From assembly GCA_945875845.1 (NCBI GenBank), contig CAMCMB010000020.1:1-64000 (forward strand): a stretch of DNA of 64,000 nucleotides. The letters run 5' to 3'. The stretch comes from Pirellula staleyi DSM 6068. GTDB taxonomy: Bacteria > Planctomycetota > Planctomycetia > Pirellulales > Pirellulaceae. The notes beneath the pieces were generated by a model. The model saw nothing but the letters and a program-made list of their open reading frames with translations. It was not told where the DNA came from and did not search any database. Each line of letters begins with the position of its first letter. Position 1 is the first letter of the stretch. The position numbers were made by a program, and so were the translations under genes. Below, one piece after another: positions 1-64,000 of the stretch.

Positions 1-1
1 G

Positions 2-430
2 ACCCATTACAACGACCATCGGCTTCACAGCGCGATTGGCTACGTAACACCACGTGACATGCTCGAAGGTAGGCAAGAAGTAATTCACGCAGAGCGGGAT
101 CGCAAATTGGAACTTGCTCGCGAAGAACGTGCACGACAACGAGCCACGCCACGAAATGTGAGCTATGATAAGAATACTCGACCGGAGGATAGGGCAATGC
201 TGGGAAGCAACCCGAGCGCCGAGTCGAGCGACTGCTGTGGAAGCGACTCGTCAAAAGCACGCAGTAATGCCAGCCTCCGGAGTAATGAACCAAGCAAATC
301 CATCGGATATAAGACACGAAGGCTCCGCTTACTTCGGTCGATCTCACCAAACGTTTTGTCACCCATAATGGTTAGTTCTTGCCCAAGAAAGCCGACCAAA
401 TCCGGGCCCAGAATTAACTCCTCCGCGTAG
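2..430 (+). CDS. IS3-family transposase (OrfB), 3' end only
   Basis: The frame is open from the left edge, so the start lies outside the window. The first residues carry the end of an integrase core with the THYNDHRLHSAIGY and TPRDML blocks typical of IS3-type OrfB (rve/rve_3 domain), followed by an Arg/Glu/Lys-rich helix. This enzyme would join DNA strands during insertion of its own element. After about residue 60 the sequence becomes Ser/Arg-rich and no longer looks like a transposase, so the last half of the frame may be an unusual tail or read-through into element-end sequence after a small frameshift. The terminal inverted repeat could not be placed. Whether the element is intact upstream cannot be judged. 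Confidence 0.7.
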   Translation, partial: THYNDHRLHSAIGYVTPRDMLEGRQEVIHAERDRKLELAREERARQRATPRNVSYDKNTRPEDRAMLGSNPSAESSDCCGSDSSKARSNASLRSNEPSKSIGYKTRRLRLLRSISPNVLSPIMVSSCPRKPTKSGPRINSSA

Positions 431-531
431 TCACAATGATATCCGAGGATGACAATCCAACCAGTCAAAGCGTTTTGTTAACAAATCCATGTTGATGATT
501 TACGAGCTCTACCCTCACAACAGTCTATGAC

Positions 532-783
532 TTACCTCCGCTTCTTGTTCCGTTCAGCAAACTTCTTTTTGGCAGATTCATCGAGATTGTCGAGCACGTA
601 GGGATCCCGCTGCTGTTCCTCATCCATTTTTTGAAACTCCTCCCAACTAATCGTACTGCTCGCGGCTGCTGGTTGGCTCGAAGAACCAGCACAACCCGTC
701 ATTGAACTCGCAATGATCGCTAGCCCCAGTAGACTCGTAATAGTCGCGAGTGAGAAAATGCTCCTGCAATGGCTATTCAGCAT
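532..783 (-). CDS. small lipoprotein
   Basis: This is an 83-aa protein with an N-terminal hydrophobic segment ending in a lipobox (SSMTGC, Cys at about residue 30), so it is probably lipidated and held in a membrane. The mature part begins with a short Ser/Ala-rich linker and then a charged region (WEEFQKMDEEQQ, then LDESAKKKFAERNKK). I chose the ATG at 783; it overlaps the 3' end of the DUF1559 gene by 11 bases, which suggests translational coupling. A longer reading to 903 would put about 40 unlikely residues before the signal sequence. Small lipoproteins of this kind often follow DUF1559 genes in planctomycetes, but the function is unknown. Confidence 0.7.
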   Translation of the reverse strand: MLNSHCRSIFSLATITSLLGLAIIASSMTGCAGSSSQPAAASSTISWEEFQKMDEEQQRDPYVLDNLDESAKKKFAERNKKRR

Positions 784-1738
784 TGACCACCTCACCCCCG
801 TTCCGACTCGATAGCCCTTGGTACGCGCGCATGTCGATACTTTGAGATAGGAATTGAACCGATCCGTCAGCTCGCACAAAATTAACGCCCCCTTTGTGAA
901 CACTTCGGAAGGAGTGCTTGCCGTCCTCAGACACCCTTCGAGGATTGTACGTCCAGTTGGATGCCTCCAAGAGATTTAAGGGTGTGTGGGCGTATCCGAA
1001 GCTAAGGGTAACGTCACCGAAACTCCAAGTCGTACTACCTGTACGTGGTTGCCCGTTGAATGGCCCTGATGAGAAGAAGAATCGCTTGAGGATATTGTGC
1101 GCTTCACCAGCCATTAGTGTGTTGGATGTTCCATCGGTAATACTGGCTAGGGTTACCTTGCCTAGTTCACCCTTGATGATAATTCCATCATCTTTTGTGA
1201 AGCCATCGCGTTCAGCCCCTGAGGCACCTACGCCAAGGAAAGTCCTGTTGCCCGCACACCAAAAATAACTCGACCAGCCTGGCCATGCCTTCGGGTTGGG
1301 TTCGATATCTCCCGGAGCAATAAAGGTTGGAATGGGAGTTGAGTGAACCATCAGATTTGTCCAGCCGTCCCGTACGACCGTCGCGTCGCGTGGATCTAGC
1401 TTCGGATCGTACCGATTTGACAAGTTACCTTGCTCAAGATAAGGCAGTATCAGCGCCCATCCACTTGTGCCTGGATGAAAACGGGGATCAGCGGAAACAC
1501 CGGTCACCGCTGTATAGTTTTGAGCGTTTGGGAAGTTCTTGTACACCGTCATAAAGTTATGGGTAGCCAGCCCAATCTGCTTCAAATTGTTCTGGCTACT
1601 CATGCGTCGCGCAGCGTCGCGGGCTGCTTGAACGGCGGGTAACAAAAGCCCAACTAAGATCCCAATAATTGCAATAACAACAAGTAGCTCGACCAGAGTG
1701 AACGCGAGCTTCTTTTGGCGTTCGAATTGCCTTCTCAT
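773..1738 (-). CDS. DUF1559 protein with prepilin-type N-terminus
   Basis: The N-terminus has a type IV prepilin/pseudopilin methylation motif (KLAFTLVELLVVIAIIGIL) and then the DUF1559 signature: LLPAVQAARDAARRM, NNLKQIGLATHNF, and a C-terminal HKGGVNFVRADGSVQFLS block. DUF1559 proteins are greatly expanded in planctomycetes and are presumed to be pilin-like surface or secretion proteins. The ATG at 1738 follows a good AAGGGG ribosome site; the ATG 36 bases upstream lacks one and would add a non-hydrophobic leader. It lies 60 bases downstream of the CobN-like gene and may be the fourth gene of that operon. The length of about 321 aa is normal for the family. Confidence 0.9.
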   Translation of the reverse strand: MRRQFERQKKLAFTLVELLVVIAIIGILVGLLLPAVQAARDAARRMSSQNNLKQIGLATHNFMTVYKNFPNAQNYTAVTGVSADPRFHPGTSGWALILPYLEQGNLSNRYDPKLDPRDATVVRDGWTNLMVHSTPIPTFIAPGDIEPNPKAWPGWSSYFWCAGNRTFLGVGASGAERDGFTKDDGIIIKGELGKVTLASITDGTSNTLMAGEAHNILKRFFFSSGPFNGQPRTGSTTWSFGDVTLSFGYAHTPLNLLEASNWTYNPRRVSEDGKHSFRSVHKGGVNFVRADGSVQFLSQSIDMRAYQGLSSRNGGEVVNAE

Positions 1739-1798
1739 ATTTTCCCCTTCTAAATGGATGAATGAAAACATCAACTTCTAAAAAAATCCTGTTGACTC

Positions 1799-4700
1799 TC
1801 AAGCGGAACGACCCAGAAACCAACCGGCTGCGATCAAGACGAATGCGGAAGCGCCTAATCCAATCCACAACCATGGAAGCTCGGAGCGATTCGTCGCTTG
1901 GCTGCCTGCTATCGTCTTTTCTTCGAGTAACTGACCAGTCACGGCCACCTCCGTTTGAGATGATGCACTACTTTCATTCGGAGCTCGCGAAGCTCGATCT
2001 ATGCTCGATTCTAGATTGGCTGCAGGCGTGCTACTCTCTGCGGTGGAAGTGCTCGCAGTCACCGAAGTGGCGTCTGGCACGGCATCGGCCGCTATAGTCT
2101 CCGTCACCTTTTCAATCGTGTTTCGATAGCCGACCATTAGCTCCTTTGCCGCAGGCGAATCACCAATCGCTTTTTCGATTTCGCCGGTTAGCGATTCATT
2201 TCGACAAATACCAGCTTCACAAACAGCACCATGTGTCGTCACACTTTGAGCGAGCTTGTTGGCGACCTGCGAAAGCTCTTCCGAAGTCGCTTGCCAATGG
2301 CCCCTCGAAGCAGCTCCAAGCAAGTTCGCCAGCAATACCTGTTGTGAGTAAGGATTGTACTTCTCGAAAAACTCGTTCATGTTCAGCTTTAGTTTGTCAT
2401 CGACATATACGGATTTCACTTCGGACCAGTCGGCGCTGCTCACCATTTTGGTCGCGGTTGAATCCCAAAGATCCAGGTGGTCGGTCATGAGCATCATGGT
2501 TCGAGCGCCGTCGTAGCCGTGCGCCTGCATCTCTTTGAGCCATTTCGGATTAAAGTACCTAGATCGCAATTCGTTTTGCAGCGCGCGGGAGGCAGGTTCG
2601 ATGGAAACACTTTCTTTGTTGCGAAGATTACTTACGTAAAGATCGATGTCTTTACCTTTAACCGCTTTTGCAGATAGATTCAAACCTCCCAAAAAGCCAG
2701 CAGACATTGGGTGGTCCAACAATCCGTTTACATTGCTACTTCTCGGAAGCGTGGCGGCATCGACTTTGCCTAGGTTTTGCTCAAACACAGGTCGAGCGGC
2801 CTCACCGTAAAAGCCTCCTCCGTATGCGTGGCTCATCCTTTTCGTAAAGAGTTCTGCCATGCGAGATTCGTCACCTCGCTGGTCGCCTGACTTCGCTAAG
2901 AACTGTATGCTAGGCGAGTGAGCCCCTGGAGCCGGTGCGAAAACACGGGCTAGCGCCAGTTTCGAAGCGCGATCTCTTGACTCGCCATTGGCTAACATCC
3001 GTTCAATCGATTCGCGAGTGGACGCCGACACCGGGTTGTCTGCTTCTGCTGATTCGGTTGCCAGTTTTACCGCGGCAGCGATCAATTCGACCTTGTCTTG
3101 ATAGTGATCTCGATATGTCCCGCTGGTCGTGATAAGCACGTCCACTCTCGGGCGTCCGAGCGTTTCGCGTGGTATGAGTTCGACACCCGTGATATGGCCA
3201 CGTACGTCGCGAACAACTCGGGTTCCTAATAGATGCAGAATTTGAGCCTCGGTGACTCCGTGATTCTTGGCAATCTCGCTCGACCAAATCACAAAGGCCA
3301 GCTTGATTGGATAGTCGCCATTGTTCTTCTCACGGTGAGCTGAGATCAACGCCTCAGCTTGACGTATCCCAATCGATTCCGCCTCGGGCGTCGGTATCGC
3401 ATCTTGATCGAAGTTGTAAAGCGATCGACCAGGTGGCAGCGAATCGGGGTCACGTATCGGTTCCTCCATTGGTCCCGGTTCGATGTACTTGCCTGATAAT
3501 GCTTCTAAAATCGAATCGATTTCGCGCGGTGCAGTACGAAGCAAATTTGCATAGGTATTGGCAAGTGCTAGCTGAGCCTCCGCATCAGGCGAAGTCTTTC
3601 CAACGTGAATGGACAAAGCATCTGAGGGCGAGCGTCCTTCCAACAAAACGGCGGCCACCAGAGAACGAGCCGCGACATAAGGTGTTTCTGTCATTGTCTC
3701 AAGCGACTTGCGCAACTCCGAACCGAGCATGCTTGTCACCATGTCAGAAAGTGCAGCTCCCGAGGGGGCATCACCAAGTATCTTGCTACCGTGCGGCGCA
3801 TGAGAGCGATCAAGGTCGACCAGGAATGTGTTAATGCTGGTCAATAGTTCTGGAAATGCGGCAGTGTCAACATCCATCGGAGCGATTGCTCGATCAATAC
3901 CGGTTCGCTTCACTTCCTCGCGAATCAATGGTTCAGCATCCGATCGCAACTTCTCATCGGGTTGCGATTGATACCGAGCAATGCGCGCCCGTAGCTCAAA
4001 TAATTGCTCCACCCCGTCAGCCGGAACGACATGGTTGTACCAGCCGACTGTCTGCGCTAATCCCTTGCGTTTCATAGAAACTCCGCCGTTGGCACCCAGA
4101 CGCTCTGGATGTATCTGGGGAATTGCGCCTAACATGATTCCAATGTGGTCGTCTACTACAGGTCCCTCCGACTTGCCGCCCTGGAGCACAAGATTGGAGA
4201 ACATGCTCACCCAAGCATCCGCCTTGAAATCGCGTTGAAGCCAAAGAAAGAAAGCCAAGTATTGGTGATGCGGAGGTAAGGCGCCCGTTGACATGAGCGC
4301 TTTATTACTCTGAAGGTAGCCCCAGTCAGGATGCGGTGCGATCAGGACGTTACCAAGTTGAATCTTCGGGATAACGAGAAAACGTTTCCCTTTTGGATCG
4401 GTATACACCATTACTTCGCCGGGAGGCGGTCCCCACATCTCAACGATCTCAGCACGACGAGCGGCCGGCAGGGCATCAAACCAATCTCGATACGTTTCCT
4501 CCGGCAATAGAGCGACCTCTGCCGTTCGTACACGTTCCGCCAATTCCCCCGGAGCCCATGAACCAACATTGGACGCCTGATTGGCCATTCGATTTGCGAA
4601 CCAGTCTCGATCAGGCACCGGAGCGCTACCGACATCATACCCCAGTCGCTTCATTTCGGTCAGCATCCGCACTAGACTGCCTTGTACATCCAGGAAGTCA

Positions 4701-5971
4701 TCGGGATCACCTCCGACATTTGCTTTCCCGGCTCCTTCGCTCCAATAAGTGAAAACAACTCGCTTCGATTGGTTGGCCGCTCGATGCAAGCGGCCCCAGG
4801 CAATGGCTCTCCGAACTCGCCACTCGACTTGTGACAGAAGTGGAGCTATCGCATGCCTCGCTCCCCGCGGTGCTCCCTTTACACTTACCACCAGCGGTTC
4901 AATGACTCCAGTACGCTCCGTATTGACGAGATGGGCTGTAAAATCGGGATGAAGTCCATTCGGTGAGGCAGCGAACTCGTCGGCAGTCATCTTGTGGTGG
5001 TTAAGCATGTGTACGATAGGAACGCCTAGCTTTCTTGCCTCAGCGATTCCTGAGTCGTTGCCCTTCAAGTGCAAACGCTCACCGCCAAACAAGAGCACGT
5101 CTATGATCACGCGATTGTCTCGAGTGAAAAGCTCCACCAACGCAGGATCGCCACGTCCGAGTAGCGGGATTATCGAGGAGCCTTGACGTTCCGTAGCGCG
5201 AATGATTGCATCCACATGAGCCATGTTCTCTTGCTGGAAATGTGTCAGATGCGAATACAGTCCAAGCGTTAATAGGTTCGACGCTTTCTCCTGGTTCCCA
5301 GCGCTAGTCAATTGAGTTCGGGTTTGTTGCCAATCCAAATAATCAGAAAGTGTTACAAAAAAATGAGGTGCAGGTGCATCGGGGTGGTAGTACAGGCACT
5401 GAGGGTAGATTACTGGAGCTGGAATCGTTTGCCCTGGGGCTACAAACTCCTTTCTACCAGCTACCTCGACCAGCAAGTATTGGATAAGTGCTGCGTAGTT
5501 CTTTTGGGATGGATTGCGCCAGTAACGCTCAAGCGAAGGATGTTCAACTAGTGAAACATTACCTTCTATACTGGCGCTGCTGTCTGTTGAACTAATATTG
5601 GATGCCGGATTGTTTTCAGTTCGTTCATTCGATAAGGGGGAAACGATAACCACTTTGGTTCTAGACTTAGCGGTTTGAATTTGTTGATGGCTTTTTTCGA
5701 GTCCATCGGTCGATCCATCGATGAAGACAACATCAAAGCTGGAAAGGTCCGTCTCAGCGGTGAAAGCGTCACCACCAGAGCCAGGTGCGAAGATGGACAA
5801 ACCAACTTTGCCAGTCGTGACTGCTGCTCGACGAATTTCCGCGGGACCAACCGACTCACCACCTGAGTAGATTATCGCTACTCGAGGTACTTCGTTGGCA
5901 CTGGACCAGTCGCCCATCGCAAAGGCGCAAGCTAAAACAATTAGGAATTGAGTGAACGAGAAAGATTTCAT
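1799..5971 (-). CDS. exported CobN/HmuS-like chelatase, membrane-anchored
   Basis: A 1390-aa protein of the CobN/BchH (cobalt/magnesium chelatase large subunit) family. Unlike cytosolic CobN it begins with a signal peptide (about residues 1-25, ending in SSANE) and ends with one transmembrane helix (about 1365-1387) preceded by a Ser/Thr-rich linker, so the chelatase body should lie on the periplasmic side. Its direct partners are a DUF2149 gene (3 bases upstream) and an ExbB/TolQ-like gene. This matches HmuS, HmuV and HmuU of the hmuYRSTUV haem-uptake locus of Bacteroidetes, where HmuS has been proposed or shown to remove metal from haem. No ChlI/ChlD or CobS/CobT AAA partner is present, which argues against a biosynthetic insertase. 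Substrate (haem, cobalamin or another tetrapyrrole) cannot be told from sequence. Confidence 0.85.
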   Translation of the reverse strand: MKSFSFTQFLIVLACAFAMGDWSSANEVPRVAIIYSGGESVGPAEIRRAAVTTGKVGLSIFAPGSGGDAFTAETDLSSFDVVFIDGSTDGLEKSHQQIQTAKSRTKVVIVSPLSNERTENNPASNISSTDSSASIEGNVSLVEHPSLERYWRNPSQKNYAALIQYLLVEVAGRKEFVAPGQTIPAPVIYPQCLYYHPDAPAPHFFVTLSDYLDWQQTRTQLTSAGNQEKASNLLTLGLYSHLTHFQQENMAHVDAIIRATERQGSSIIPLLGRGDPALVELFTRDNRVIIDVLLFGGERLHLKGNDSGIAEARKLGVPIVHMLNHHKMTADEFAASPNGLHPDFTAHLVNTERTGVIEPLVVSVKGAPRGARHAIAPLLSQVEWRVRRAIAWGRLHRAANQSKRVVFTYWSEGAGKANVGGDPDDFLDVQGSLVRMLTEMKRLGYDVGSAPVPDRDWFANRMANQASNVGSWAPGELAERVRTAEVALLPEETYRDWFDALPAARRAEIVEMWGPPPGEVMVYTDPKGKRFLVIPKIQLGNVLIAPHPDWGYLQSNKALMSTGALPPHHQYLAFFLWLQRDFKADAWVSMFSNLVLQGGKSEGPVVDDHIGIMLGAIPQIHPERLGANGGVSMKRKGLAQTVGWYNHVVPADGVEQLFELRARIARYQSQPDEKLRSDAEPLIREEVKRTGIDRAIAPMDVDTAAFPELLTSINTFLVDLDRSHAPHGSKILGDAPSGAALSDMVTSMLGSELRKSLETMTETPYVAARSLVAAVLLEGRSPSDALSIHVGKTSPDAEAQLALANTYANLLRTAPREIDSILEALSGKYIEPGPMEEPIRDPDSLPPGRSLYNFDQDAIPTPEAESIGIRQAEALISAHREKNNGDYPIKLAFVIWSSEIAKNHGVTEAQILHLLGTRVVRDVRGHITGVELIPRETLGRPRVDVLITTSGTYRDHYQDKVELIAAAVKLATESAEADNPVSASTRESIERMLANGESRDRASKLALARVFAPAPGAHSPSIQFLAKSGDQRGDESRMAELFTKRMSHAYGGGFYGEAARPVFEQNLGKVDAATLPRSSNVNGLLDHPMSAGFLGGLNLSAKAVKGKDIDLYVSNLRNKESVSIEPASRALQNELRSRYFNPKWLKEMQAHGYDGARTMMLMTDHLDLWDSTATKMVSSADWSEVKSVYVDDKLKLNMNEFFEKYNPYSQQVLLANLLGAASRGHWQATSEELSQVANKLAQSVTTHGAVCEAGICRNESLTGEIEKAIGDSPAAKELMVGYRNTIEKVTETIAADAVPDATSVTASTSTAESSTPAANLESSIDRASRAPNESSASSQTEVAVTGQLLEEKTIAGSQATNRSELPWLWIGLGASAFVLIAAGWFLGRSA

Positions 5972-5974
5972 TTG

Positions 5975-6355
5975 TTATTTTTTGGGTGAACGCAAATCGG
6001 GATTGGTTTCGTCTTCCGGGACATAAACGACTTGCCCGTTGGCTAGCCGATAGGCGGTGCCAAGTCGCGTACCTTGACCAGACAATGATTTGTCAGTGAC
6101 TTTTTGAACTTTGATTTCAGCTCCTTCTTTGGTGATGATTTCCGTCGAGCCATCACTCGAAGTTTTTACCATCGTCACGCTGGAGTTCTTATCGAGCATG
6201 GCTCCAGAAGAAAACAACGCAAACAAAGCAATGAGCAGTGCAACGATGAAGGCAACCGATACATCGAATAAATTCGCCAAGCCAGCGAGCGGATCTTCAT
6301 CGTCGATAGATTCCGTCACATGTGCTCGACCTCTCTTGCTTCGGACGAATCTCAT
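5975..6355 (-). CDS. DUF2149 membrane protein (HmuV-like)
   Basis: A 126-aa protein with a short basic N-terminus, the DEDPLAGLANLFDV block leading into a single transmembrane helix (about 28-50), and a periplasmic tail ending in GTAYRLANGQVVYVPE, the DUF2149 hallmark. It is shaped like ExbD/TolR (one N-terminal helix plus a periplasmic domain), and an Asp sits just before the helix. It overlaps the ExbB-like gene by ATGA and ends 3 bases before the CobN-like gene, so the three are translated as one unit. Inference: it couples the proton channel to the exported chelatase. Function is not proven for the family outside the haem-uptake context. Confidence 0.85.
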   Translation of the reverse strand: MRFVRSKRGRAHVTESIDDEDPLAGLANLFDVSVAFIVALLIALFALFSSGAMLDKNSSVTMVKTSSDGSTEIITKEGAEIKVQKVTDKSLSGQGTRLGTAYRLANGQVVYVPEDETNPDLRSPKK

Positions 6356-6918
6356 AGGCTATGCGCTCCATCAACTGAGCGGCTAAGCAATAGACGTTCG
6401 GCAAAAAGATCCAATGAGTCACTGTCTGCACGCATCCAGCCTTCACGTACTGCCGTCATCAAGTAGGCGATGACGCTAATCGAGAGTCCGATAACGGTGG
6501 CAGCGAAAGCGGTAACCATATTGCTTGCAAGTGCGGGCATATTACCCTCCGCCAGTCCCTGCAGAGCGTCTGCCATCGGAATCAATGTCCCCATCAGTCC
6601 CAGCGAAGGCCCCAGCCTGATGGCGATTTTCGTCCGAGTCAACACGCGCGCTCGACGCCGCTGGGCGGTCATCAAAACTTCCTCTAACTCCAACTCCAAT
6701 TCATTTTTATCCGCAACCCTTCGCTCAATCTCATGAAGGGATTCGCGTTCGCACTGTAACGAAGATCGTTGACCTCGCCCGCGAGAAAGCCATTCCCTCG
6801 CAAACGTACCGAGCGAAAACAAAACCCAAGCAGCGAGCAGTAACATCCCGACGAGCACAGGCCAAACCAGAACACCGGCAATCGAATGGAAAATCTCACG
6901 CAGTTGATCAACGCTCAT
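6352..6918 (-). CDS. MotA/TolQ/ExbB-type proton channel (HmuU-like)
   Basis: This 188-aa protein has three membrane segments: one N-terminal (about 18-40) and two C-terminal, with the family core RLGPSLGLMGTLIPMADALQGLAEGN and TAFAATVIGLSIS. That core is typical of ExbB/TolQ/MotA channels, which use the proton gradient to drive movement of a partner across the envelope. I take the ATG at 6918, preceded by GAAGA; a TTG twelve bases upstream is possible. It is the first gene of the operon ExbB-like, DUF2149, CobN-like. No ExbD or TonB gene is next to it; the DUF2149 protein probably takes the ExbD role. Confidence 0.85.
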   Translation of the reverse strand: MSVDQLREIFHSIAGVLVWPVLVGMLLLAAWVLFSLGTFAREWLSRGRGQRSSLQCERESLHEIERRVADKNELELELEEVLMTAQRRRARVLTRTKIAIRLGPSLGLMGTLIPMADALQGLAEGNMPALASNMVTAFAATVIGLSISVIAYLMTAVREGWMRADSDSLDLFAERLLLSRSVDGAHSL

Positions 6919-7063
6919 GGATATCTTCAAGATGAATAGGAAACTGGATAATCACACCGCCCCCCTCATTTAAAGCATGGCGGTTTAGGCGAAATCGTTC
7001 AAATGACTAGATTTGGCGGCAAACGACTACGATCAGCATATCGCCCAATGTAGATGCTATAGT

Positions 7064-7084
7064 ACTTGCAACTAGTATGCAAGT
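7064..7084. promoter_or_regulatory. candidate operator palindrome
   Basis: The sequence ACTTGCA-ACTAGTA-TGCAAGT has 7-base arms that are exact reverse complements around a 7-base centre that itself contains the palindrome ACTAGT. It sits about 145 bases upstream of the ExbB-like start codon. This spacing suits a repressor or activator site for the operon. The regulator is unknown and no second copy was seen. Confidence 0.4.
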
Positions 7085-7638
7085 GCCGGCGTTAAGCAAA
7101 ACGCATGTTTATTGCAATGAGGTTCCACTGACGTGAAACTACGTGCAACTCAGGCAAGGCCACGCTTTTGAATTACATCCTCAATAATCGCAAACTTCGA
7201 TTGTTTTTTATCGAGCCGAGTGGTTGTTCCGATCCGTCGCCAATCAATGAGATGTTCACGTTTGGAATCAAGAATGACAGATCTCTGAACTCGACGAATT
7301 GGTCACGTTTGTTGATGCCATCCCAAGGATGGCTCGAGCACGAATTTAGCAATACTATAGACTGAGACCTCTGGGACCGACGACACGCTACCTGGGACAA
7401 CCAGGCAAATAGGCGCTCTCAAACTCTCAGAAAGCAATCGCCAGTCGCTCTCTCGGATCGCCTCATTCTGTTAACTAGCCTGTGGCCGTTAACCGAGAGA
7501 GTTCGAGAGATTCGGCTATCCTGGACGGGGTGGCGATCAGGAAACGGGCGATTCGGGACGTTGGCCTGGCAGGAAGAGACGCATGGTTTGTGGCGTCGGT
7601 TAACAAGAAACACGCAAAAACCACGGATTTAAACGAAA

Positions 7639-7664
7639 AAAGCCGAGGTAGAGACCTCGGCTTT
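7639..7664 (-). terminator. intrinsic terminator of tRNA-Asn
   Basis: A perfect 11-base stem (AAAGCCGAGGT with ACCTCGGCTTT) closes a 4-base loop. On the minus strand it is followed by a T-run (CTTTTTTCG). It lies 45 bases downstream of the tRNA-Asn gene on the same strand. Confidence 0.8.
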
Positions 7665-7708
7665 CTGCGTTAACTGAACCAGACCAGTTTCGAGACTGTT
7701 CTGAAAGG

Positions 7709-7781
7709 CTCCCCCGGGTGGGCTCGAACCACCGACACACGGATTAACAGTCCGTTGCTCTGCCAACTGAGCTACAAGGGA
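7709..7781 (-). tRNA. tRNA-Asn (anticodon GTT)
   Basis: Read on the minus strand, a 73-base cloverleaf starts TCCCTTG and ends CGGGGGA plus discriminator G, giving a 7-bp acceptor stem with two G-T pairs. The D-arm has GTAGCTCAGTTGG, the anticodon loop is CTGTTAA (anticodon GTT, reading AAC/AAU), and the T-arm has GGTTCGAGCC. CCA is not encoded. A terminator hairpin follows at 7639-7664. Confidence 0.95.
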
Positions 7782-8250
7782 GTTTGTTCCTGCCAATCGC
7801 TTATTCCTACGTCAAAATAATGACGAAGCAACCCTTCCAATCCTGTTTTACTCAGATCGATCTGCGACTGCCTGAAATTTACATCCTTTGGATTGCCTCT
7901 GCAAGTCCGGATTTGAGATCCTATCCTCTTCCCCACCCTACAATCGTTGCAATCCTGCTACCGAAAACCACCTTTCCCTGACCTTAAATGCACCTCCCTT
8001 ACAACTGTTCGTCGCCAAATGCTTGATTTTCAGACGCACAACGCTGTCTTCGGAACCGAAACGTTGTCAACTGAAACTGTAACCTCCACGCGTTTCCCCG
8101 TCGATAATTGTTCAATTTCAATCCTCATGATCTCTAAACTGGAACCCCTTTGACTTCGGATTCATCCAATTGAACAATGTCGGCGTTCTTGTTTTCCCAA
8201 TTTCCGGCTAGACTTCCCTGACTAACGAATTTCCTTGTGCGGAGTGCAGA
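7782..8250. other. intergenic region between tRNA-Asn and a secreted metalloprotease-like gene
   Basis: No coding pattern is visible; short open frames here have no recognisable content. The left part should hold the tRNA promoter (minus) and the right part the promoter of the plus-strand gene. A GGAG site at 8241-8244 serves the start at 8251. Confidence 0.5.
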
Positions 8251-10608
8251 TTGCGGATGGCTTGGTTCACGCTGCAGAGATTGACGGATCCTTTCAAAAA
8301 GCTCGGGCGCCCTCGTAGAAAAAATCGCCCCCCTACGCGACGATTAACCCTCGAGCCCTTGGAAACGAGAAGCCTGTTCGCCGGGCTGCCATTCGGTGCC
8401 GCTCCCGATGATACCGCGGAGTTCATGCTGGGCCGGATCGCCGTCACCCCCGTCTTCCTCGAAAGCAACGGGCAAATCGATTCGAGCACCGAGAACTGGA
8501 CCCCCGCCCAAAAAACAACCGTTCTCAACAATATTCAAACCGGACTCGATTGGTGGAAACAACTTCTCACCACCAAAAGCACGATTCACTCGCTCGATTT
8601 CGTGATCGATACGACTTATGTCGACACACCCGCCGCAACCCCCTACGAACCCATTTCACGAATATCCAACGCTTATGCGGATTGGGTTTCGCAGTTCCTC
8701 GTCGACCGTGGATTCTCGCAAAGTTCACAACTTGACGCCAATATGCGTTCATTTAACAACGCGCAACGCGTCAAGCTCGACACCGATTGGTCGTTTACCA
8801 TGTTTGTCGTCAACTCGCAAAACGACAGCGATGGCAATTTCGCACCAGGTGGCTCATTCGATCGCGCGTTTTCCTTTGCGGGGGGACTCTTTCAGGTTGT
8901 GCCATCGACTCGCCCTGCCTCGACTTTCGCCCATGAAACCGGCCATATGTTTTGGGCACGCGATGAGTACATCGGTGGCTCGAACTATTATCAAAAACGC
9001 GGCTACTACAATACTCAGAACACCAATGCTATCGATCTGAACCCCAATCCCTCCTTCGTGCAAGCCGATAGCATCATGTCAAGTGGAGCGGCTCTCGATC
9101 GTGCGTTCTCTCACGTGACAACCGCGGATGCCACTCTTGCACAACTAGGCTGGTTGGACTCGGACGGCGATGGGATCTTTGACGTGCTGGATGTGCCCTT
9201 AAAACTGGAAGGATTAGGGCAACTGAATTCAACCGGCACCACCTACGGCTTCGTGGGCCGAGCTGTCGTTCAAACCTTGCCCAACGCGAACAGTTCGGGC
9301 TTGCAAAACGATATCACGACCAATCGGATCGGACGGATCGAGTATCGACTCAACAATGGCAACTGGCAAACGTTGACCACCCCGAATGCAAACCAAGTCG
9401 ACTTGAATTTGAGCATCCCTCTTGCCGCAGGAACAACGGGGGCCATTGAGATTCGGGCCATTGCTTCCTCTAACGGAATCACAAGTAATGTCTTTCGCGG
9501 AACGCTTGGTCCCACCCGTGATACGGCCTCGGTTCCCGGCATTCAAGGTTTTGCTTGGAGCGACGTCAATCGCGATGGACAATGGCAGTCGGCAGAAACG
9601 GGGATTGCCAATGCTCGCGTAAGGCTTGTTGACGGTAACCGTCAGCCAGTGGTCCTTCAGAGCCGCATCGAACCTGACAACTTTTCCGTTGGCTCGATTG
9701 CTTCCAATCAAAATGGCGTGCTTATCGAAGCGATTGGTGAGGACGCGAACGGAACGGTGGGAGTATTCACCGATAGTTCTGCTACGACCGGCTCCAAGGT
9801 CTTCCGTCCCTTTTCGACATCGCAGATAGCCTTCGTGGATTCGTTCCGTGGCGACCAACAGCAACTGCGAATTACGTTTGCGCAACCCACCACGAGCGTT
9901 TCGATCGATGCGATTGCGGGTAGCGACAATACGATCGCGAGGTTCGACGCCTATTCCTCCGACGGCAAGCTCATACGTCGCTTTCAGTCGGAATCATTGA
10001 GCACCGGTGGCAAGGTGACGATGCGAGTCGGGTCGGACGTTGCCGATATCGCGGTCGTCATCGCCCGAGGGATGCGAAATGCAAAGATCAAGTTAGACAA
10101 TCTGGTAATTGGGCCCGCAACCGAAACAACGACTTCGGCGAACGGGAGTTATCTCTTGCCGGGTATTCCGTCGGGAACCTATCAAGTCGAAATCACTCCG
10201 CAAACACCAGCCTACGACTATGTGCAACCGAGCACAGGACTTCGTTCGTTGACTGTGGTGGCTGGCACGGTCAACTCGCATGTTGACTTCAGTTTGCGAC
10301 CCGCAGTTTCCCCTTGGCAAAATCAGGTACAGCGCCAAGACGTCAACAACGATGGGCGGGTAACTTCCTTGGATGTGCTGGTGGTGATCAATGAAATCAA
10401 TCGCAACGGTGCGAGGCCACTTGAAAACTCCGGTGTTGTGTCTCCTCCTTTTTACGATGTCGATGGAAATCGCTCGCTTGAAGCACTCGATGCGTTGATC
10501 GTGATCAATTTCATCAATGCCACCCAGGGAAATGGCGAAGGCGAATCGATCTTCTTAGATGAAATGGGAGTGGATGAGTGGGTGTTGCGAAAGAGACGCA
10601 AAGCGTAG
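8251..10608 (+). CDS. secreted metalloprotease-like protein with SdrD-B-like and dockerin domains
   Basis: A 785-aa protein. The N-terminus is basic and carries LEPLETRSLFAG, the planctomycete surface-protein variant of the LEPLE(N/D)R motif thought to direct export. At about residues 228-241 it has HETGHMFWARDEY, which fits a zinc metallopeptidase HExxH motif with nearby acidic residues. About residues 430-690 resemble an SdrD-B/collagen-binding fold (GFAWSDVNRDGQW and a late SGTYQVEITP). The last 90 residues contain two dockerin-type calcium loops (DVNNDGRVTSLDVLVVINEIN and DVDGNRSLEALDALIVINFIN). The start is TTG at 8251 with GGAG six bases upstream; ATG at 8257 is the alternative. It converges with the next gene. 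Role inferred: an extracellular protease or adhesin. Confidence 0.8.
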   Translation: MRMAWFTLQRLTDPFKKLGRPRRKNRPPTRRLTLEPLETRSLFAGLPFGAAPDDTAEFMLGRIAVTPVFLESNGQIDSSTENWTPAQKTTVLNNIQTGLDWWKQLLTTKSTIHSLDFVIDTTYVDTPAATPYEPISRISNAYADWVSQFLVDRGFSQSSQLDANMRSFNNAQRVKLDTDWSFTMFVVNSQNDSDGNFAPGGSFDRAFSFAGGLFQVVPSTRPASTFAHETGHMFWARDEYIGGSNYYQKRGYYNTQNTNAIDLNPNPSFVQADSIMSSGAALDRAFSHVTTADATLAQLGWLDSDGDGIFDVLDVPLKLEGLGQLNSTGTTYGFVGRAVVQTLPNANSSGLQNDITTNRIGRIEYRLNNGNWQTLTTPNANQVDLNLSIPLAAGTTGAIEIRAIASSNGITSNVFRGTLGPTRDTASVPGIQGFAWSDVNRDGQWQSAETGIANARVRLVDGNRQPVVLQSRIEPDNFSVGSIASNQNGVLIEAIGEDANGTVGVFTDSSATTGSKVFRPFSTSQIAFVDSFRGDQQQLRITFAQPTTSVSIDAIAGSDNTIARFDAYSSDGKLIRRFQSESLSTGGKVTMRVGSDVADIAVVIARGMRNAKIKLDNLVIGPATETTTSANGSYLLPGIPSGTYQVEITPQTPAYDYVQPSTGLRSLTVVAGTVNSHVDFSLRPAVSPWQNQVQRQDVNNDGRVTSLDVLVVINEINRNGARPLENSGVVSPPFYDVDGNRSLEALDALIVINFINATQGNGEGESIFLDEMGVDEWVLRKRRKA

Positions 10609-10873
10609 CGCGACGGGCTAAAACATTCCCGTCTATGAAATCATTGGGACGGTTCGCAATCTCGTTTTAGCCGACTAAGCTCGCTGTCCGACGACGCAAA
10701 GAGGCCATCTCGCTTCTGGATCCAACAAATCATTGGAATAAAAGGGAGAGCGAGGCATTGCTGAGCTATTTACGCGTCAAGCTATGTACGCGTCATGCTC
10801 GGCAGGAGCCTCGCCCTCCCGATGAAATTGCAAGCAATTCCAATTAGAAGAGTGAGACAGGCTGACCGGGCGA
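10609..10873. repeat. convergent intergenic region filled with palindromic repeats
   Basis: Just after the stop codon an inverted repeat, GGCTAAAAC (10616-10624) with GTTTTAGCC (10664-10672), could act as a bidirectional terminator. Then at 10699-10757 there is a block starting AAAGAGGCC and containing CAACAAATCATT, which recurs at 19006-19063. At 10798-10820 lies CTCGGCAGGAGCCTCGCCCTCCC, one half of the palindromic repeat seen complete at 19118, 54100 and 61685. Confidence 0.7.
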
Positions 10874-12796
10874 TTACTCGAATCGATAGATGCACTGACC
10901 CTTGGCGCTGTCGATCATATAGTAGACATCGCCCTTTTGATCCTCGCCAAATGCAAGCACAGGAATGCCTTTTTCAAGCAACTGATCGTTGCGAGACGCT
11001 TTTCCTGTTTTTTCATCGTAAGTCAGTGCCCAAACGCTGCCGCTAACATAGTCGGCATAGATGTATTTGCCATTGAGCTGCGGCAATCTGTCGGAATTAT
11101 AGACACGACCGCCTGTGATCGACTTGCCCACGCTGTGGTCATACTCCCAAACGGGATCGACAGCCGGGGCCACGCCCTGGACTTCTGGACGATTGCCAAA
11201 TGCGTGGCTTCCTTCGTGGTTACTCCAACCATAGTTTCCGCCTTTGGTAATCACATTGACTTCTTCCCACAAATCTTGCCCAACGTCACCGCACCAAAAT
11301 CGGCCTGTCTTCTTGTCAAAGGCAATTCGCCAGGGGTTGCGGAGGCCGTGAGCAAAGATTTCTGGGCGCACACCTTCGACACCAACATATGGGTTGTCTT
11401 TGGGGATTCCGTATTTCAAACCGTCTGTCTTGGTATCCACATCGATGCGGAGGATGGAACCGAGCAATTGAGACCGATTTTGCCCAGACGCATTGGGATC
11501 ATTGCGCGAGCCACCATCACCGAGTGCGATGTAGAGATTTCCGTCTGGACCAAACTCAATCGAACCGCCGTTATGGTTCTTGAACGGCTGCTCGACGTCG
11601 AGAATGATTTCTTCCGAATCGGGATCGGCCACATTGGGATCTGTCTTGGAAAGCCGATATCGGGCGACGACCGTGTGGTCATTTTCCTTCTTCGTATAGC
11701 AGACAAAAAATTCGCCGTTCGATTTGAACTTGGGGTGGAATGCGAGACCGAGCAATCCTTGTTCGTTTGCGCCGTTATCGCTCCACTTTGAGACTTTCTT
11801 TTGGATGTCGAGAAAACGTTTTGATGTTTCGACATCGGCCCGGTTTTCGAACCAGAAAATGAGGCCGCGTTGATCCATTGCAAAGAGACGTTTGTCTTCA
11901 CCTATTGGGTACGTTAGTTCAAGGATTCGAAGGGGTTTGTCGACGGTTCCGTCTTCACCAATGGGCTCCCAGCCGTCCCATTTCAGTTTTGGAAACGCAA
12001 GCGACTTCGCAACATTGATTTTCCCGTCAATGGGTTGTGTGATCGAGCCATCATCGCCTAGTTCGCGGATCTTGATGTTGCGAAAGGAAACCAAATTGCC
12101 GTGGTCTTGAAGGCAAAGAAAACCTTCGCCGGCTGCCCCAAAACCTTCCATCTTTGCGAACTTGCTCTTTTCAACAAGTTCTTTCCATTTGGCATCGCCG
12201 AGTTTGAATTGAAAATACCGAACCCCATTCATAGTGACCTCGCACTGGTTCGGCGCGATTCGCAAGTACAACTGGTTCCATTCACCGGCAGGTCGAGTTG
12301 CATCTGCAGCCTCTTTTTCACCCGCCCAAGCGACTGGCGTAGGTTTGAACAGTTGATAGAGCCAGCCTGACTTTTGCGGATCTGTGCCAGCAACATTATC
12401 TTGGATCTGCACTTCCGGTCCGCTGTTCCAAGGGTTGGGGTTATTCTCGGTCACATGAAACATCAACCCACTATTTCCACCCTTGGAGATTTTGTAGTCG
12501 ACAGAGAACTCAAAGTATTTGTATTTTTTGGTCGTCACGATGTCGCCGGCGTTATTGCCTTCGCGAACCAGTGCTCCGTCAACGACTTTCCATGCGTCGG
12601 AGATGGAATCTTTTTTGTAATTGCGCCAGCCTTCGGTCGTTTTGCCATCGAATAGCAATTTCCAGCCAGCAAGGATTTCTGGGCGCGTAAGCTTGTTGGG
12701 ATCGGCATCCGCAAAAACAGAAGTGTTCGAAACAGAAAAGCAGCACATGAGTGCAAAGCAGCCCAACCAACGGTGTGTTGACTTTCGACGCATCAA
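10874..12796 (-). CDS. DUF1080 domain fused to PQQ-type sugar dehydrogenase domain, secreted
   Basis: A 640-aa protein with a signal peptide (about 1-30, ending in VFADADPN). About residues 38-245 form a DUF1080/3-keto-disaccharide hydrolase-type domain (WKLLFDGKTTEGW, then GGNSGLMFHV and LCLQDHG), a jelly-roll fold common in planctomycete glycan enzymes. About residues 265-640 form a soluble glucose/sorbosone dehydrogenase (GSDH) beta-propeller (NEQGLLGLAFHP, NHNGGSIEFGPDGNLYIALGDGG, FAHGLRNPWR, GGNYGW). It probably acts on sugars outside the cytoplasm with a PQQ-like cofactor. It is a single gene with its own promoter; ATG codons occur at 12796 and 12793. The exact substrate is unknown. Confidence 0.88.
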   Translation of the reverse strand: MMRRKSTHRWLGCFALMCCFSVSNTSVFADADPNKLTRPEILAGWKLLFDGKTTEGWRNYKKDSISDAWKVVDGALVREGNNAGDIVTTKKYKYFEFSVDYKISKGGNSGLMFHVTENNPNPWNSGPEVQIQDNVAGTDPQKSGWLYQLFKPTPVAWAGEKEAADATRPAGEWNQLYLRIAPNQCEVTMNGVRYFQFKLGDAKWKELVEKSKFAKMEGFGAAGEGFLCLQDHGNLVSFRNIKIRELGDDGSITQPIDGKINVAKSLAFPKLKWDGWEPIGEDGTVDKPLRILELTYPIGEDKRLFAMDQRGLIFWFENRADVETSKRFLDIQKKVSKWSDNGANEQGLLGLAFHPKFKSNGEFFVCYTKKENDHTVVARYRLSKTDPNVADPDSEEIILDVEQPFKNHNGGSIEFGPDGNLYIALGDGGSRNDPNASGQNRSQLLGSILRIDVDTKTDGLKYGIPKDNPYVGVEGVRPEIFAHGLRNPWRIAFDKKTGRFWCGDVGQDLWEEVNVITKGGNYGWSNHEGSHAFGNRPEVQGVAPAVDPVWEYDHSVGKSITGGRVYNSDRLPQLNGKYIYADYVSGSVWALTYDEKTGKASRNDQLLEKGIPVLAFGEDQKGDVYYMIDSAKGQCIYRFE

Positions 12797-13236
12797 TCGG
12801 TACCCCGCCTAATTGAAAAAAGAATTGATTACCAACCGCAACCCATTTCGCGATTTACCTCCTTGTTCTAGTTGATGGACGGATCGTTCGAAAGTAGTTA
12901 CAGGGCTTTTTTACCTAGTTGCCGTGAAAATGCCCTTGGACTTTCGAGAAAGGGACGTTCGCCACCCGGCGTTGCTTGCTTGTAGCGCAATTCGAGACGT
13001 TGATCGCTTCTCAGCAATGCACTTGCAGACTACTCTTTAGCGAACGGTAGACGGAAACCGACCAGGGCCCAGAGCGATCGCGATGGGCGTGGGTTCCAAG
13101 TCCACGCAATCGACTCCCCGCACGCCCTTCGTACCCCAGGGAATGCCATCCCATATGCATTAGGTTTCGAACTGCCGCTCGGCTTACAGTTGAATTCACA
13201 TCCCCTTTTTTTGCGTTTAAGTTATTGGCACGATTT
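12797..13236. other. divergent intergenic region
   Basis: This 440-base region between two divergent genes must contain both promoters. No open frame looks coding, and no clear hairpin or riboswitch was seen. Confidence 0.4.
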
Positions 13237-15441
13237 ATGAGAAAGCTCACCGCAGGCGGTGGTTGGCAAGCAGTCCGATACACCTTCAAAAAAGGGATTG
13301 AATCGGGAGGACTTTGGAAGCTTTACCGAGCGCTTCGCTCTCGAAACGCCTGCAAGACGTGCGCACTTGGCATGGGTGGACAGCACGGCGGAATGGTCAA
13401 TGAGCATGGCTCGTTTCCCGAAGTGTGCAAGAAATCGATTCAAGCGATGGCAGCCGACATGCAGCCCGCTATCACTGCCGATTTCTGGGCCAAGCACCCG
13501 ATTTCGCAAATGCGACACTGGTCCCCTCGCCAGCTTGAAACAAGCGGCCGACTCATTCAGCCTATTTTTTATGAGCAAGGGTCCGATCAATATCGCACCA
13601 TCACCTGGAACGAAGCCTTTGATCGTATCGCGGCTCAGCTCAAGCTGCTGATGGCCGATCAAACGTTTTGGTATTTCAGTGGACGGAGCAGCAATGAAGC
13701 GGGCTTTTTGTTGCAGCTGCTTGCTCGTTTGTATGGCACGAACAACGTTAACAATTGCAGCTACTACTGTCACCAAGCCAGTGGCGTCGGACTTCAGTCC
13801 ACACTGGGAACAACCACCGCAACGGTCGTCCTTGACGATTTGGACGATTGCGACACCATTTTCATTATTGGAGGAAATCCGCCGAGCAATCATCCTCGAT
13901 TGATGACCACCCTCATGCACATTCGTCGCCGGGGTGGAAGGATCGTGGTGATCAATCCCGTTCGAGAGTTGGGCTTGATCAAATTCAAGGTTCCCAGCGA
14001 TCCATTGAGCCTGTTCTTTGGAACCAAGATTGCGACCCATTACATTCAGCCTCATATCGGAGGCGATTTGGCTTTGCTAACTGGCGTTTGCAAAGCCGTT
14101 GTGGAAATGGGCCGACATGATGTCGAATACCTTGACAAACATTGCAACGATGTCGACGCGTATCTTGCGGGACTCTCAAGCGCTCCTTGGCGAGAGATAT
14201 GCGACAAGAGTGGCATTGATGAAAAATCGATCCGCGAGATTGCGGAGGTCTATGCCAAAAGCAACGCCTCCATTTTTTCCTGGACCATGGGGATCACACA
14301 CCACACTCAAGGTGTTGAAAATGTTCAAGCCATCGTCAACCTTGCTTTGCTCCGGGGAATGATCGGTCGCAAAGGTGCAGGAGTCATGCCAATACGCGGT
14401 CACTCCAATGTCCAAGGAATCGGTTCGGTAGGTGTTACGCCAAAACTCAAAGACGAACTGTTCGATAACCTGACAAACAAGTTTGGCGTCACACTGCCAA
14501 CGACCCAAGGACGCGACACGCTGGACTGCATCGAGGCGGCTGCCAAGGGAGAGCTTAAATTCGCATTTTGTCTCGGCGGAAACCTTTATGGTTCGAACCC
14601 AGATTCGCAATTCGCGGAACAAGCGCTCGAATCGCTCGATATGTTGGTCATGCTCAATACGACGCTCAACACCGGTCATGCGCGCGGTCTGGCCAAGTCG
14701 ACGATCGTTCTACCTGTATTGGCCCGAGACGAGGAGCCTGAGCCAACGACCCAAGAGTCGATGTTCAACTACGTGCGTTTAAGCGATGGAGGTCCCAAGC
14801 GATTGCCAGGTCCACGCAGCGAGATTCATGTGATTGCGGAAATCGGCCGCCGTTTGCTCGGCAATTCGACGCCTGTGGATTGGGAAGACATGCAAAAATC
14901 CAACACGATTCGAACTTGGATCTCGAAAGTCGTACCTGGTTACGAACAGATCGAAACGATTGCCAAGACTGGCCAAGAATTTCAAGTTGGCGAGCGGACT
15001 TTCCACGTTCCTAAATTCAAAACGAAGGACGGCAAAGCCAAGCTCTTTTCTCATCGATTGCCAGAGTTGACATCGTTAGCTGGGAATCAACTTCGGCTCA
15101 TGACCGTTCGAAGCGAGGGGCAATTCAATACGGTCGTCTATGAAGACTACGATTTGTATCGCCACCAAGAACGTCGCGATGTGATATTAATGCATCCGAC
15201 GGACATGCAGCGAATGAATCTGGAAAATAATGATTTGGTAACCGTTAGCAGCGAAACGGGCCGAATGCATAACATTTTGGCGCGTTCGTTTGACGAAATC
15301 CGCGATGGGAACGCGATGATGTACTATCCGGAATCCAACGTCCTTGTCCCCCGTACCGTCGATCCACAGTCGCGTACACCCATGTTTAAAAACATCCGGG
15401 TCACGATTGCGAAGCAATTATCGCAGGTCATTAGTCATTAG
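13237..15441 (+). CDS. YdeP/FdhF-type molybdopterin oxidoreductase
   Basis: A 734-aa protein of the formate-dehydrogenase-alpha-like family that includes E. coli YdeP (TIGR01701). The GGGW opening, the WNEAFDRIA block, NNCSYYCHQASGVGL (candidate Mo-ligand Cys at about residue 180), RGHSNVQGIGSVG and the C-terminal FNTVVYEDYD molydopterin-dinucleotide-binding domain support this. Only two cysteines (CKTC) remain in the N-terminal region where classical formate dehydrogenases have four for an iron-sulphur cluster. The reaction is unknown; family members have been linked to acid or oxidative stress. ATG at 13237 is preferred over a TTG at 13225; neither has a strong ribosome site. The last codons coincide with a TCATTAG direct repeat that is also found in an array at 54912. 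Confidence 0.88.
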   Translation: MRKLTAGGGWQAVRYTFKKGIESGGLWKLYRALRSRNACKTCALGMGGQHGGMVNEHGSFPEVCKKSIQAMAADMQPAITADFWAKHPISQMRHWSPRQLETSGRLIQPIFYEQGSDQYRTITWNEAFDRIAAQLKLLMADQTFWYFSGRSSNEAGFLLQLLARLYGTNNVNNCSYYCHQASGVGLQSTLGTTTATVVLDDLDDCDTIFIIGGNPPSNHPRLMTTLMHIRRRGGRIVVINPVRELGLIKFKVPSDPLSLFFGTKIATHYIQPHIGGDLALLTGVCKAVVEMGRHDVEYLDKHCNDVDAYLAGLSSAPWREICDKSGIDEKSIREIAEVYAKSNASIFSWTMGITHHTQGVENVQAIVNLALLRGMIGRKGAGVMPIRGHSNVQGIGSVGVTPKLKDELFDNLTNKFGVTLPTTQGRDTLDCIEAAAKGELKFAFCLGGNLYGSNPDSQFAEQALESLDMLVMLNTTLNTGHARGLAKSTIVLPVLARDEEPEPTTQESMFNYVRLSDGGPKRLPGPRSEIHVIAEIGRRLLGNSTPVDWEDMQKSNTIRTWISKVVPGYEQIETIAKTGQEFQVGERTFHVPKFKTKDGKAKLFSHRLPELTSLAGNQLRLMTVRSEGQFNTVVYEDYDLYRHQERRDVILMHPTDMQRMNLENNDLVTVSSETGRMHNILARSFDEIRDGNAMMYYPESNVLVPRTVDPQSRTPMFKNIRVTIAKQLSQVISH

Positions 15442-15570
15442 TCACGGCATAGCAGCGGCGGCGGAACGGCAAGATGCGCCGCCTTGGAATAATACAAAAC
15501 GCTCGTGGTCGGGCTTCGTACCTCGCGATGGCAGCGATTACCGTCCCAATCAGCCGGAACCCGCGTGCGG

Positions 15571-15683
15571 GCTGTTGATTGAATGGTACGACGGACTTCC
15601 TAGTCCGTCGAATTCCCCATCGACGGACTTGAAAGTCCGTCGTACCGCCCTTACCCAATAACGACTTCACTAAATCAACAAGC
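15571..15683. repeat. MITE-like palindromic repeat, copy A
   Basis: Two self-complementary blocks, GTACGACGGACTTCC-AGTCCGTCG and CGACGGACTT-AAGTCCGTCGTAC, lie inside terminal inverted sequences GCTGTTGATT and AATCAACAAGC. Copy B at 28776-28891 matches over almost its whole length. No protein is encoded. Confidence 0.8.
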
Positions 15684-15725
15684 CGCTAGCGCTCTGCGGC
15701 TGATTGGTTCGCCGATTCAGCCGAT

Positions 15726-17870
15726 TCAATCTTCCTGTTTCAAAATCTTTGTGAAATAGTTCGATAGATTGTGGTCGGAGAAGCTCGGAAGAAAACCTTC
15801 CAGTCCTACATTTTCTAGTGGTTCAACGACTGACGGATATCTTAGCGATGCCTGTAGAGCTGCGAACTGGTTTTCGGTCAAGGGTTGTGCTTCCGAGGCA
15901 ACCAAGGAACCAGCGAGTGATTCATTGCTAACGATCCCTGTAGGTCCGAAGCGAAACATTTTTCCTACATGCTGATATCCCGGAGGAACCCTCGTCACAA
16001 TATCGTCGTCATTGACGAGGCGGAAAAATGCCGAACCAACGTTTTGTTCAATGTGGTTTGCGGAATCCGATCTACAGACTCGCGGTTGACCAAAAGTGTA
16101 AACGCTTCGAATATCAAAAACGCTTGACCATTCTGCTGCAGCTACCGTTGCTAGTGCTCCCCCTAGGCTATGTCCTGTCAAAAGCAACTTGCGATTGTTC
16201 AATCCGATCCCATGAATGATGTTTTCAAGTGATGATTTCACTGCTTGAAACGCAAAATAGAACCCCCTATGCAGACTTCCGAAACTGGCACGGGTGCTAA
16301 ATGCATTGAGGTTTCCCAACCAATCTCGCAGGTCTGCTGTGCCACGAAACGCTACGGCCAGAGTATCCTGATCTGCTACAACAAAACATTCGGTCGCATC
16401 GGTAGCCAGGAACTCACATGCCTCAAGTCCGAAGCGTTCGCGCGCAGTTGCGACAACGATTTGGTCCGGCTCATAAGCAAGGTGGCTCAGTACACCTGCC
16501 GACAATACGGCTTTCCAGGAGAACTCACTGGACGAAAAAGAAGCCCAATCGAATTTTTCGTAAGCTTGGACTGCCGATTGCGAGATTACGGATTCCGCTC
16601 CGAAGGCATCGAGTTGCAAATTTTCTGCAACAGATGGTCGGGCCGAATCTGTTTCCATCGGACGGCCAGTTGCTTGTGTCGGTGATCCCAGTGAAATGGA
16701 GATCTGAAGGGGAATCGTCAAGTTGATTTTATTGTCGACTTGCAAATGAATGGGCTCAACAGGCTGACTTAGAATAGATGGTTTCGTGTTCACGGTTGCT
16801 CCTTCTTGCCCTTGGTCGGTGATGCGCCAAAATGCCGACCAGTCCGAGGCTGCCTCTACGTTTCCGATGAAGTTTACCCCTGCCTGTACAACCCTGTTGT
16901 CTCTTGCGAGCTCATACGTAGGTACTCCGAAATTGGCATCCAAATAGAGACCAGCAAAGTGCAATGCAACAACTTCGCCAGTTAAGACGTCGATGACTGC
17001 AGAACCTGAGTTGCCGCCCAAGGTAGAAGCGTCGTGTGTCATCGCCTTTACGTTGTGACCAAAGCTCTCGACTTGACGAATACTCTTGAGCTTTCCTGGC
17101 TGAAGCCGTTTGACGTTGAAGATTCCACCAAAAATTTGGTTCTGGAGATTTTGATCGTTGCGCCAATCCTGGGCTGGATAACCGATCACAACAATGTCTC
17201 TTTCCGCCAATTCTTCAGGGGACCTTACCGAAATCGGCAAGACAGCGTGGGCTGCGGATAAACCACTTACTTCTAATAGCGCCATGTCCCAATAAGGATG
17301 AATCATGACAACCTTAACAACAGATAACAGCTCAGGAGTGGTGCCGATTACCTCTCGTTTGAAGTCAATCGCAGCCGAAAGGCCAGGCATGAACACAATA
17401 TTTTTTTGGCCCAATCCTTTTGAAAAGATCTGCGCAACGTGACGATTGGTCATAAGCAGTTGGGGGCCAACGACAAACCCAGTTCCACCATAAGGAATGG
17501 ACGGATGCCCTGGCAGCTCGACTCGGCCAATCGAAGGAATCACTTTGTCGATTCGGCGCTTAACCTCTGCTGACCCGATAAATTCCCACGGCGTCGGTGG
17601 TGGTGAGAAAGTGTCCCCAATGATATTGACCACGGGTCGTAGCTTTGGAAGAACGATCGACTCTAAAGTATTTTGCTGATCCAAATTGAGGGTGTCGTTA
17701 CGGACGGACTCCGTTGAATTCAGGCGCCTCATTGCGTCGACGGCGGCTTGATGAAATTGGTCTGGCATTTCTAGCGATTCAAGCCCCGAAACAGCCACCT
17801 CCAAATTTGAGGCAGGCGTCACTTGCTGGAGCATTTTTTTCAATCGTTCAAGGTGAATGGCTCGGCTCAT
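15726..17870 (-). CDS. trypsin-like protease fused to class 3 lipase
   Basis: A 714-aa fusion. After a helical N-terminal part (about 1-90), residues about 115-335 form a trypsin-like peptidase: TNRHV (His144), HPYWDMALLE (Asp195) and GGNSGS (Ser288) give a full catalytic triad. Residues about 430-710 form a class 3 lipase: FRGTADLRDW, GHSLGGALA (Ser568), VNDDDIVTRVP (Asp623) and a late SDHNLSNY (His700). Both enzymes look intact. No signal peptide is visible, so the protein is probably cytoplasmic. ATG at 17870 follows AGGA nine bases upstream; a TTG at 17912 is less likely. Trypsin-like domains joined to hydrolases or effector-associated modules occur in bacterial conflict systems, so a self-activating suicide or defence role is possible, but this is inference. 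Confidence 0.88.
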   Translation of the reverse strand: MSRAIHLERLKKMLQQVTPASNLEVAVSGLESLEMPDQFHQAAVDAMRRLNSTESVRNDTLNLDQQNTLESIVLPKLRPVVNIIGDTFSPPPTPWEFIGSAEVKRRIDKVIPSIGRVELPGHPSIPYGGTGFVVGPQLLMTNRHVAQIFSKGLGQKNIVFMPGLSAAIDFKREVIGTTPELLSVVKVVMIHPYWDMALLEVSGLSAAHAVLPISVRSPEELAERDIVVIGYPAQDWRNDQNLQNQIFGGIFNVKRLQPGKLKSIRQVESFGHNVKAMTHDASTLGGNSGSAVIDVLTGEVVALHFAGLYLDANFGVPTYELARDNRVVQAGVNFIGNVEAASDWSAFWRITDQGQEGATVNTKPSILSQPVEPIHLQVDNKINLTIPLQISISLGSPTQATGRPMETDSARPSVAENLQLDAFGAESVISQSAVQAYEKFDWASFSSSEFSWKAVLSAGVLSHLAYEPDQIVVATARERFGLEACEFLATDATECFVVADQDTLAVAFRGTADLRDWLGNLNAFSTRASFGSLHRGFYFAFQAVKSSLENIIHGIGLNNRKLLLTGHSLGGALATVAAAEWSSVFDIRSVYTFGQPRVCRSDSANHIEQNVGSAFFRLVNDDDIVTRVPPGYQHVGKMFRFGPTGIVSNESLAGSLVASEAQPLTENQFAALQASLRYPSVVEPLENVGLEGFLPSFSDHNLSNYFTKILKQED

Positions 17871-18046
17871 TTTGCGTATCCTAAAAAACTGAAACAAGGA
17901 CGTACGGTTCAACTTCGCTCTATGCTATCCGGAGTATACCCGAACACGAGTTGCCTCGGTTGCTCCCCCTTGACAAACGAGAAGCACGGGTATTGCAACA
18001 CTCTCGTCCATCATCCCGCGAGGAACAATTCCGACTCTATGAACGC

Positions 18047-18175
18047 TTATTGAAAGATATTGAAATTTCCCAACACCCACCACAGGAGGATGAAAATAAG
18101 AACGGTGGAAAGACAACCTCCGCCCCATTTCCACGCGCCAGCTCCAGCCACAACACCTCGCAATAGTTTACTCAT
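18047..18175 (-). CDS. small membrane protein, 42 aa
   Basis: This short gene lies upstream of the protease-lipase gene on the same strand. It translates to MSKLLRGVVAGAGAWKWGGG followed by CLSTVLIFILLWWVLGNFN. The pattern is a short Gly-rich amphipathic start, a single hydrophobic helix (about 22-36) and a short polar end. A weak GAAAG sits before the ATG. The coding-like features (start, Lys-Leu-Leu start, one clean helix, stop) make a real small membrane protein likely, although chance cannot be excluded. It ends about 175 bases before the start of the protease-lipase gene, with which it may be cotranscribed. Function unknown. Confidence 0.6.
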   Translation of the reverse strand: MSKLLRGVVAGAGAWKWGGGCLSTVLIFILLWWVLGNFNIFQ

Positions 18176-18466
18176 GTCAAATCTTTCGTTTTAGTTTATG
18201 TCCGAGCTACCGCAACGAGCTCTAAAAAGACCCATATAAGTCTTTTTTTCATGCGTTCCTTGCGTGTCCCTTCAAAGACTAAGCAAACTTTGTGCCGACT
18301 CGTCGAACCTGTACCAAAGCCCACCTGGCTACCGCCATATTCTGGTCCGAAGCCCGGCAACGCGGCTTAGGAAGGTCAATTCGGTCTTCCGCCGCCCGCC
18401 GAGCGATCGATGGCTGGATAGTTGGCTGATCAAGGCACAACGTTTCGCCCGAGAGCGCAAAGAGGT
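18176..18466. other. intergenic region
   Basis: Apart from the hairpin at 18224-18249 there is nothing recognisable. It separates the Cys-rich protein gene from the 42-aa gene, both on the minus strand. Confidence 0.4.
18224..18249 (-). terminator. A/T-flanked hairpin terminator
   Basis: AAAAAGAC and GTCTTTTT flank the loop CCATATAA; runs of A and T on the two sides make it able to work in both directions. It lies 218 bases beyond the stop of the Cys-rich gene on the minus strand, so it probably ends that transcript. Confidence 0.5.
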
Positions 18467-18871
18467 TTACTTCTTTGCCGCTTCACAATGTTTGATACAC
18501 TCGCGGCAGGCTTCAGCACATGCTTTGCACGCTGGATCTTGACTGGCGTGTTTTACGCACTCGGCCAGACACTTGCGGCAAGCCTCTGCGCATTTCGCCA
18601 TGATTGCGGGTGAGCATGTACCCGACTCGCAATGGCGTGCGCACGAAACGCACTCGCGATTGCAGACTACGCAAGCGCGTAGACAGGCCAACCTCGCTGG
18701 ATCTTTCGCCATGGCGACCGCGCAGGAATCAATACATGCGAGACAGGATTCCGCACATGTCCAGCACGCCTTGTCGGAATGCTGCTCCGCTTTGACAACC
18801 GGAGCCTGCGCGAGGCCAAATGCAGCGACGGCGAACAATCCACACAAGTTCAGCAAAATACTTCGAACCAT
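18467..18871 (-). CDS. exported Cys-rich four-helix copper-binding protein (Csp/DUF326)
   Basis: A 134-aa protein with a signal peptide (about 1-28, AQAPVVKAEQH) and a mature part with 21 cysteines spaced as CxxC/CxxxC along helices (CWTCAESCLACIDSC, CNRECVSCARHC, CAEACRECIKHC). This is the pattern of the Csp copper-storage four-helix bundles, where Cys residues point into the bundle core and bind many Cu(I) ions. The export signal resembles Csp1 of methanotrophs rather than cytosolic Csp3. It lies on the same strand as the RND efflux genes 19799-25229, which supports a copper role. It has its own promoter since about 930 bases of repeat-rich DNA lie between. Confidence 0.88.
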   Translation of the reverse strand: MVRSILLNLCGLFAVAAFGLAQAPVVKAEQHSDKACWTCAESCLACIDSCAVAMAKDPARLACLRACVVCNRECVSCARHCESGTCSPAIMAKCAEACRKCLAECVKHASQDPACKACAEACRECIKHCEAAKK

Positions 18872-18984
18872 AATCGGTTTACTCCCTCAAGAAAATCTCA
18901 AACACCATTGCTTAGCAACCATTTCACCAAGCCAAGAAAAACAGGGAGCAAAGGGCGTGCCATAAAAGTACGCACTTGGAGGCT

Positions 18985-19260
18985 GGCCGTTCCACCTTGA
19001 TCGCAAAGGAGGCCGTCTCGCTTTTGGACCCAACAAATCATTTGGAAAAATGGAAGGGCGAGGCCACCCGTCCAAACATGTTTTCCTCGACTTTGCACAA
19101 TCCATTCATTGCTTGGGAGGGTGAGGCTCCTGCCGAACCATGTCGTCGTAAGCTCGGCAGGAGCCTCGCCCTCCCATTGATTTCCGATTGATTCTAAATT
19201 GCAAAGATGTTTAGAGGGGTGGGGTGAGGCTCCTGCCGAACCATGGCGTCGCAAGCTCGG
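18985..19260. repeat. palindromic repeat cluster (GEAPAEP type)
   Basis: At 19118-19180 a near-perfect palindrome runs from GGAGGGTGAGGCTCCTGCCG to CGGCAGGAGCCTCGCCCTCC around a short loop with TCGTCGTAAG. It is followed by TTGCAAAGATGTTTAGAGGGGTGG and a second partial palindrome to 19260. The left flank repeats the block seen at 10699-10757, and 19050-19118 is repeated in reverse at 54170-54235. Related copies: 10798, 54100, 61685. Confidence 0.8.
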
Positions 19261-19355
19261 CAAGCTCGTTTGTGCTCGTGCTTAGTCCGAAGGACGGCGC
19301 ACGTGCTCGAAGAGCGATCGGGTTGACCTGTGATCGGCCATTGAGGCTAAACATT

Positions 19356-19416
19356 GTCGCCTGTCGCTCCGCAAGGCACGCGTCTGAACGCTACTTTTGC
19401 GGAGCAAAAAGGCGAC
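19356..19416. repeat. inverted repeat with CTTTTGC core
   Basis: GTCGCCTGTCGCTCCGCAAG at the left end pairs imperfectly with CTTTTGCGGAGCAAAAAGGC at the right. A related CTTTTGCTCCGCAAAAG hairpin is found at 28710-28726, also preceded by GTCGC. Confidence 0.6.
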
Positions 19417-19518
19417 GATATTTCGGTATCCCTTACTTGGTCACTTCTATGCGATTTGGCTGGGAATCGTTGGAGTTCTGCTTCGTCAAACGGCTCACTG
19501 CGAAATTTTTCTGTTGGA

Positions 19519-19545
19519 CTCACCGGACAACTCGCGCCGTTCCGC
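19519..19545. repeat. short palindromic repeat, family CTCACCGG, copy 1
   Basis: CTCACCGGACAACTCGCGCC continuing GTTCCGC. Closely similar 27-base sequences lie at 25599-25625 and 29036-29062. Confidence 0.55.
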
Positions 19546-19633
19546 CCCCAATGAAGCTGGCAGGGCAGTCAAGTGCCTATCTCGAAGCGTCCCTTGAAGC
19601 GTACGCGCAAGGTGCAACGCATTTTATTCAAGG

Positions 19634-19761
19634 CATCTCTGCATCTCTGCATCTCTGCAGCTCTGCAGCTCTGCAGCTCTGCAGCTCTGCAACTCTGCAA
19701 CTCTGCAACTCTGCAACTCTGCAACTCTGCAACTCTGCAACTCTGCAACTCTGCAACTCTG
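19634..19761. repeat. 8-bp tandem array, 16 units
   Basis: Sixteen head-to-tail 8-base units in three consecutive variants: 3 CATCTCTG, then 4 CAGCTCTG, then 9 CAACTCTG. Unit order suggests stepwise expansion. Because 8 is not a multiple of 3, the array reads as an eight-residue repeat in any frame and is not likely to code. Confidence 0.95.
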
Positions 19762-19798
19762 CGTTTTCAATTCCCCAGCTGCTCTCTTGAACGCACTA

Positions 19799-20320
19799 CT
19801 ACTTGTGATCGTGTCCCGTATGGGCTTCCTCTACGAATTCGCCCGAGTAGGGCGTTCCGTCGATTTCACCAATAATCGTACCTGCAAACTCTTGCACAAC
19901 ACCCAAACTCTCGTGCACCCCTACGAATCGCGATGAGTTTCCGTTCGCTTCGCCATCAAGCGGCTTTGCGGCCAATTCAACCTGGAACTGGGGTTTTTTA
20001 ATGGTCAGAAGAATCTTGTCGGCCTTGATCGGCGACGGCGACTTTTCATCGTTTCCTAACAAGTAAACCGTAGCTTCCTTCTTGTCATGATCCACGGCGA
20101 ATTCGACATGGTACTTGCCTCCTCCCCAATCTGCCAGCGTTCCGTCGTGAGGCCCAGCGCCGTGTCCGGCATGTGCAGGATCCTCTTCTTTGTGATCGGT
20201 GCCATGAGCGATCTTTGCTGGACTACTTGTCTTTGCAGTTGGAGCACTTGGCTGGCAGCCGACGATCCAAGAAAGCGATACGGCAGTCAGGACACCGCTG
20301 GTCATCGAGCGAATCTTCAT
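19799..20320 (-). CDS. His-rich lipoprotein linked to metal efflux
   Basis: A 173-aa protein with a lipoprotein signal (SWIVGC, Cys at about residue 22), a His/Asp-rich stretch (HGTDHKEEDPAHAGHGAGPHDG, split here as two parts) and a beta-rich domain ending in EEAHTGHDHK. The His clusters at both ends suggest metal binding. It lies 79 bases downstream of the CusA-like gene on the same strand and is probably part of the same operon. Similar small His-rich proteins accompany heavy-metal RND systems in planctomycetes. A direct role as a periplasmic metal buffer is inferred. Confidence 0.75.
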   Translation of the reverse strand: MKIRSMTSGVLTAVSLSWIVGCQPSAPTAKTSSPAKIAHGTDHKEEDPAHAGHGAGPHDGTLADWGGGKYHVEFAVDHDKKEATVYLLGNDEKSPSPIKADKILLTIKKPQFQVELAAKPLDGEANGNSSRFVGVHESLGVVQEFAGTIIGEIDGTPYSGEFVEEAHTGHDHK

Positions 20321-20399
20321 TTCAAAGTCTCCGTTAAGGTTTTTCTGCTAAATCAGGCCAAGGTACTCTAAGGGGCGGACAACGCGTTGCCCGTGCAAA

Positions 20400-23300
20400 T
20401 CAAAAATCGTCCATTGCGACACCAGACTTTGCCAGGCTTGTCGCGCTTGGACCGCTGTAATTCCAAAAGAGGCCGGGATGGATTAGGAACTCGCAAAACG
20501 TCGACGTTACCAGTCCACCCAAGATCACGGTTGCAACGGGATAAAGGATCTCTCGGCCAGGTTCCTGGCCACCTAGCACAAGCGGTACTAATCCGATACC
20601 TGCAGTGAGGGCCGTCATCAATACCGGAGCCAAGCGTTCAAGACTGCCGCGAAGAATCATCTGTTGAGTGAACTCTTCTCCTTCGTCTTTCATAAGGTGA
20701 ATATAGTGCGTAACCAACAGGATACCATTTCGAACCGCGATACCACCAAGGGAAATGAACCCAACCAGACTTGCAACCGTTAACGATTGCTGTGTTAGCA
20801 CAAGAGCCAAAACACCACCTACAAAAGCGGTGGGGAGAGCGTTCAGTATTTGCAGTACGATTCGGACCGAAGGAAAAAGTACCATTAAAACGATAAACAT
20901 GCCCACGACAGAAACGACCGCCAAAACCGCGATAAGATTCGTCGCGTTTTGCTGACTCTCAAACTGACCGCTGTATTCTAGGAAATAGCCTGCTGGCAGG
21001 TTCAATTGCTGTTGAATCCTTTGCTGAATCTCGCTCACTGCACTTGCAAGGTCACGGCCTTGGGTATTGCAGCGAATCACCATCCTTCGTCTTGCATTAT
21101 CGCGATTTACCGCGTTGGGACCAGCACCTGATTCAATGTCGGCTAGTTCGCGCAATTCAATTTGGCCACGACCTCCTGGTAAATCAATGCGAAGTCGACC
21201 GAGATTTGCATAGTCCGTTCGATAGGCTTCTTCGAGACGCACCAGCAAATCAAAGCGACGTTGCCCTTCGAGTACTTGGGAAACCACTTCCCCTTGCAAG
21301 GCCGTTTGCAGGATCTGTGCGACATAGGCACGCGTAAGACCATGAAAGGCTAAATCATCCGCTCGAAGCCGTATATGGAGCTCATCCGTAAGTCGAATGG
21401 GCTCAACGACAGGTGGTGTCACTCCCGGAATGCTTTCTAAAGTAATCTTGACTTGGTCCGAGAGTCGCTGGAGCATATCGATGTCGTCGCCCTGAATCTT
21501 GATCGCAATTTGAGCATAGACACCTGACACCATATGGCTGATCAAGTGCGATAGCGGTTGTTCCACTTCGATATCCACGCCAGGAACTTCTTCGCGAAGC
21601 TCGTGGAGGATTTTCTCGATGGTTTCTTCGCGATGCCGACCGCTGTCTGGATTCATGCTGAGGATGTACTCCCCGGCATTCACAGGAGCCGCATGTTCAT
21701 CCATCTCGGCCCGTCCCGTTCGTCGGACAAAATAAAGTATCTCACCTTTTGGATTCGAGTCGGACTTCTGCATCGCCCGAAACTGATTGTCAATCAAACC
21801 ACTTGTTTGATTGGATGCCTCGAGTGAAGAGCCCGGCGGCAGTGTCACATTGACTTGAATGCTTCCTTCATCGAACTGAGGAAGAAAGTTTCTCCCAAGC
21901 TGTGCCAACTGCCATGCAGCAATGCCGACCATACTCCAGGTCAATATCATTAGGAGGACAGGACGCGCCATGCTGAATCGTATCAAATGGCTGGCGATGT
22001 TCTTGAGGCCGCGAAGCAAAGGGCTGTCTTGTTCACTGTGGACTGCCTTGGAATTGGCTAGAAGGTAATACGACAACACTGGTGTCACTGTCATGGACAC
22101 CAATAGCGACGCCGAAATAGAGACGATATAGGCGATCCCAAGTGGAGTGAACAGTCTGCCCTCGACTCCTGACAAGGCGAACAAAGGCATGAATACGAGG
22201 ATCACAACGGCGGTGCCGAAGACTACGGAGTTGCGAACTTCGGCGCTTGCCTCATAAACAACTTGCAGTGTGGGCTTAGGATTTAAGGATGAACTGTTCT
22301 GTCGCAATCGTCGAAAAATGTTTTCGACGTCAACGATGGCGTCGTCCACAAGTTCCCCCATGGCCACGGCAATTCCACCGAGAGTCATTACGTTGATCGA
22401 CAAATGCGTACCCGTAACGTAACCGATGACCCGGAATACCAGTATCGTGATGACAAGCGATAATGGGATTGCGCTGAGCGTGATGAATGTCGTTCGGAAG
22501 CTGAGCAGAAACACAAAGAGAATGATCAAAACGAGAACAGCCCCAATCACAAGAGCTTCTGCGACATTGAAAATGCCTCGGTCGATAAAATTCTTGAGTC
22601 GGAAAAGTTCCGTATTGATTACGATATCAGCCGGGAGCGTTGGTTCGATGTCCTCAAATGCATTCGACAACTTGTCGGTTAGAAGTCTCGTATCGACGTG
22701 GGGCTGTTTTACTACTGTGAAGACAACGCCAGGCTGTCCGTTGACGCTGCCGTCTCCGCGTTTGAGTTGAGGACCTTCCATCACGTTTGCCACTTGACTT
22801 AATAGGACAGATCTCTTGGCATCCATCCGGATGGGTGTGCTCTTTAAATCCTCGATCACTCGTTTTGGCTCGGGACCAAGTCGACCTAAGACTCGAATGG
22901 GGCGTTCCGACTCACCTTCGATCGCAAACCCACCGCTTGTGTTGATATTGCTAGCTCTGAGTGCCGTTTCTACTTCGTTGAGTGTGACCTCGTATTCCAA
23001 GAGCGCTGCTGGATCGATCAAAACTTGGTATTGCTTGCGATCGCCACCTTGAATGAACGTTTCTGCAACGCCGGTTACCTTGAGCAAGCGAGGTCGGATG
23101 ACCCAATCGGCAATCGTCCGAAGCGTCATCTGTTGCGACAAATCCGTGGGGATTTCTACCGTGAACTCCTTGCCCTCGATAAGAATCGGAAGCGATCGGA
23201 CCGTTTTTAAGTCGAGGGTTGGATTGCGGATCGTACTAGGAACTGACTCCCAGCTTGCCACTCGATGCCGGTCCACTGGTTTCCATGTCGCGTGCATCGG

Positions 23301-23822
23301 TTGGTTGTTGGCGGATTCCCAAAGCTCGATCATCAGTCCCGATTTGGCAATGGGGTATAACTTTCCACCATTGGGGCCTTTCTGCCGGTACATACCAGCA
23401 ATCATGATTTGTCCCATGATGGAGGCTGGTGGAGTCATCTGTGGGCGAATGCCCTCTGGTAAAACGCCAGCGAGACTTGCCAACCGTTCCTGAACCGTTT
23501 GCCGAGCCGCTCGAATTTCGGTGCTCCATTCGAACTCAATGTAGATCACATTGAGGCCCGCTGTTGTTTGACTTCGGACGGCTTGAACACCGCTTGCACC
23601 AAGTAAGGCCGTTTCGATGGGCTGAGTAACAAGTGTTTCAACCTCTTCGGTGGCAAGCCCAGGACATTCGGTCAAAATAATAACGCGAGGTCGATCGAGA
23701 TCTGGAAACACATCGATCGGCATGGTCGTTGCCAAGTACGTTCCATAGGAGAGTATCGTCAGGCTAAGAACGACGACCAGCATGCGGTAACGCAGTGCGT
23801 TGCGAATAATGGAATTGAGCAT
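20400..23822 (-). CDS. heavy-metal efflux RND transporter (CusA/CzcA family)
   Basis: A 1140-aa inner-membrane proton-driven pump. It begins with LNSIIRNALRYRMLVVVLSL and PIDVFPDLDRPRVIILTECPG, the HME-RND start, and has the family core GGIAVAMGELVDDAIVDVEN with the proton-relay acidic residues in TM4. An FVGGVLALVL and ISLGGIAVRNGILLV repeat is found in the second half. There is an insert of about 60 residues near 145-200 after GMYRQKGPNGG, longer than in typical CusA. Metal (Cu, Ag, Zn or Co) cannot be fixed from sequence; the nearby Csp-type protein makes copper likeliest. A good AAGGA precedes the ATG, and the gene follows the adaptor by 12 bases. Confidence 0.92.
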   Translation of the reverse strand: MLNSIIRNALRYRMLVVVLSLTILSYGTYLATTMPIDVFPDLDRPRVIILTECPGLATEEVETLVTQPIETALLGASGVQAVRSQTTAGLNVIYIEFEWSTEIRAARQTVQERLASLAGVLPEGIRPQMTPPASIMGQIMIAGMYRQKGPNGGKLYPIAKSGLMIELWESANNQPMHATWKPVDRHRVASWESVPSTIRNPTLDLKTVRSLPILIEGKEFTVEIPTDLSQQMTLRTIADWVIRPRLLKVTGVAETFIQGGDRKQYQVLIDPAALLEYEVTLNEVETALRASNINTSGGFAIEGESERPIRVLGRLGPEPKRVIEDLKSTPIRMDAKRSVLLSQVANVMEGPQLKRGDGSVNGQPGVVFTVVKQPHVDTRLLTDKLSNAFEDIEPTLPADIVINTELFRLKNFIDRGIFNVAEALVIGAVLVLIILFVFLLSFRTTFITLSAIPLSLVITILVFRVIGYVTGTHLSINVMTLGGIAVAMGELVDDAIVDVENIFRRLRQNSSSLNPKPTLQVVYEASAEVRNSVVFGTAVVILVFMPLFALSGVEGRLFTPLGIAYIVSISASLLVSMTVTPVLSYYLLANSKAVHSEQDSPLLRGLKNIASHLIRFSMARPVLLMILTWSMVGIAAWQLAQLGRNFLPQFDEGSIQVNVTLPPGSSLEASNQTSGLIDNQFRAMQKSDSNPKGEILYFVRRTGRAEMDEHAAPVNAGEYILSMNPDSGRHREETIEKILHELREEVPGVDIEVEQPLSHLISHMVSGVYAQIAIKIQGDDIDMLQRLSDQVKITLESIPGVTPPVVEPIRLTDELHIRLRADDLAFHGLTRAYVAQILQTALQGEVVSQVLEGQRRFDLLVRLEEAYRTDYANLGRLRIDLPGGRGQIELRELADIESGAGPNAVNRDNARRRMVIRCNTQGRDLASAVSEIQQRIQQQLNLPAGYFLEYSGQFESQQNATNLIAVLAVVSVVGMFIVLMVLFPSVRIVLQILNALPTAFVGGVLALVLTQQSLTVASLVGFISLGGIAVRNGILLVTHYIHLMKDEGEEFTQQMILRGSLERLAPVLMTALTAGIGLVPLVLGGQEPGREILYPVATVILGGLVTSTFCEFLIHPGLFWNYSGPSATSLAKSGVAMDDF

Positions 23823-23834
23823 GATCGTAATTCC

Positions 23835-25229
23835 TTAGTGTGCAGCGTGGGTTGTGCCATCGGCATGCACGTGGATATCTGCTCGAACACCGCTCGCCGC
23901 CTGAGTCTTGAGAACGCGATTCAGCGCTGCAGCGGAACTCTGGGCTAAGTACAAACCCGGTGTTACGCTACCATCGTTGTCGATCACAACATTGAGTCGG
24001 TCTTGATGCAAGACGTTGACGGAGATTCGATTGAACAAATCGCCGTTTTGCTGAAACACATACGCCTCGGGGCCTTCACGAACCACAGCCGGCGACGGAA
24101 GCACCAAGACGTTTTTCATCTCTTCGACAGGGATGTGAAGCCGCACGCGCTGCCCCGGTCGGAACCGCCAAACCACGAAGACTTGACCTTCCTTTTCATA
24201 GGACCGCGACTGGTTCTCTAAAGGAACAAAGAACGAAAGAGTCCGACTTTGCAAATCCAACGAATTGGCAAGATGGCGAACGGTCAGTGGGGTTTCAATT
24301 TCCTGCCAAGGGGAACCATCGTCATCGCTAAATTCAGCTCGTATGGGCCAACTGTTCTCAGCAACTTCGGCAAGTAACGTCGACTCTCTTTTGAATGCAC
24401 TCCCTTCGATGTAAAGATTCTGGTGGTTGGAGAGCATTGAGAGAAGTTGGCCGGCCTGCACTTGTTGCCCCAAATCGACCCGCAGTTCCTGCACTTCGTA
24501 TCGAGGGTTTTTATCGAGCGGCTCGGCTTGTTGATCGCTGGTAAAGGATCGAGGTGGCGGGGCAACCACTTCGAGGGTGGAAACGAACCTTCCCTCAGCG
24601 ACTGCATCAATCTGGGGTGGGGTCAGCCCGCGAGTTAAAAGGTCCTGACGAAATCCTTGAATCGCAGCCTGTTGTCGCCTGGCTTGATTGTCAAGTTCAA
24701 CGATTTTTGTCGCAGAAATCGCGCCGGTTTGCGCTGCAGAATCCAATCGAGCTTTGGTCTCCGCGATCAGTTGCAACTCCTTGTTCGCACGAAAGAGTTC
24801 CGTTTGAGTGTTTTGCAGGTATTCGCTGAAGAGTCGGAGAGTGAAAAGCTTTTCCCCTGGCTGGACCGTGTCACCTGGGAACGCATGTACTTCGGCGACC
24901 GTTCCGACTGCTGGGGATGTCACACCACGGTCGGAGAACCCAGGTCGATCCGTAATCACCCCAGGAATTTGAATGGTTCGCCAGTACGTTTGCGGCTTGG
25001 CACTTTTGGATACAAGGTGCAAGTTCTTCCTCGCCGTTTCGCTCAGCTTCAACGTTTTGATTTCCTGCGGAGCGAGCAGCGTGCTCTCACCGTGTTCGTC
25101 CATCGGAGGATCTGAGGTCAGAAGCCCGCGGAGTCTGGTTCCGATTCCGGTCAAGCTGACCAGCCCCACCAATACAGCAAGTCCGACGATACAAAAAACG
25201 ACATTTCGAATTTTCAAGATGGTACCCAT
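23835..25229 (-). CDS. RND efflux periplasmic adaptor (CusB/CzcB family)
   Basis: A 464-aa membrane-fusion protein: an N-terminal membrane anchor (about 9-30), a split lipoyl/biotinyl-like domain (AEVHAFPGDTVQPGEKLFTL and VDLGQQVQAGQLLSML) either side of an alpha-hairpin (about 140-200, ending TPPQIDAVAEG), a beta-barrel, and a His-rich C-terminus (ADIHVHADGTTHAAH). It would link the CusA-like pump to an outer-membrane channel; no TolC/CusC gene is next to it. It is the first gene of the operon adaptor, pump, lipoprotein. No Shine-Dalgarno is obvious at the start. Confidence 0.9.
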   Translation of the reverse strand: MGTILKIRNVVFCIVGLAVLVGLVSLTGIGTRLRGLLTSDPPMDEHGESTLLAPQEIKTLKLSETARKNLHLVSKSAKPQTYWRTIQIPGVITDRPGFSDRGVTSPAVGTVAEVHAFPGDTVQPGEKLFTLRLFSEYLQNTQTELFRANKELQLIAETKARLDSAAQTGAISATKIVELDNQARRQQAAIQGFRQDLLTRGLTPPQIDAVAEGRFVSTLEVVAPPPRSFTSDQQAEPLDKNPRYEVQELRVDLGQQVQAGQLLSMLSNHQNLYIEGSAFKRESTLLAEVAENSWPIRAEFSDDDGSPWQEIETPLTVRHLANSLDLQSRTLSFFVPLENQSRSYEKEGQVFVVWRFRPGQRVRLHIPVEEMKNVLVLPSPAVVREGPEAYVFQQNGDLFNRISVNVLHQDRLNVVIDNDGSVTPGLYLAQSSAAALNRVLKTQAASGVRADIHVHADGTTHAAH

Positions 25230-25826
25230 CGATTAGCCGATTACAAAAGTGGCCAAATACGCAATAGCTGAGAAAAAAATGAGAACTCATCAACACGCGA
25301 CAGGATGATGGATCTGTTCTTGAGCGTGGGAATACCCGTGCGTGAAGGGAACGACGAATAGCGAAACGATCATCTCAACCGATATCAGCGGCTTGTGGCG
25401 AAAAGGGAACATAGGAAAGACAAAGATTCGAACTCGCGTACCGGCCACTGTCAAACACGGAGATTTGCCGCCCCCATTCGCGATCTAAAGAGAGGTGGTC
25501 AGAGTATAGTCTCAACCGGTCCGGCTGTCATCGCCGAGGCGATCAGGTACTTGGAGGGGCCAGGCGAACCCAACGGAAACCCAAGTGATTTGCGAATCCT
25601 CACCGGACAGCTTGCGCTGTTCCTCTTGCAAAGCAAGCCCCACAAGCCATTAGCTAGCGTTGCTGCTGGTCTGCAAATTCAGAAAAGCCGGCACATTCGA
25701 CTCTATTTTCTGCCGCCGCATTCCGATCTTTCTAGCGTGGCGTCCCAGGCGATTGCTACGACCAGGTATCCGCCATTCGGACTTTCTTCGGTAGGTTCCC
25801 AACGCTCCCAAGAATTCAGCAGAAAA
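25230..25826. other. divergent intergenic region
   Basis: This region of about 600 bases contains the promoters of the efflux operon (minus) and of the TIGR03546 gene (plus). An open frame from 25395 runs into the latter but its translation has no membrane or domain character, so I treat it as non-coding. A short palindromic repeat is at 25599-25625. Confidence 0.5.
25599..25625. repeat. short palindromic repeat, family CTCACCGG, copy 2
   Basis: CTCACCGGACAGCTTGCGCT continuing GTTCCTC, closely matching copies at 19519 and 29036. Confidence 0.55.
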
Positions 25827-26921
25827 ATGCTCTTACGGATCAGCAATCATTCAAAGCGAATCGCTGCGATCCTTTCACAGTATCGCACACCTCGTCAAAT
25901 CGCGTTTGGCGTGGCAATCGGCTTAGTGCTTGGACTGATCCCGAAAGATAACCTCGTATTTCTCTCATTCGTCGTGGCCCTTGCCTTGCTGCGTGTTAAC
26001 CAACTCGTAGGCTGCATCGTAGCTTGTTCCCTTGGGCTCTTGAGCGGATGGTTAGAATCGATTCCCCATGTTTTGGGTTCGATGTGGCTCCGTCAATCGA
26101 TCGTGTCAGCCACGGTTCAGCGGTTGTACGAATACCCTTTACTCCCTTGGACCTGCATTGATAACACACTCGTTTGCGGCGGACTCATCCTTGGTTTGGC
26201 GAGCATCCCGCCAACGTACTTGGCTTGTTGGTGGTCGCTCACGAGAGCCCAAGATCAACGTGAGAGCCATGATTTGATTCAGGTTGCAAACGAAGCTTTC
26301 CGCTACAGAAAATCCGTCCTCGACCAGTCGACTCTGAGGCGAGAAAGGCCCACGCAAGAACTCAAGCTCGTTTCGAAAGAAGATTTCGTTCATGCAGAGT
26401 CACGAGAGCCATCCGGGAGGCCCGTCGCTGAAGCTCCATTGGAAACCGATTTAAAATCGGGTCGATCCATGGTTCATGTTCAAGCAGAGGTTTTTGTTCC
26501 CACACCCTCGACTTCGAAACTCAAGATGAACTTCACGCACTATGACGAAGCTGCGAAATTGCGTGGCAGTGACAGGATTCTGAGGGAAACCGTGATCGAA
26601 GTTGTGCGTTACCGACGTCCAGTCTCACTCGACAACGGTGGGAAGCAACGGACGAGAATTCCAGATCCAAGTATTATTCCCCTAAGCACAGGAACCAATA
26701 TGGCTGCTGCAAACATGCCGCTAGCACAATCCATCGATGGAAAAAATGGAAGAGGCGACCCATCGCCGAAACCGGTGATGGGCCATATGGCCGCTGGAAC
26801 GATTGACACGGGACATTCGCATTTTTTTCCCACCAACCGAGAGGAGTCGCTTAAGTACCTCCTCTCGCACATCAATAACGTTCGAGAATCGAAACGAAAA
26901 CCTTCTGGGAAGTCCGCATGA
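25827..26921 (+). CDS. TIGR03546/DUF2062-type membrane protein
   Basis: A 364-aa protein. About residues 20-150 carry the DUF2062-like membrane part: RTPRQIAFGVAIGLVLGLIPKDN, then several hydrophobic segments and LPWTCIDNTLVCGGL. The remaining 200 residues are polar and low in predicted structure. The pattern matches TIGR03546, which is nearly always found next to TIGR03545, as here. I chose the ATG at 25827, directly before the membrane part. It overlaps the next gene by ATGA, so the two are translationally coupled. Function is not known; the pair is widespread in planctomycetes and gammaproteobacteria. Confidence 0.75.
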   Translation: MLLRISNHSKRIAAILSQYRTPRQIAFGVAIGLVLGLIPKDNLVFLSFVVALALLRVNQLVGCIVACSLGLLSGWLESIPHVLGSMWLRQSIVSATVQRLYEYPLLPWTCIDNTLVCGGLILGLASIPPTYLACWWSLTRAQDQRESHDLIQVANEAFRYRKSVLDQSTLRRERPTQELKLVSKEDFVHAESREPSGRPVAEAPLETDLKSGRSMVHVQAEVFVPTPSTSKLKMNFTHYDEAAKLRGSDRILRETVIEVVRYRRPVSLDNGGKQRTRIPDPSIIPLSTGTNMAAANMPLAQSIDGKNGRGDPSPKPVMGHMAAGTIDTGHSHFFPTNREESLKYLLSHINNVRESKRKPSGKSA

Positions 26922-28693
26922 AATTCCGGCGACAAGTTCTAGTTGCGACAATCGTGATGGGCTGCGGCTTTTGGTCGTTTCAGCTCATCGTGCGTAGTCG
27001 CATCGAAGCTCGGTTGTCCTCGCTCTTGAACGCAACGGTCAAGGTTGGTTCGTCCGGGATTTCCTTGTTAGACGGGACAATCGCGCTTAACAACATCGAA
27101 GTCCATCCGAAGTTAAGAATGCTGGACAAGGACGGCGTTGCGGCGTGTCAGCCAACCTTAATCGCCACAGCCGCATTGAAATTTGATTGGACTTGTGCCG
27201 CTTATCGCAACTTAAAAATCGATAAACTTATTGCTTCCGGCTTGAACTGGCGAATCAACGCGGCAACCGTACATGACGTTCCCTTCGCCGAAAACTCAAA
27301 CAACCTAGCCATTTGGAAGCCAGATAGTAGCACCGTCAATACGAAGCTCGATGCAGATAGCATTAAGTCCATTGTTTTGCCGATACATAGACGCATCGCA
27401 GAGGAATCGGCCAATCAGAATCGTATGCACGCTGACATTTCATCGCAGTTGAAGTCCCTCCGAGAGCGTCTCAATGAGGCGGTGCCGAACGAAAGCACGC
27501 CTAATGTTCTTAGGGACACGCCCGTCATTGACGACCTAAAGAAAGGACTTTCCGCAGTTCGGCAATCCATCGCGGAAAATCGAATCCGTCGTAAGGAATC
27601 GGACAAACAGATTACCTCCATAAAGCAATCTGCAACGCAAACGCTTGCCGAGAAACTCGATAGCATTTTGCAGACAAGCCCGATCGACGGTCGGCAAACG
27701 GCACTTCAAATTGCCGAATCGGTTGTGGCGATCGATTGGAACCGGAACCGCGCAATCGTTCAAGCCTTATTGAATTCCATCCGTGTGCTTCAATCGAACG
27801 AGTGTGATGAACCACGTTCGGAACAAGCGAGCATTCGGGAATTCGATTTCCATCCCCTCCGCAATGTTCCGAATCGTTTTACCCGTGTTGTCTCGGCAAG
27901 CATTCGGGGCCAAGCACAATTTGGAGACGATGGTAACGACGCTACGGTGCCACGCAAGGACGCAGATTCGCATGCAACGTTTGAGTTGCAACTTCACAAT
28001 TTGTCGAGCGAATCGACCAGGCAAAACCTTATACCACGAGTTAGTCTGACTCTGGAGGAATCGTCGACAAGCGGCAAATCAAACAAAGTCGCTTGCGTTG
28101 CGGAGAAGATTGCTTTAGCTCAATCCGCTTCGAGCCAAGTGCAGATGCGACTTCAGCGATCGATTGGCGATACACCAACCAGCATGACGACAATACAGCA
28201 TGCGGAATTAGGGTGGTCATCCACTGTCACCATGCCTCTCCTCGCTTGCCTCGATTCAAGTTGCTTGGACCCTGCCGAGTTAGCAAAGGCTCGCTTGAGC
28301 TTAGGGGCAAATCAATTCTTGAAGGCGAGGCTCATCGGAACAACACCAAAACCGAGGATGCAACGACAAAACCTGCTGATCGAAATCGAACCCGATTGCC
28401 TTGCACCACTTGAGTTCGTGCTTACGTCGATTGCACAAACGCAATCGACGAAGCTCCGTTCGGAATTACAAACCCGTGGAAAAGAGCTAGTCCGCAATGA
28501 GTTGATCACGATCGGTCAGCGATGGGACCAATTGGGAGACGAACACGCAAGAGCGCATACAGGTTGGGAATCGGACATGGCGGAGATGAGCGAGCGCGTT
28601 CAGCGGTTCGAGTTGTTGACGAGACGTATTGCCCGTGAATTGGTCTTGCCGTCCGTAGGGTCAAACGGCAGCGACGGGGCGGAGACACGCTGA
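26918..28693 (+). CDS. TIGR03545-like single-pass envelope protein
   Basis: A 591-aa protein with one N-terminal membrane anchor (about 5-25), then an AsmA-like beginning (ARLSSLLNATVKVGSSGISLLDGTIALNNIEV), a long helical/coiled-coil middle (about 150-290) and a beta-rich second half. It is mainly periplasmic. It matches the pattern of TIGR03545, partner of TIGR03546. The AsmA/YhdP-like opening suggests a role in envelope lipid traffic, but this is inference. Confidence 0.65.
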   Translation: MKFRRQVLVATIVMGCGFWSFQLIVRSRIEARLSSLLNATVKVGSSGISLLDGTIALNNIEVHPKLRMLDKDGVAACQPTLIATAALKFDWTCAAYRNLKIDKLIASGLNWRINAATVHDVPFAENSNNLAIWKPDSSTVNTKLDADSIKSIVLPIHRRIAEESANQNRMHADISSQLKSLRERLNEAVPNESTPNVLRDTPVIDDLKKGLSAVRQSIAENRIRRKESDKQITSIKQSATQTLAEKLDSILQTSPIDGRQTALQIAESVVAIDWNRNRAIVQALLNSIRVLQSNECDEPRSEQASIREFDFHPLRNVPNRFTRVVSASIRGQAQFGDDGNDATVPRKDADSHATFELQLHNLSSESTRQNLIPRVSLTLEESSTSGKSNKVACVAEKIALAQSASSQVQMRLQRSIGDTPTSMTTIQHAELGWSSTVTMPLLACLDSSCLDPAELAKARLSLGANQFLKARLIGTTPKPRMQRQNLLIEIEPDCLAPLEFVLTSIAQTQSTKLRSELQTRGKELVRNELITIGQRWDQLGDEHARAHTGWESDMAEMSERVQRFELLTRRIARELVLPSVGSNGSDGAETR

Positions 28694-28709
28694 AGGCAAC
28701 CCTAGTCGC

Positions 28710-28726
28710 CTTTTGCTCCGCAAAAG
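28710..28726. repeat. CTTTTGC hairpin after the TIGR03545 gene
   Basis: CTTTTGC-TCC-GCAAAAG is a perfect 7-bp hairpin 17 bases past the stop codon, preceded by GTCGC as in the 19356-19416 repeat. It could serve as a weak terminator. Confidence 0.5.
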
Positions 28727-28775
28727 ATGCGCTCTCCCTCGGGTAGGTTATGATTTGATAACCCGAGCCCGTGAC

Positions 28776-28891
28776 GGCTTGTGGATTTAATGGTACGACG
28801 GACTTCCAAGTCCGTCGAATTCCCCATTGACGGACTTGGAAGTCCGTCTTACCGCCCTTACCCAATAACGACTTCACTAAAGCAACAAGCC
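28776..28891. repeat. MITE-like palindromic repeat, copy B
   Basis: Same structure as 15571-15683: two ACGGACTTCCAAGTCCGT-type palindromes between GGCTTGTGGATTTAA and a closing TTCACTAAAGCAACAAGCC. The 3' flank adds GCGTGAGCGAGGGATTAG and later TTACGCGTCGGGTT, also found around copy C at 36360. Confidence 0.8.
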
Positions 28892-29035
28892 GCGTGAGCG
28901 AGGGATTAGTCGGCACCTGGCTTACGCGTCGGGTTGCCAAAGCGTGGCACGAGCGCGCTCGCTCGTGAATCCATGGGCGAGACGCCCATGCCACTTTCGA
29001 ATACCCCGTGTCACAGCCTATCCGCATAAGATTGG

Positions 29036-29062
29036 CTCACCGGGCGGCTTGCGCCGCTCCGC
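29036..29062. repeat. short palindromic repeat, family CTCACCGG, copy 3
   Basis: CTCACCGGGCGGCTTGCGCC continuing GCTCCGC. This copy overlaps the 3' end of the minus-strand gene at 29037-30053 and supplies its last eight codons and stop. Confidence 0.6.
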
Positions 29063-30053
29063 TATCAACACGTATGTTTGAACCCAAAGTGAGCTCCATT
29101 TCGCTCGCACCGCTCCGCATATAGAACAGCAGCGAATCTAAGATTCCATCCAAGCTATAAGGCTTGCCTATCAAAAAATCCGCACCCGATGCGTACAGTC
29201 GTTCCCATGTTTGCCAGCGAGGAAACGGGTCCGCAACAACCTGGCAGGCGCTCGGGAATTGACGATTCAATTTGTCGAGAGTTGCCTCAAGCTCGATGGT
29301 GAAGCTATCGCGAACGCCGTTTCGATCTGCCCACTTCATCGGTGGCCTTTCAAGGTCGACGATAATGATGTCAGGCTGCGCCCAGATATCGAGTTGCGTT
29401 GGAACAGTGCAGACGCAGTGAATGTTTCGCCGGGATAGTCCGTCCGTCCAAAGCGCCCTCGTCTCTGCATTCTCGGTCAAAATCAAAGCCAAATGGATCG
29501 ATGGCGGCAGCGAGTTGGATTCGTTATCGAAAGGGTTGGCAACCGTCCGTCGGTTCTTCATCGCCAGTGCCGAATCGATCCAACGTTGAACGCGTGGACT
29601 GATTTTGCGATTGCCCGACTGAGGGGTTTCGGCAGGAGGCATTCGGCCAGAGTCTGAGTTGGCAGTACTTGCTAACCATGGAAAGAGTCGATCGTACAGC
29701 TCATACCAATAGAACGTATGCCATGTTTCGGGTAATGGCTGAGTTCGTCGATGACCGGACCAATCCGTGCCTAGCAACAGACACCACGGAACGGATCCTA
29801 TGGGGCTGGACTCTGGTGCAGCGCATTGTTCAACTCGTCGAACAAGCTCGCCGACTGGATCCGTACGAAAGTTGCTCGCGAGTAGGAACGCACAACGACT
29901 GTTTATTTCGCCCCCACCGTCAACGCGATGTCGAGCCAGCCAGGACTCAATATCTTGCTCTCGAAGGTTCGTTACATCCCGGAAATGTTTGAGAATCCAT
30001 TCCCACGATTCATCTTGGGGACCAAACCAGCCTATCGAGATAGGAGTCGTCAT
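29037..30053 (-). CDS. protein with degenerate receiver domain
   Basis: A 338-aa protein that I recognise only in part. About residues 185-315 look like a receiver (CheY-like) fold: IHLALILTENAETR, DIIIVDLERPPMKW with Asp in the phosphoacceptor position, and ASGADFLIGKPYSLDGIL with the conserved Lys-Pro. The acidic pair at the first strand is missing (TENAE), so phosphorylation is doubtful. The first 180 residues have no recognised domain. It overlaps the HTH-PTS-IIA gene by ATGA, so the products probably work together. Its last eight residues (SGAAQAAR) come from a dispersed repeat. Confidence 0.6.
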   Translation of the reverse strand: MTTPISIGWFGPQDESWEWILKHFRDVTNLREQDIESWLARHRVDGGGEINSRCAFLLASNFRTDPVGELVRRVEQCAAPESSPIGSVPWCLLLGTDWSGHRRTQPLPETWHTFYWYELYDRLFPWLASTANSDSGRMPPAETPQSGNRKISPRVQRWIDSALAMKNRRTVANPFDNESNSLPPSIHLALILTENAETRALWTDGLSRRNIHCVCTVPTQLDIWAQPDIIIVDLERPPMKWADRNGVRDSFTIELEATLDKLNRQFPSACQVVADPFPRWQTWERLYASGADFLIGKPYSLDGILDSLLFYMRSGASEMELTLGSNIRVDSGAAQAAR

Positions 30054-30778
30054 TCACCTACCGTTGATTGAATAAGTTCCAATTCGGCAGTTCGGATGAT
30101 GTCGATGGCTTCACTCGGTGATACCGCAGATCGAAGAATGGTCAGAAAAACTTCGTCCGTAACCAGCCGGGCAAGCCTCGCTAAGATCCTCAAATGGACG
30201 CGGTCGTCCGTTGAACAAATAAGAAAGAAGACATCGGTCAGATGGCCTGAGACATTTCCAAACGGAATAGGTTGAGTCGATATTCCCAATGCAACCAACG
30301 GCTCGGAGAGGTTCGAGGATTGAGGTCGGCGAGGGTGCAACAATGCCACCCCATTCTCAAGCGCCGTCGGATGCAATGCTTCACGAGCCGCGACGGCCTC
30401 GGCCATAACGGCAGAATCCCACAGCAAACCAGTCGAAGCGGCGAGTTGACACATCTCTCGAATGACAGACCCACGTGTTCTTGCCGGCAGCGGGATTTGG
30501 ATGGCGAGAGGGGATAGGAAATCGGAAAGCATGGCTCGATCGTCGGAGCCCACGTCGATATTTCTCTCAAGAACTTTTTCCATTCGCTCGAGCTCTTGTG
30601 CATCGCCGACCCCAATTTGGTCTTCGAGCCAATGATGAATTTCGGATTCGGAGAATCTCCAATCTCCATTCACTCTTCGTCCGGGAATCTTTCCGCGAAC
30701 AGCCATTTTGTTTACTTGTGTCGGCGTCAAATGCAAATAGAGTGCAAGTTGATCCAGATCGAGGTCTTTACTGGCCAT
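30050..30778 (-). CDS. HTH and PTS IIA (PtsN-like) regulatory protein
   Basis: A 242-aa protein. Residues about 1-55 form an excisionase/MerR-type helix-turn-helix (LDLDQLALYLHLTPTQVNKM and GRRVNGDWRFSESEIHHWL). Residues about 85-235 resemble PTS IIA of the PtsN/nitrogen-fructose type, with HPTALENGVALLHPRRP carrying the candidate phospho-accepting His. This architecture suggests a regulator whose DNA binding depends on phosphorylation from a PTS chain; no PTS transporter is nearby. First gene of a two-gene operon with the degenerate receiver protein. Confidence 0.82.
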   Translation of the reverse strand: MASKDLDLDQLALYLHLTPTQVNKMAVRGKIPGRRVNGDWRFSESEIHHWLEDQIGVGDAQELERMEKVLERNIDVGSDDRAMLSDFLSPLAIQIPLPARTRGSVIREMCQLAASTGLLWDSAVMAEAVAAREALHPTALENGVALLHPRRPQSSNLSEPLVALGISTQPIPFGNVSGHLTDVFFLICSTDDRVHLRILARLARLVTDEVFLTILRSAVSPSEAIDIIRTAELELIQSTVGE

Positions 30779-31155
30779 TCGTTACAAAATCGAAGTACAA
30801 GCACCACCATTTTAGGGGTGCTTTAGGGAAACGGATAACGTCAAGCTGTCCATCGCAAATCGATTCGCAAACTTGAATCCCATAATTTAATAATTCCTGT
30901 TCATAAGCGAAACCCGAAAAAGGCCGGTTTAACGAACAAATCACCATGGAAACCCCCGATCGTGAGATGGCCAAAGTTGCACAAGTCCAGTCTACCCACC
31001 GAACGGTGGCCCCTTTTTTTGCATGCTAACGCTCGCACAACGGTGTTGTCTCAATGACCACTACTATGCTACTCTGAACACTTAGGGCGAGGTTTGCCGA
31101 TGAGTTTGCCTCGAAATCGAAACTCGAATTGCTAGGACGGCAGCCAGGGGCGGCT
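30779..31155. other. divergent intergenic region
   Basis: This 377-base region between the PTS-IIA gene (minus) and kdsD (plus) must contain both promoters. No gene or hairpin is evident; an AAGGCCGGTTTAACG stretch and a CCCCTTTTTTT run at 31011-31020 are the only marked features. Confidence 0.4.
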
Positions 31156-32307
31156 ATGAATATGCGACTTCCATCGCGTCGAAACGGCGCAAGTGCCGCC
31201 GCGAAGCGAATAAGGCTTACGCGAGGTGTCGAAATCCTCCAACAATCGGCCCGATCGATCCAAACTCTAGCCGAGTCCCTTGACGAAGATTTTCTTGTGG
31301 CGGTGGACAAGATCCTCAGCATGCGAGGCAACTTGATCGTTTGCGGCATTGGCAAAGCCGGCCTCATTGGGAAAAAAATTGCTGCTACGTTTGCATCCAC
31401 GGGAACGCGAGCCCATTTTCTTCATCCATCCGAGGCCGTGCACGGGGATCTAGGCAGAGTGGGTCCAACGGATGTTGTGTTGATCCTTTCGAACAGTGGA
31501 GCAACCGAAGAGATCGTGCGCATCCTACCCTTTGTGTCGCGAAAGGCCGCTGGTTTGATCGCCATCACGAGCGGTGCCAACAGCCCATTGGCTCGCGCCT
31601 CGGATATCGTTCTCGTATTGCCTCCATGCAGTGAAGCCTGCCAACACAATCTTGCACCTAGCACCAGCACGAGCACAATGCTGGCAATCGGCGATGCTCT
31701 CGCTTTGGTCGTAAGCGAATCGCGAGGATTTAGCATGCAGGACTTCGCCGAACTTCACCCGGGCGGATCGTTGGGACGCAAACTCGCCATCGTGGATGAA
31801 GTGATGCGTCCTAAGTGCGATTGTCGCATTGCTTCTAACCAAATGACCATCCGAGCGATGCTGGTGGACGTTTCGAAACCAGGCCGTAGATCAGGGGCGA
31901 CGATGCTGGTCGATGAATCGAATCGCCTTGTCGGCATCTTTACCGATAGTGATTTAGCTCGATTATTGGAACAACGTCGCGATGAGGATTTGGACCAAAT
32001 CGTATCGGGATTAATGACGCGAACGTTTTCAGCAATTCAGTCCGGGGCAAAACTGACCGATGCGATCGATGTGATGGTACGAAGAAAAATCAGCGAGTTG
32101 CCCGTGGTAGACGAGGAGGATCGCCCCATTGGGCTCATCGATATCACCGATGTTCTTGGTCTAGAACACGCGACGGCCAAAGGGGCAGATCACTTTCGAT
32201 TGAAGCCCGATTTGGAGTTCGCGGACGACACGGAAAATATGGAATGGAACGATGAACCGTCAACTCTTCGTCTGTTTGGTCCAGATAACTACCTGGAGAA
32301 TTCATAG
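31156..32307 (+). CDS. kdsD: arabinose-5-phosphate isomerase
   Basis: A 383-aa enzyme that converts ribulose 5-phosphate to arabinose 5-phosphate, the first step of Kdo synthesis. The SIS domain (about 45-180) shows GIGKAGLIGKKIAATFASTG, HPSEAVHGDLG and SNSGATEEI; FAELHPGGSLGRKL closes it. Two CBS domains follow (about 210-330, ending LPVVDEEDRPIGLIDITD). The C-terminal tail of about 45 residues is longer than usual. ATG at 31156 follows AGGGG; TTG at 31129 is less likely. It is the first gene of the kdsD-kdsC-Lpt-like operon. Confidence 0.93.
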   Translation: MNMRLPSRRNGASAAAKRIRLTRGVEILQQSARSIQTLAESLDEDFLVAVDKILSMRGNLIVCGIGKAGLIGKKIAATFASTGTRAHFLHPSEAVHGDLGRVGPTDVVLILSNSGATEEIVRILPFVSRKAAGLIAITSGANSPLARASDIVLVLPPCSEACQHNLAPSTSTSTMLAIGDALALVVSESRGFSMQDFAELHPGGSLGRKLAIVDEVMRPKCDCRIASNQMTIRAMLVDVSKPGRRSGATMLVDESNRLVGIFTDSDLARLLEQRRDEDLDQIVSGLMTRTFSAIQSGAKLTDAIDVMVRRKISELPVVDEEDRPIGLIDITDVLGLEHATAKGADHFRLKPDLEFADDTENMEWNDEPSTLRLFGPDNYLENS

Positions 32308-32834
32308 TGGCGCCTCGCGATACGGAAATAGCCAAACCCATTCGACTTATTCTCTCCGATGTTGATGGTGTATTGACGGACGGGCAAATAACCATCGATA
32401 ACGCGGGCGTTGAAAGCAAATCCTTCTATGTACGGGATGGTCAAGCTATCAAAATTTGGTGCAAAGCTGGTTTTCAATTTGGACTATTAACCGCCCGCAA
32501 CTCACAAATCGTCAAACTGCGGGCGGCCGAACTTGGCATCACCATGGTTCGACAAGGTTTTGCAGAAAAGCTTCCTGCCGCACGCGAAATGATTCAGCAA
32601 GCTGGCTTTGAAATGAACGAAGTGTGTTTTATCGGCGACGACTTGCCCGATCTCACAGTCATGTACGAAGTTGGCTTAAGCGCAACCGTTGCGGACGCTG
32701 CAACCGAAGTCAAGCAAGCCGCTCGATGGACCATGAACGCCCAGGGCGGGCGCGGAGCGGTCCGAGAGCTGATCGAACGGCTCCTCAAGGCAAAGGGGCG
32801 CTGGGAGGATTTCGTACCCAATCGAACGACATAA
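32307..32834 (+). CDS. kdsC: Kdo-8-phosphate phosphatase
   Basis: A 175-aa HAD-family phosphatase that releases phosphate from Kdo 8-phosphate. It has LILSDVDGVLTDG with the two catalytic Asp, LLTARNS (Thr), an internal Lys in GFAEKL, and FIGDDLPDL (Mg-binding). The length is that of KdsC. It starts with GTG sharing a base with the kdsD stop codon (TAGTG), so it is translationally coupled. Confidence 0.94.
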   Translation: MAPRDTEIAKPIRLILSDVDGVLTDGQITIDNAGVESKSFYVRDGQAIKIWCKAGFQFGLLTARNSQIVKLRAAELGITMVRQGFAEKLPAAREMIQQAGFEMNEVCFIGDDLPDLTVMYEVGLSATVADAATEVKQAARWTMNAQGGRGAVRELIERLLKAKGRWEDFVPNRTT

Positions 32835-35800
32835 TGTTTCTACGCGACTATCTCAAAGCCTTATTGCCGCTTGTGTTCGCCTTCATGGCATACCAAGTCC
32901 TTGCAGTTCCTTTCTTGGAACCGGTTAAGGTGATTAAGACTGCTCGGCACTGGAAGTCGCCAGCGATTCCCTCCCGTGTTGATTGGTGGGAAGAGTTCTT
33001 TCGACCAGGCGATTGGCAACGCAATTCGCCGAAAATTGTAACCACCGACGATGCAATCTTGCTCTTCCAGACGCGAACGCAGATGTCCAAAACGCGTTGG
33101 CAATTCAAACCGCTGACAATCTTGATCCCGCAGCGCGACACGGGAGGGACCAAAAAGGCAATCTTAATCAACAATCCGAACGGAGCTGAAATTGAATTCA
33201 AAACCGAAGTGGAATGGAGCAAGGAACTGCCCCCTGTCGAAAGCGGCCAGTTGCTCGGCGAGATCAGTATTTATTCGCCACCCGACGAAGGAACCAAAAA
33301 AGACGGAATACTCATTGAAACACGCGATGTTCGTATCAACAAACGCCGCATCTGGACCGACCAATCGATCACCATGCAGCTTGGCAACTCGCGCATCGAT
33401 GGCCAAAACCTCAACATTTATCTCGACAAAGATCTGCTGACTTCCGATCAACCCAACGTCAACAAAGAATCCCCTTTCAATGGCCTGAATTACCTCGAAC
33501 TTTTTTATGTCGACCGCGTTCATATCGGACTAAATCCTGGTGGGCTTTGGCCAAACAAGGATATTCCAGACTCTCAGTTGCGTCCCGCATATGCCACTCT
33601 AAAATGCAAAGGTACGTTTGAGTTTCAATTTCATCAATCCGAAGCTATTCTGCGAAGAGATGTCCATATGGAACATCTCGTCCAGGGCCTACCCATTGAT
33701 ACGTTCGATTGCGACGAGTTACGGCTTCAACTCGGTTGGGATTTTAAGCGAAATACTTTCACACCGACTGCCCCTCCCTCGTCGAGTAAGTCGATTAGTT
33801 CATCGAACTGGAAAGTAGAACGAATCGTAGCGTTCGGCGCGTCAGGACGAGATGCAAACGACCAGTCGCGTTGGCTGAAATTAAGCGCGCCGGGAATGAA
33901 AGCGGAAGCTCAAGGGCAACACTTGGTCATCGACACACTCAATGGTTCCATAACGCTCCACAACAAACTGCCAGGCACTGCCACGCGAGATTCGTCGCGA
34001 GTTTACTTAAAATACGATACGATCCAAGTCTCGTGCCCAGAAGTTCAATACATCAATACGGAAGCAATTGCAAATACGAATGAAGGGGCTGCCGCTCTCG
34101 GTGCCTCTTCGAAAAGCAATCGACTCGGCGTCGTGATTGCCTCTGGTGCAGGCTGGGGACAAATGGATAGCAAAGGTGAATCCTGGAAGCTATCCTGGGG
34201 CAAAAGCCTTTACATTCGGCCCCAGGGTGATAAGGACCAAATGATCATCGAGGGCAGCGCCAATGTCAGCAATCCCTCGCACGGTCGATTCACCGCTGAA
34301 CAGTTGCATCTTTGGCTAACGCCCATGAATAAGGAACTGGCGTCGCAGTTGGTTGCTCAATTCCCGGACGGCAAAGTACCACAGGCCTTGCCGGACCGAA
34401 TGGAGGCCAAAGGAGACGTGGTTGTTGACTCACCTCAGTTGCGCGCTCGCGTCGAGAGTATGCAGGTTTGGTTTGCATATCCAACCACCGCCGCTCGACC
34501 AGACTCCCAAGTCAACTCTGCCCAGGCAACCGGCTTACTTTCGCAAAGCAATGCACAAAACGCTTCGACAAACAACTTGGCATCGGCAGCCCCATTGAAT
34601 TTAGCTCCGTCGATGGGATTGCCACCAAGCCCACTTCTGCAACCTGTTCATGCCGATTCCAGAATCGCACCCAAAAATCGATTGTCCGCGGCTCCTGCTT
34701 CACCTTTGAATGTCACCGCCAAAACCCTGCGAGCAAGAGTTGTAAACTCAGGGGATCGCACTTTCGTCGACGATCTCAATCTGGAAGGAAATTTTATCCT
34801 GACAAAGGACCAGGTCTCCGATGATTCTCCGTGGCCGTTTACTGCCACAGGTGATCGGTTGCTATTGAGCCAGAAGAAGGAGAATGCGACCGATATCCAC
34901 ATTATGGGGCTGGCGAATCAGGATGCCGAAATCAAAATCGGCAGCGGACGCGTCGTGGCTCCAGAGTTGCGTCTGATGCAAAGCGAGAATCAGTTTTGGA
35001 TCGATCATCCGGGTGAGTTGGTGATTCCGATCGAAGCATTGCGAAATACCAGTCTGCAATCCCACTCGTCGCTTGTGAGTTTGCCCAATGCCAGGTTGAG
35101 CGCTAACCCCGCAAGGCCCACCGGGAAAAATGCAAATAATGAGATTCGTTGGCGAGAGCCCCCTCGTTTGAGATGGGGAAAACGAATGACATTCGATGGC
35201 AAGACGGCCAGGTTTGGTGGCGGAGTTACCATTGACTGTAAGATTGAATCCGATGAATCCACACTTTGGCACATTTCAGCCACGGCAGACCAAATGGTGG
35301 TCGATATGGATCAACCCGTTTCACTGCGTAGTACTAACGCCTCTGTGCCATCCGCTCAGGCTCAAGTCTCCGCGATTCGGCTCGATGGAAACGTCGACAT
35401 GCGTAGCGTTCAGACCGACTATCAGCTACGCCGTCGTTCCTTGGAACACATGAAACTGCCTCAGCTAGAACTTGACATCCCCTCTCAGACGTGGGTTGGG
35501 CACGGTCCTGGTGAGTTGTGGAGTCGACGGTTGGGCAACTCCAACCCGCTTTCAGGAACATTTCCAACCGCGTCGTCTCAAAATAGTTTTCCAAGTGCCA
35601 CAGAGAACGATTTGCAGTGCATTCACTTAAGTTTCATGGGACGCATGGAGGGAGCTCTTGCGCAGCGAAACGCATCCTTCTATGATCGCATCGAAGCACT
35701 GATTGGTCCGATTGTAGACTGGGACGACGAAGTCAACGTTCACAAGCTCGATCGACTCGGCAAAAACCAAAGCCATCTCATTTCCGATCGATTAAATATC

Positions 35801-36262
35801 TTTGATACCTCCGGTTTGAGTTGGAACCAAAACCAGAACGCAAGTCGGGTTAAACCCCAGACTTCATCCTGGGAGATCGAAGCGCAAAGCAGGGTTGTCA
35901 TGTCCTCCAATACCGACAACGGAGAGATAACCATCGAAGCCGATCGGCTAAGATATTCGGCGGCAAACAACATGGTCGGGGTCGAACGCTCCCCTCGTCA
36001 GTCCGCTGTGATAAGCCGAGTTCAAACCAATGGCGCACCACCAGAGAAATTGGCCATTAGTCACGCCGCCATGAACTTGAAAACGGGCGAATTCGACATG
36101 ACAATCAGTAAATTCGAGGGAAACCTGCCCGCGAACATGCAACCTCCCGGGCAAGCTCCGCAACAACGTCCCACGGTCGCCGCCCCTCCGCAACAACCCA
36201 ACAGTAACCCTAATGTGCTTCGGTCACCTCGCGACAATCCCCTGCAGCCCCGACGACCGTAG
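32834..36262 (+). CDS. large LptA/LptC-like (OstA-type) envelope protein
   Basis: A 1142-aa protein whose ATG overlaps the kdsC stop codon (TAATG). The N-terminus is a membrane anchor (about 5-25). The body is rich in beta-strand segments of the LptA/LptC/OstA type: TRDVRINKRRIWTDQSITM, MEAKGDVVVDSPQLRARVES, DDLNLEGNFILTKDQV, GKRMTFDGKTARFGGGVTID and NGEITIEADRLRYSAA. It ends in a Pro/Gln-rich tail. Position matches lptC-lptA of E. coli (kdsD-kdsC-lptC-lptA-lptB), so a role in LPS transport across the periplasm is likely. It is about five times the length of LptA plus LptC, and no lptB follows. A longer frame beginning at 32624 would overlap kdsC and is rejected. Confidence 0.75.
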   Translation: MFLRDYLKALLPLVFAFMAYQVLAVPFLEPVKVIKTARHWKSPAIPSRVDWWEEFFRPGDWQRNSPKIVTTDDAILLFQTRTQMSKTRWQFKPLTILIPQRDTGGTKKAILINNPNGAEIEFKTEVEWSKELPPVESGQLLGEISIYSPPDEGTKKDGILIETRDVRINKRRIWTDQSITMQLGNSRIDGQNLNIYLDKDLLTSDQPNVNKESPFNGLNYLELFYVDRVHIGLNPGGLWPNKDIPDSQLRPAYATLKCKGTFEFQFHQSEAILRRDVHMEHLVQGLPIDTFDCDELRLQLGWDFKRNTFTPTAPPSSSKSISSSNWKVERIVAFGASGRDANDQSRWLKLSAPGMKAEAQGQHLVIDTLNGSITLHNKLPGTATRDSSRVYLKYDTIQVSCPEVQYINTEAIANTNEGAAALGASSKSNRLGVVIASGAGWGQMDSKGESWKLSWGKSLYIRPQGDKDQMIIEGSANVSNPSHGRFTAEQLHLWLTPMNKELASQLVAQFPDGKVPQALPDRMEAKGDVVVDSPQLRARVESMQVWFAYPTTAARPDSQVNSAQATGLLSQSNAQNASTNNLASAAPLNLAPSMGLPPSPLLQPVHADSRIAPKNRLSAAPASPLNVTAKTLRARVVNSGDRTFVDDLNLEGNFILTKDQVSDDSPWPFTATGDRLLLSQKKENATDIHIMGLANQDAEIKIGSGRVVAPELRLMQSENQFWIDHPGELVIPIEALRNTSLQSHSSLVSLPNARLSANPARPTGKNANNEIRWREPPRLRWGKRMTFDGKTARFGGGVTIDCKIESDESTLWHISATADQMVVDMDQPVSLRSTNASVPSAQAQVSAIRLDGNVDMRSVQTDYQLRRRSLEHMKLPQLELDIPSQTWVGHGPGELWSRRLGNSNPLSGTFPTASSQNSFPSATENDLQCIHLSFMGRMEGALAQRNASFYDRIEALIGPIVDWDDEVNVHKLDRLGKNQSHLISDRLNIFDTSGLSWNQNQNASRVKPQTSSWEIEAQSRVVMSSNTDNGEITIEADRLRYSAANNMVGVERSPRQSAVISRVQTNGAPPEKLAISHAAMNLKTGEFDMTISKFEGNLPANMQPPGQAPQQRPTVAAPPQQPNSNPNVLRSPRDNPLQPRRP

Positions 36263-36541
36263 CTCGTAGTCTAGCTGTACCAAATCAAAATCTCTGCAAT
36301 GCAGATTCCATTAATCGCCTCATGCTGTCATGACTATCGACCCGAATCCCTCGCTTACGGGCTTGTTGATTTAATCACAACCCGAAGTGTAAACGAGGGA
36401 CTCTTTGCCACTCACTGACGTTTCGGGTTATGATAAAACCATAGCTTAGGTAAAGACTCATTAAAGCAACAAGCCCTTACGCGTCGGGTTTCCAGCGACA
36501 TTCCACCAAGCGTTGCATGCTGTCCATGACCATCGACTGAT
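36263..36541. other. convergent intergenic region with repeat
   Basis: Holds repeat copy C (36360-36475) and an ATCTCTGCA/TGCAGAT mini-hairpin at about 36291-36307. No gene is seen. Confidence 0.6.
36360..36475. repeat. MITE-like repeat, copy C (different core)
   Basis: The ends GGCTTGTTGATTTAAT and ATTAAAGCAACAAGCC are near-perfect terminal inverted repeats like those of copies A and B, but the core carries AACCCGAAGTGTAAACGAGGG and CGTTTCGGGTTATGAT in place of the ACGGACTT palindromes. Flanks contain CCCGAATCCCTCGCTTACGG and TTACGCGTCGGGTTTCC. Confidence 0.75.
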
Positions 36542-37474
36542 TTAATTGTTCTCGGAAAGTCCCGAGGGGTGACCGACATTGCGCACCGAAGCGAAAATGG
36601 CTTGAACATCACTAAGCAACTGCGTATCCAGGGGTTTTGCAAGCCACTCAGCCCACTTTCGAACGTTTGCTGGGTTTGCGCTTCCAGCCACTGTCGTAGC
36701 TAGATCTGGATGCGAGCAGGAGAACTGCAGTGCAAGCTGAGCGATATCGACTCCCTGTTTGGAGCAAAACTCAGCCGCCTTGCGTGCAGCGACTTGTACT
36801 TCTTGTGGCTCTCTCGTCCAAACAGGGAGGGGAGCGTTGGTGAGCAAGCGAGCAGAGAACGGCCCAGCATTCATGGTTCCTACCCCTTTTGCCTTGAGCG
36901 CCGGAACACATTCGTCCACATAGCGAGTATTCTGAAGAGTGTATTGATTGTAGGACATCACGCAATCGAGGTCAGCTTGATTGCTGATTACATCAAATAT
37001 CTTGAGCGGATAACCGCTAATGCCAATGAAACGAACCTTCCCCGATTTCTGAATCGTGCGCAATGCGGGAATCGTTTCGTCGACGATCTGTTGCAGTGGA
37101 ACGAACTCGATATCATGGCACAAAACGATATCCAAATAGTCTGTTCGCATCCGTTGAAGACTGACATCCACGCTTTCAACCACACGCTTTGCTGAAAAAT
37201 CAAAATGCACAGGATCGTAACGTCCAAGTTTCGTACAGAGGGTGTACGAATCTCGAGGCACGTTCTCTAGGGCGATACCTAACAGGATTTCGGACATCCC
37301 TCTTCCATAGAACGGCGACGTGTCGATAAAATTCAGACCGCATTCGAGAGCGGCTCGCACGCTTTCAAACGCTTCGTCAAGCTGAATGCTTCGAAACTCA
37401 GCACCTAATGAAGATGCACCGAAACTGAGAATTGGTAACTCCAGTCCAGTTTTCCCAAGGCTTCTTTTTTTCAC
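36542..37474 (-). CDS. aldo/keto reductase
   Basis: A 310-aa NAD(P)-dependent oxidoreductase of the AKR (TIM-barrel) superfamily, closest in pattern to galactose/threo-aldose dehydrogenases. The catalytic tetrad is seen: NFIDTSPFYGRG (Asp and Tyr), CTKLGRY (Lys) and LCHDIEF (His). KVRFIGISGYP and DCVMSYNQYTLQN are family blocks. It probably oxidises or reduces a sugar. It is the last gene of the operon rpe to akr, 31 bases after the uxaE gene, so the sugar may be linked to uronate metabolism. Confidence 0.92.
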   Translation of the reverse strand: MKKRSLGKTGLELPILSFGASSLGAEFRSIQLDEAFESVRAALECGLNFIDTSPFYGRGMSEILLGIALENVPRDSYTLCTKLGRYDPVHFDFSAKRVVESVDVSLQRMRTDYLDIVLCHDIEFVPLQQIVDETIPALRTIQKSGKVRFIGISGYPLKIFDVISNQADLDCVMSYNQYTLQNTRYVDECVPALKAKGVGTMNAGPFSARLLTNAPLPVWTREPQEVQVAARKAAEFCSKQGVDIAQLALQFSCSHPDLATTVAGSANPANVRKWAEWLAKPLDTQLLSDVQAIFASVRNVGHPSGLSENN

Positions 37475-37505
37475 TTTTGATTCTGCTCTTCTTAGTTGAG
37501 ATCGC

Positions 37506-38753
37506 CTACACGAACAACGGTTTCAGGTGGCGGTCGTAGAGATTCTCATTCACTTGTTTTGCCACGATAGCCTCATTCGCCTTGAGCAAATCGGTATAGC
37601 GACTGCCACTCTTGGCTGCAACTTTGAACGACACATGCAACAACTGCCGAACGTGAGAATTGAATTGCAGGTTAGATGGGATGTGTCGCAGGGCATTTGC
37701 AAACTCAGGACCGGTCCACGAATTGACAACAGCGACCGACGGCAACTTCGTATGATCGATATCAATCACACTTGCATACGGTGCGCATAACTCGTCCACA
37801 TGTTGCAATGAGTAGGCATAAATCTCTTTCGCAAGAGCCAAGCCATCACCACCCGCTTCTGCGAGACCAATCATTTCTTCCAGCCAGGTGGTACCTGCCG
37901 TTTTGATATGCACACCTGCCCCCGTACTGCGAACGGCATCTCGAATGATCGGATAAAGACTGAACTTGTCGCTGCCGCTATGAACGCTCAGCTTTAGATT
38001 CGCTGGAAGTTGAAATCGATCAATGGCGTAGGCAATGACGGCCAAGTCATCATGAAACTCCTGCTTGAACTGGGCTAAATCACCGACGTAGTCAACACCT
38101 TTGTTAAATCGGCCGGTGAACTTGGGGGCAATGGTTTGCAAGGGCAATTGTTCATCAGCGCAAGCGGCCAAAATGATCAGGAGGTCGGGTGGAGTCTGTG
38201 GCGAATCGGTTTCATCCATAGAAACTTCCGGCACAAAAGCGTCACTCCCCTTGTGCTTGACAATGTAACGATAGGTGTTGCCAGCTTCTTGAACGGCAAG
38301 CAAGTACTTGTTGGCGACGCGGAAAACATCTTCGCGGGATACAGCAACTGGTTCATCGATTCCTGGAATCGAGATCGAACCGATGAGTTCCGGATGCTTC
38401 TTGATAAAAGCGTCGATGTCAGCGTGGGGTGGCGCTTTGCCGATGGAATGGGCGACATCGATCGTGAAGAAATTGGAGCATGCAAGAAAGGGATCGACGG
38501 TTGCCGTTTGAATATGATCGGCATCGACATACCAAGCCTGCTTCCATCCAAGTTCCTCCACCGCGATTTTGGCGGCATCGTAGACGCTTTGAGGTTTGGA
38601 ACCGATAAAAGTGTGTTCGCGGTTCGATTTATTCCAAACGGGAACGACCGACACACCTTCGAGCGCGAGCTGCTGGAAAGCGCGTAGCTGCGCCTTGGCC
38701 TGATGCCCAAAACGATCCCCAATACCGAACGAATATTTCTCGAGCACTAACAT
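37506..38753 (-). CDS. uxaE: tagaturonate/fructuronate epimerase
   Basis: A 415-aa protein of the UxaE family (PF16257), which interconverts D-tagaturonate and D-fructuronate. Blocks: YSFGIGDRFGHQ near the start, WYVDADHI, HKGSDAFVPEVSMDE, KLSVHSGSDKFSLYP and HIKTAGTTWLEEMIG. The metal-binding His and Asp lie in these. ATG at 38753 has a strong GGGGGG site eight bases upstream; a start at 38804 would overlap the accD gene. It lies 35 bases after accD. It gives a route for galacturonate/glucuronate breakdown. Confidence 0.85.
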   Translation of the reverse strand: MLVLEKYSFGIGDRFGHQAKAQLRAFQQLALEGVSVVPVWNKSNREHTFIGSKPQSVYDAAKIAVEELGWKQAWYVDADHIQTATVDPFLACSNFFTIDVAHSIGKAPPHADIDAFIKKHPELIGSISIPGIDEPVAVSREDVFRVANKYLLAVQEAGNTYRYIVKHKGSDAFVPEVSMDETDSPQTPPDLLIILAACADEQLPLQTIAPKFTGRFNKGVDYVGDLAQFKQEFHDDLAVIAYAIDRFQLPANLKLSVHSGSDKFSLYPIIRDAVRSTGAGVHIKTAGTTWLEEMIGLAEAGGDGLALAKEIYAYSLQHVDELCAPYASVIDIDHTKLPSVAVVNSWTGPEFANALRHIPSNLQFNSHVRQLLHVSFKVAAKSGSRYTDLLKANEAIVAKQVNENLYDRHLKPLFV

Positions 38754-38788
38754 CAAAATCCCCCCAGGATTTCGACCAACAACGGTCC

Positions 38789-39634
38789 TTAGAGTTTGCC
38801 GCAAAAGTCGATGGCAGCTGCAATTTCCGGCTTGAGCCGAAATCGATCAATGATTCGATCGATGTAGCCGTGCTCAAGCAAAAACTCGCTGGTTTGAAAG
38901 CCTTCAGGGAGTTCGATCTTCAGAGTTGCTTTGATGGTTCGAGGGCCTGCGAATCCGATTAGCGCTTTCGGCTCTGCGAACACCAAATCGCCCAAGCTTG
39001 CGAAACTGGCGGCTACTCCGCCCATCGTTGGGTTGGTCAGTACGCTGATAAAGAGTCCGCTATTCGCATGATACCTTGCTAGCGCCGCCGAGACTTTGGC
39101 CATTTGCATGAGAGACAAAATGCCTTCGTGCATTCGAGCTCCCCCACCGGAACCGCTCACAATGATCAATGGCAACGAGTGCTCTGTGGCTCTTTCGATC
39201 AAGCGAGTCAAACGTTCACCGACCACCGAGCCCATACTGCCCATGATGAACGCAGAGTCGGTCACAGCAATTGCAACGCGACGCGCGCGAATCATGCCTG
39301 TTCCGCACAAAGCCGCGTCCGTCAAACCCGTTCTGGCCTGTTCTGCCACCAATCGCTCGGAGTACTTTTTCTTGTCCGAGAACGTAAGTGGATCGGTAGG
39401 CATTACATGTTCATCGCAAACCTCAAAGGTCCCTTCATCCAGCAATTGGACTATGCGGTCTCGGGCGGAGACATACATGTGATGCTGACACTTCGGACAG
39501 ACATTGAGATTGCGTTCAATCTCCTTGCAATAAATCGAATCGCCACAGCCTGGGCATTTGATCCATAGACCTTCGGGTACACCGCGTTTGGTGTTGGTCG
39601 AAGGTGGTTCGAGAGGTGATTCCGCTATGAACAT
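38789..39634 (-). CDS. accD: acetyl-CoA carboxylase carboxyltransferase subunit beta
   Basis: A 281-aa enzyme subunit that with AccA transfers the carboxyl group from biotin to acetyl-CoA, the first step of fatty acid synthesis. An N-terminal zinc ribbon (CPGC and CPKC) is present, followed by the carboxyltransferase fold: [39 protein letters not shown] and [13 protein letters not shown]. Length is normal. ATG at 39634 preferred over the TTG before it. It sits in the middle of the rpe to akr operon. Confidence 0.96.
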
Positions 39635-39651
39635 CAATGCTCGATTCTTGT

Positions 39652-40350
39652 TTAGAGGCGACGTGAGATGGATGGATCTTGCGATGGGCTATGGCCAAGC
39701 GAACTTGCGAAATCAACCCGTACAGTGCTCGAAACCGCAGTCACCGTGGTTGCACGCGAAGGACGCAAACCAACCGAAAGTAGGCTGTCGTGGGAGTCCG
39801 AATCGATCATTTCCCAAGAACCATTGTCTTGTTCGGTCTTCCAAACATCTTGCAAGTCAGTGGCTTTCAGCTTGTGAGCCACGAGACTCGCCAATGGCTC
39901 AGGGATAACAACGGCGATGGTTTCATTCGCATGCTTTTTGCAAAGTTTGTTGATCATCTTCTCAACGCGTGCTTCGGCTTCACCCACGGTTTCTCCGCCT
40001 GGTGGGCAAAATGCTCGTGGATTTTCCTGAAGCTGCTTGAATAAACGAGGCTGCTGACGCTTTAGGTCGTCGATCAATTTGCCTTGCCAAAGTCCATGAT
40101 CGAGATTGCGAAAGCACTCGCACACCTTCCATTTGACTTTGGTTTGATCAGCGATCTCACGAGCCGTGCACTTAGCGGACTCGCATGGTCCACTGTAAAC
40201 CACCGATATGGGGAGGGTTGCCATTTCGCCCGCGATTCGGCACACCTGCTCCAAGCCTGCGGCAGAGAGTGGCATATCCAAGCAGCCCTTGATTCGCTCT
40301 TGCTCATCGAAGGCGGTGGAACCCGGTCGCACGACAACAATATTACACAT
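39652..40350 (-). CDS. histidine phosphatase-fold protein without catalytic histidines
   Basis: A 232-aa protein of the phosphoglycerate mutase/histidine phosphatase fold: [57 protein letters not shown] and [14 protein letters not shown]. Normal enzymes begin RHG; here it is RPG. The second His (usually VxHG) is also missing: the matching site is [13 protein letters not shown]. It is therefore probably a pseudoenzyme acting as a binding or regulatory protein. It lies between rpe (49 bases) and accD (17 bases). ATG at 40350 chosen; TTG at 40356 is possible. The C-terminal 60 residues are of low complexity. Confidence 0.78.
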
Positions 40351-40399
40351 ACACAAAAATTCCGGAGAGTTACTTAGCGATTGACTTCGCGCTGCACCC

Positions 40400-41098
40400 T
40401 TATGTTTGCATTTCGCGACGCAATCGAGTCATCGCCTGGCAGTAATCTGCTTGGCGAAAGAGAGCAGAACCAACAACAAGCAGGTCTGCTCCGTTGACCG
40501 TACATTGGCCAACTGTTTTTTCATTCACTCCGCCGTCGACTTCTAGGAGAAGCTCCGGACCGAAGGAACTTCGTAGTTCGGATAAACGCTGAAGCGCGAT
40601 AGGATTAAAGGCCTGTCCCCCAAAACCGGCCTCGACACTCATTATCAACACCAAGTCGCAATCAGGCACAAAAGGGAGCAACCGATTGAAATCGGTAGAG
40701 GGATTGATGGCCAGACCCGCCGCAACACCTCGCGCCTTCAGCTTTTCCAGCAAAGGTTTCGGTTCGCTCAGGGCCTCGATATGAAACGTGATACTGTTGG
40801 CACCGGCATCCGCGAATTGCTCCGCATACTTGGATGGATCACTGATCATCAAATGCACATCCAGCGTCAATTGCGTAATCTTTCGGAGCGCATCGACGAT
40901 CGGCATACCATACGTCAAATTGGGAACGAAATGACCATCCATCACATCGAGATGCAAACAATCAACGCCCGCTTCCTCCAGCAATCGCACTTCACGTTCC
41001 AAATTGGCGAAGTCGCACAAAAGCAGGGACGGAAGGATTGTTGGACGAGCCCCCCTAAGGGTTTCGATTGTCTGGGCACGAGAACGAGGCTCGGACAT
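40400..41098 (-). CDS. rpe: ribulose-phosphate 3-epimerase
   Basis: A 232-aa TIM-barrel enzyme of the pentose phosphate pathway. It has ILPSLLLCDFANL, HLDVMDGHFVPNLTYG (metal-binding His and Asp), LDVHLMI, LVLIMSVEAGFGGQAF and LLEVDGGVN. ATG at 41098 gives the usual length; GTG at 41170 would add 24 residues with no family match. It appears to be the first gene of a five-gene operon rpe, phosphatase-like, accD, uxaE, akr. Confidence 0.95.
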   Translation of the reverse strand: MSEPRSRAQTIETLRGARPTILPSLLLCDFANLEREVRLLEEAGVDCLHLDVMDGHFVPNLTYGMPIVDALRKITQLTLDVHLMISDPSKYAEQFADAGANSITFHIEALSEPKPLLEKLKARGVAAGLAINPSTDFNRLLPFVPDCDLVLIMSVEAGFGGQAFNPIALQRLSELRSSFGPELLLEVDGGVNEKTVGQCTVNGADLLVVGSALFRQADYCQAMTRLRREMQT

Positions 41099-41179
41099 AT
41101 ACGTTGGATGAATGGACAAGGAACGACTCGCTGCTTGAAAACGACAGCAAACCACGTTGGTCGGAGACACTAGAATAGA

Positions 41180-41506
41180 TAATGGTCGGTGGTTTCGACA
41201 AGGGGCAATCTGCCGCTAGGCTCACGGATGCACCTAACAACTCTCGCAAATGATCGTCCGCAAAGACTTTACGGCTTTCAAAATGAACCAAGCCAAGGTG
41301 TGAAATGCTCCGATATTCAGCGTTTTCGCTTCCGACTTTGCCGATTAAACAATGGAAACAGGTGGTACAGTCGTCGCTCAATGGCGAGGCCAGGTAAAGC
41401 CGATAAGGATCAGGAACGGATTGGGAAGTCGGTTCAATCGCAAGATTGATCGTCCGACAGCAAGGGTCATGGTGTGACGATGGAGCGGTACACCATGGCC
41501 TTTTTT
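41180..41506 (+). ncRNA. candidate small RNA ending in an orphan terminator
   Basis: No plus-strand gene lies between 36262 and 42957, yet a well-formed terminator occurs on the plus strand at 41462-41506. The sequence before it has several possible stems and no good open frame. This suggests an unannotated non-coding transcript of up to about 330 bases. The 5' end is a guess. It does not show the conserved blocks of RNase P RNA or tmRNA. Confidence 0.35.
41462..41506 (+). terminator. plus-strand intrinsic terminator
   Basis: AAGGGTCATGGTGT pairs with ACACCATGGCCTT (a 12-bp stem with a 2-base bulge) and the stem runs into TTTTTT. On the minus strand no T-run follows, so the direction is plus. 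Confidence 0.65.
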
Positions 41507-41572
41507 GATTGGTAGTCCAAATTCCCATTTCGGACCGCGAACGATGATTAGGCCAGAACGACGGAGTCTGGG

Positions 41573-42763
41573 CTACATTCGAACGTCCATGATCGAAAAG
41601 TCGTCATCCAGCACTTTGTTGCCCTTCAGCATTCCAACGTGTTGTATTAGTCGATCCATCTTGTTCTGATCCTCGTTGTCTGGCTGTGACATGAACTGGA
41701 TGAACTCTCGAAACGTCCAAGTCTCTCCGTCCTGTTTGTGAACTTCGAATGCCCCGTCACTATAGATGAAAATCCGAGAATTCTCAGGAACGAGGATCTC
41801 CTTCTGCTCAAATGAGTCCCACTCAAACATGCCAACTCCAGGATTGAGTGACTCCAGTTCGGTCGGGGCTATCTGCCCTGGTCTAAATAGCAATGCAGAG
41901 GGGTGGCCGCCTGCACACCAGACCAGTCGACGTGTCTTTATCTCGTAAACGCCGTACCACATGGTGAACGTTCTACCATCTTGTTCATCCATCTTGAAAG
42001 TATTGTTCAACGAAGCTAGCACTTGGCTTGGAACTGCAAAATCGGTGTTGGGCAACGCTCGGGCCCGCAGTACATTCGATACGGCGACCCCAAGTAACGC
42101 CGACGCAAGCCCGTGCCCAGTCACATCCAACAGGTATATCGCAAATCGATCCTCCTCTAGCGGAAAGTACCCTAGAGAGTCACCACCCAACTCAGCGCTG
42201 GGAACAAACCGCCAATCGATCGTGATCGGCTCCGTGATCGGCGCAGGGATAAGAGACGCAACGTACTTCGCGCCCGTCTCCATTTCATTGGCCATTCGTT
42301 GCTCGCTTGCGACCAGTTTTTCAAACATTTCGTTGCGTTCAAGCAGGTTGATGTAAGCGCGCGAATGGTATCGGATTCGAGCGATCAATTCCAAACGGTC
42401 CGGCAATTTAACGAGATAATCGTTTGCCCCAAGTCCAAAGGCCTCCGACTTGGTTTTGGCATCTTCGGTCGACGAGAGAACCACAATAGGAGTGTCTTTG
42501 GTGGCAGAATGGGCCCTGAAGAATTTGACGAGCGTCAATCCATCCACTTCAGGCATGACAAGATCTTGCAATATTACGGTCGGCCTCAACACGGCGGCCA
42601 TTTCGATCGATTCAAATGGGTTTCGGCAGTAGTGCAAATGAATGTCTGTTTGATCGGCCAACATTCGCTTAATCGCTTCGCCAACAATGGCTTGATCGTC
42701 AACCAATAAAACGACGATTCCCAATGGCCTTGTTTCAGGTTGCGAATTTGCCAAACCGCCCAT
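41573..42763 (-). CDS. response regulator with PP2C-type phosphatase (RsbU/SpoIIE-like)
   Basis: A 396-aa protein. Residues about 15-135 form a receiver: VLLVDDQ (Asp22, Asp23), ILQDLVMPEVDG (Asp67 as phosphoacceptor), VVLSST and DYLVKLPD (Lys). After a short linker (about 140-175, coiled) residues about 185-395 form a PP2C/SpoIIE phosphatase: FVPSAELGGDSLGY, IYLLDVTGHGLASALL, WCAGGHPSALLF and DFSIMDVRM. The acidic metal ligands are present. Such proteins dephosphorylate STAS-domain partners. It is divergent from, and 193 bases from, the chemosensory operon and is its probable output. Confidence 0.92.
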   Translation of the reverse strand: MGGLANSQPETRPLGIVVLLVDDQAIVGEAIKRMLADQTDIHLHYCRNPFESIEMAAVLRPTVILQDLVMPEVDGLTLVKFFRAHSATKDTPIVVLSSTEDAKTKSEAFGLGANDYLVKLPDRLELIARIRYHSRAYINLLERNEMFEKLVASEQRMANEMETGAKYVASLIPAPITEPITIDWRFVPSAELGGDSLGYFPLEEDRFAIYLLDVTGHGLASALLGVAVSNVLRARALPNTDFAVPSQVLASLNNTFKMDEQDGRTFTMWYGVYEIKTRRLVWCAGGHPSALLFRPGQIAPTELESLNPGVGMFEWDSFEQKEILVPENSRIFIYSDGAFEVHKQDGETWTFREFIQFMSQPDNEDQNKMDRLIQHVGMLKGNKVLDDDFSIMDVRM

Positions 42764-42956
42764 CCTTTGATTCCTCGATGCTTGCCTAGGATATCACCGC
42801 TGATCGCTATAATCGATTCAACACGCCCCCAATTCGTGCCATTTGCGCAAGAACGCCGGTTCGTTTGCTGCCTTTGCTCGCTTGCATGTTGAATCGCGAG
42901 GCGTCCAGTCTAGACTAAGGAGCGTGGTTTTCCATTCGAAAATAGAGGATTCGTGA

Positions 42957-43787
42957 ATGAGTTACGACCCAAACGAAATGATGCTCGAATTATTCCGAGC
43001 CGAGGTCGAATCGCATTCGGATGCACTGACGGACTCGCTCCTCAAACTTGAACAAGATCCAACTGCAACGAGTTTGTTGGAAGGGTTGATGCGTGCGGCT
43101 CATTCGATCAAAGGTGCAGCTCGAATCGTTCGGGTCGATCCTGCCGCAGAGGTCGCACACGTGATGGAAGACTGCTTCGTCGCCGCCCAACGAGGCGAAT
43201 TGGTGCTCGAACCCGCAGGGATTGATGCCCTCCTGCGTTCGGTAGATCTACTCTCTCAGGTCTCCAAAGCATCGAAAAATCCTAACGTCGATTGGTCTGA
43301 CTTTATCCCTGTCGTCCATTCCACCGTCGGCCAACTACGAAGCGTACTCAACCGACAACCTCCCCCTGTCGAAGCGTTAGACGCGTCGCGTTCGACTACC
43401 GTCGAGCCGCGTACTTTAGAGCCGAATGCAATCGAGCCAAATGCAATCGAGCCGAAAGCCTTAGCTGTTTGCGAGAATGAATCCTTCCAAGCAACGGCAC
43501 TCGCGACTGGTCAAACGAATCGCGTTTCCATACCGAAGTTCTTAAACGTTCACAACGCGGACTCGATTCGACTCCAAATACTCGCGAAATTACAAGTCAA
43601 ACCGCAGCATGTCGAGGTGATTCTCGATTTGTCGCAAACCCAAGATCTCGATGCCGTTGGTCTGGCGCTATTACATTCTGCGATCCAATTCGCGACAAAC
43701 ACAAACCGTTGCATCGAGTTTGAAAATGTTTCGTCCGACTTACGACCCGCACTCCATGCAATCGGCATCACGAGCAAGGACGCTTAG
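42957..43787 (+). CDS. Hpt-STAS protein of chemosensory operon
   Basis: A 276-aa protein. Residues about 5-115 form a histidine phosphotransfer (CheA P1) domain, with AAHSIKGAARIV and the phosphorylatable His49. A Pro/Glu-rich linker (about 135-165) contains a repeated EPNAI motif from a 15-base tandem repeat. Residues about 180-275 form a STAS domain (ILDLSQTQDLDAVGLALL). The serine phosphorylated in anti-anti-sigma STAS domains (usually DSSG) is not present (DAVG), so the STAS part may bind but not be controlled by phosphorylation. It is the first gene of the operon, and the split P1 domain may compete with or feed CheA. Confidence 0.85.
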   Translation: MSYDPNEMMLELFRAEVESHSDALTDSLLKLEQDPTATSLLEGLMRAAHSIKGAARIVRVDPAAEVAHVMEDCFVAAQRGELVLEPAGIDALLRSVDLLSQVSKASKNPNVDWSDFIPVVHSTVGQLRSVLNRQPPPVEALDASRSTTVEPRTLEPNAIEPNAIEPKALAVCENESFQATALATGQTNRVSIPKFLNVHNADSIRLQILAKLQVKPQHVEVILDLSQTQDLDAVGLALLHSAIQFATNTNRCIEFENVSSDLRPALHAIGITSKDA

Positions 43788-43788
43788 T

Positions 43789-46700
43789 ATGGTAAATACT
43801 CCCCATGCAGACTTTGTGCTGGAATCCCGCGAACATCTTCAACTATTTGAACGCTCGATGCTTGCGCTTGAAAAAGCAGCAAGCCCTGAGGCGAGAATTG
43901 ATTGTATTGACTCAAGTCTACGCGCCGTTCATTCGTTGAAAGGGAACGCTGGGTTTCTCGGGTTCCAAACGGTCCAGCGGCTTGCACATGCAATCGAGAG
44001 CGTTCTCGAAAACTTTCGCAATCGCTCCAATTCTCCGCCCATCGCGGTTGTCGAGGCCATATTGTTGGCCAGCGATCGGCTCTCCTCCATGATTGAGGAC
44101 CTTGGATTTAGCGAGTCGCACGATATCTCGGAACTGATGAAGGCATTGCAAGCGTTGGCCGTAGATGCGGGCGATCCCGTCGAGAATACACCGAAGAACG
44201 TGATTCAAGTCAACCTACGCATGCCCTTGCCGCCAGCATCTGTTATACCACTTCTGGATTCCCTTCGAACGCTTGGATCTCTTCGCGAATCGCAATTAAC
44301 CCAAGTTGATCTTCAAACATCCACTGCAAACTGGTCCGTTGCGGAACTGCGTCTTCAAGGGCGATTGCATACCGACCGATCGGTTATTGAGGTGCAACGG
44401 TATTTGTCGCAAACTGGAGCCACGGTTCCGTGGCGTGACCTAGGAGCCATTGAGATAAGCGGTCTCAATGCCCAGCAACTCCAACAGCATTTAGCCGCTG
44501 TCCGAGGTGAACTGGTCTATGAACCCAACCGTTTGGATCTTGGTTTGCCAGTTCAGCCTATCGTTTGGAACCAAGCGACAAGCGATTTGCCACGCCAGCC
44601 AATCGTCAAAATTGCAATGTCGCCGACAAACGCCCCCGAAAACATTCTGCCCAAACCCATTCAGCCAGTCGACGAAACCGTCGCCACCACACCACCAGTA
44701 AAAACATCATCGAATGAACCCGTTATCCACCAAGAGTCAATCGCATCTGAGGATCGAAAGGGAATTGTGAGCAAGCCAACAGGCGACACTACAAAATCCT
44801 CACCATCCGAAAAAACGACAAGTCTGCGCATTCCAGTTGATCTGCTTGATCGTTTGATGAACCTCGTTGGCGAGTTGACGCTCATTCGGAATCAATCGCT
44901 GCTAGCCTTCGAGGGAATCGAGGGCACGTCCCGAGCCGTTATCCAGCGTCTCAACTCCGTCACGACCGAACTGCAAGATGCCGTTCTAAAAACGCGCATG
45001 CAACCCGTCGGACATCTGTTTGGTCGATTTCCTCGGATGGTACGTGACTTGGCGAGGCAACTCGGCAAACAAGTCGAACTCGTTATGATTGGTCAAGAAG
45101 TCGAGTTGGACAAGACGGTGCTTGAGCAACTCTCGGACCCCCTGACCCATTTGATTCGAAATAGCATCGACCACGGTCTGGAAACTCCTGAGGTGCGAAT
45201 CCGGTCTGATAAACAGAGTGTTGGCCGCGTAACCCTGTCCGCCACGGCAGCCGATGGCCAAGTCATTATCGAAATCCGCGATGACGGTCGCGGCATTGAC
45301 CCAAACGCAGTTCGCGATAAGGTTTTGGCTCTTGGCCTGAAGACTGAGGCCGAGCTTCAAAAAATATCGAGCAAGGAGCTCTACTCGTATATCCTTCTGC
45401 CAGGCTTCTCGACTGCAAGGCAAGTCAGCGATGTTTCAGGCAGAGGAGTCGGCATGGATGTCGTGAAGACCAACGTCGAGCGACTGGAAGGCTCATTGAC
45501 GATCGACTCAGCTCCCGGAATAGGGATGTCGATGATTTTAAGGGTTCCCCTCACATTGGCGATCATCCCCTGTTTGATTGTAACGGTCGGGAAAGAACGT
45601 TTCGCAGTTCCACAGCGTGGTCTCGAAGAGATCGTATGCCTGCATCCAGGCGGTGAAAGTTCAATCGAACACTCCTACGATTCTGAATTGCTTCGGTTGC
45701 GCGATGTACTCTTGCCGGTCGTTCGATTCAGTGAAGCTCTCCGGTGCAAGTCGACGTTTTGTGCGGAGACCAAGTTGGCGATCCTCGCCAAGAACTCTCC
45801 TGCCGATCGAGATCCTCAGCGTATCGAGTATATTTTGGTCCTGCGATCCAAGGGGCGCAAATTCGGATTGCTGGTGGACGATGTTCGAGGCACCGAAGAG
45901 GTCGTTGTGAAACCGATGCACCCATCGCTCAGGAAAATTGGCATCTTTGCGGGCGCTACCTTGATGGGGGATGGTCGTGTCGCGTTGATTGCGAATATCG
46001 ATGGAATTGCCGAACATGCGGATTGTTATGGCGTAGAGCCTCCCGAAAATTCCGGAATGTTGCGTCGTGACCCCGCTGAAGTGCATCGCGTTTTGCTCTT
46101 TGAGTTTGGTCTGAAAGAATTGTTCGCCTTGCCATTGGTACAAGTGCGACGCATTGAGTCGATCGCCATGAATCAAGTTGAGTTTATCGGCGATCAGGCC
46201 TTCATCACGATCGATGGAGTGTCAACGCGCATCATTCGGCTAGATAAGTTTCTCAATGTGTCGACGTGCGAGCAATCTCCGATGATGCATCTGCTATTGC
46301 CAAAGTTCGTAAAGGAACCGGTGGGGATTCTTGTTTCCCGAATCGTAGATACAGAATCACTATCAACTCATTTGCAGGAAGCGTCCATCGAAGAACCTGG
46401 TATCCTTGGGACAGCTATCGTTCGAGAGCGACTGACGCTGTTCTTGGACATTCAATATTTGCGAGAAAGAATCTTCGGGCGGGCGAGAGCATTGAGCACC
46501 TCCCAGTCTCGAGAAGTGGACCTGGTGGGCTCGCCGCAGGTGAAAGCAACACTCGATGTTGTTCCGCATATTCTACTTGTCGACGATACACCCTTCTTTC
46601 GAGAAGTGGTTCGACGGTATTTCGAACGAGACGGATTCGTCGTAACAACCGCGATCGACGGCAACGATGGAATGCGAAAACTAGCGGAAGGTGATTTTGA

Positions 46701-46944
46701 TCTAGTGGTTTCCGATATTGAAATGCCCAACTTAGATGGCTGGGGATTCTGCCAGGCGGCTCGCAAGGCCGGATACAAAACACCGTTTATGGCCCTCACA
46801 TCTCTGTCCAAAATCGAGAACTCCGCCAGAGCAATTGAATGTGGCTTTGATGGTTTCGAGGAGAAGCTCGACCACGATCGACTTATCAACTCAGTCCGCA
46901 AGATGTTGGGATTGATCGCCGAGGAGCAGCAAGATGGAAACTGA
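43789..46944 (+). CDS. cheA: CheA-type histidine kinase with C-terminal receiver
   Basis: A 1051-aa hybrid kinase. P1/Hpt at 1-120 (AVHSLKGNAGFLG, His48); a linker of about 220 residues; dimerisation and HATPase parts about 343-595 (LDRLMNLVGEL; HLIRNSIDHGLETPE; DDGRGIDP; GRGVGMDVV); two CheW-like domains at about 595-745 and 765-895; and a receiver at 927-1045 (HILLVDD, SDIEMPNLDG with Asp976, EEK). No P2 is obvious. ATG at 43789 lies one base after the Hpt-STAS stop, with AAGGA. CheA-REC hybrids are typical of alternative-function chemosensory systems (for example Wsp WspE) and not of flagellar ones. Confidence 0.95.
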   Translation: MVNTPHADFVLESREHLQLFERSMLALEKAASPEARIDCIDSSLRAVHSLKGNAGFLGFQTVQRLAHAIESVLENFRNRSNSPPIAVVEAILLASDRLSSMIEDLGFSESHDISELMKALQALAVDAGDPVENTPKNVIQVNLRMPLPPASVIPLLDSLRTLGSLRESQLTQVDLQTSTANWSVAELRLQGRLHTDRSVIEVQRYLSQTGATVPWRDLGAIEISGLNAQQLQQHLAAVRGELVYEPNRLDLGLPVQPIVWNQATSDLPRQPIVKIAMSPTNAPENILPKPIQPVDETVATTPPVKTSSNEPVIHQESIASEDRKGIVSKPTGDTTKSSPSEKTTSLRIPVDLLDRLMNLVGELTLIRNQSLLAFEGIEGTSRAVIQRLNSVTTELQDAVLKTRMQPVGHLFGRFPRMVRDLARQLGKQVELVMIGQEVELDKTVLEQLSDPLTHLIRNSIDHGLETPEVRIRSDKQSVGRVTLSATAADGQVIIEIRDDGRGIDPNAVRDKVLALGLKTEAELQKISSKELYSYILLPGFSTARQVSDVSGRGVGMDVVKTNVERLEGSLTIDSAPGIGMSMILRVPLTLAIIPCLIVTVGKERFAVPQRGLEEIVCLHPGGESSIEHSYDSELLRLRDVLLPVVRFSEALRCKSTFCAETKLAILAKNSPADRDPQRIEYILVLRSKGRKFGLLVDDVRGTEEVVVKPMHPSLRKIGIFAGATLMGDGRVALIANIDGIAEHADCYGVEPPENSGMLRRDPAEVHRVLLFEFGLKELFALPLVQVRRIESIAMNQVEFIGDQAFITIDGVSTRIIRLDKFLNVSTCEQSPMMHLLLPKFVKEPVGILVSRIVDTESLSTHLQEASIEEPGILGTAIVRERLTLFLDIQYLRERIFGRARALSTSQSREVDLVGSPQVKATLDVVPHILLVDDTPFFREVVRRYFERDGFVVTTAIDGNDGMRKLAEGDFDLVVSDIEMPNLDGWGFCQAARKAGYKTPFMALTSLSKIENSARAIECGFDGFEEKLDHDRLINSVRKMLGLIAEEQQDGN

Positions 46945-47404
46945 ATCCGTAAAGTATTCCACATTCGAAGCGGCAGGCCGATTATTTGGTGTTCCCTTGA
47001 TCGACATTAAGGAAATCACGGCTGAAACAAACTGCACCTGCATACCACACGCCCCTGAGTGTGTACGCGGATATGTCAACATCCGAGGCAACATCATCCT
47101 AGGACTGGACCTAAAACGAATTCTCGCCTTGCCGACCAAAGAAGAAGACGTGTCGAAACGGATGGTGATCTTCAAGTCCACCGTTGGCCCTGCCTTTGGG
47201 TTATTGGTCGACGAAATAGGCGAAATCGTATCGGTTTCAAGCCAGGATATCACTTCAGACTCGACGAGCATTGGCGCGGAACTGCAAGGCATGAGCGGAC
47301 TGGTTCAAAACATCTGCAGGCTTCCAAATCAGTTGTTAGTTGTACTCAATCCGCGAAAACTTCTGCCCATCATTGAAAAAGAACTCATTCAACCTAGTCG
47401 GTGA
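46934..47404 (+). CDS. cheW: CheW coupling protein
   Basis: A 156-aa CheW-domain protein ([52 protein letters not shown]). It links the receptor to CheA. It overlaps cheA by 11 bases and its stop overlaps the region just before the receptor gene start. Confidence 0.94.
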
Positions 47405-47409
47405 TCATC

Positions 47410-49629
47410 ATGAAAAATTTAAAACTTAGTATCAAGCTCATTCTGCTCTCGCTTGTTCTGTCTATCTTTTTGCTATTGACAGCTTGGGTTGGTTGGTCAC
47501 GGCTATCGATGTTAAATAGCAACACCGAGAAGCTCGGAAAGAAAACGATTGCCCAAATGATCACCACCGCAGATATTCGATCACAATTTTTTTTGATGAT
47601 TCGCTATCAGAAAAATGCGGTCCTCAGTAGTGATGATGAACAGACCAGAGAATTCGCTGTGAAGTGCGAGTTAGCCTCTGTCGAACTTGTCAACTTGGTC
47701 CAGCAACTTGAAGGACAGGTCGAAGCGAGCAACATGGCGTTAAAGGCCAAAGCGCTAAAGGACGCTGTCGAGAAGTTGTCTAAGCTCAACGCAGAATGTC
47801 TCAACTTCGCTAAATCAAACACCACAGCAAAGGCGAATGTAATCTTGAGCAAAAAGATTGGGCCCTCGATCGAAAAGATTGGCCAGATTGCAATTCAGTC
47901 CACTTCGGCAACTCCAATGCCATCGGATGGGGCCGCGAGACCTGCATCGCGCCCAGAAGAGATACTCAGAGCTGCGCAAATGGCGTTTAATGCGTTGGTT
48001 CAGCATGTTTCTACTCCTGCATTGGATCCTGCCTTTGCCGCGATCGACCGATCGACCCGCATCAAAGTCGATGGCTTTTTTGAGCTTCTCAATGCATTTG
48101 CGGATCCCTCCAAAACCGTGGAGGTGGAAATGAAGAACATCTCAATGGGGCTACGTACCGATATCGATGACTTCCTGACTTTTTCAACATCGGATTCCAA
48201 CGGCAAATCGACGAAACTGTCGCTCGAGGACACGAAGGACTCAGTCGATACCGCACTCAAAATTCTCGATGAGTTAACAGCAATGGGGCGAGTCGAAGCG
48301 GATGCGGCGGTTAAGGCCAGCGATGCGATCTATTCAGACAGTTCTAGCGTACTTTTGGGAACGTCTCTTATTGGACTGGTATTCGGGTGCCTCGCGTCCT
48401 TTTTCGTTTCGCGTTCGATAACAGCCCCAGTCTCACTTGTCCGAAATCTTGCCCAAGATATGGCCAAAGGCAATTTGATGTCTCGCATCAATCTCAAGCA
48501 GAGCGATGAGGTTGGCGAATTGGCAACGGCGACCGATTCTTTAGCAAACTCCTTGTCAGAAATCGTTGGACGTATCCAGAACGCATCAACGGATCTGAGC
48601 GGTTCATCGATTGGACTCGAAGGCATCGCAAAATCTCTAGTCGAACAAAGCGAGCATACTTCGGCCCGTGCGGATAGCGTATCAACCGCTTCGGAGCAGT
48701 TGTCGGCTAACATTAACACGATGAGTTCTGCCGCTGAGGAAATGAGTATGAATTTTGCTTCGATTTCTTCGGCCACGGAGGAAATGAGTGTTTCGGTTGG
48801 TTCGATTTCGTCCGCAGCGGAACAAACATCAAACAACGTCGCCGCGGTCACCACCGCTATTCACGATATCTCGATCTCGTTTGAACAAGTGCTCAGCAAT
48901 GTTCGGGATGGATCTCGCGTGGCGAACAACGCCAGTCATATGGCTAACTCGGCAACGTCAACCATGAAGCACCTCGACCAATCGAGCACGGAGATCAGCA
49001 AAGTCACCGAGACGATCAAGATGATCGCATTGCAAACCAATCTGCTAGCACTCAATGCCACGATCGAAGCGACTTCGGCAGGCGAGGCGGGTAAAGGGTT
49101 TGCGGTAGTCGCGCATGAGATCAAGCAATTGGCGAACCAGAGCGCCAAGGCAGCAGAGGACATCGCTACCAAGATCGAGGGCGTTCAGACAGGAACTCGG
49201 CAGGCCGTGGGAGTGATTCAAGAAATCGCGGATGTCATTAAAGAGATTAACGCCTCCGCAGATCGCATCTCGAATTCGGTCGAGGAGCAAAATCGAGCAG
49301 CCCAAACGATTTCGCAGAACATTGCTCAAGCCAACAGCGGCGTAGGGCAAATTGCTCGCTCGATTTCGGAGGTGGCGGCGACGGCCAACGATATGGCGAG
49401 AAACATTGCAGAAGCAACCCGCGGTGCAACGGACGTTTCACGAAATGTTGGCGAAGCAGCCAAGGCAGCAAGCGATATTTCGGATAGCATAGGCCAAGTG
49501 AGCAAAGCGGCCCTAGAAACAAATCGGTCGTCCGAGAATGTAACAATTGCATCGGAAACATTGGCTCAATTGTCCCACGATTTGCAAAAACTTGCTTCAC
49601 GATTCAAAATACCCATCAATGACGCTTGA
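47410..49629 (+). CDS. methyl-accepting chemotaxis protein
   Basis: A 739-aa receptor. A first membrane helix (about 8-28), a periplasmic helical-bundle sensor region of about 280 residues, a second helix at about 312-336 ([21 protein letters not shown]), a HAMP domain, then a long signalling coiled coil with the hairpin tip [21 protein letters not shown] and the [16 protein letters not shown] block. Methylation-like Glu/Gln repeats are seen. Start ATG at 47410 with GGTGA six bases upstream; GTG at 47401 is the alternative. The ligand is unknown. Confidence 0.94.
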
Positions 49630-50707
49630 GCCGATACGGATATTAATCGTCGATGATTCCAGGATTTTCCGAGGAATCTTGGAGTCCGCGTTTGCGGAAA
49701 TCCCAAATGTCGTGATCGCTGGATCGGTCTTTAGCGGCGAGAAAGCTATCGAGTTTTTAAAGCAGACGCCAGTCGATTTGGCGACTCTCGATATCGAAAT
49801 GCCTGGCATCGACGGGCTTGAGACACTCAAAGCCATCCGCGATTTGAACCGTTCTCGACCGAACGCACTTCAAACAGAGTCCGTCTTAATCAGCTCGCTG
49901 ACAAAGCAAGGAGCGCGATGCACAGTGGAGTGCCTGCAATTAGGTGCCATCGATTTCATTCTCAAGCCGAGCGGTGGTACTGAGTCCGCAAACAAATCGC
50001 AACTGGTCAACGCGCTCATTGAAAAGCTTGCCATTTATCGACAAAAACGATTCAGCAAAAACGAGCCACCGACAACCTTTCCATCCGTTCCTTCCAGACC
50101 ATTTCAATCCAGTCGAGCTGAAAATTTTCGGGCGATTGCGATTGGTATCTCCACGGGCGGACCGGAGACCCTTGCAAAGTTGCTTCCCGAATTGGCAGGC
50201 CGGACCCTCGCACCTATCTTTATCGTGCAGCACAACTTAAACGGTTTGAGCCGATATATGGCGGAAAGCCTTGGTCGCCGGATCGGTTATCAAGTTGCGG
50301 AGGCACAAGAAGGAATGCCCGTGTTGCCAAGCGGAATTTATCTCGCTCAAAGTGGCAGTCACATGATCCTGCGAAGAACCGGAAGTCAAATAACGATCGG
50401 ATTGAGCGATGCGCCACCCGAGAATCATTCTCGTCCGGCGGTTGATGTATTTCTGAGGTCCGCCGTTTCGATTTACGGGTCATCGCTAATTGCAGCCATC
50501 TTGACGGGTATGCTCAACGATGGTGCGAATGGAGTTCGCGCTGTCAAGAGGGCTGGTGGTTTCGTGATTGCCCAGGACCAAGCCACGAGTGTCGTCTGGG
50601 GAATGCCGCGAGCCGCGATTGAAACTGGGGCGGTCGATTTGGTGCTGCCGCTCGACAAGATTGCGCAAAGCGTTCTTTCCCTCGTGGAAGGAACATTCGG
50701 CAAATGA
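49619..50707 (+). CDS. cheB: CheB methylesterase/response regulator
   Basis: A 362-aa protein with an N-terminal receiver ([18 protein letters not shown] with Asp58) and a C-terminal methylesterase ([12 protein letters not shown] with Ser178, IVQHNL with His205, [10 protein letters not shown] with Asp301). It removes methyl groups from the receptor to reset it. Start ATG at 49619 overlaps the receptor gene by 11 bases. Confidence 0.95.
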
Positions 50708-51594
50708 ATATCAGCGAACCGGAATTTAATAACATCCGCCACTTGGTGAAGCGTCTCTGTGGGATATGGCTTACCGACGACAAAAAGTACCTCGTTGTAT
50801 CGAGACTTAGCCCGGTGTTGAAAAAAAACCAGATTGAATCCTATTCTGCACTCGTCCAGCGAGCATCGTCGGCAAACAACATCCGATTGCATGAAGAGAT
50901 CATCGAAGCAATTACGACGCATGAAACGTCGTTCAATCGCGATGGTCATCCATTCGAAGAGTTTCGTCGAACGATCCTGCCGAATTTGATTGCCACTCGA
51001 GCGGAGTGTCAACGTGTCGCAGGCCTATCGTTTGGAAAAATACGAATCTGGTCCGCTGCGGTTTCCACCGGTCAAGAAGCATACAGTTTGGCCATGGGAA
51101 TTTTGGAACACATTCAGACGCAGCCCCGCAATGCTGCCCACGGATTTGTGGTGACTCCCGAGAATTTTTCCATTTTGGGAACCGACATTTGTGCATCGTC
51201 GCTCAGTACTGCCAAGGAGGGATCCTATCACGAACGAGACTTAGAGCGTGGACTCGGAAATGATTTAAAGCAAAAGTACTTTGTAGAACGAGAGCGTAAG
51301 TTTTGGATCCATCAAGCCGCCAAGAACTTGATTGATTTTAGAAGATTGAATTTGATTCATCCCTTCGGCGATTTGGTCGGTATGGACATGGTGCTTTGCC
51401 GAAACGTGCTTATCTATTTTGACGATTCGACAAGACGCGCGGTCACGGAACAGTTGATAATGTGTTTAGCCCCAGGCGGAATGTTGATGTTGGGGGCTGC
51501 GGAAAGCATCCCTGTTTTGCCTCCGGGAATCGTGCAAGAACAGTTTGGGCGAACGGTCGTTTTCCGAAAGTCGGCCGCCAAGCAGATGGGGTAA
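50704..51594 (+). CDS. cheR: CheR methyltransferase
   Basis: A 296-aa SAM-dependent methyltransferase for the receptor. It has the helical N-domain, TTHETSFNRD, IWSAAVSTGQEAYSLAM (SAM site), ILGTDICASSLSTAKEG and MVLCRNVLIYFD. No TPR domain follows. Start overlaps the cheB stop by ATGA. Last gene of the operon. Confidence 0.95.
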   Translation: MNISEPEFNNIRHLVKRLCGIWLTDDKKYLVVSRLSPVLKKNQIESYSALVQRASSANNIRLHEEIIEAITTHETSFNRDGHPFEEFRRTILPNLIATRAECQRVAGLSFGKIRIWSAAVSTGQEAYSLAMGILEHIQTQPRNAAHGFVVTPENFSILGTDICASSLSTAKEGSYHERDLERGLGNDLKQKYFVERERKFWIHQAAKNLIDFRRLNLIHPFGDLVGMDMVLCRNVLIYFDDSTRRAVTEQLIMCLAPGGMLMLGAAESIPVLPPGIVQEQFGRTVVFRKSAAKQMG

Positions 51595-51637
51595 GCCTCC
51601 AGCTTGCAGGTGAATTCCGCAATCCCGCAATACCGAC

Positions 51638-52366
51638 TCAATCGAGGATTTGGTATTCCCACTCCTTTAGATCGACGATCGATTGAAACACGCAATAACC
51701 GAGCGGCCTCGACTTCATGACCGCCGCATGCACAGAGAATTTTCCTTTTTCGCGTTCGACCTTCAATACTTCTTCATCATCGACCCAAGCGGTAATGTTC
51801 TTTTTGTTCACTCGGACACGAAAGGAGTACCACTGTTTGTTCTTGAATTGACGAAAGCTGGCTGTCTCATTTTCGGAAGCGTTGTTGCCATTGATGTTGC
51901 TCAATCCCACCAAGCCTCCGCCCCACCCGCCCGCCACAAACGAGCAGAACTCATCGCCCACTGGAAACGTGACTCCTGCAAAAAAATCAGAACCGTCGAC
52001 TCGCATGGCCTTCCATCGCAACTCAAAGTTCTCTTTCGGAAAATCCTTCTTTCCAGACGTAACGCCTGTGAGCGGATCACCGTTTCCAAATCGCGTGACT
52101 CCTTCACTAACTTCGATGGCTCCTTCTCCGCCGAAGTTCGTCAAATCCCAGCCCTTGAGCGAATCGCTTTCGATCAGCGGTATCCATTTGGTTTTTTTAT
52201 CGGCAACTTTTTCCGCTACTTTGTCGGCTACTATTTCGACAGCCTTGGCGGGGACCGGTTTGGGTAGGGGTACGGTTTGCGGCTCTTGCGAAAGGCTCAC
52301 CGGCATGGTGCATAGCGATGTGAGCAAGCCGAACAAAGCCGCTCTTGAGTGCTTGCGATGAAACAT
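51638..52366 (-). CDS. secreted DUF1080 protein
   Basis: A 242-aa protein with a signal peptide (about 1-27) and a Pro/Lys/Val-rich linker, then a DUF1080/3-keto-disaccharide hydrolase-type fold (WIPLIESDSLKGWDLTNFG, ENFELRWKAMRVDGSDFFAG, FRVRVNKKNITAWVDDEEVL). Putatively acts on or binds glycans outside the cell. The start at 52366 directly precedes the basic signal-peptide region; a start 72 bases upstream is less likely. It converges with cheR. Confidence 0.8.
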   Translation of the reverse strand: MFHRKHSRAALFGLLTSLCTMPVSLSQEPQTVPLPKPVPAKAVEIVADKVAEKVADKKTKWIPLIESDSLKGWDLTNFGGEGAIEVSEGVTRFGNGDPLTGVTSGKKDFPKENFELRWKAMRVDGSDFFAGVTFPVGDEFCSFVAGGWGGGLVGLSNINGNNASENETASFRQFKNKQWYSFRVRVNKKNITAWVDDEEVLKVEREKGKFSVHAAVMKSRPLGYCVFQSIVDLKEWEYQILD

Positions 52367-52465
52367 GAAATGGTCTTTCAGGAATGGATGGTTGGAAGGA
52401 TCAAAGGATGGATGATATCGGGAGAGGATTTTTGGCAACGCTCGATCGATTATACTCGAGCGGTC

Positions 52466-52864
52466 CTAAGCGACGCCAGTTGCGAAGGCGGTCGCATAGG
52501 CCCGGCAATGCGAAATTGTAATCATGACTTCTCGGATGCCAAGTTCGCGAGCGATTTCGGCCGCCTTGCCCGTCATCACCAGCGTAGGTGCTCCAGAGAC
52601 TTGGTTAACAACCTCGACGTCGGTCCATTGTATCCCCTTTGCCCAGCCAGTACCTAACACTTTGAGAGCCGCCTCTTTTGCCGCCCACCGGCCAGCATAG
52701 TGCTGGTTTGCTGCTTTCCGAGAGGAACAGTACTGGATTTCCTTTTGCGTGAAAACACGCTGCAAAAAGACCTCCCCGTGCTTCTCGATCATTTGTGCAA
52801 TTCGAACGCACTCGATAATATCCGTACCAATACTGATCAAATTTCCGGGAGCGACGAATGACAT
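52466..52864 (-). CDS. acpS: holo-[acyl-carrier-protein] synthase
   Basis: A 132-aa enzyme that attaches the 4'-phosphopantetheine arm to acyl carrier protein. It has ISIGTDIIECVRIAQMIEK (Mg-binding Asp), RVFTQKEIQYC, HYAGRWAAKEAALKVLGTG and ITISHCRAYATA. Length is normal. It lies 30 bases downstream of the BrkB/YihY gene on the minus strand and may be cotranscribed. Confidence 0.95.
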   Translation of the reverse strand: MSFVAPGNLISIGTDIIECVRIAQMIEKHGEVFLQRVFTQKEIQYCSSRKAANQHYAGRWAAKEAALKVLGTGWAKGIQWTDVEVVNQVSGAPTLVMTGKAAEIARELGIREVMITISHCRAYATAFATGVA

Positions 52865-52894
52865 GCGACGGCTGGTTTCTAAGGGAGACTGGCA

Positions 52895-54016
52895 TTAACA
52901 CAAGGGTTCGGCGGAGCGTCTCGGTCGTTGTTTTGGCTGACTGGACGGCGGCGCGTAGGTTTTCCTCGGGCCAGATTCTAACATTTCGTCCTTCGATGCG
53001 TTACTCATCCCGTCAGTGGTTTCCATTTGATGTTCAACGGATTTGGCAGACTTGTTCAGCGGCAATTCTGTGCCAGTGGTCGATCGGCCGTACCGTCGCA
53101 ATTGAAGCACTTGAACATACTCCGCCCCGAAAAAAAGGATGGAAATGCCATAGTAGCACCAAAGCAGAATGGCGATGAACGACCCGATGGCACCATACGC
53201 GGACGTGTATCGCATCCCTATGAAAAAAACTCCGAGAACTTCTCGTCCTAGCTCCCAAATGCATGCAGCTAAAAGCCCGCCACGAATCGCTTCCGGCCAT
53301 GCAACCTCTTTCTTCGGAAGCCACCGATAGACAAAAGAAAAGAGCATTCCGTTGGCTATCACCGCAAAGCACAGTTCAAAGATGCTGAACACGTGTTGCA
53401 TACTTGGCAAAGTGGAGTTGGTAAGCGAACGAATTTGTGCGATCAGCAAGCTTGCTGTAAACAGAACGATAATCATGCCACCCAGTCCAACCAGCATCAA
53501 GAATGCCAGGAATCGACTTCGAACCACTCGGTAAATCGTCCTCTGAACCGAACCATCTTTTGGAGCAGGTATGCGAAAGATTTTATCAAAACCTCGATCG
53601 ATTTGAGCAAAGATACCAATTGCCGCCGCGGTCGCAGCAAGGAAACCAAATGGGCCACTCACCATCGACTGGTTTTGCAACTGAGTCAGGACTTGTTCTA
53701 TTTGTTTCTCAATCACCGGAGACCCGTAGGTCTCAACAATGTCTAGGATTTGTTGTTCGGCCTTCTTTCCGGTATTGGAAAATTGGAGAAATAGACCGAA
53801 GACGGACGTTAGCAAGAGCATCATTGGGAACAGAGAAAGCGCCAAATAATACGCGACCGAGGCAGCTAGCGAGCTGGCGTCATCCTCAGACCAACGAATT
53901 CCAGCGTCCCTCAAATTGGGAAAGAAATTGCGAATCCAGTGCTTGCTAGATGCAACGACAGCCGTCTGCATTGCGGCCACGCGACTTTTTTCGTTGATTT
54001 CTTGCTCTATCTCCAT
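52895..54016 (-). CDS. YihY/virulence factor BrkB family membrane protein
   Basis: A 373-aa inner-membrane protein with about six hydrophobic segments. It has LAASVAYYLALSLFPMMLLL, MVSGPFGFLAATAAA, a YGAIGSFIAILLWCYYGI block and ILFFGAEYVQVL, all characteristic of the family. The C-terminal 70 residues are polar. It was once called RNase BN but is now considered a transporter or regulatory protein of unknown substrate. ATG at 54016 preferred over the adjacent TTG. Confidence 0.88.
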   Translation of the reverse strand: MEIEQEINEKSRVAAMQTAVVASSKHWIRNFFPNLRDAGIRWSEDDASSLAASVAYYLALSLFPMMLLLTSVFGLFLQFSNTGKKAEQQILDIVETYGSPVIEKQIEQVLTQLQNQSMVSGPFGFLAATAAAIGIFAQIDRGFDKIFRIPAPKDGSVQRTIYRVVRSRFLAFLMLVGLGGMIIVLFTASLLIAQIRSLTNSTLPSMQHVFSIFELCFAVIANGMLFSFVYRWLPKKEVAWPEAIRGGLLAACIWELGREVLGVFFIGMRYTSAYGAIGSFIAILLWCYYGISILFFGAEYVQVLQLRRYGRSTTGTELPLNKSAKSVEHQMETTDGMSNASKDEMLESGPRKTYAPPSSQPKQRPRRSAEPLC

Positions 54017-54250
54017 CAAGGCATTCTAGGAATAGCCACCAGTTGCTGCTAGAGACATTTGCAAGCCAGGGATCTCCCGGTTCCCGACTCGCAATTCCGT
54101 CGGGAGTGCGAGGCTCCTGCCGAGCTTGACGCAATGGTTCGGCAGGAGCCTCACCCTCCCAAGCAAGGAATGGATTGGGCAAAGTCGAGGAAAACATGTT
54201 TACAGGGGTGGCCTCGCCCTCCCACGGGCGGCTCGCTCCGCTCTATTCTG
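54017..54250. other. intergenic repeat zone between minus-strand genes
   Basis: Almost fully occupied by the palindromic repeat copy 54095-54235. Contains no supported gene. Confidence 0.6.
54095..54235. repeat. palindromic repeat (GEAPAEP type), copy in inverted orientation
   Basis: GTGCGAGGCTCCTGCCGAGC pairs with TTCGGCAGGAGCCTCACCCTCCC; then CAAGGAATGGATTGGGCAAAG and CGAGGAAAACATGTTTACAG, which are the reverse complement of sequence at 19070-19118, and a final GGCCTCGCCCTCCC. Confidence 0.75.
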
Positions 54251-54748
54251 CTATCGATTGTCCGAGGAACCTTGTTTGTCCGTTCGGCGAGCATGAGCCT
54301 TCATCGCTCGCGTTAAGATTCGATCGAATGTCGATGCGAACGCCGCTCTGTCTTTAGGGTTGTATGCCTGCGGACCTGCGAATTCCATACCCGCCCCCCG
54401 CGCGGCATCAAACAAATCGCGGGCCGCCAGTCGGCCCACGACGTTCCGGTCGTCATACTCTTCACCACGCGGATCGACGACGTAAACCTGCTTGTCCACC
54501 AATTGAGCCGCCAACGGAATATCGGCAGTGATAGCCATATCTCCCAACTGGGCATGATCCACAATGTACTTATCAGCCACATTGGCACCCTCGCGAACCG
54601 CCACACACGAAATAAGCTTAGTGCCTGGCGGTAGCCAAATCGATTGATTGGCGACCATCACAACGGGTATTTTAAGGCGAGCAGATGCTTTGAAGACAAT
54701 TTCTTTGACCTCACGAGGGGCTGCATCCGCATCAATCCAGATTTGCAT
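54251..54748 (-). CDS. YaiI/YqxD family protein (DUF188)
   Basis: A 165-aa protein of the DUF188 family: MQIWIDADAAPREVKEIVF, VVMVANQ, YIVDHAQLGDMAITADIPLAA and RNVVGRLAARDLFDAARG. The Asp-rich motif suggests a metal-dependent NYN/PIN-like nuclease fold, but no activity is proven. ATG at 54748 gives the usual length. The C-terminal tail overlaps a repeat-rich flank. Confidence 0.88.
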   Translation of the reverse strand: MQIWIDADAAPREVKEIVFKASARLKIPVVMVANQSIWLPPGTKLISCVAVREGANVADKYIVDHAQLGDMAITADIPLAAQLVDKQVYVVDPRGEEYDDRNVVGRLAARDLFDAARGAGMEFAGPQAYNPKDRAAFASTFDRILTRAMKAHARRTDKQGSSDNR

Positions 54749-54794
54749 AAGTTGGTTTCTGGCCTTTGAAAAGCACCCCTGCATAAGTTTCGTA

Positions 54795-54861
54795 GTTTAA
54801 CCGCGTGCCCATCGGGCCGCGATCGTCGTTTCAACGCGGGGCGATGCCCACGCGGTTAAAC
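54795..54861. repeat. inverted repeat GTTTAACCGCGTG
   Basis: GTTTAACCGCGTGCCCATCG at the left and CGATGCCCACGCGGTTAAAC at the right are 20-base arms with mismatches only at three bases; the spacer is 27 bases. Could form a cruciform or act as a REP-type element. Confidence 0.75.
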
Positions 54862-54911
54862 GAGGATATGTTGATTTACTTATGCATAGTTGCTTAGCAA
54901 TTAGGGTTTAG

Positions 54912-54967
54912 TCATTAGTCATTGGTCATTAGTCATTGGTCATTGGTCATTGGTCATTGGTCATTGG
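54912..54967. repeat. 7-bp tandem array, 8 units
   Basis: Eight head-to-tail TCATTAG/TCATTGG units (TCATTAG, TCATTGG, TCATTAG, then five TCATTGG). The same heptamer appears twice at the end of the oxidoreductase gene at 15429-15442. Confidence 0.9.
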
Positions 54968-55015
54968 TCTATGACATCGGGCATCGGTCAAGGGGCATCG
55001 GTCAAGGGGCATTTG

Positions 55016-56545
55016 TCACGGGGCAAGGAGCAATGGTGCCCACAAGCCCTCTTGAATCTTGGGCGTTTCACCGGACGCAGGAAACGTCGATTTTACCGCC
55101 AATTGGATTTGAGCCGACAGTTCGGCCACGGTTTTCGCAAAGGCTGGGTCGTCCGCGCGGTTGGTGATTTCGCCAGGATCTTGATCGTGGTCGTAAAGTT
55201 CACGGCCTGCCTTGCCTTCGTCCCATTCCGTATAACGCCATTTGACTGTGCGCAAACTGTAGCCAAAGAATCCCTTTCGTTCGACGTTGGCCGCTTTCGC
55301 GTTGGGTCGATTACCAACTGCCCCGCGTGCCACTTGTGTCAATGCCCAGCCTCGCCCGATGACGTTCGGATCCTTGAGCATGGGCACCAAACTCTGACCT
55401 TGAATATTCTCTGGCGTTTTCACATCGCAAAGCGCGGCAAGCGTTGGGAACAGATCCACTTGCGAAACAGGATTTGCCGCAACGGATCCTTTCTGAGTCG
55501 ATCCTGGTGCAACCACCAGCAACGGCACGCGAGCACTCTCTTCGAAGAGGCTTTGCTTTTGCCACAATCCATGCTCGCCCATGTGATAGCCGTGATCGCT
55601 CGTAAAGACGATGATTGTGTTTTCCGAAAGGCCCAACCGATCGAGTGCATCGATGATCCGGCCGACTTGTGCATCCATAAAGCTGATGCTCGCATAATAT
55701 GCCTGACGGCATTCACGTCGAAGACCATCGGTCATTTGGTCTTGCTCTTTCTTCTGGCTTGCAAGTGCTGCGGCTGGAATATCCGCTTGATCTTCTTTTA
55801 CCCCTTGAACGACAGGCATTTCGCCGACTGGGTAATAACCGAAATACGGATCCTTGGGAGCAACATAAGGCGTGTGAGGGCGAAAAAAGCCGACCGAAAG
55901 AAAGAACGGTCGGTCTTTTCTTTTGGCACAGCGTTCCAAGACCCATTCGGCATCTTCCGCTTGTTTCGCATCCGTGTGGTGCACGTCGCTCTTGGGCGAA
56001 GCGTACCAGCTCAAGGTTCCGCCAAATTGGCCCGGTGTAAGCGTCTTGATTTTCGGATGCTCTTCAAGTCGGTCAACACCTGCCGGATTCAGCTCAAGTT
56101 CCCAAGAGGCTGGATCATCGTGACCGTTCGTGCCGATCGAGTTGGGTACGTTATAGTGGTAGAGTTTACCGATGCGTCCGACGAAATAACCGGCATTTCG
56201 AAAAGTTTGAGGCATACTTTGTTGTTGCGGAATCGTCTGACGAAAGATCTGCGAGTTTGCCAGTATACCGGTGCTATTCGGATACAAACCAGTTAACAAC
56301 GAGTTGCGACTCGGGCCACATAACGGAAACGAACAATAGGCTTTATCGAATCGCAACCCGCGAGCGGCCAAACGATCGATGTTTGGGGTCTTCACGAGCG
56401 GATGCCCATAGCACCCCAGCATGTTATTGAGATCGTCGGAAATCAAAAACAGCACGTTTGGCCGTTGATCGGCGAAAATCTCGGCACGGGTCGCGTTTAG
56501 CAAGAACGTAAGCAATGTCAAAGCGACGGAGAGTAGTCGTTTCAT
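55016..56545 (-). CDS. secreted sulfatase (iduronate-2-sulfatase type)
   Basis: A 509-aa type I sulfatase. Signal peptide (about 1-25). RPNVLFLISDDLNNMLGCYG gives metal Asp residues; FPLCGPSRNSLLTG is the sulfatase signature in which Cys becomes formylglycine; VIVFTSDHGYHMGEHGLWQK is a second metal-binding block. Ends with a C-terminal subdomain (FFGYSLRTVKWRYTEW). It would cleave sulfate esters from algal polysaccharides. ATG at 56545 chosen. Confidence 0.93.
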   Translation of the reverse strand: MKRLLSVALTLLTFLLNATRAEIFADQRPNVLFLISDDLNNMLGCYGHPLVKTPNIDRLAARGLRFDKAYCSFPLCGPSRNSLLTGLYPNSTGILANSQIFRQTIPQQQSMPQTFRNAGYFVGRIGKLYHYNVPNSIGTNGHDDPASWELELNPAGVDRLEEHPKIKTLTPGQFGGTLSWYASPKSDVHHTDAKQAEDAEWVLERCAKRKDRPFFLSVGFFRPHTPYVAPKDPYFGYYPVGEMPVVQGVKEDQADIPAAALASQKKEQDQMTDGLRRECRQAYYASISFMDAQVGRIIDALDRLGLSENTIIVFTSDHGYHMGEHGLWQKQSLFEESARVPLLVVAPGSTQKGSVAANPVSQVDLFPTLAALCDVKTPENIQGQSLVPMLKDPNVIGRGWALTQVARGAVGNRPNAKAANVERKGFFGYSLRTVKWRYTEWDEGKAGRELYDHDQDPGEITNRADDPAFAKTVAELSAQIQLAVKSTFPASGETPKIQEGLWAPLLLAP

Positions 56546-57001
56546 TGGGAGGATTTCCTGGAGGATTTTGGCCATTCACCTACCGTCTAGCGACAGCGGC
56601 AACAACGAGGATCTGTCATGAAGCTCTCACAGTATAACGAGATGGTCGTTCGTCTGTGTAGGATCGAATCCCTGGCTTCCGATGCCAAAGAGGATACAAA
56701 TACCAAATCGCGAAGCTTGAAGACACGTCGCAGATTCCACCGCAGTCGGGTATAACCAATCCGGTTTCTGAACTGCACTGAAAACCAAGTAAGCTCGGAG
56801 CTTGGATTCGTCGGTGCTCCGCAAATCCGCTGATTTTATCCGTGCTACAGGAGCCAGAAAACTAGCCAAGGGCTGCTTCGGTAGCCCCCAAATTCTTTCG
56901 GGCATGTGGGCTTGTTTTTTGAGCGATACGAAAAATCCACGGCGCTGAAGCGGAGCTATATCAAACGTTTTTTACCCACAGATTCTGCGGAAGACCCAAG
57001 T
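56546..57001. other. divergent intergenic region
   Basis: This 456-base region must contain the promoters of the sulfatase and DUF4239 genes. No gene is supported; an open frame on the minus strand from 56905 has no family pattern. Confidence 0.5.
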
Positions 57002-57793
57002 ATGTTGGATGGAATGTATCAATTGCCGATCGCTCTTTTAGAAACATTTACGGCAATTGTGTTTGTTGGTGTTTACTGGATCGGTTGCTTCGTACTGCGA
57101 TTTTGCTTCAAGTACAGAGGCAGCGACAATACGATCGTGGGCACCATCCTGTCTGCATTCGGTGTCCTGTACGGTTTATTGCTCGGCTTAATTACCGTTT
57201 CTGCTTACGAAACCTTGAGCGAGGTCGAGGCAGAAGCGTCGAGTGAAGCTTTGTCGATTCTGGCGCTCTATCGAGACGTTTCCGGTTTTTCTGACCCCAC
57301 GCGCGAAGATTTAAAAACAAAGCTCAGCGTTTATTGCAAATTCATTATCGAAGAGGAATGGCCTCAATTAAGACAAGGGGTTATTCCGCAAAACTCCGCT
57401 CCTCAAATCGATTCGATCCGCATCGCGATTCTCGATTTTAACGCGGACTCCCGCAAAGCGGAGCTCATTCAAACGCAAGCCGTCAAGCACTTCGAGGAAA
57501 TGGTGGGGCACGGACGAAAGCGTCGCTATGCTGCTCTTGCCGGAATTCCGACTGTGATGTGGTACGTTTTGATCGTCGGCACAATCATCAACTTTGTTTT
57601 GATGTGGATGTTCGAAATGCCGCTCAAGTTACACCTTTTTCTGGGCGGAATTCTATCTTTCTTTCTTGGTGCGTTGATCTTGCTGATAGCTGTTCTCGAA
57701 CGGCCCTATCAAAGTATTGAATACGGTGTTACTCCCGCCCCCTACGAAATGGTTTACCAAGTCATGAAAGCGGATCGCGCGGCAACGAAGTAA
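57002..57793 (+). CDS. DUF4239 (bestrophin-like) membrane protein
   Basis: A 263-aa membrane protein with two helices in the N-terminal part (about 12-40 and 50-75), a helical soluble domain rich in Glu/Lys, and two helices near the C-terminus (WYVLIVGTIINFVLMWMF, FLGGILSFFLGALILL). GTILSAFGVLYGLLLGLITVSAYE is typical of DUF4239. Function unknown; possibly a channel-like or sensor fold. ATG at 57002 follows GGAAG; a GTG at 56906 gives a 32-residue non-membrane extension. Confidence 0.75.
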   Translation: MLDGMYQLPIALLETFTAIVFVGVYWIGCFVLRFCFKYRGSDNTIVGTILSAFGVLYGLLLGLITVSAYETLSEVEAEASSEALSILALYRDVSGFSDPTREDLKTKLSVYCKFIIEEEWPQLRQGVIPQNSAPQIDSIRIAILDFNADSRKAELIQTQAVKHFEEMVGHGRKRRYAALAGIPTVMWYVLIVGTIINFVLMWMFEMPLKLHLFLGGILSFFLGALILLIAVLERPYQSIEYGVTPAPYEMVYQVMKADRAATK

Positions 57794-57805
57794 TTGGATC
57801 ATGCG

Positions 57806-59179
57806 TTAGAAATCGAACTTCGCTCGAAGCGAAAACAATAGCAAGTCGTCAGCACGTTGCCTGCTTGGCGTTACCGCTTGCAAGTCTGCCGTGATGTGGC
57901 ACCATGGCGTTGCTGCGATATTGTAAAAGCCCTCCAACCCACTCTCATCTTGTATTGGCAACACCTGGGGCGCTAACTGCTTCAAGGAGTCGCTAACGCC
58001 TAAGTAAAAGTATCCGATGCCAAACGTATCGCGTTCGCGTCGAGGAACAAGACTGGCCCCACCTACTCCGATATTGGCACTCCAATGAAATGGACTGGGA
58101 TTGGTGTCGGCTAAACCTAGGTTTCCAAAGAGTCCCCACGACCTCGTGGAATCATCTTCCGCGACGAAGATGGCTTGATCAAATCCGTACACGATCGACT
58201 GCGACCCTCGCGTTCGGGAACTTGGGAGTATCAACCCAACTCCCGGGTCGTAATATGCGGATGCTTCGAGATCCAAATAGGAGCCGGTACTGTAGGTTAC
58301 AAAGAGCGTTTGATGCCCCAGCCGATCAAAAAATGAGGTCGGTAGATTTGCACCGGCGACCAACGAAACGCCGTTGTCAAAAAACGTTTCGAACCCACTC
58401 ACGGTCGGTGTATCGTTCGTGTCATATGCATTGAAGTTGAACAGCCAGTCTTGATCGCTATTGACGACGACAAATCCGGCCCCAAAAGTCGAATAAGGAA
58501 AAGTACGAGCCAAAACCGGACTGAATAGTAAGTGCGTATTCATGAATCCATCTTGACCAACCGCACCTCCGGTGAAAGGTTGCCCAAACCCATCAAGCGT
58601 ATTGAGTTTCCCCGCATATACCATGACCGTTTCGCTTAGCGCTTGAGTGAATTTGACTCCAGTAAGGGCTGTGACGGATCCGTCTGCGATCGGCACCGAC
58701 TCCGCCAATATGATTGGTACCAAAGTCCCCGCAGATTGGTTGATGTTGGTGCCAAACACCGATTCCGCATGGAGGTCAATAAAGGATCCCTGCCAGAGTC
58801 CTGCTTTCTCACCGTTGATGTTCAGGAGAATATCATTTCGCCCGCGATACTGAAACGTTTGTTCCAACCCTCCCGCGGCTACACCTGAATAGAAGTTCGT
58901 GTTGTGAATATCCCAATTGAACCCACTGTCACTCATTAACGATCGTGTACCGAACCAATCACCAGTTAATTTAGGACGTTCGAGAAGCGGCCACCCCAAC
59001 GTGAGCGACCTGTCCGGCTCGGATTGGACTTCCATAAGCGAAGTGTCCGGCTCGGATTGGACTTCCGACGCGACAAGGGACGGAACAACTGTCGACCCTT
59101 GACCAAAAACCAACACCGCAATCAACGTTGCTTCGGGGAACCGAACCCCACGAAAGGCGTTCTTAATCTGCATCGACAT
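57806..59179 (-). CDS. OprB-type carbohydrate porin
   Basis: A 457-aa outer-membrane beta-barrel. Features: signal peptide, then LTGDWFGTRSLMSDSGFNWDIHNTNFYSG (first strands), GLWQGSFIDLHAESVFG, FDQAIFVAEDD, and a C-terminal strand ending in Phe (LLLFSLRAKFDF). It would let sugars into the periplasm. A 33-base in-frame direct duplication at about 59012-59077 gives a repeated EVQSEPD(T/R)SL near residues 38-60. It converges with the DUF4239 gene, with 12 bases between stops. Confidence 0.9.
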   Translation of the reverse strand: MSMQIKNAFRGVRFPEATLIAVLVFGQGSTVVPSLVASEVQSEPDTSLMEVQSEPDRSLTLGWPLLERPKLTGDWFGTRSLMSDSGFNWDIHNTNFYSGVAAGGLEQTFQYRGRNDILLNINGEKAGLWQGSFIDLHAESVFGTNINQSAGTLVPIILAESVPIADGSVTALTGVKFTQALSETVMVYAGKLNTLDGFGQPFTGGAVGQDGFMNTHLLFSPVLARTFPYSTFGAGFVVVNSDQDWLFNFNAYDTNDTPTVSGFETFFDNGVSLVAGANLPTSFFDRLGHQTLFVTYSTGSYLDLEASAYYDPGVGLILPSSRTRGSQSIVYGFDQAIFVAEDDSTRSWGLFGNLGLADTNPSPFHWSANIGVGGASLVPRRERDTFGIGYFYLGVSDSLKQLAPQVLPIQDESGLEGFYNIAATPWCHITADLQAVTPSRQRADDLLLFSLRAKFDF

Positions 59180-59522
59180 CTAACAGGTTCCGTCCGAGTT
59201 AAAAGGTCAACCGAAAGACACATTACGCCCCGCTGTACATCGAGCGGCCAGCCAGGACGGAAATATGCGCTTTGGGGATTTAGCTTGAAGATTGCAGTCT
59301 CGAAGTTCGGTTGTAGCAGTTGTGCAGAATTGCGAGGAAACCCAAGCCCATCATGGATCTGGAACGTCATCTTCCGTTGGAATATCTGGAAGAATAACCC
59401 TCACGATTACCGAGGTCGGCTAAGAGTACCGTTTCACTGGGACGACCGTCACTCGGATTGCCTTTGGACGGGTAGTCTGGGATCTCGGGCGGTTCGCCAG
59501 GACAAGACGATTCCGCCAGTCA
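59180..59522. other. intergenic region upstream of the porin gene
   Basis: This 343-base region should contain the promoter for the porin gene. No gene or clear hairpin is seen. Confidence 0.4.
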
Positions 59523-60221
59523 TTACGATACATCTTTTCGATCACGGCTTAGCGACGCGAGTTTCAAGATCAATGGAACGGCAGCAATCGCGGCAGCCCA
59601 TAAGCTAATCGGGGGAAGCCACCACTGCCATTGAGACGGAGCAATCCAACCAAGCAACCCCAACGCAATCAGATGCAGGAGGACGAAAATCAAACTTACA
59701 TACCCCATCCGTTGGCTGCGTTTCCATCGAATACCACCGATTGCCTGGGCCATCATGGGCAACGTGGTGATCGCGGGCAATGCCAACGCCCACAATGCAA
59801 TGATGCCGGCGAACACGGCGATTTCACCCTGAACATTGAAGCGACCGTCCGCGGCAAAGTACTTCGCGAAATAGGCGGGCGTCAAAAGGGTAAATGATGC
59901 AAAGGCATGAATCATCGCCAATGAAAAACCCATCAACCCACAAAACTTAATCACGACGAGCTTGGTGCGAGGATCGTGATTGTGCCAGCGAATCAACTTA
60001 CCAATAAGATACGAGCTGGCGACGAAGATCGTGGCAGCTAGCGCGGTCGCCTTGTTGACGATGAACAAGGGGAAGTGAATCCACGGTACATCGCCCGCCA
60101 AGTGATAACGAATGATCGCATACGTCAGCGATATTCCGAATACGGTCGCAAACCACTTCGCGGTTACGGGCTGCCATAGTCGGTGACGAGGAAGTTCATG
60201 CTGAGTGCTTTCATTGGTCAT
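59523..60221 (-). CDS. ferric-reductase-like transmembrane protein
   Basis: A 232-aa protein with about six hydrophobic helices and His residues in membrane helices (IHFPLF, MIHAFASF, LHLIALGLL), the pattern of the ferric reductase-like transmembrane domain that holds two b-type haems. No FAD/NAD domain is attached, as in MsrQ/YedZ. It follows a GGGGA site. Last gene of the PpiC-HupE cluster. Electron donor or acceptor unknown. Confidence 0.7.
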   Translation of the reverse strand: MTNESTQHELPRHRLWQPVTAKWFATVFGISLTYAIIRYHLAGDVPWIHFPLFIVNKATALAATIFVASSYLIGKLIRWHNHDPRTKLVVIKFCGLMGFSLAMIHAFASFTLLTPAYFAKYFAADGRFNVQGEIAVFAGIIALWALALPAITTLPMMAQAIGGIRWKRSQRMGYVSLIFVLLHLIALGLLGWIAPSQWQWWLPPISLWAAAIAAVPLILKLASLSRDRKDVS

Positions 60222-60282
60222 AAAAAGTTTCCCCGACGCAGTAATGATTCAAAAGTTGTAAAAATGTGGAATAACGAACAAA

Positions 60283-60393
60283 TCAACGATCTGATTCCGC
60301 GAGCTTTTCTGCAAATCTTTCTTTGGCGACTTCGATTTTGTTTTTCACGGTATCCACGGTGCGTTTCCAGGTCATCGCCAGCTCAGCCATCAT
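60283..60393 (-). CDS. small charged protein, 36 aa
   Basis: An open frame with two tandem ATG codons and an AGGGA ribosome site six bases upstream. The product is MMAELAMTWKRTVDTVKNKI plus EVAKERFAEKLAESDR, a single amphipathic helix with charged residues at regular spacing. It lies between the third HupE-like gene and the ferric-reductase-like gene in the same direction. The good ribosome site and helix make it a probable real gene. Function unknown; it could be an accessory subunit. Confidence 0.65.
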   Translation of the reverse strand: MMAELAMTWKRTVDTVKNKIEVAKERFAEKLAESDR

Positions 60394-60437
60394 TAGATTC
60401 CCTATTTAAAAAAGTGAACTACGCTAACCCGATCCAT

Positions 60438-61076
60438 TTACACGTTGGGCCGAAAGTGCCACGCTAAAGCGAGCAACCCGAACGCAGCTACCCAACTGCC
60501 GATGACTCGCATTGCAATTCTCTGCCAAGATTGCTGGACCGATGCCGCCGTTGCACTGAGCAACAATGCCACAACACCAGCAGCAGCCACGATACCAAGT
60601 GATGCGATCGCCGAGGTTTCCGTCGCCCGCATCGCGGCTCCATTCCAACTACCATGCGCTAGGCCGATCATACCCGCAATCAACGCGATCATCCATGCCT
60701 GCAGCTTAACGCGGAAACTTAGCAAGAGCCCTCCGACTAACACCGTGAATGCAGTTGCCCAACCGCTGCCACTAATGCGATCCGCTAGGGACAAACCCAG
60801 CAGCATGCCGACAAACCAAGCAAACGGAAGTACTAGCACCAACCCGCGAGCTGCCGTCTTTCCCAAAAGTCCACTCAGTAGAGCCAGTGCAACCACCACC
60901 AACAAATCATCCAGCGACACAAAGAAATGAGCTACCCCGTCAAAGAAGGGGCCTGCGCCCGAAGTGACTAAGTGTGCCTGAGCAGTATTCGGGAATAAAG
61001 TCAAAACGAAGAACGCAACCAGAATCCAAGCATGAACTTTCAGTGGTACGAATCGGCGACTCATGAATGGCCCCAT
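60438..61076 (-). CDS. HupE/UreJ-like membrane protein
   Basis: A 212-aa protein with a signal-like first helix ending in TAQAH, then HLVTSGAGPFFDGVAHFFVSLDDLL and about five more membrane helices with a LAHGSWNG block. It resembles HupE/UreJ proteins, which are candidate nickel/cobalt importers. The start ATG shares one base with the stop of the preceding gene (TAATG); ATG at 61064 is also possible. Confidence 0.75.
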   Translation of the reverse strand: MGPFMSRRFVPLKVHAWILVAFFVLTLFPNTAQAHLVTSGAGPFFDGVAHFFVSLDDLLVVVALALLSGLLGKTAARGLVLVLPFAWFVGMLLGLSLADRISGSGWATAFTVLVGGLLLSFRVKLQAWMIALIAGMIGLAHGSWNGAAMRATETSAIASLGIVAAAGVVALLLSATAASVQQSWQRIAMRVIGSWVAAFGLLALAWHFRPNV

Positions 61077-61774
61077 TAGGCAACGTATCCCAAGCTTGAG
61101 ATCAGGAAGTACACGCCACTGACCATCACCAAAGCTCCCGCAGCCCGCAAGCAGTTCTTGCCCAAAGGCCAGTGCCCCAAACAGCCGATGCCTATCCCGA
61201 CGGCATGCAACAAACCAGTCCCTACTACGAATCCTAGACTATACGCCAGACCACTCTCACCGTGGGGAAGTTCCCCGCCATGAGCATGCCCATGAAACAA
61301 TGCGAATGCAGCGACCAATGAAAGCGAAATCGCCAAGGGCGGGCGAGACTCCATCAGGACCATCAACCCCAACACAATTGCCGAAAAAGCGATGCCAATT
61401 TCGACTCCAGGCAATGGAAACCCCATCAAGCTCATGGCTGCCCCGAACGCCATGACCAGCGGAAATGCAATTGGCAGTACCCAAATGGCGGGAGCCCCGA
61501 GTTGAGCCCCCCATAATCCGACTGCAAGCATGGCTACAACGTGATCCATGCCGCGGATCGGATGAGAAATCCCAGACGCAAACCCTCCACTGATATCTCC
61601 ATCACCGTGAGCAAACACACAGTTGCCACGTACCAGTACAAGCCACAAGAAGATCAGCAGATTGAAACATACCTGCCGAGCATTCCTACGGGAGGGTGAG
61701 GCTCCTGCCGAACCATTGCGTCGTAAGCTCGGTAGGAGCCTCGCCCTCCCATTGGTTTCCAATGCATTCGCCAT
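61076..61774 (-). CDS. HupE/UreJ membrane protein with repeat-derived N-terminus
   Basis: About residues 35-232 are a good HupE/UreJ (PF04955) protein: signal-like helix ending VFAHGDGD, HPIRGMDHVVAMLAVGLWGA, PLPGVEIGIAFSAIVLGL, ALFHGHAHGGELP and LLHAVGIGIG. His residues in HxxxxxHD and HGHAHG may bind metal. The only in-frame ATG close by is at 61774 and lies in a palindromic repeat (61680-61815), so the first 30 residues are repeat-encoded and unlike a signal peptide. Either the repeat moved in and displaced the original start, or a TTG/CTG close to the hydrophobic helix is used. Confidence 0.72.
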   Translation of the reverse strand: MANALETNGRARLLPSLRRNGSAGASPSRRNARQVCFNLLIFLWLVLVRGNCVFAHGDGDISGGFASGISHPIRGMDHVVAMLAVGLWGAQLGAPAIWVLPIAFPLVMAFGAAMSLMGFPLPGVEIGIAFSAIVLGLMVLMESRPPLAISLSLVAAFALFHGHAHGGELPHGESGLAYSLGFVVGTGLLHAVGIGIGCLGHWPLGKNCLRAAGALVMVSGVYFLISSLGYVA

Positions 61775-61815
61775 TGCAAAGTTGTTTAGAGGGATGGCGT
61801 CGCCCTCCCGGTAAA
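61680..61815. repeat. palindromic repeat (GEAPAEP type), at the hupE-like gene start
   Basis: GGGAGGGTGAGGCTCCTGCC pairs with GGTAGGAGCCTCGCCCTCCC; it then continues with ATTGGTTTCCAATGCATTCG and TTGCAAAGTTGTTTAGAGGGATGG and a CGCCCTCCC end, nearly identical to 19118-19225. Confidence 0.8.
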
Positions 61816-61905
61816 AGCATATCAGCCGCTTGCCTAAGGAGATCCATAGCCTCGGATAAGTAAAGTGCTTCGCAATCCCCGATTCCGACTCGACTCTATC
61901 GTTTT

Positions 61906-62925
61906 TCATCCAAGACCCACTAATATCAAGCAACGCTGAATCGTCCAAAATGCCCCAAGCGAACCGACTACGTAAGCAGGTATTCGCCTTGACCACCAGG
62001 CCCGATCCAATTCCAAGGTCCGCAAGGACATGGTCACCCAAATGGCTACTAACACAAATGCAAGCTGCCCAGCCTCGACACCTAGATTAAAAAACAGGAG
62101 TGCCGATGGAATTTCTCCATGCGGTATTCCAGTCATGGACAAACCGCTGGCAAATCCGATTCCATGCATTAATCCAAAGACAAAAGAGACAAACCAAGGA
62201 TGGCGAATCGTAAAGCTCGATTGCCCACGCCACTTGCGAACGACCTCAGGGCCAAGAAACAAGATGCTAAGCGCTATCATGGCGTTCAGTGGAGCATCAG
62301 GAACGTGAATCACAGAAAAGACGGAGAGGGCAAGCGTGATGCTGTGTGCGATCGTAAACGCGGTAATCGTTTTCACCAGAGCACTCGTTGTGTTGACAAT
62401 GAGCAGCAATCCCAACACGAATAGCAAGTGATCGACACCCAGGAGAATATGCTCAACACCGATCCAAAAGTACGTGCTGACCACTTCCCATCCGCTGGGA
62501 GCCGCAGTTACTTTCAGTGAAGGGGACTCCGGCGCTAAGCGAGCAATCTGGGTCGTTCCGTCTAAGCGTTCGATACGGACCAATACATCCGTCAGCGTGT
62601 GGCGCAGGCCATCTATCTGAATCGTGGAACCGACCAACGCGTTCGGCTCACGGAACCTCCAACGCTCTACGTAAGCGCCCCCAACGAACATGCCATGGGA
62701 CTCGTTCAACCGCTCCGCCGTATCCGGCAATCGCACGTATAGCCCCAAACGCAGATTGTCACCCTGCGCTGGCACCTTCCACAACAGGTCGAAGGTATCA
62801 GGGGTCGTTTGCCTCAATAGAAGATAGGCTGGCCTGGCTTCATGCGCGAACGTGCACAGTTCCAATCCCAACCATGCGATCAGACCCAGGCATGAAGCCG
62901 CGAACCAATGTCTCATGCCACGCAT
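61906..62925 (-). CDS. HupE/UreJ_2 family membrane protein
   Basis: A 339-aa protein with a signal peptide (ending TFAHEARPAYL), a beta-rich periplasmic domain (about 30-160) and about six membrane helices of the HupE/UreJ_2 family (GVEHILLGVDHLLFVLGLLL, ITAFTIAHSITLALS, FGLMHGIGFASGL, FNLGVEAGQLAFVL). Conserved His residues in helices suggest metal binding. Its start codon overlaps the stop of the PpiC-type gene (TGATG). Confidence 0.9.
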   Translation of the reverse strand: MRGMRHWFAASCLGLIAWLGLELCTFAHEARPAYLLLRQTTPDTFDLLWKVPAQGDNLRLGLYVRLPDTAERLNESHGMFVGGAYVERWRFREPNALVGSTIQIDGLRHTLTDVLVRIERLDGTTQIARLAPESPSLKVTAAPSGWEVVSTYFWIGVEHILLGVDHLLFVLGLLLIVNTTSALVKTITAFTIAHSITLALSVFSVIHVPDAPLNAMIALSILFLGPEVVRKWRGQSSFTIRHPWFVSFVFGLMHGIGFASGLSMTGIPHGEIPSALLFFNLGVEAGQLAFVLVAIWVTMSLRTLELDRAWWSRRIPAYVVGSLGAFWTIQRCLILVGLG

Positions 62926-63860
62926 CAGGGTTCCTCGGCAGCTGTGTCAGGCCATTCGATGGCGACCTCGTACTTTTTCATCAATCCCTGATAGAAGCTC
63001 TCTACCAGATCTGTTCGATGCTTCTGTTCCCAGTCCCTGCGCACCAGATCACGAACTTCGTTCAAAGGGGGCAATCGTCCGTCCGTTCGCTCGGTGATAT
63101 ACACGGCATGAACCCCGTACGCTGACCGGATCGGCCCGTGCCACTGCTGCAAAGGGAGTTTGACGATTTCCTCTGCGAACTGCTGCCCAAAATTGCTGGC
63201 GACTTCGCGTTTCGATCGATCTGCGTTCTGGTGCTCCAGAAGTGTCTGATCTCCGAGATGAAGGGCATCGGCTATCGGATCGGACTTCAGCGTGTCCAGT
63301 AGCTTCGCCATGCTCTCTTCGAGATCCAAAGCGTGACGCTCAGGGTCCAGGAAGACCTGCCGAAAAGTTATCCGAGGGTCGATACGGTAGCTGTCCGGGC
63401 TCTCATTCAAAAACGTTGTGAGTTGCTCTTCGGTCGGTTCGATCTGGCTCCCCAAATCATCCGCAATGAAATCCAGTTTCTGGCGAATACGACGACGAAT
63501 GATCGTGTCATCTTGATCCAAACCCATCTTCATGCCTTCGCGGTAGGCGATCTCTTCGCGAACATAATCGCCGATCAGTCCTTCAAGCTCCAAGCGAGTT
63601 GGTGGTCGTTGCCAGGTGCGTGAAAAAAGCGACGCCAAATGCTCGATCTTGCCCGCAGTAACTACGAAACTTTGGGGGGTGGAACGGGTATCACTCTGCA
63701 AATAAGTGTACGCACAAAAAAGCAGAGCCCCAATGAGCAAAAAATGAAGGAGGGGTTCCGAAAGGACGGCCATGATGCGAGCCCCAGGGATATTGGACAC
63801 AGGCCCCGAATTTTGCGAAGCGTTGGGCGGGCTGTTCATCGCATTGCTTTTCGAGCTCAT
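62925..63860 (-). CDS. membrane-anchored PpiC-type peptidyl-prolyl isomerase
   Basis: A 311-aa protein. After a short polar start there is a membrane helix (about 32-55: LLHFLLIGALLFCAYTYL), then a SurA/PpiC-like chaperone helix region (TRLELEGLIGDYVREEIAYREG), and a rotamase domain (RITFRQVFLDPE, GQQFAEEIVKLPLQQWHGPI, GVHAVYITERTDG). It would fold or protect exported proteins. ATG at 63860 lies 4 bases after the stop of the upstream gene. It is translationally coupled to the HupE_2 gene. Confidence 0.85.
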   Translation of the reverse strand: MSSKSNAMNSPPNASQNSGPVSNIPGARIMAVLSEPLLHFLLIGALLFCAYTYLQSDTRSTPQSFVVTAGKIEHLASLFSRTWQRPPTRLELEGLIGDYVREEIAYREGMKMGLDQDDTIIRRRIRQKLDFIADDLGSQIEPTEEQLTTFLNESPDSYRIDPRITFRQVFLDPERHALDLEESMAKLLDTLKSDPIADALHLGDQTLLEHQNADRSKREVASNFGQQFAEEIVKLPLQQWHGPIRSAYGVHAVYITERTDGRLPPLNEVRDLVRRDWEQKHRTDLVESFYQGLMKKYEVAIEWPDTAAEEP

Positions 63861-63864
63861 GTCT

Positions 63865-63999
63865 TCAGTCACGGGACCGCCCAGTGGATACGGCGATCTT
63901 AATCGACTGGAGGTAACGCTGAACCTGGATGATCCCAGCCTGATCCATCGCATCGTGCTGCTTATCCAATACGTGGGCTAATGCATCCGACAATTCCTT
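63865..63999 (-). CDS. C-terminal end of an unknown protein (partial)
   Basis: The frame is open to the window edge; 44 residues are visible, with the helical stretch ELSDALAHVLDKQHDAMDQA and ending VSTGRSRD before a TGA. The next gene starts 4 bases later, so it is the upstream member of the PpiC-HupE operon. No family can be named. Confidence 0.6.
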   Translation of the reverse strand, partial: KELSDALAHVLDKQHDAMDQAGIIQVQRYLQSIKIAVSTGRSRD

Positions 64000-64000
64000 T

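Follow-up and report, generated by a model that had tools for sequence, protein, structure and literature searches.

Operons that combine an ExbB-type channel, a DUF2149 protein and a CobN-like protein are a known arrangement, represented by HmuS, HmuU and HmuV of Bacteroidota and by PA1923–PA1925 of Pseudomonas. The hmuYRSTUV loci of B. thetaiotaomicron and P. gingivalis are described as having an exported, membrane-held CobN-superfamily protein encoded in an operon with MotA/TolQ/ExbB and DUF2149 proteins (PMC12583661, PMC10434189). In the published Hmu model, HmuU and HmuV power the outer-membrane receptor HmuR, and the H538A substitution abolishes HmuS activity (PMC12583661). Another paper calls HmuU and HmuV uncharacterized (PMC13227078). 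The Pseudomonas aeruginosa cluster PA1922–PA1925 contains the CobN-like PA1923, the channel PA1924, annotated as ExbD proton channel family, and the DUF2149 protein PA1925, together with a TonB-dependent receptor (PA1922) and Zur-dependent regulation by zinc (PMC8531726, PMC9431628). By sequence, the aerobic cobaltochelatase CobN and the magnesium chelatase ChlH/BchH belong to the same superfamily (PF02514). Both are cytosolic and are powered by AAA+ partner subunits.

The locus studied here lies in a 64-kb stretch of DNA (the window) from a freshwater planctomycete. Its five genes are all on the minus strand (Table 1). The ExbB and DUF2149 genes overlap by 4 nt, a gap of 3 nt separates DUF2149 from the chelatase-like gene, and the DUF1559 gene begins 24 nt further on. 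With adjoining ExbB-type and DUF2149 genes on its own strand, the chelatase-like gene has the neighbourhood of stator-linked CobN-like (BtuS-type) systems. The initial annotation had placed the ORFs at these positions, compared the trio gene for gene with HmuS/HmuU/HmuV, and noted a DUF1559 pseudopilin and a lipoprotein downstream; gene order, the ORF list and the Pfam matches (PF07596 and N_methyl for the pseudopilin) agree with it. The likely start of the lipoprotein ORF, judged by eye, is an internal ATG near 783, which would give the lipobox-like ASSMTGC. This ORF had no Pfam match, and its one NCBIfam match (TrbK, 21.9 bits) was under the 23-bit cut-off. A same-strand DUF1559 gene within 305 bp was found in 13 of 70 chelatase loci. 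In the 64-kb window, tRNA was the only RNA family above the Rfam threshold. A 7-bp palindrome upstream of ExbB (7064–7084) never arose in shuffled sequence. It has one mismatch in the sister locus, inside a variable patch, and no exact occurrence in the other fetched loci except copies of the window locus, and therefore the candidate operator was dropped.

Table 1. Genes and catalytic-site positions of the locus, in window coordinates
Feature	Position	Strand	Remarks
MotA_ExbB gene (ExbB/TolQ/MotA-type proton channel subunit)	6352..6930	-	192 aa from TTG at 6930; 188 aa from ATG at 6918; Pfam MotA_ExbB (PF01618) 50.9 bits, cut-off 22.9
DUF2149 protein	5975..6355	-	126 aa; Pfam DUF2149 95.4 bits
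CobN/ChlH/HmuS-superfamily protein	1799..5971	-	1390 aa; hydrophobic N-terminus and predicted C-terminal anchor (hydropathy); catalytic motif absent
Place of HFG(T/A)HG motif, codons 585–606	4154..4219	-	reads DAWVSMFSNLVLQGGKSEGPVV; two residues shorter than relatives; no His (alignments)
Place of HmuS LSLDHxxEFMGG, codons 1078–1100	2672..2740	-	reads SSNVNGLLDHPMSAGFLGG (alignments)
DUF1559 (SBP_bac_10) pseudopilin-like protein	773..1774	-	Pfam PF07596 149.5 bits; N_methyl 28.3 bits
Small lipoprotein ORF	532..903	-	ORF call

The chelatase-like protein matched CobN-Mg_chel (PF02514) with 788.5 bits (cut-off 24.5) over profile positions 2–1089 of 1090. All nine matching NCBIfam models for CobN and ChlH/BchH remained below their cut-offs (best 758.6 vs 1619), and the best PDB match was HmuS 9d26 with 357 bits. 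By sequence, the chelatase body appears to be kept. The AF2 model of residues 60–1245, built from three sequences, reached a pLDDT of only 34.7 and was excluded from fold searches, so the fold assignment is based on sequence. Hydropathy peaked at both ends of the protein (19-residue mean 1.55 at residue 1; 1.97 at residue 1368), and the protein is apparently exported and membrane-anchored. The hydrophobic segments bear out that part of the proposed signal peptide and C-terminal helix; export and anchoring are themselves predicted from hydropathy.

The alignments showed that the catalytic site is lost. The window protein reads SMF-SNL at the HFG(T/A)HG position, and the counterparts of HmuS His-538 and its partner Glu-577 are both absent. 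At the second HmuS site, Met stands opposite His-1209 and Gly opposite Glu-1212. The motif His was kept in all 115 other homologues examined (68 aligned rows, the window and L032 not counted; 40 further loci of the order; 7 plasmid references), HmuS-, CobN- and BchH-type rows included. Of all the proteins examined, only those of the window and of the 98%-identical MAG L032 had lost it. ORFs below 600 aa (e.g., L060) and the remnant L034 lay outside the alignment, as did several genomes with matches (e.g., G160, G166, G552, G555, G614, G039, G089 and G122). The initial annotation passed over the state of this motif. Seven of the 11 conserved columns in the catalytic stretch were lost, compared with 10 of 59 elsewhere (Fisher p 0.0029), and 53 of 70 were kept overall, R940 and R942 among them. 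No other row of at least 1200 aa loses more than one of the 11 catalytic columns, even those more divergent elsewhere. In the pairwise alignment, HmuS Met-79 aligns with Ser-87 and HmuS His-254 with His, in a region where the multiple alignment is gapped. The Met-rich insertion of HmuS domain IV is absent (at most 6 Met per any 100 residues). Several planctomycete HmuS-clade rows also lack Met-79 and are Met-poor (4–7), so these two traits do not discriminate.

Unlike hmuYRSTUV, the locus lacks the four residues above, and no HmuR-type receptor was found; the neighbouring ORFs scanned included neither HmuY nor HmuT. The motif His is present in 4/4 CobN and ChlH/BchH references. Planctomycete clade C (L040, L043, L044, L046, L050 and L053) belongs to the same family and has the same ExbB-DUF2149-CobN order, but its catalytic motif is intact and CobS and CobT adjoin in 6 of 8 clade C loci.

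The loss is shared by L032, which is a separate MAG with the same motif state, and it is therefore no local sequencing error. The open frame of about 1390 codons is intact in both MAGs. The two chelatase genes differ by 22 nonsynonymous and 28 synonymous changes, giving a dN/dS of 0.247 (one-sided binomial p 1.5e-6) at a dS of 0.028, which is a short distance for measuring purifying selection. The chelatase-like gene is under purifying selection. The dN/dS against the sister was 0.094 for ExbB, 0.21 for DUF2149 and 0.073 for DUF1559, and the lipoprotein ORF (0.578) was weakly constrained. Among 27 genomes of the genus, the window-type gene occurred only in the host genome and its sister G164. 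With the form confined to two near-identical genes, the conservation of any replacement site is unreadable. Elsewhere in the same genome, the chelatase-DUF1559 junction recurs as a second copy that is partial and scrambled.

Of the residues conserved in the family alignment, the window ExbB retains G111-L112-x-G114-T115 and T145, and it has AD at 120–121 where the family has a near-invariant GP (46/48 and 43/48). In the DUF2149 protein, a single hydrophobic helix, which carries an Asp (D31) close to where it begins, is followed by a small C-terminal domain, and D31 is conserved in 48/48 other rows. Its AF2 model, of low confidence (pLDDT 61.4) and used for topology only, has a helix at 22–49 and four strands. 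We propose that DUF2149 may be the second stator subunit, on the grounds of one helix with an invariant Asp encoded beside an ExbB gene. Homology to ExbD was not borne out, since HHalign gave probabilities of 0.2%–1.3% in two attempts with small ExbD sets (4 and 7 sequences). Among 14 control genomes, DUF2149 matched only in Methanosarcina acetivorans, an organism without a Gram-negative outer membrane. The stator and the chelatase are co-inherited in relatives. Both stator genes are on the chelatase strand in 56 of 70 relatives' loci, and distances among the chelatases track those among the stators (r 0.83, 66 loci; 0/1000 permutations as high), a correlation that in part reflects shared species history.

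The phylogenetic analysis tentatively placed the window protein in a loose group with DNDD-motif rows in two chelatase trees (supports 93 and 83), and in neither did it group with HmuS. The stator tree, which included 10 of the 40 newer loci (4 were in the second chelatase tree), joined its channel genes to DNDD-motif, non-HmuS relatives with 97% SH-aLRT. Holding the window with the HmuS clade was weakly rejected (AU p 0.045), and grouping it with CobN/BchH was not (p 0.324). The window stem was among the longest branches of the first chelatase tree (1.42; one other end branch 1.5) and the longest of the second (1.87), which also fits relaxed constraint. The same bacterial family has a true HmuS clade, in which L049 scores 922 bits to HmuS 9d26, compared with 357 for the window.

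No match to the Plug domain (PF07715) was found in the whole genome, while three controls gave matches; this domain stood for TonB receptors in the search, without the beta-barrel PF00593. The channel thus has no recognisable receptor to power. Three TonB receptor queries by phmmer found nothing in the window, and HmuY and HmuT were not among the neighbouring ORFs scanned. These results agree with the initial annotation, which had stated that HmuY and HmuR are absent. Cobalamin genes nearby, together with clustering with cytosolic CobN, would have counted against its reading, and phmmer queries for CobS, CobT, CbiB, FecCD, BluB-type, CbiZ and DUF2162 also found nothing in the window. The scan for TonB receptors and cobalamin genes covered the 71 earlier-fetched loci and the window, with the 40 newer loci outside it. 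Relatives in the loose group adjoin corrinoid or metal genes: L108 has a CbiZ fusion and L106 a relative of it, TonB receptors accompany L081, L083–L085, L098, L101–L105, L107 and L114, and in Runella the neighbours are hydrogenase maturation genes.

The initial annotation had read the locus as a possible haem dechelatase of the HmuS type. The best PDB match, the identical three-gene neighbourhood and the His opposite His-254 suit this reading, and the missing Met features are common to several members of the HmuS clade. The reading is nevertheless unsupported because the motif with the essential His-538 is replaced and Glu-577 is lost. The second HmuS site is absent too, placement with the HmuS clade is weakly rejected, the channel genes group with non-HmuS relatives, and there is no Plug domain in the genome or HmuY-like gene noted, so we consider haem dechelation very improbable. 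Chelation or dechelation of a different metal or ligand through other residues, e.g., DHPM of GLLDHPMSAGFLGG or the retained H569, deserves more credit in view of the selection on the gene, the conserved columns kept, and the corrinoid or metal genes beside its loose-group relatives. This still seems rather unlikely to us, since the lost His is otherwise universal among the homologues examined, its loss kills HmuS (PMC12583661), and neither the Glu partner nor the family-specific second site survives.

The very long stem, the scrambled second copy and the restriction to two genomes of the genus could also mean that function was lost after duplication and that the chelatase gene is becoming a pseudogene. 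Against such decay stand the long frame open in two MAGs, the low omega values (rounded, 0.25 for the chelatase, 0.09 for ExbB and 0.07 for DUF1559) and losses that cluster at one site instead of being spread evenly; we regard it as unlikely. A further alternative is that the ExbB-DUF2149 pair serves another system, such as TonB-like transport or a pilus-like machine, with the chelatase as a passenger. The Hmu model cited above points this way. In the bacterial family, Plug matched in 28 of 38 genomes with a CobN-like gene compared with 115 of 240 overall, in keeping with the older view of the channel as a power source for TonB receptors. The host genome has no Plug domain, six other family genomes with the trio (G105, G136, G021, G025, G079 and G128) are not among the Plug-positive ones, and the trio is inherited together, which leaves the passenger role a slim chance.

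The reading we prefer, to which we give about an even chance, is a pseudochelatase that would bind or move a metal chelate or tetrapyrrole and would be coupled to a proton-driven stator. Because the residues for the chemistry are lost, the task of the protein is probably to handle such molecules and not to remove iron from haem. The CobN-like protein would be exported, with its C-terminal helix anchoring it in the inner membrane, and would keep the chelatase body, while His-dependent metal insertion or removal would no longer be possible. ExbB and DUF2149 would form the stator in the inner membrane, and the putative client would be the chelatase-like protein instead of a TonB receptor. Proton flow might then drive its opening and closing, leading to the capture, holding or passing on of the ligand, in which the pseudopilin and lipoprotein may possibly take part. 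Export, stator function, physical coupling and ligand binding are all inferred.

The trio arrangement is already known, and the window adds a variant without the catalytic His. Our literature search, with most subscription papers outside it, showed among the matches listed no report of an inactivated CobN-like protein or of a planctomycete one, and we claim no priority. It is unsafe to annotate every such locus as a haem dechelatase or a cobaltochelatase. More speculatively, and with clear reserve, we suggest that ExbB-DUF2149-type stators may directly power exported chelatase-like proteins and so do in the periplasm what the ATP-driven CobST/ChlID motors do for their own partners. In this lineage, whose genome has no detectable TonB receptor, the client would have become a non-catalytic machine for moving or holding a metal chelate or tetrapyrrole. 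A stator pair with a chelatase-like gene in such a genome makes the alternative of the chelatase as client directly testable. A member with the stator kept and the catalytic His lost sets metal chemistry apart from binding and force transduction.

The initial annotation of an ExbB-type channel gene, a DUF2149 gene and a CobN-like gene was confirmed by open reading frames and family matches, and the three form a known trio. Neighbouring genes from ExbB to the lipoprotein ORF overlap or sit at most 24 nt apart, which is consistent with one operon.

Coordinates of the five genes of the cluster in the window
Feature	Position	Strand	Basis
ExbB	6352-6930	-	ORF and family match
DUF2149 protein	5975-6355	-	ORF and family match
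CobN-like protein, 1390 residues	1799-5971	-	ORF and family match
DUF1559 pseudopilin	773-1774	-	ORF and family match
Small lipoprotein ORF	532-903	-	

Hydropathy supported the proposed N-terminal export signal and C-terminal anchor of the chelatase-like protein. The hydropathy profiles also point to a single helix in DUF2149 and, in ExbB, to two or more strongly hydrophobic segments. The closest public relative found was an uncultured Pirellula MAG, isolate ErkenSummer (98% identical), whose name points to Lake Erken; on this basis, we treat the host as a planctomycete of the Pirellulaceae. A perfect 7-bp inverted repeat, ACTTGCA-N7-TGCAAGT, lies at 7064-7084, about 135 bp upstream of ExbB; it has one mismatch in the near-identical sister locus L032, inside a patch of raised divergence. 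Other ORFs in the window encode a protein with a dockerin domain close to its end (8251-10608), joined 3-keto-disaccharide hydrolase and glucose/sorbosone dehydrogenase domains (10874-12796) and a molybdopterin oxidoreductase (13225-15441).

The suggestion that the CobN-like protein is a haem dechelatase failed on the decisive residues tested. In B. theta HmuS, H538A abolished haem conversion, the proposed active-site groups are the His-carboxylate dyads His-538/Glu-577 and His-1209/Asp-1208, and Glu-1212 is bonded to His-1209, as reported in PMC12583661. The alignment showed ADAWVSMF--SNLVLQGGK at the motif region of the window protein, where relatives have, for example, ADAIMHFGTHGSLEFTYGK. 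The motif histidine was kept in 68/68 other aligned homologues, in 40/40 additional loci from the order and in 7/7 plasmid-borne CobN, BchH and CobN-like references; the window and L032 were the only examined sequences without it. The equivalent of Glu-577 was likewise absent from the window protein and kept in 68/68 other rows, and Met and Gly occupied the positions of His-1209 and Glu-1212. Among columns conserved at ≥93% (n = 70), the window protein departed at 7/11 in the catalytic stretch 585-640 and at 10/59 elsewhere (Fisher p 0.0029). In a leave-one-out comparison of all other rows with 1200 aa or more, no row lost more than 1/11 in 585-640, not even one with 19/64 losses elsewhere. 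Thus, the catalytic stretch has been specifically lost. The window protein also lacks Met-79 (Ser is aligned there) and the methionine-rich insertion, to which we give no weight because they are also missing from several planctomycete members of the HmuS clade.

Comparison of the window chelatase gene with that of L032 gave 28 synonymous differences over 1009 sites and 22 nonsynonymous over 3161 (omega 0.247), a deficit of amino-acid changes that chance is unlikely to explain (p 1.5e-6). Omega was 0.094 for ExbB, 0.21 for DUF2149, 0.073 for DUF1559 and 0.578 for the lipoprotein ORF. Judged from these substitutions over a short evolutionary distance, the chelatase-like protein is still maintained. 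A partial scrambled copy lies elsewhere in the genome, at G000:C3 about 147144-147700 (about 7158-7700 of the remnant locus L034). It fuses the chelatase C-terminus to part of DUF1559, in the order chelatase residues about 1140-1187, about 1258-1344, then DUF1559 residues 71-172. The chelatase-derived pieces share 75-91% identity with the window protein, and the copy lacks internal parts. By eye, the copy adjoins sigma-54-activator-like genes.

The rows with LSLDHVYEFMGG formed a strong clade (10 rows, 100% SH-aLRT). One of them, the planctomycete L049, scored 922 bits against the solved HmuS, so planctomycetes do have HmuS-type proteins. The window protein scored 357 bits and fell outside this clade. 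Constraining it with the HmuS clade gave an AU p of 0.045, and with CobN/BchH 0.324. Its stem was very long, at 1.42 in one chelatase tree (one other end branch was 1.5) and 1.87, the longest branch, in a second. The chelatase loosely joined the part of the tree holding a group with adjoining TonB receptors, a CbiZ fusion (L108, with a relative in L106) and DUF2162 transporters; the window stator genes, ExbB and DUF2149, joined this group at 97%. In Runella, the neighbours of this group include hydrogenase maturation genes and a TonB receptor. At the Runella plasmid locus L121, the genes flanking ExbB-DUF2149-CobN code for a TonB receptor, a urease-accessory-type protein and hydrogenase maturation (hypF/hypCDE), which hints at nickel.

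A planctomycete stator-linked group, clade C, adjoins cobamide salvage genes, with CobS and CobT in 6/8 planctomycete loci. One of its operons matched FecCD, ABC_tran, Peripla_BP_2, CobD_Cbib, an aminotransferase-nitroreductase fusion, DBI_PRT and CobS in Pfam. The position of the stator-linked CobN-like genes L040, L043, L044, L046, L050 and L053 beside CobT/CobS suggests periplasmic corrinoid handling, with the catalytic motif intact. HmuS-type planctomycete proteins, by second motif or clade, were L048, L049, L054-L057, L059, L062, L115, L164, L165 and L171. A receptor scan of nine of these loci (all except L164, L165 and L171) found no TonB receptor match within the fetched stretch in eight; L056 has one. 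Many related chelatase homologues, L140-L153 and most of L163-L179, mainly of family f2 of the order, have a second motif LDHxYEF without the usual following GG, as read from a fixed-column alignment that drops insertions.

CobN-superfamily matches, with the window's own genome counted, occurred in 6/27 genomes of the genus, 38/241 of the family, 71/396 of the order sample and 49/392 of the phylum sample. In 56/70 loci, the chelatase had both ExbB and DUF2149 on its own strand, no more than about 3.3 kb away. Of the other 14, eight reach the end of the contig or fetched stretch and four (L116-L119) cluster in the tree with BchH and CobN; L033 and L095 gave no match despite sufficient room. The order ExbB-DUF2149-CobN is shared by the window, the HmuS clade and clade C. 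Another Pirellulaceae group has CobN-ExbB-DUF2149, preceded by a DUF1559 gene in 10/11 family loci; the eleventh is at a contig end. DUF1559 genes are common, but their proximity to the chelatase (13/70 loci in all have one no more than 305 bp away on the same strand) looks above chance, given 44 matches in the 7.0 Mb of the window's own genome.

In the published model, HmuU and HmuV supply the energy for the TonB receptor HmuR (PMC12583661). Family-wide, CobN-like genes and TonB receptors tend to co-occur, which counts against the chelatase as client of the stator. The TonB-receptor Plug domain was matched in 115/240 family genomes (240 of the 241 were searched). A CobN-like gene is present in 38 family genomes, and 28 of these had a Plug match (26 a strong one). 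The ten not among the matches include all six of the genus, five listed without a match and the sister genome G164 not among the rows listed. The trio persists in genomes where no receptor was found. One is the single-contig genome G105, with no Plug match; the window's genome (99.95% complete) also had none in a search with positive E. coli, Caulobacter and Bacteroides controls that covered Plug and not the barrel family. Chelatase and stator distances were correlated (r 0.83 over 66 loci; 0/1000 permutations as high), to which shared descent contributes. We infer that the usual client of the stator is the chelatase-like protein. DUF2149 resembles ExbD in its single helix with an invariant Asp (48/48), although profile comparison did not support homology; among 14 control genomes, only Methanosarcina acetivorans had a DUF2149 match. 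In the window ExbB, AD replaces the near-invariant GP of the family after the GTLIP segment (residues 120-121, window 6568-6573), possibly a co-change with an altered client.

There are precedents for non-catalytic roles. A B. fragilis btuS1 btuS2 double mutant still made protoporphyrin, and the study took dechelatase activity to be slight or absent (PMC6460266), in contrast to the active B. theta HmuS (PMC12583661), and P. gingivalis HmuS was suggested as a possible haem chaperone (PMC13227078). Haem is not the sole ligand candidate, since the Pseudomonas trio is reported to be zinc-regulated (PMC8531726, PMC9431628). A corrinoid is possible because a CobS gene lies on another contig of the genome; the neighbourhood gives no indication of one. 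We conclude that the window protein is an unusual member of the trio: a chelatase homologue that is linked to a stator and still maintained, but has lost the catalytic histidine of its superfamily. Our preferred reading is a pseudochelatase. Proton flow through ExbB-DUF2149 would drive conformational cycles of this putatively exported chelatase-shaped protein, which may capture a tetrapyrrole or metal chelate, or hand it on, and leave any metal in place.
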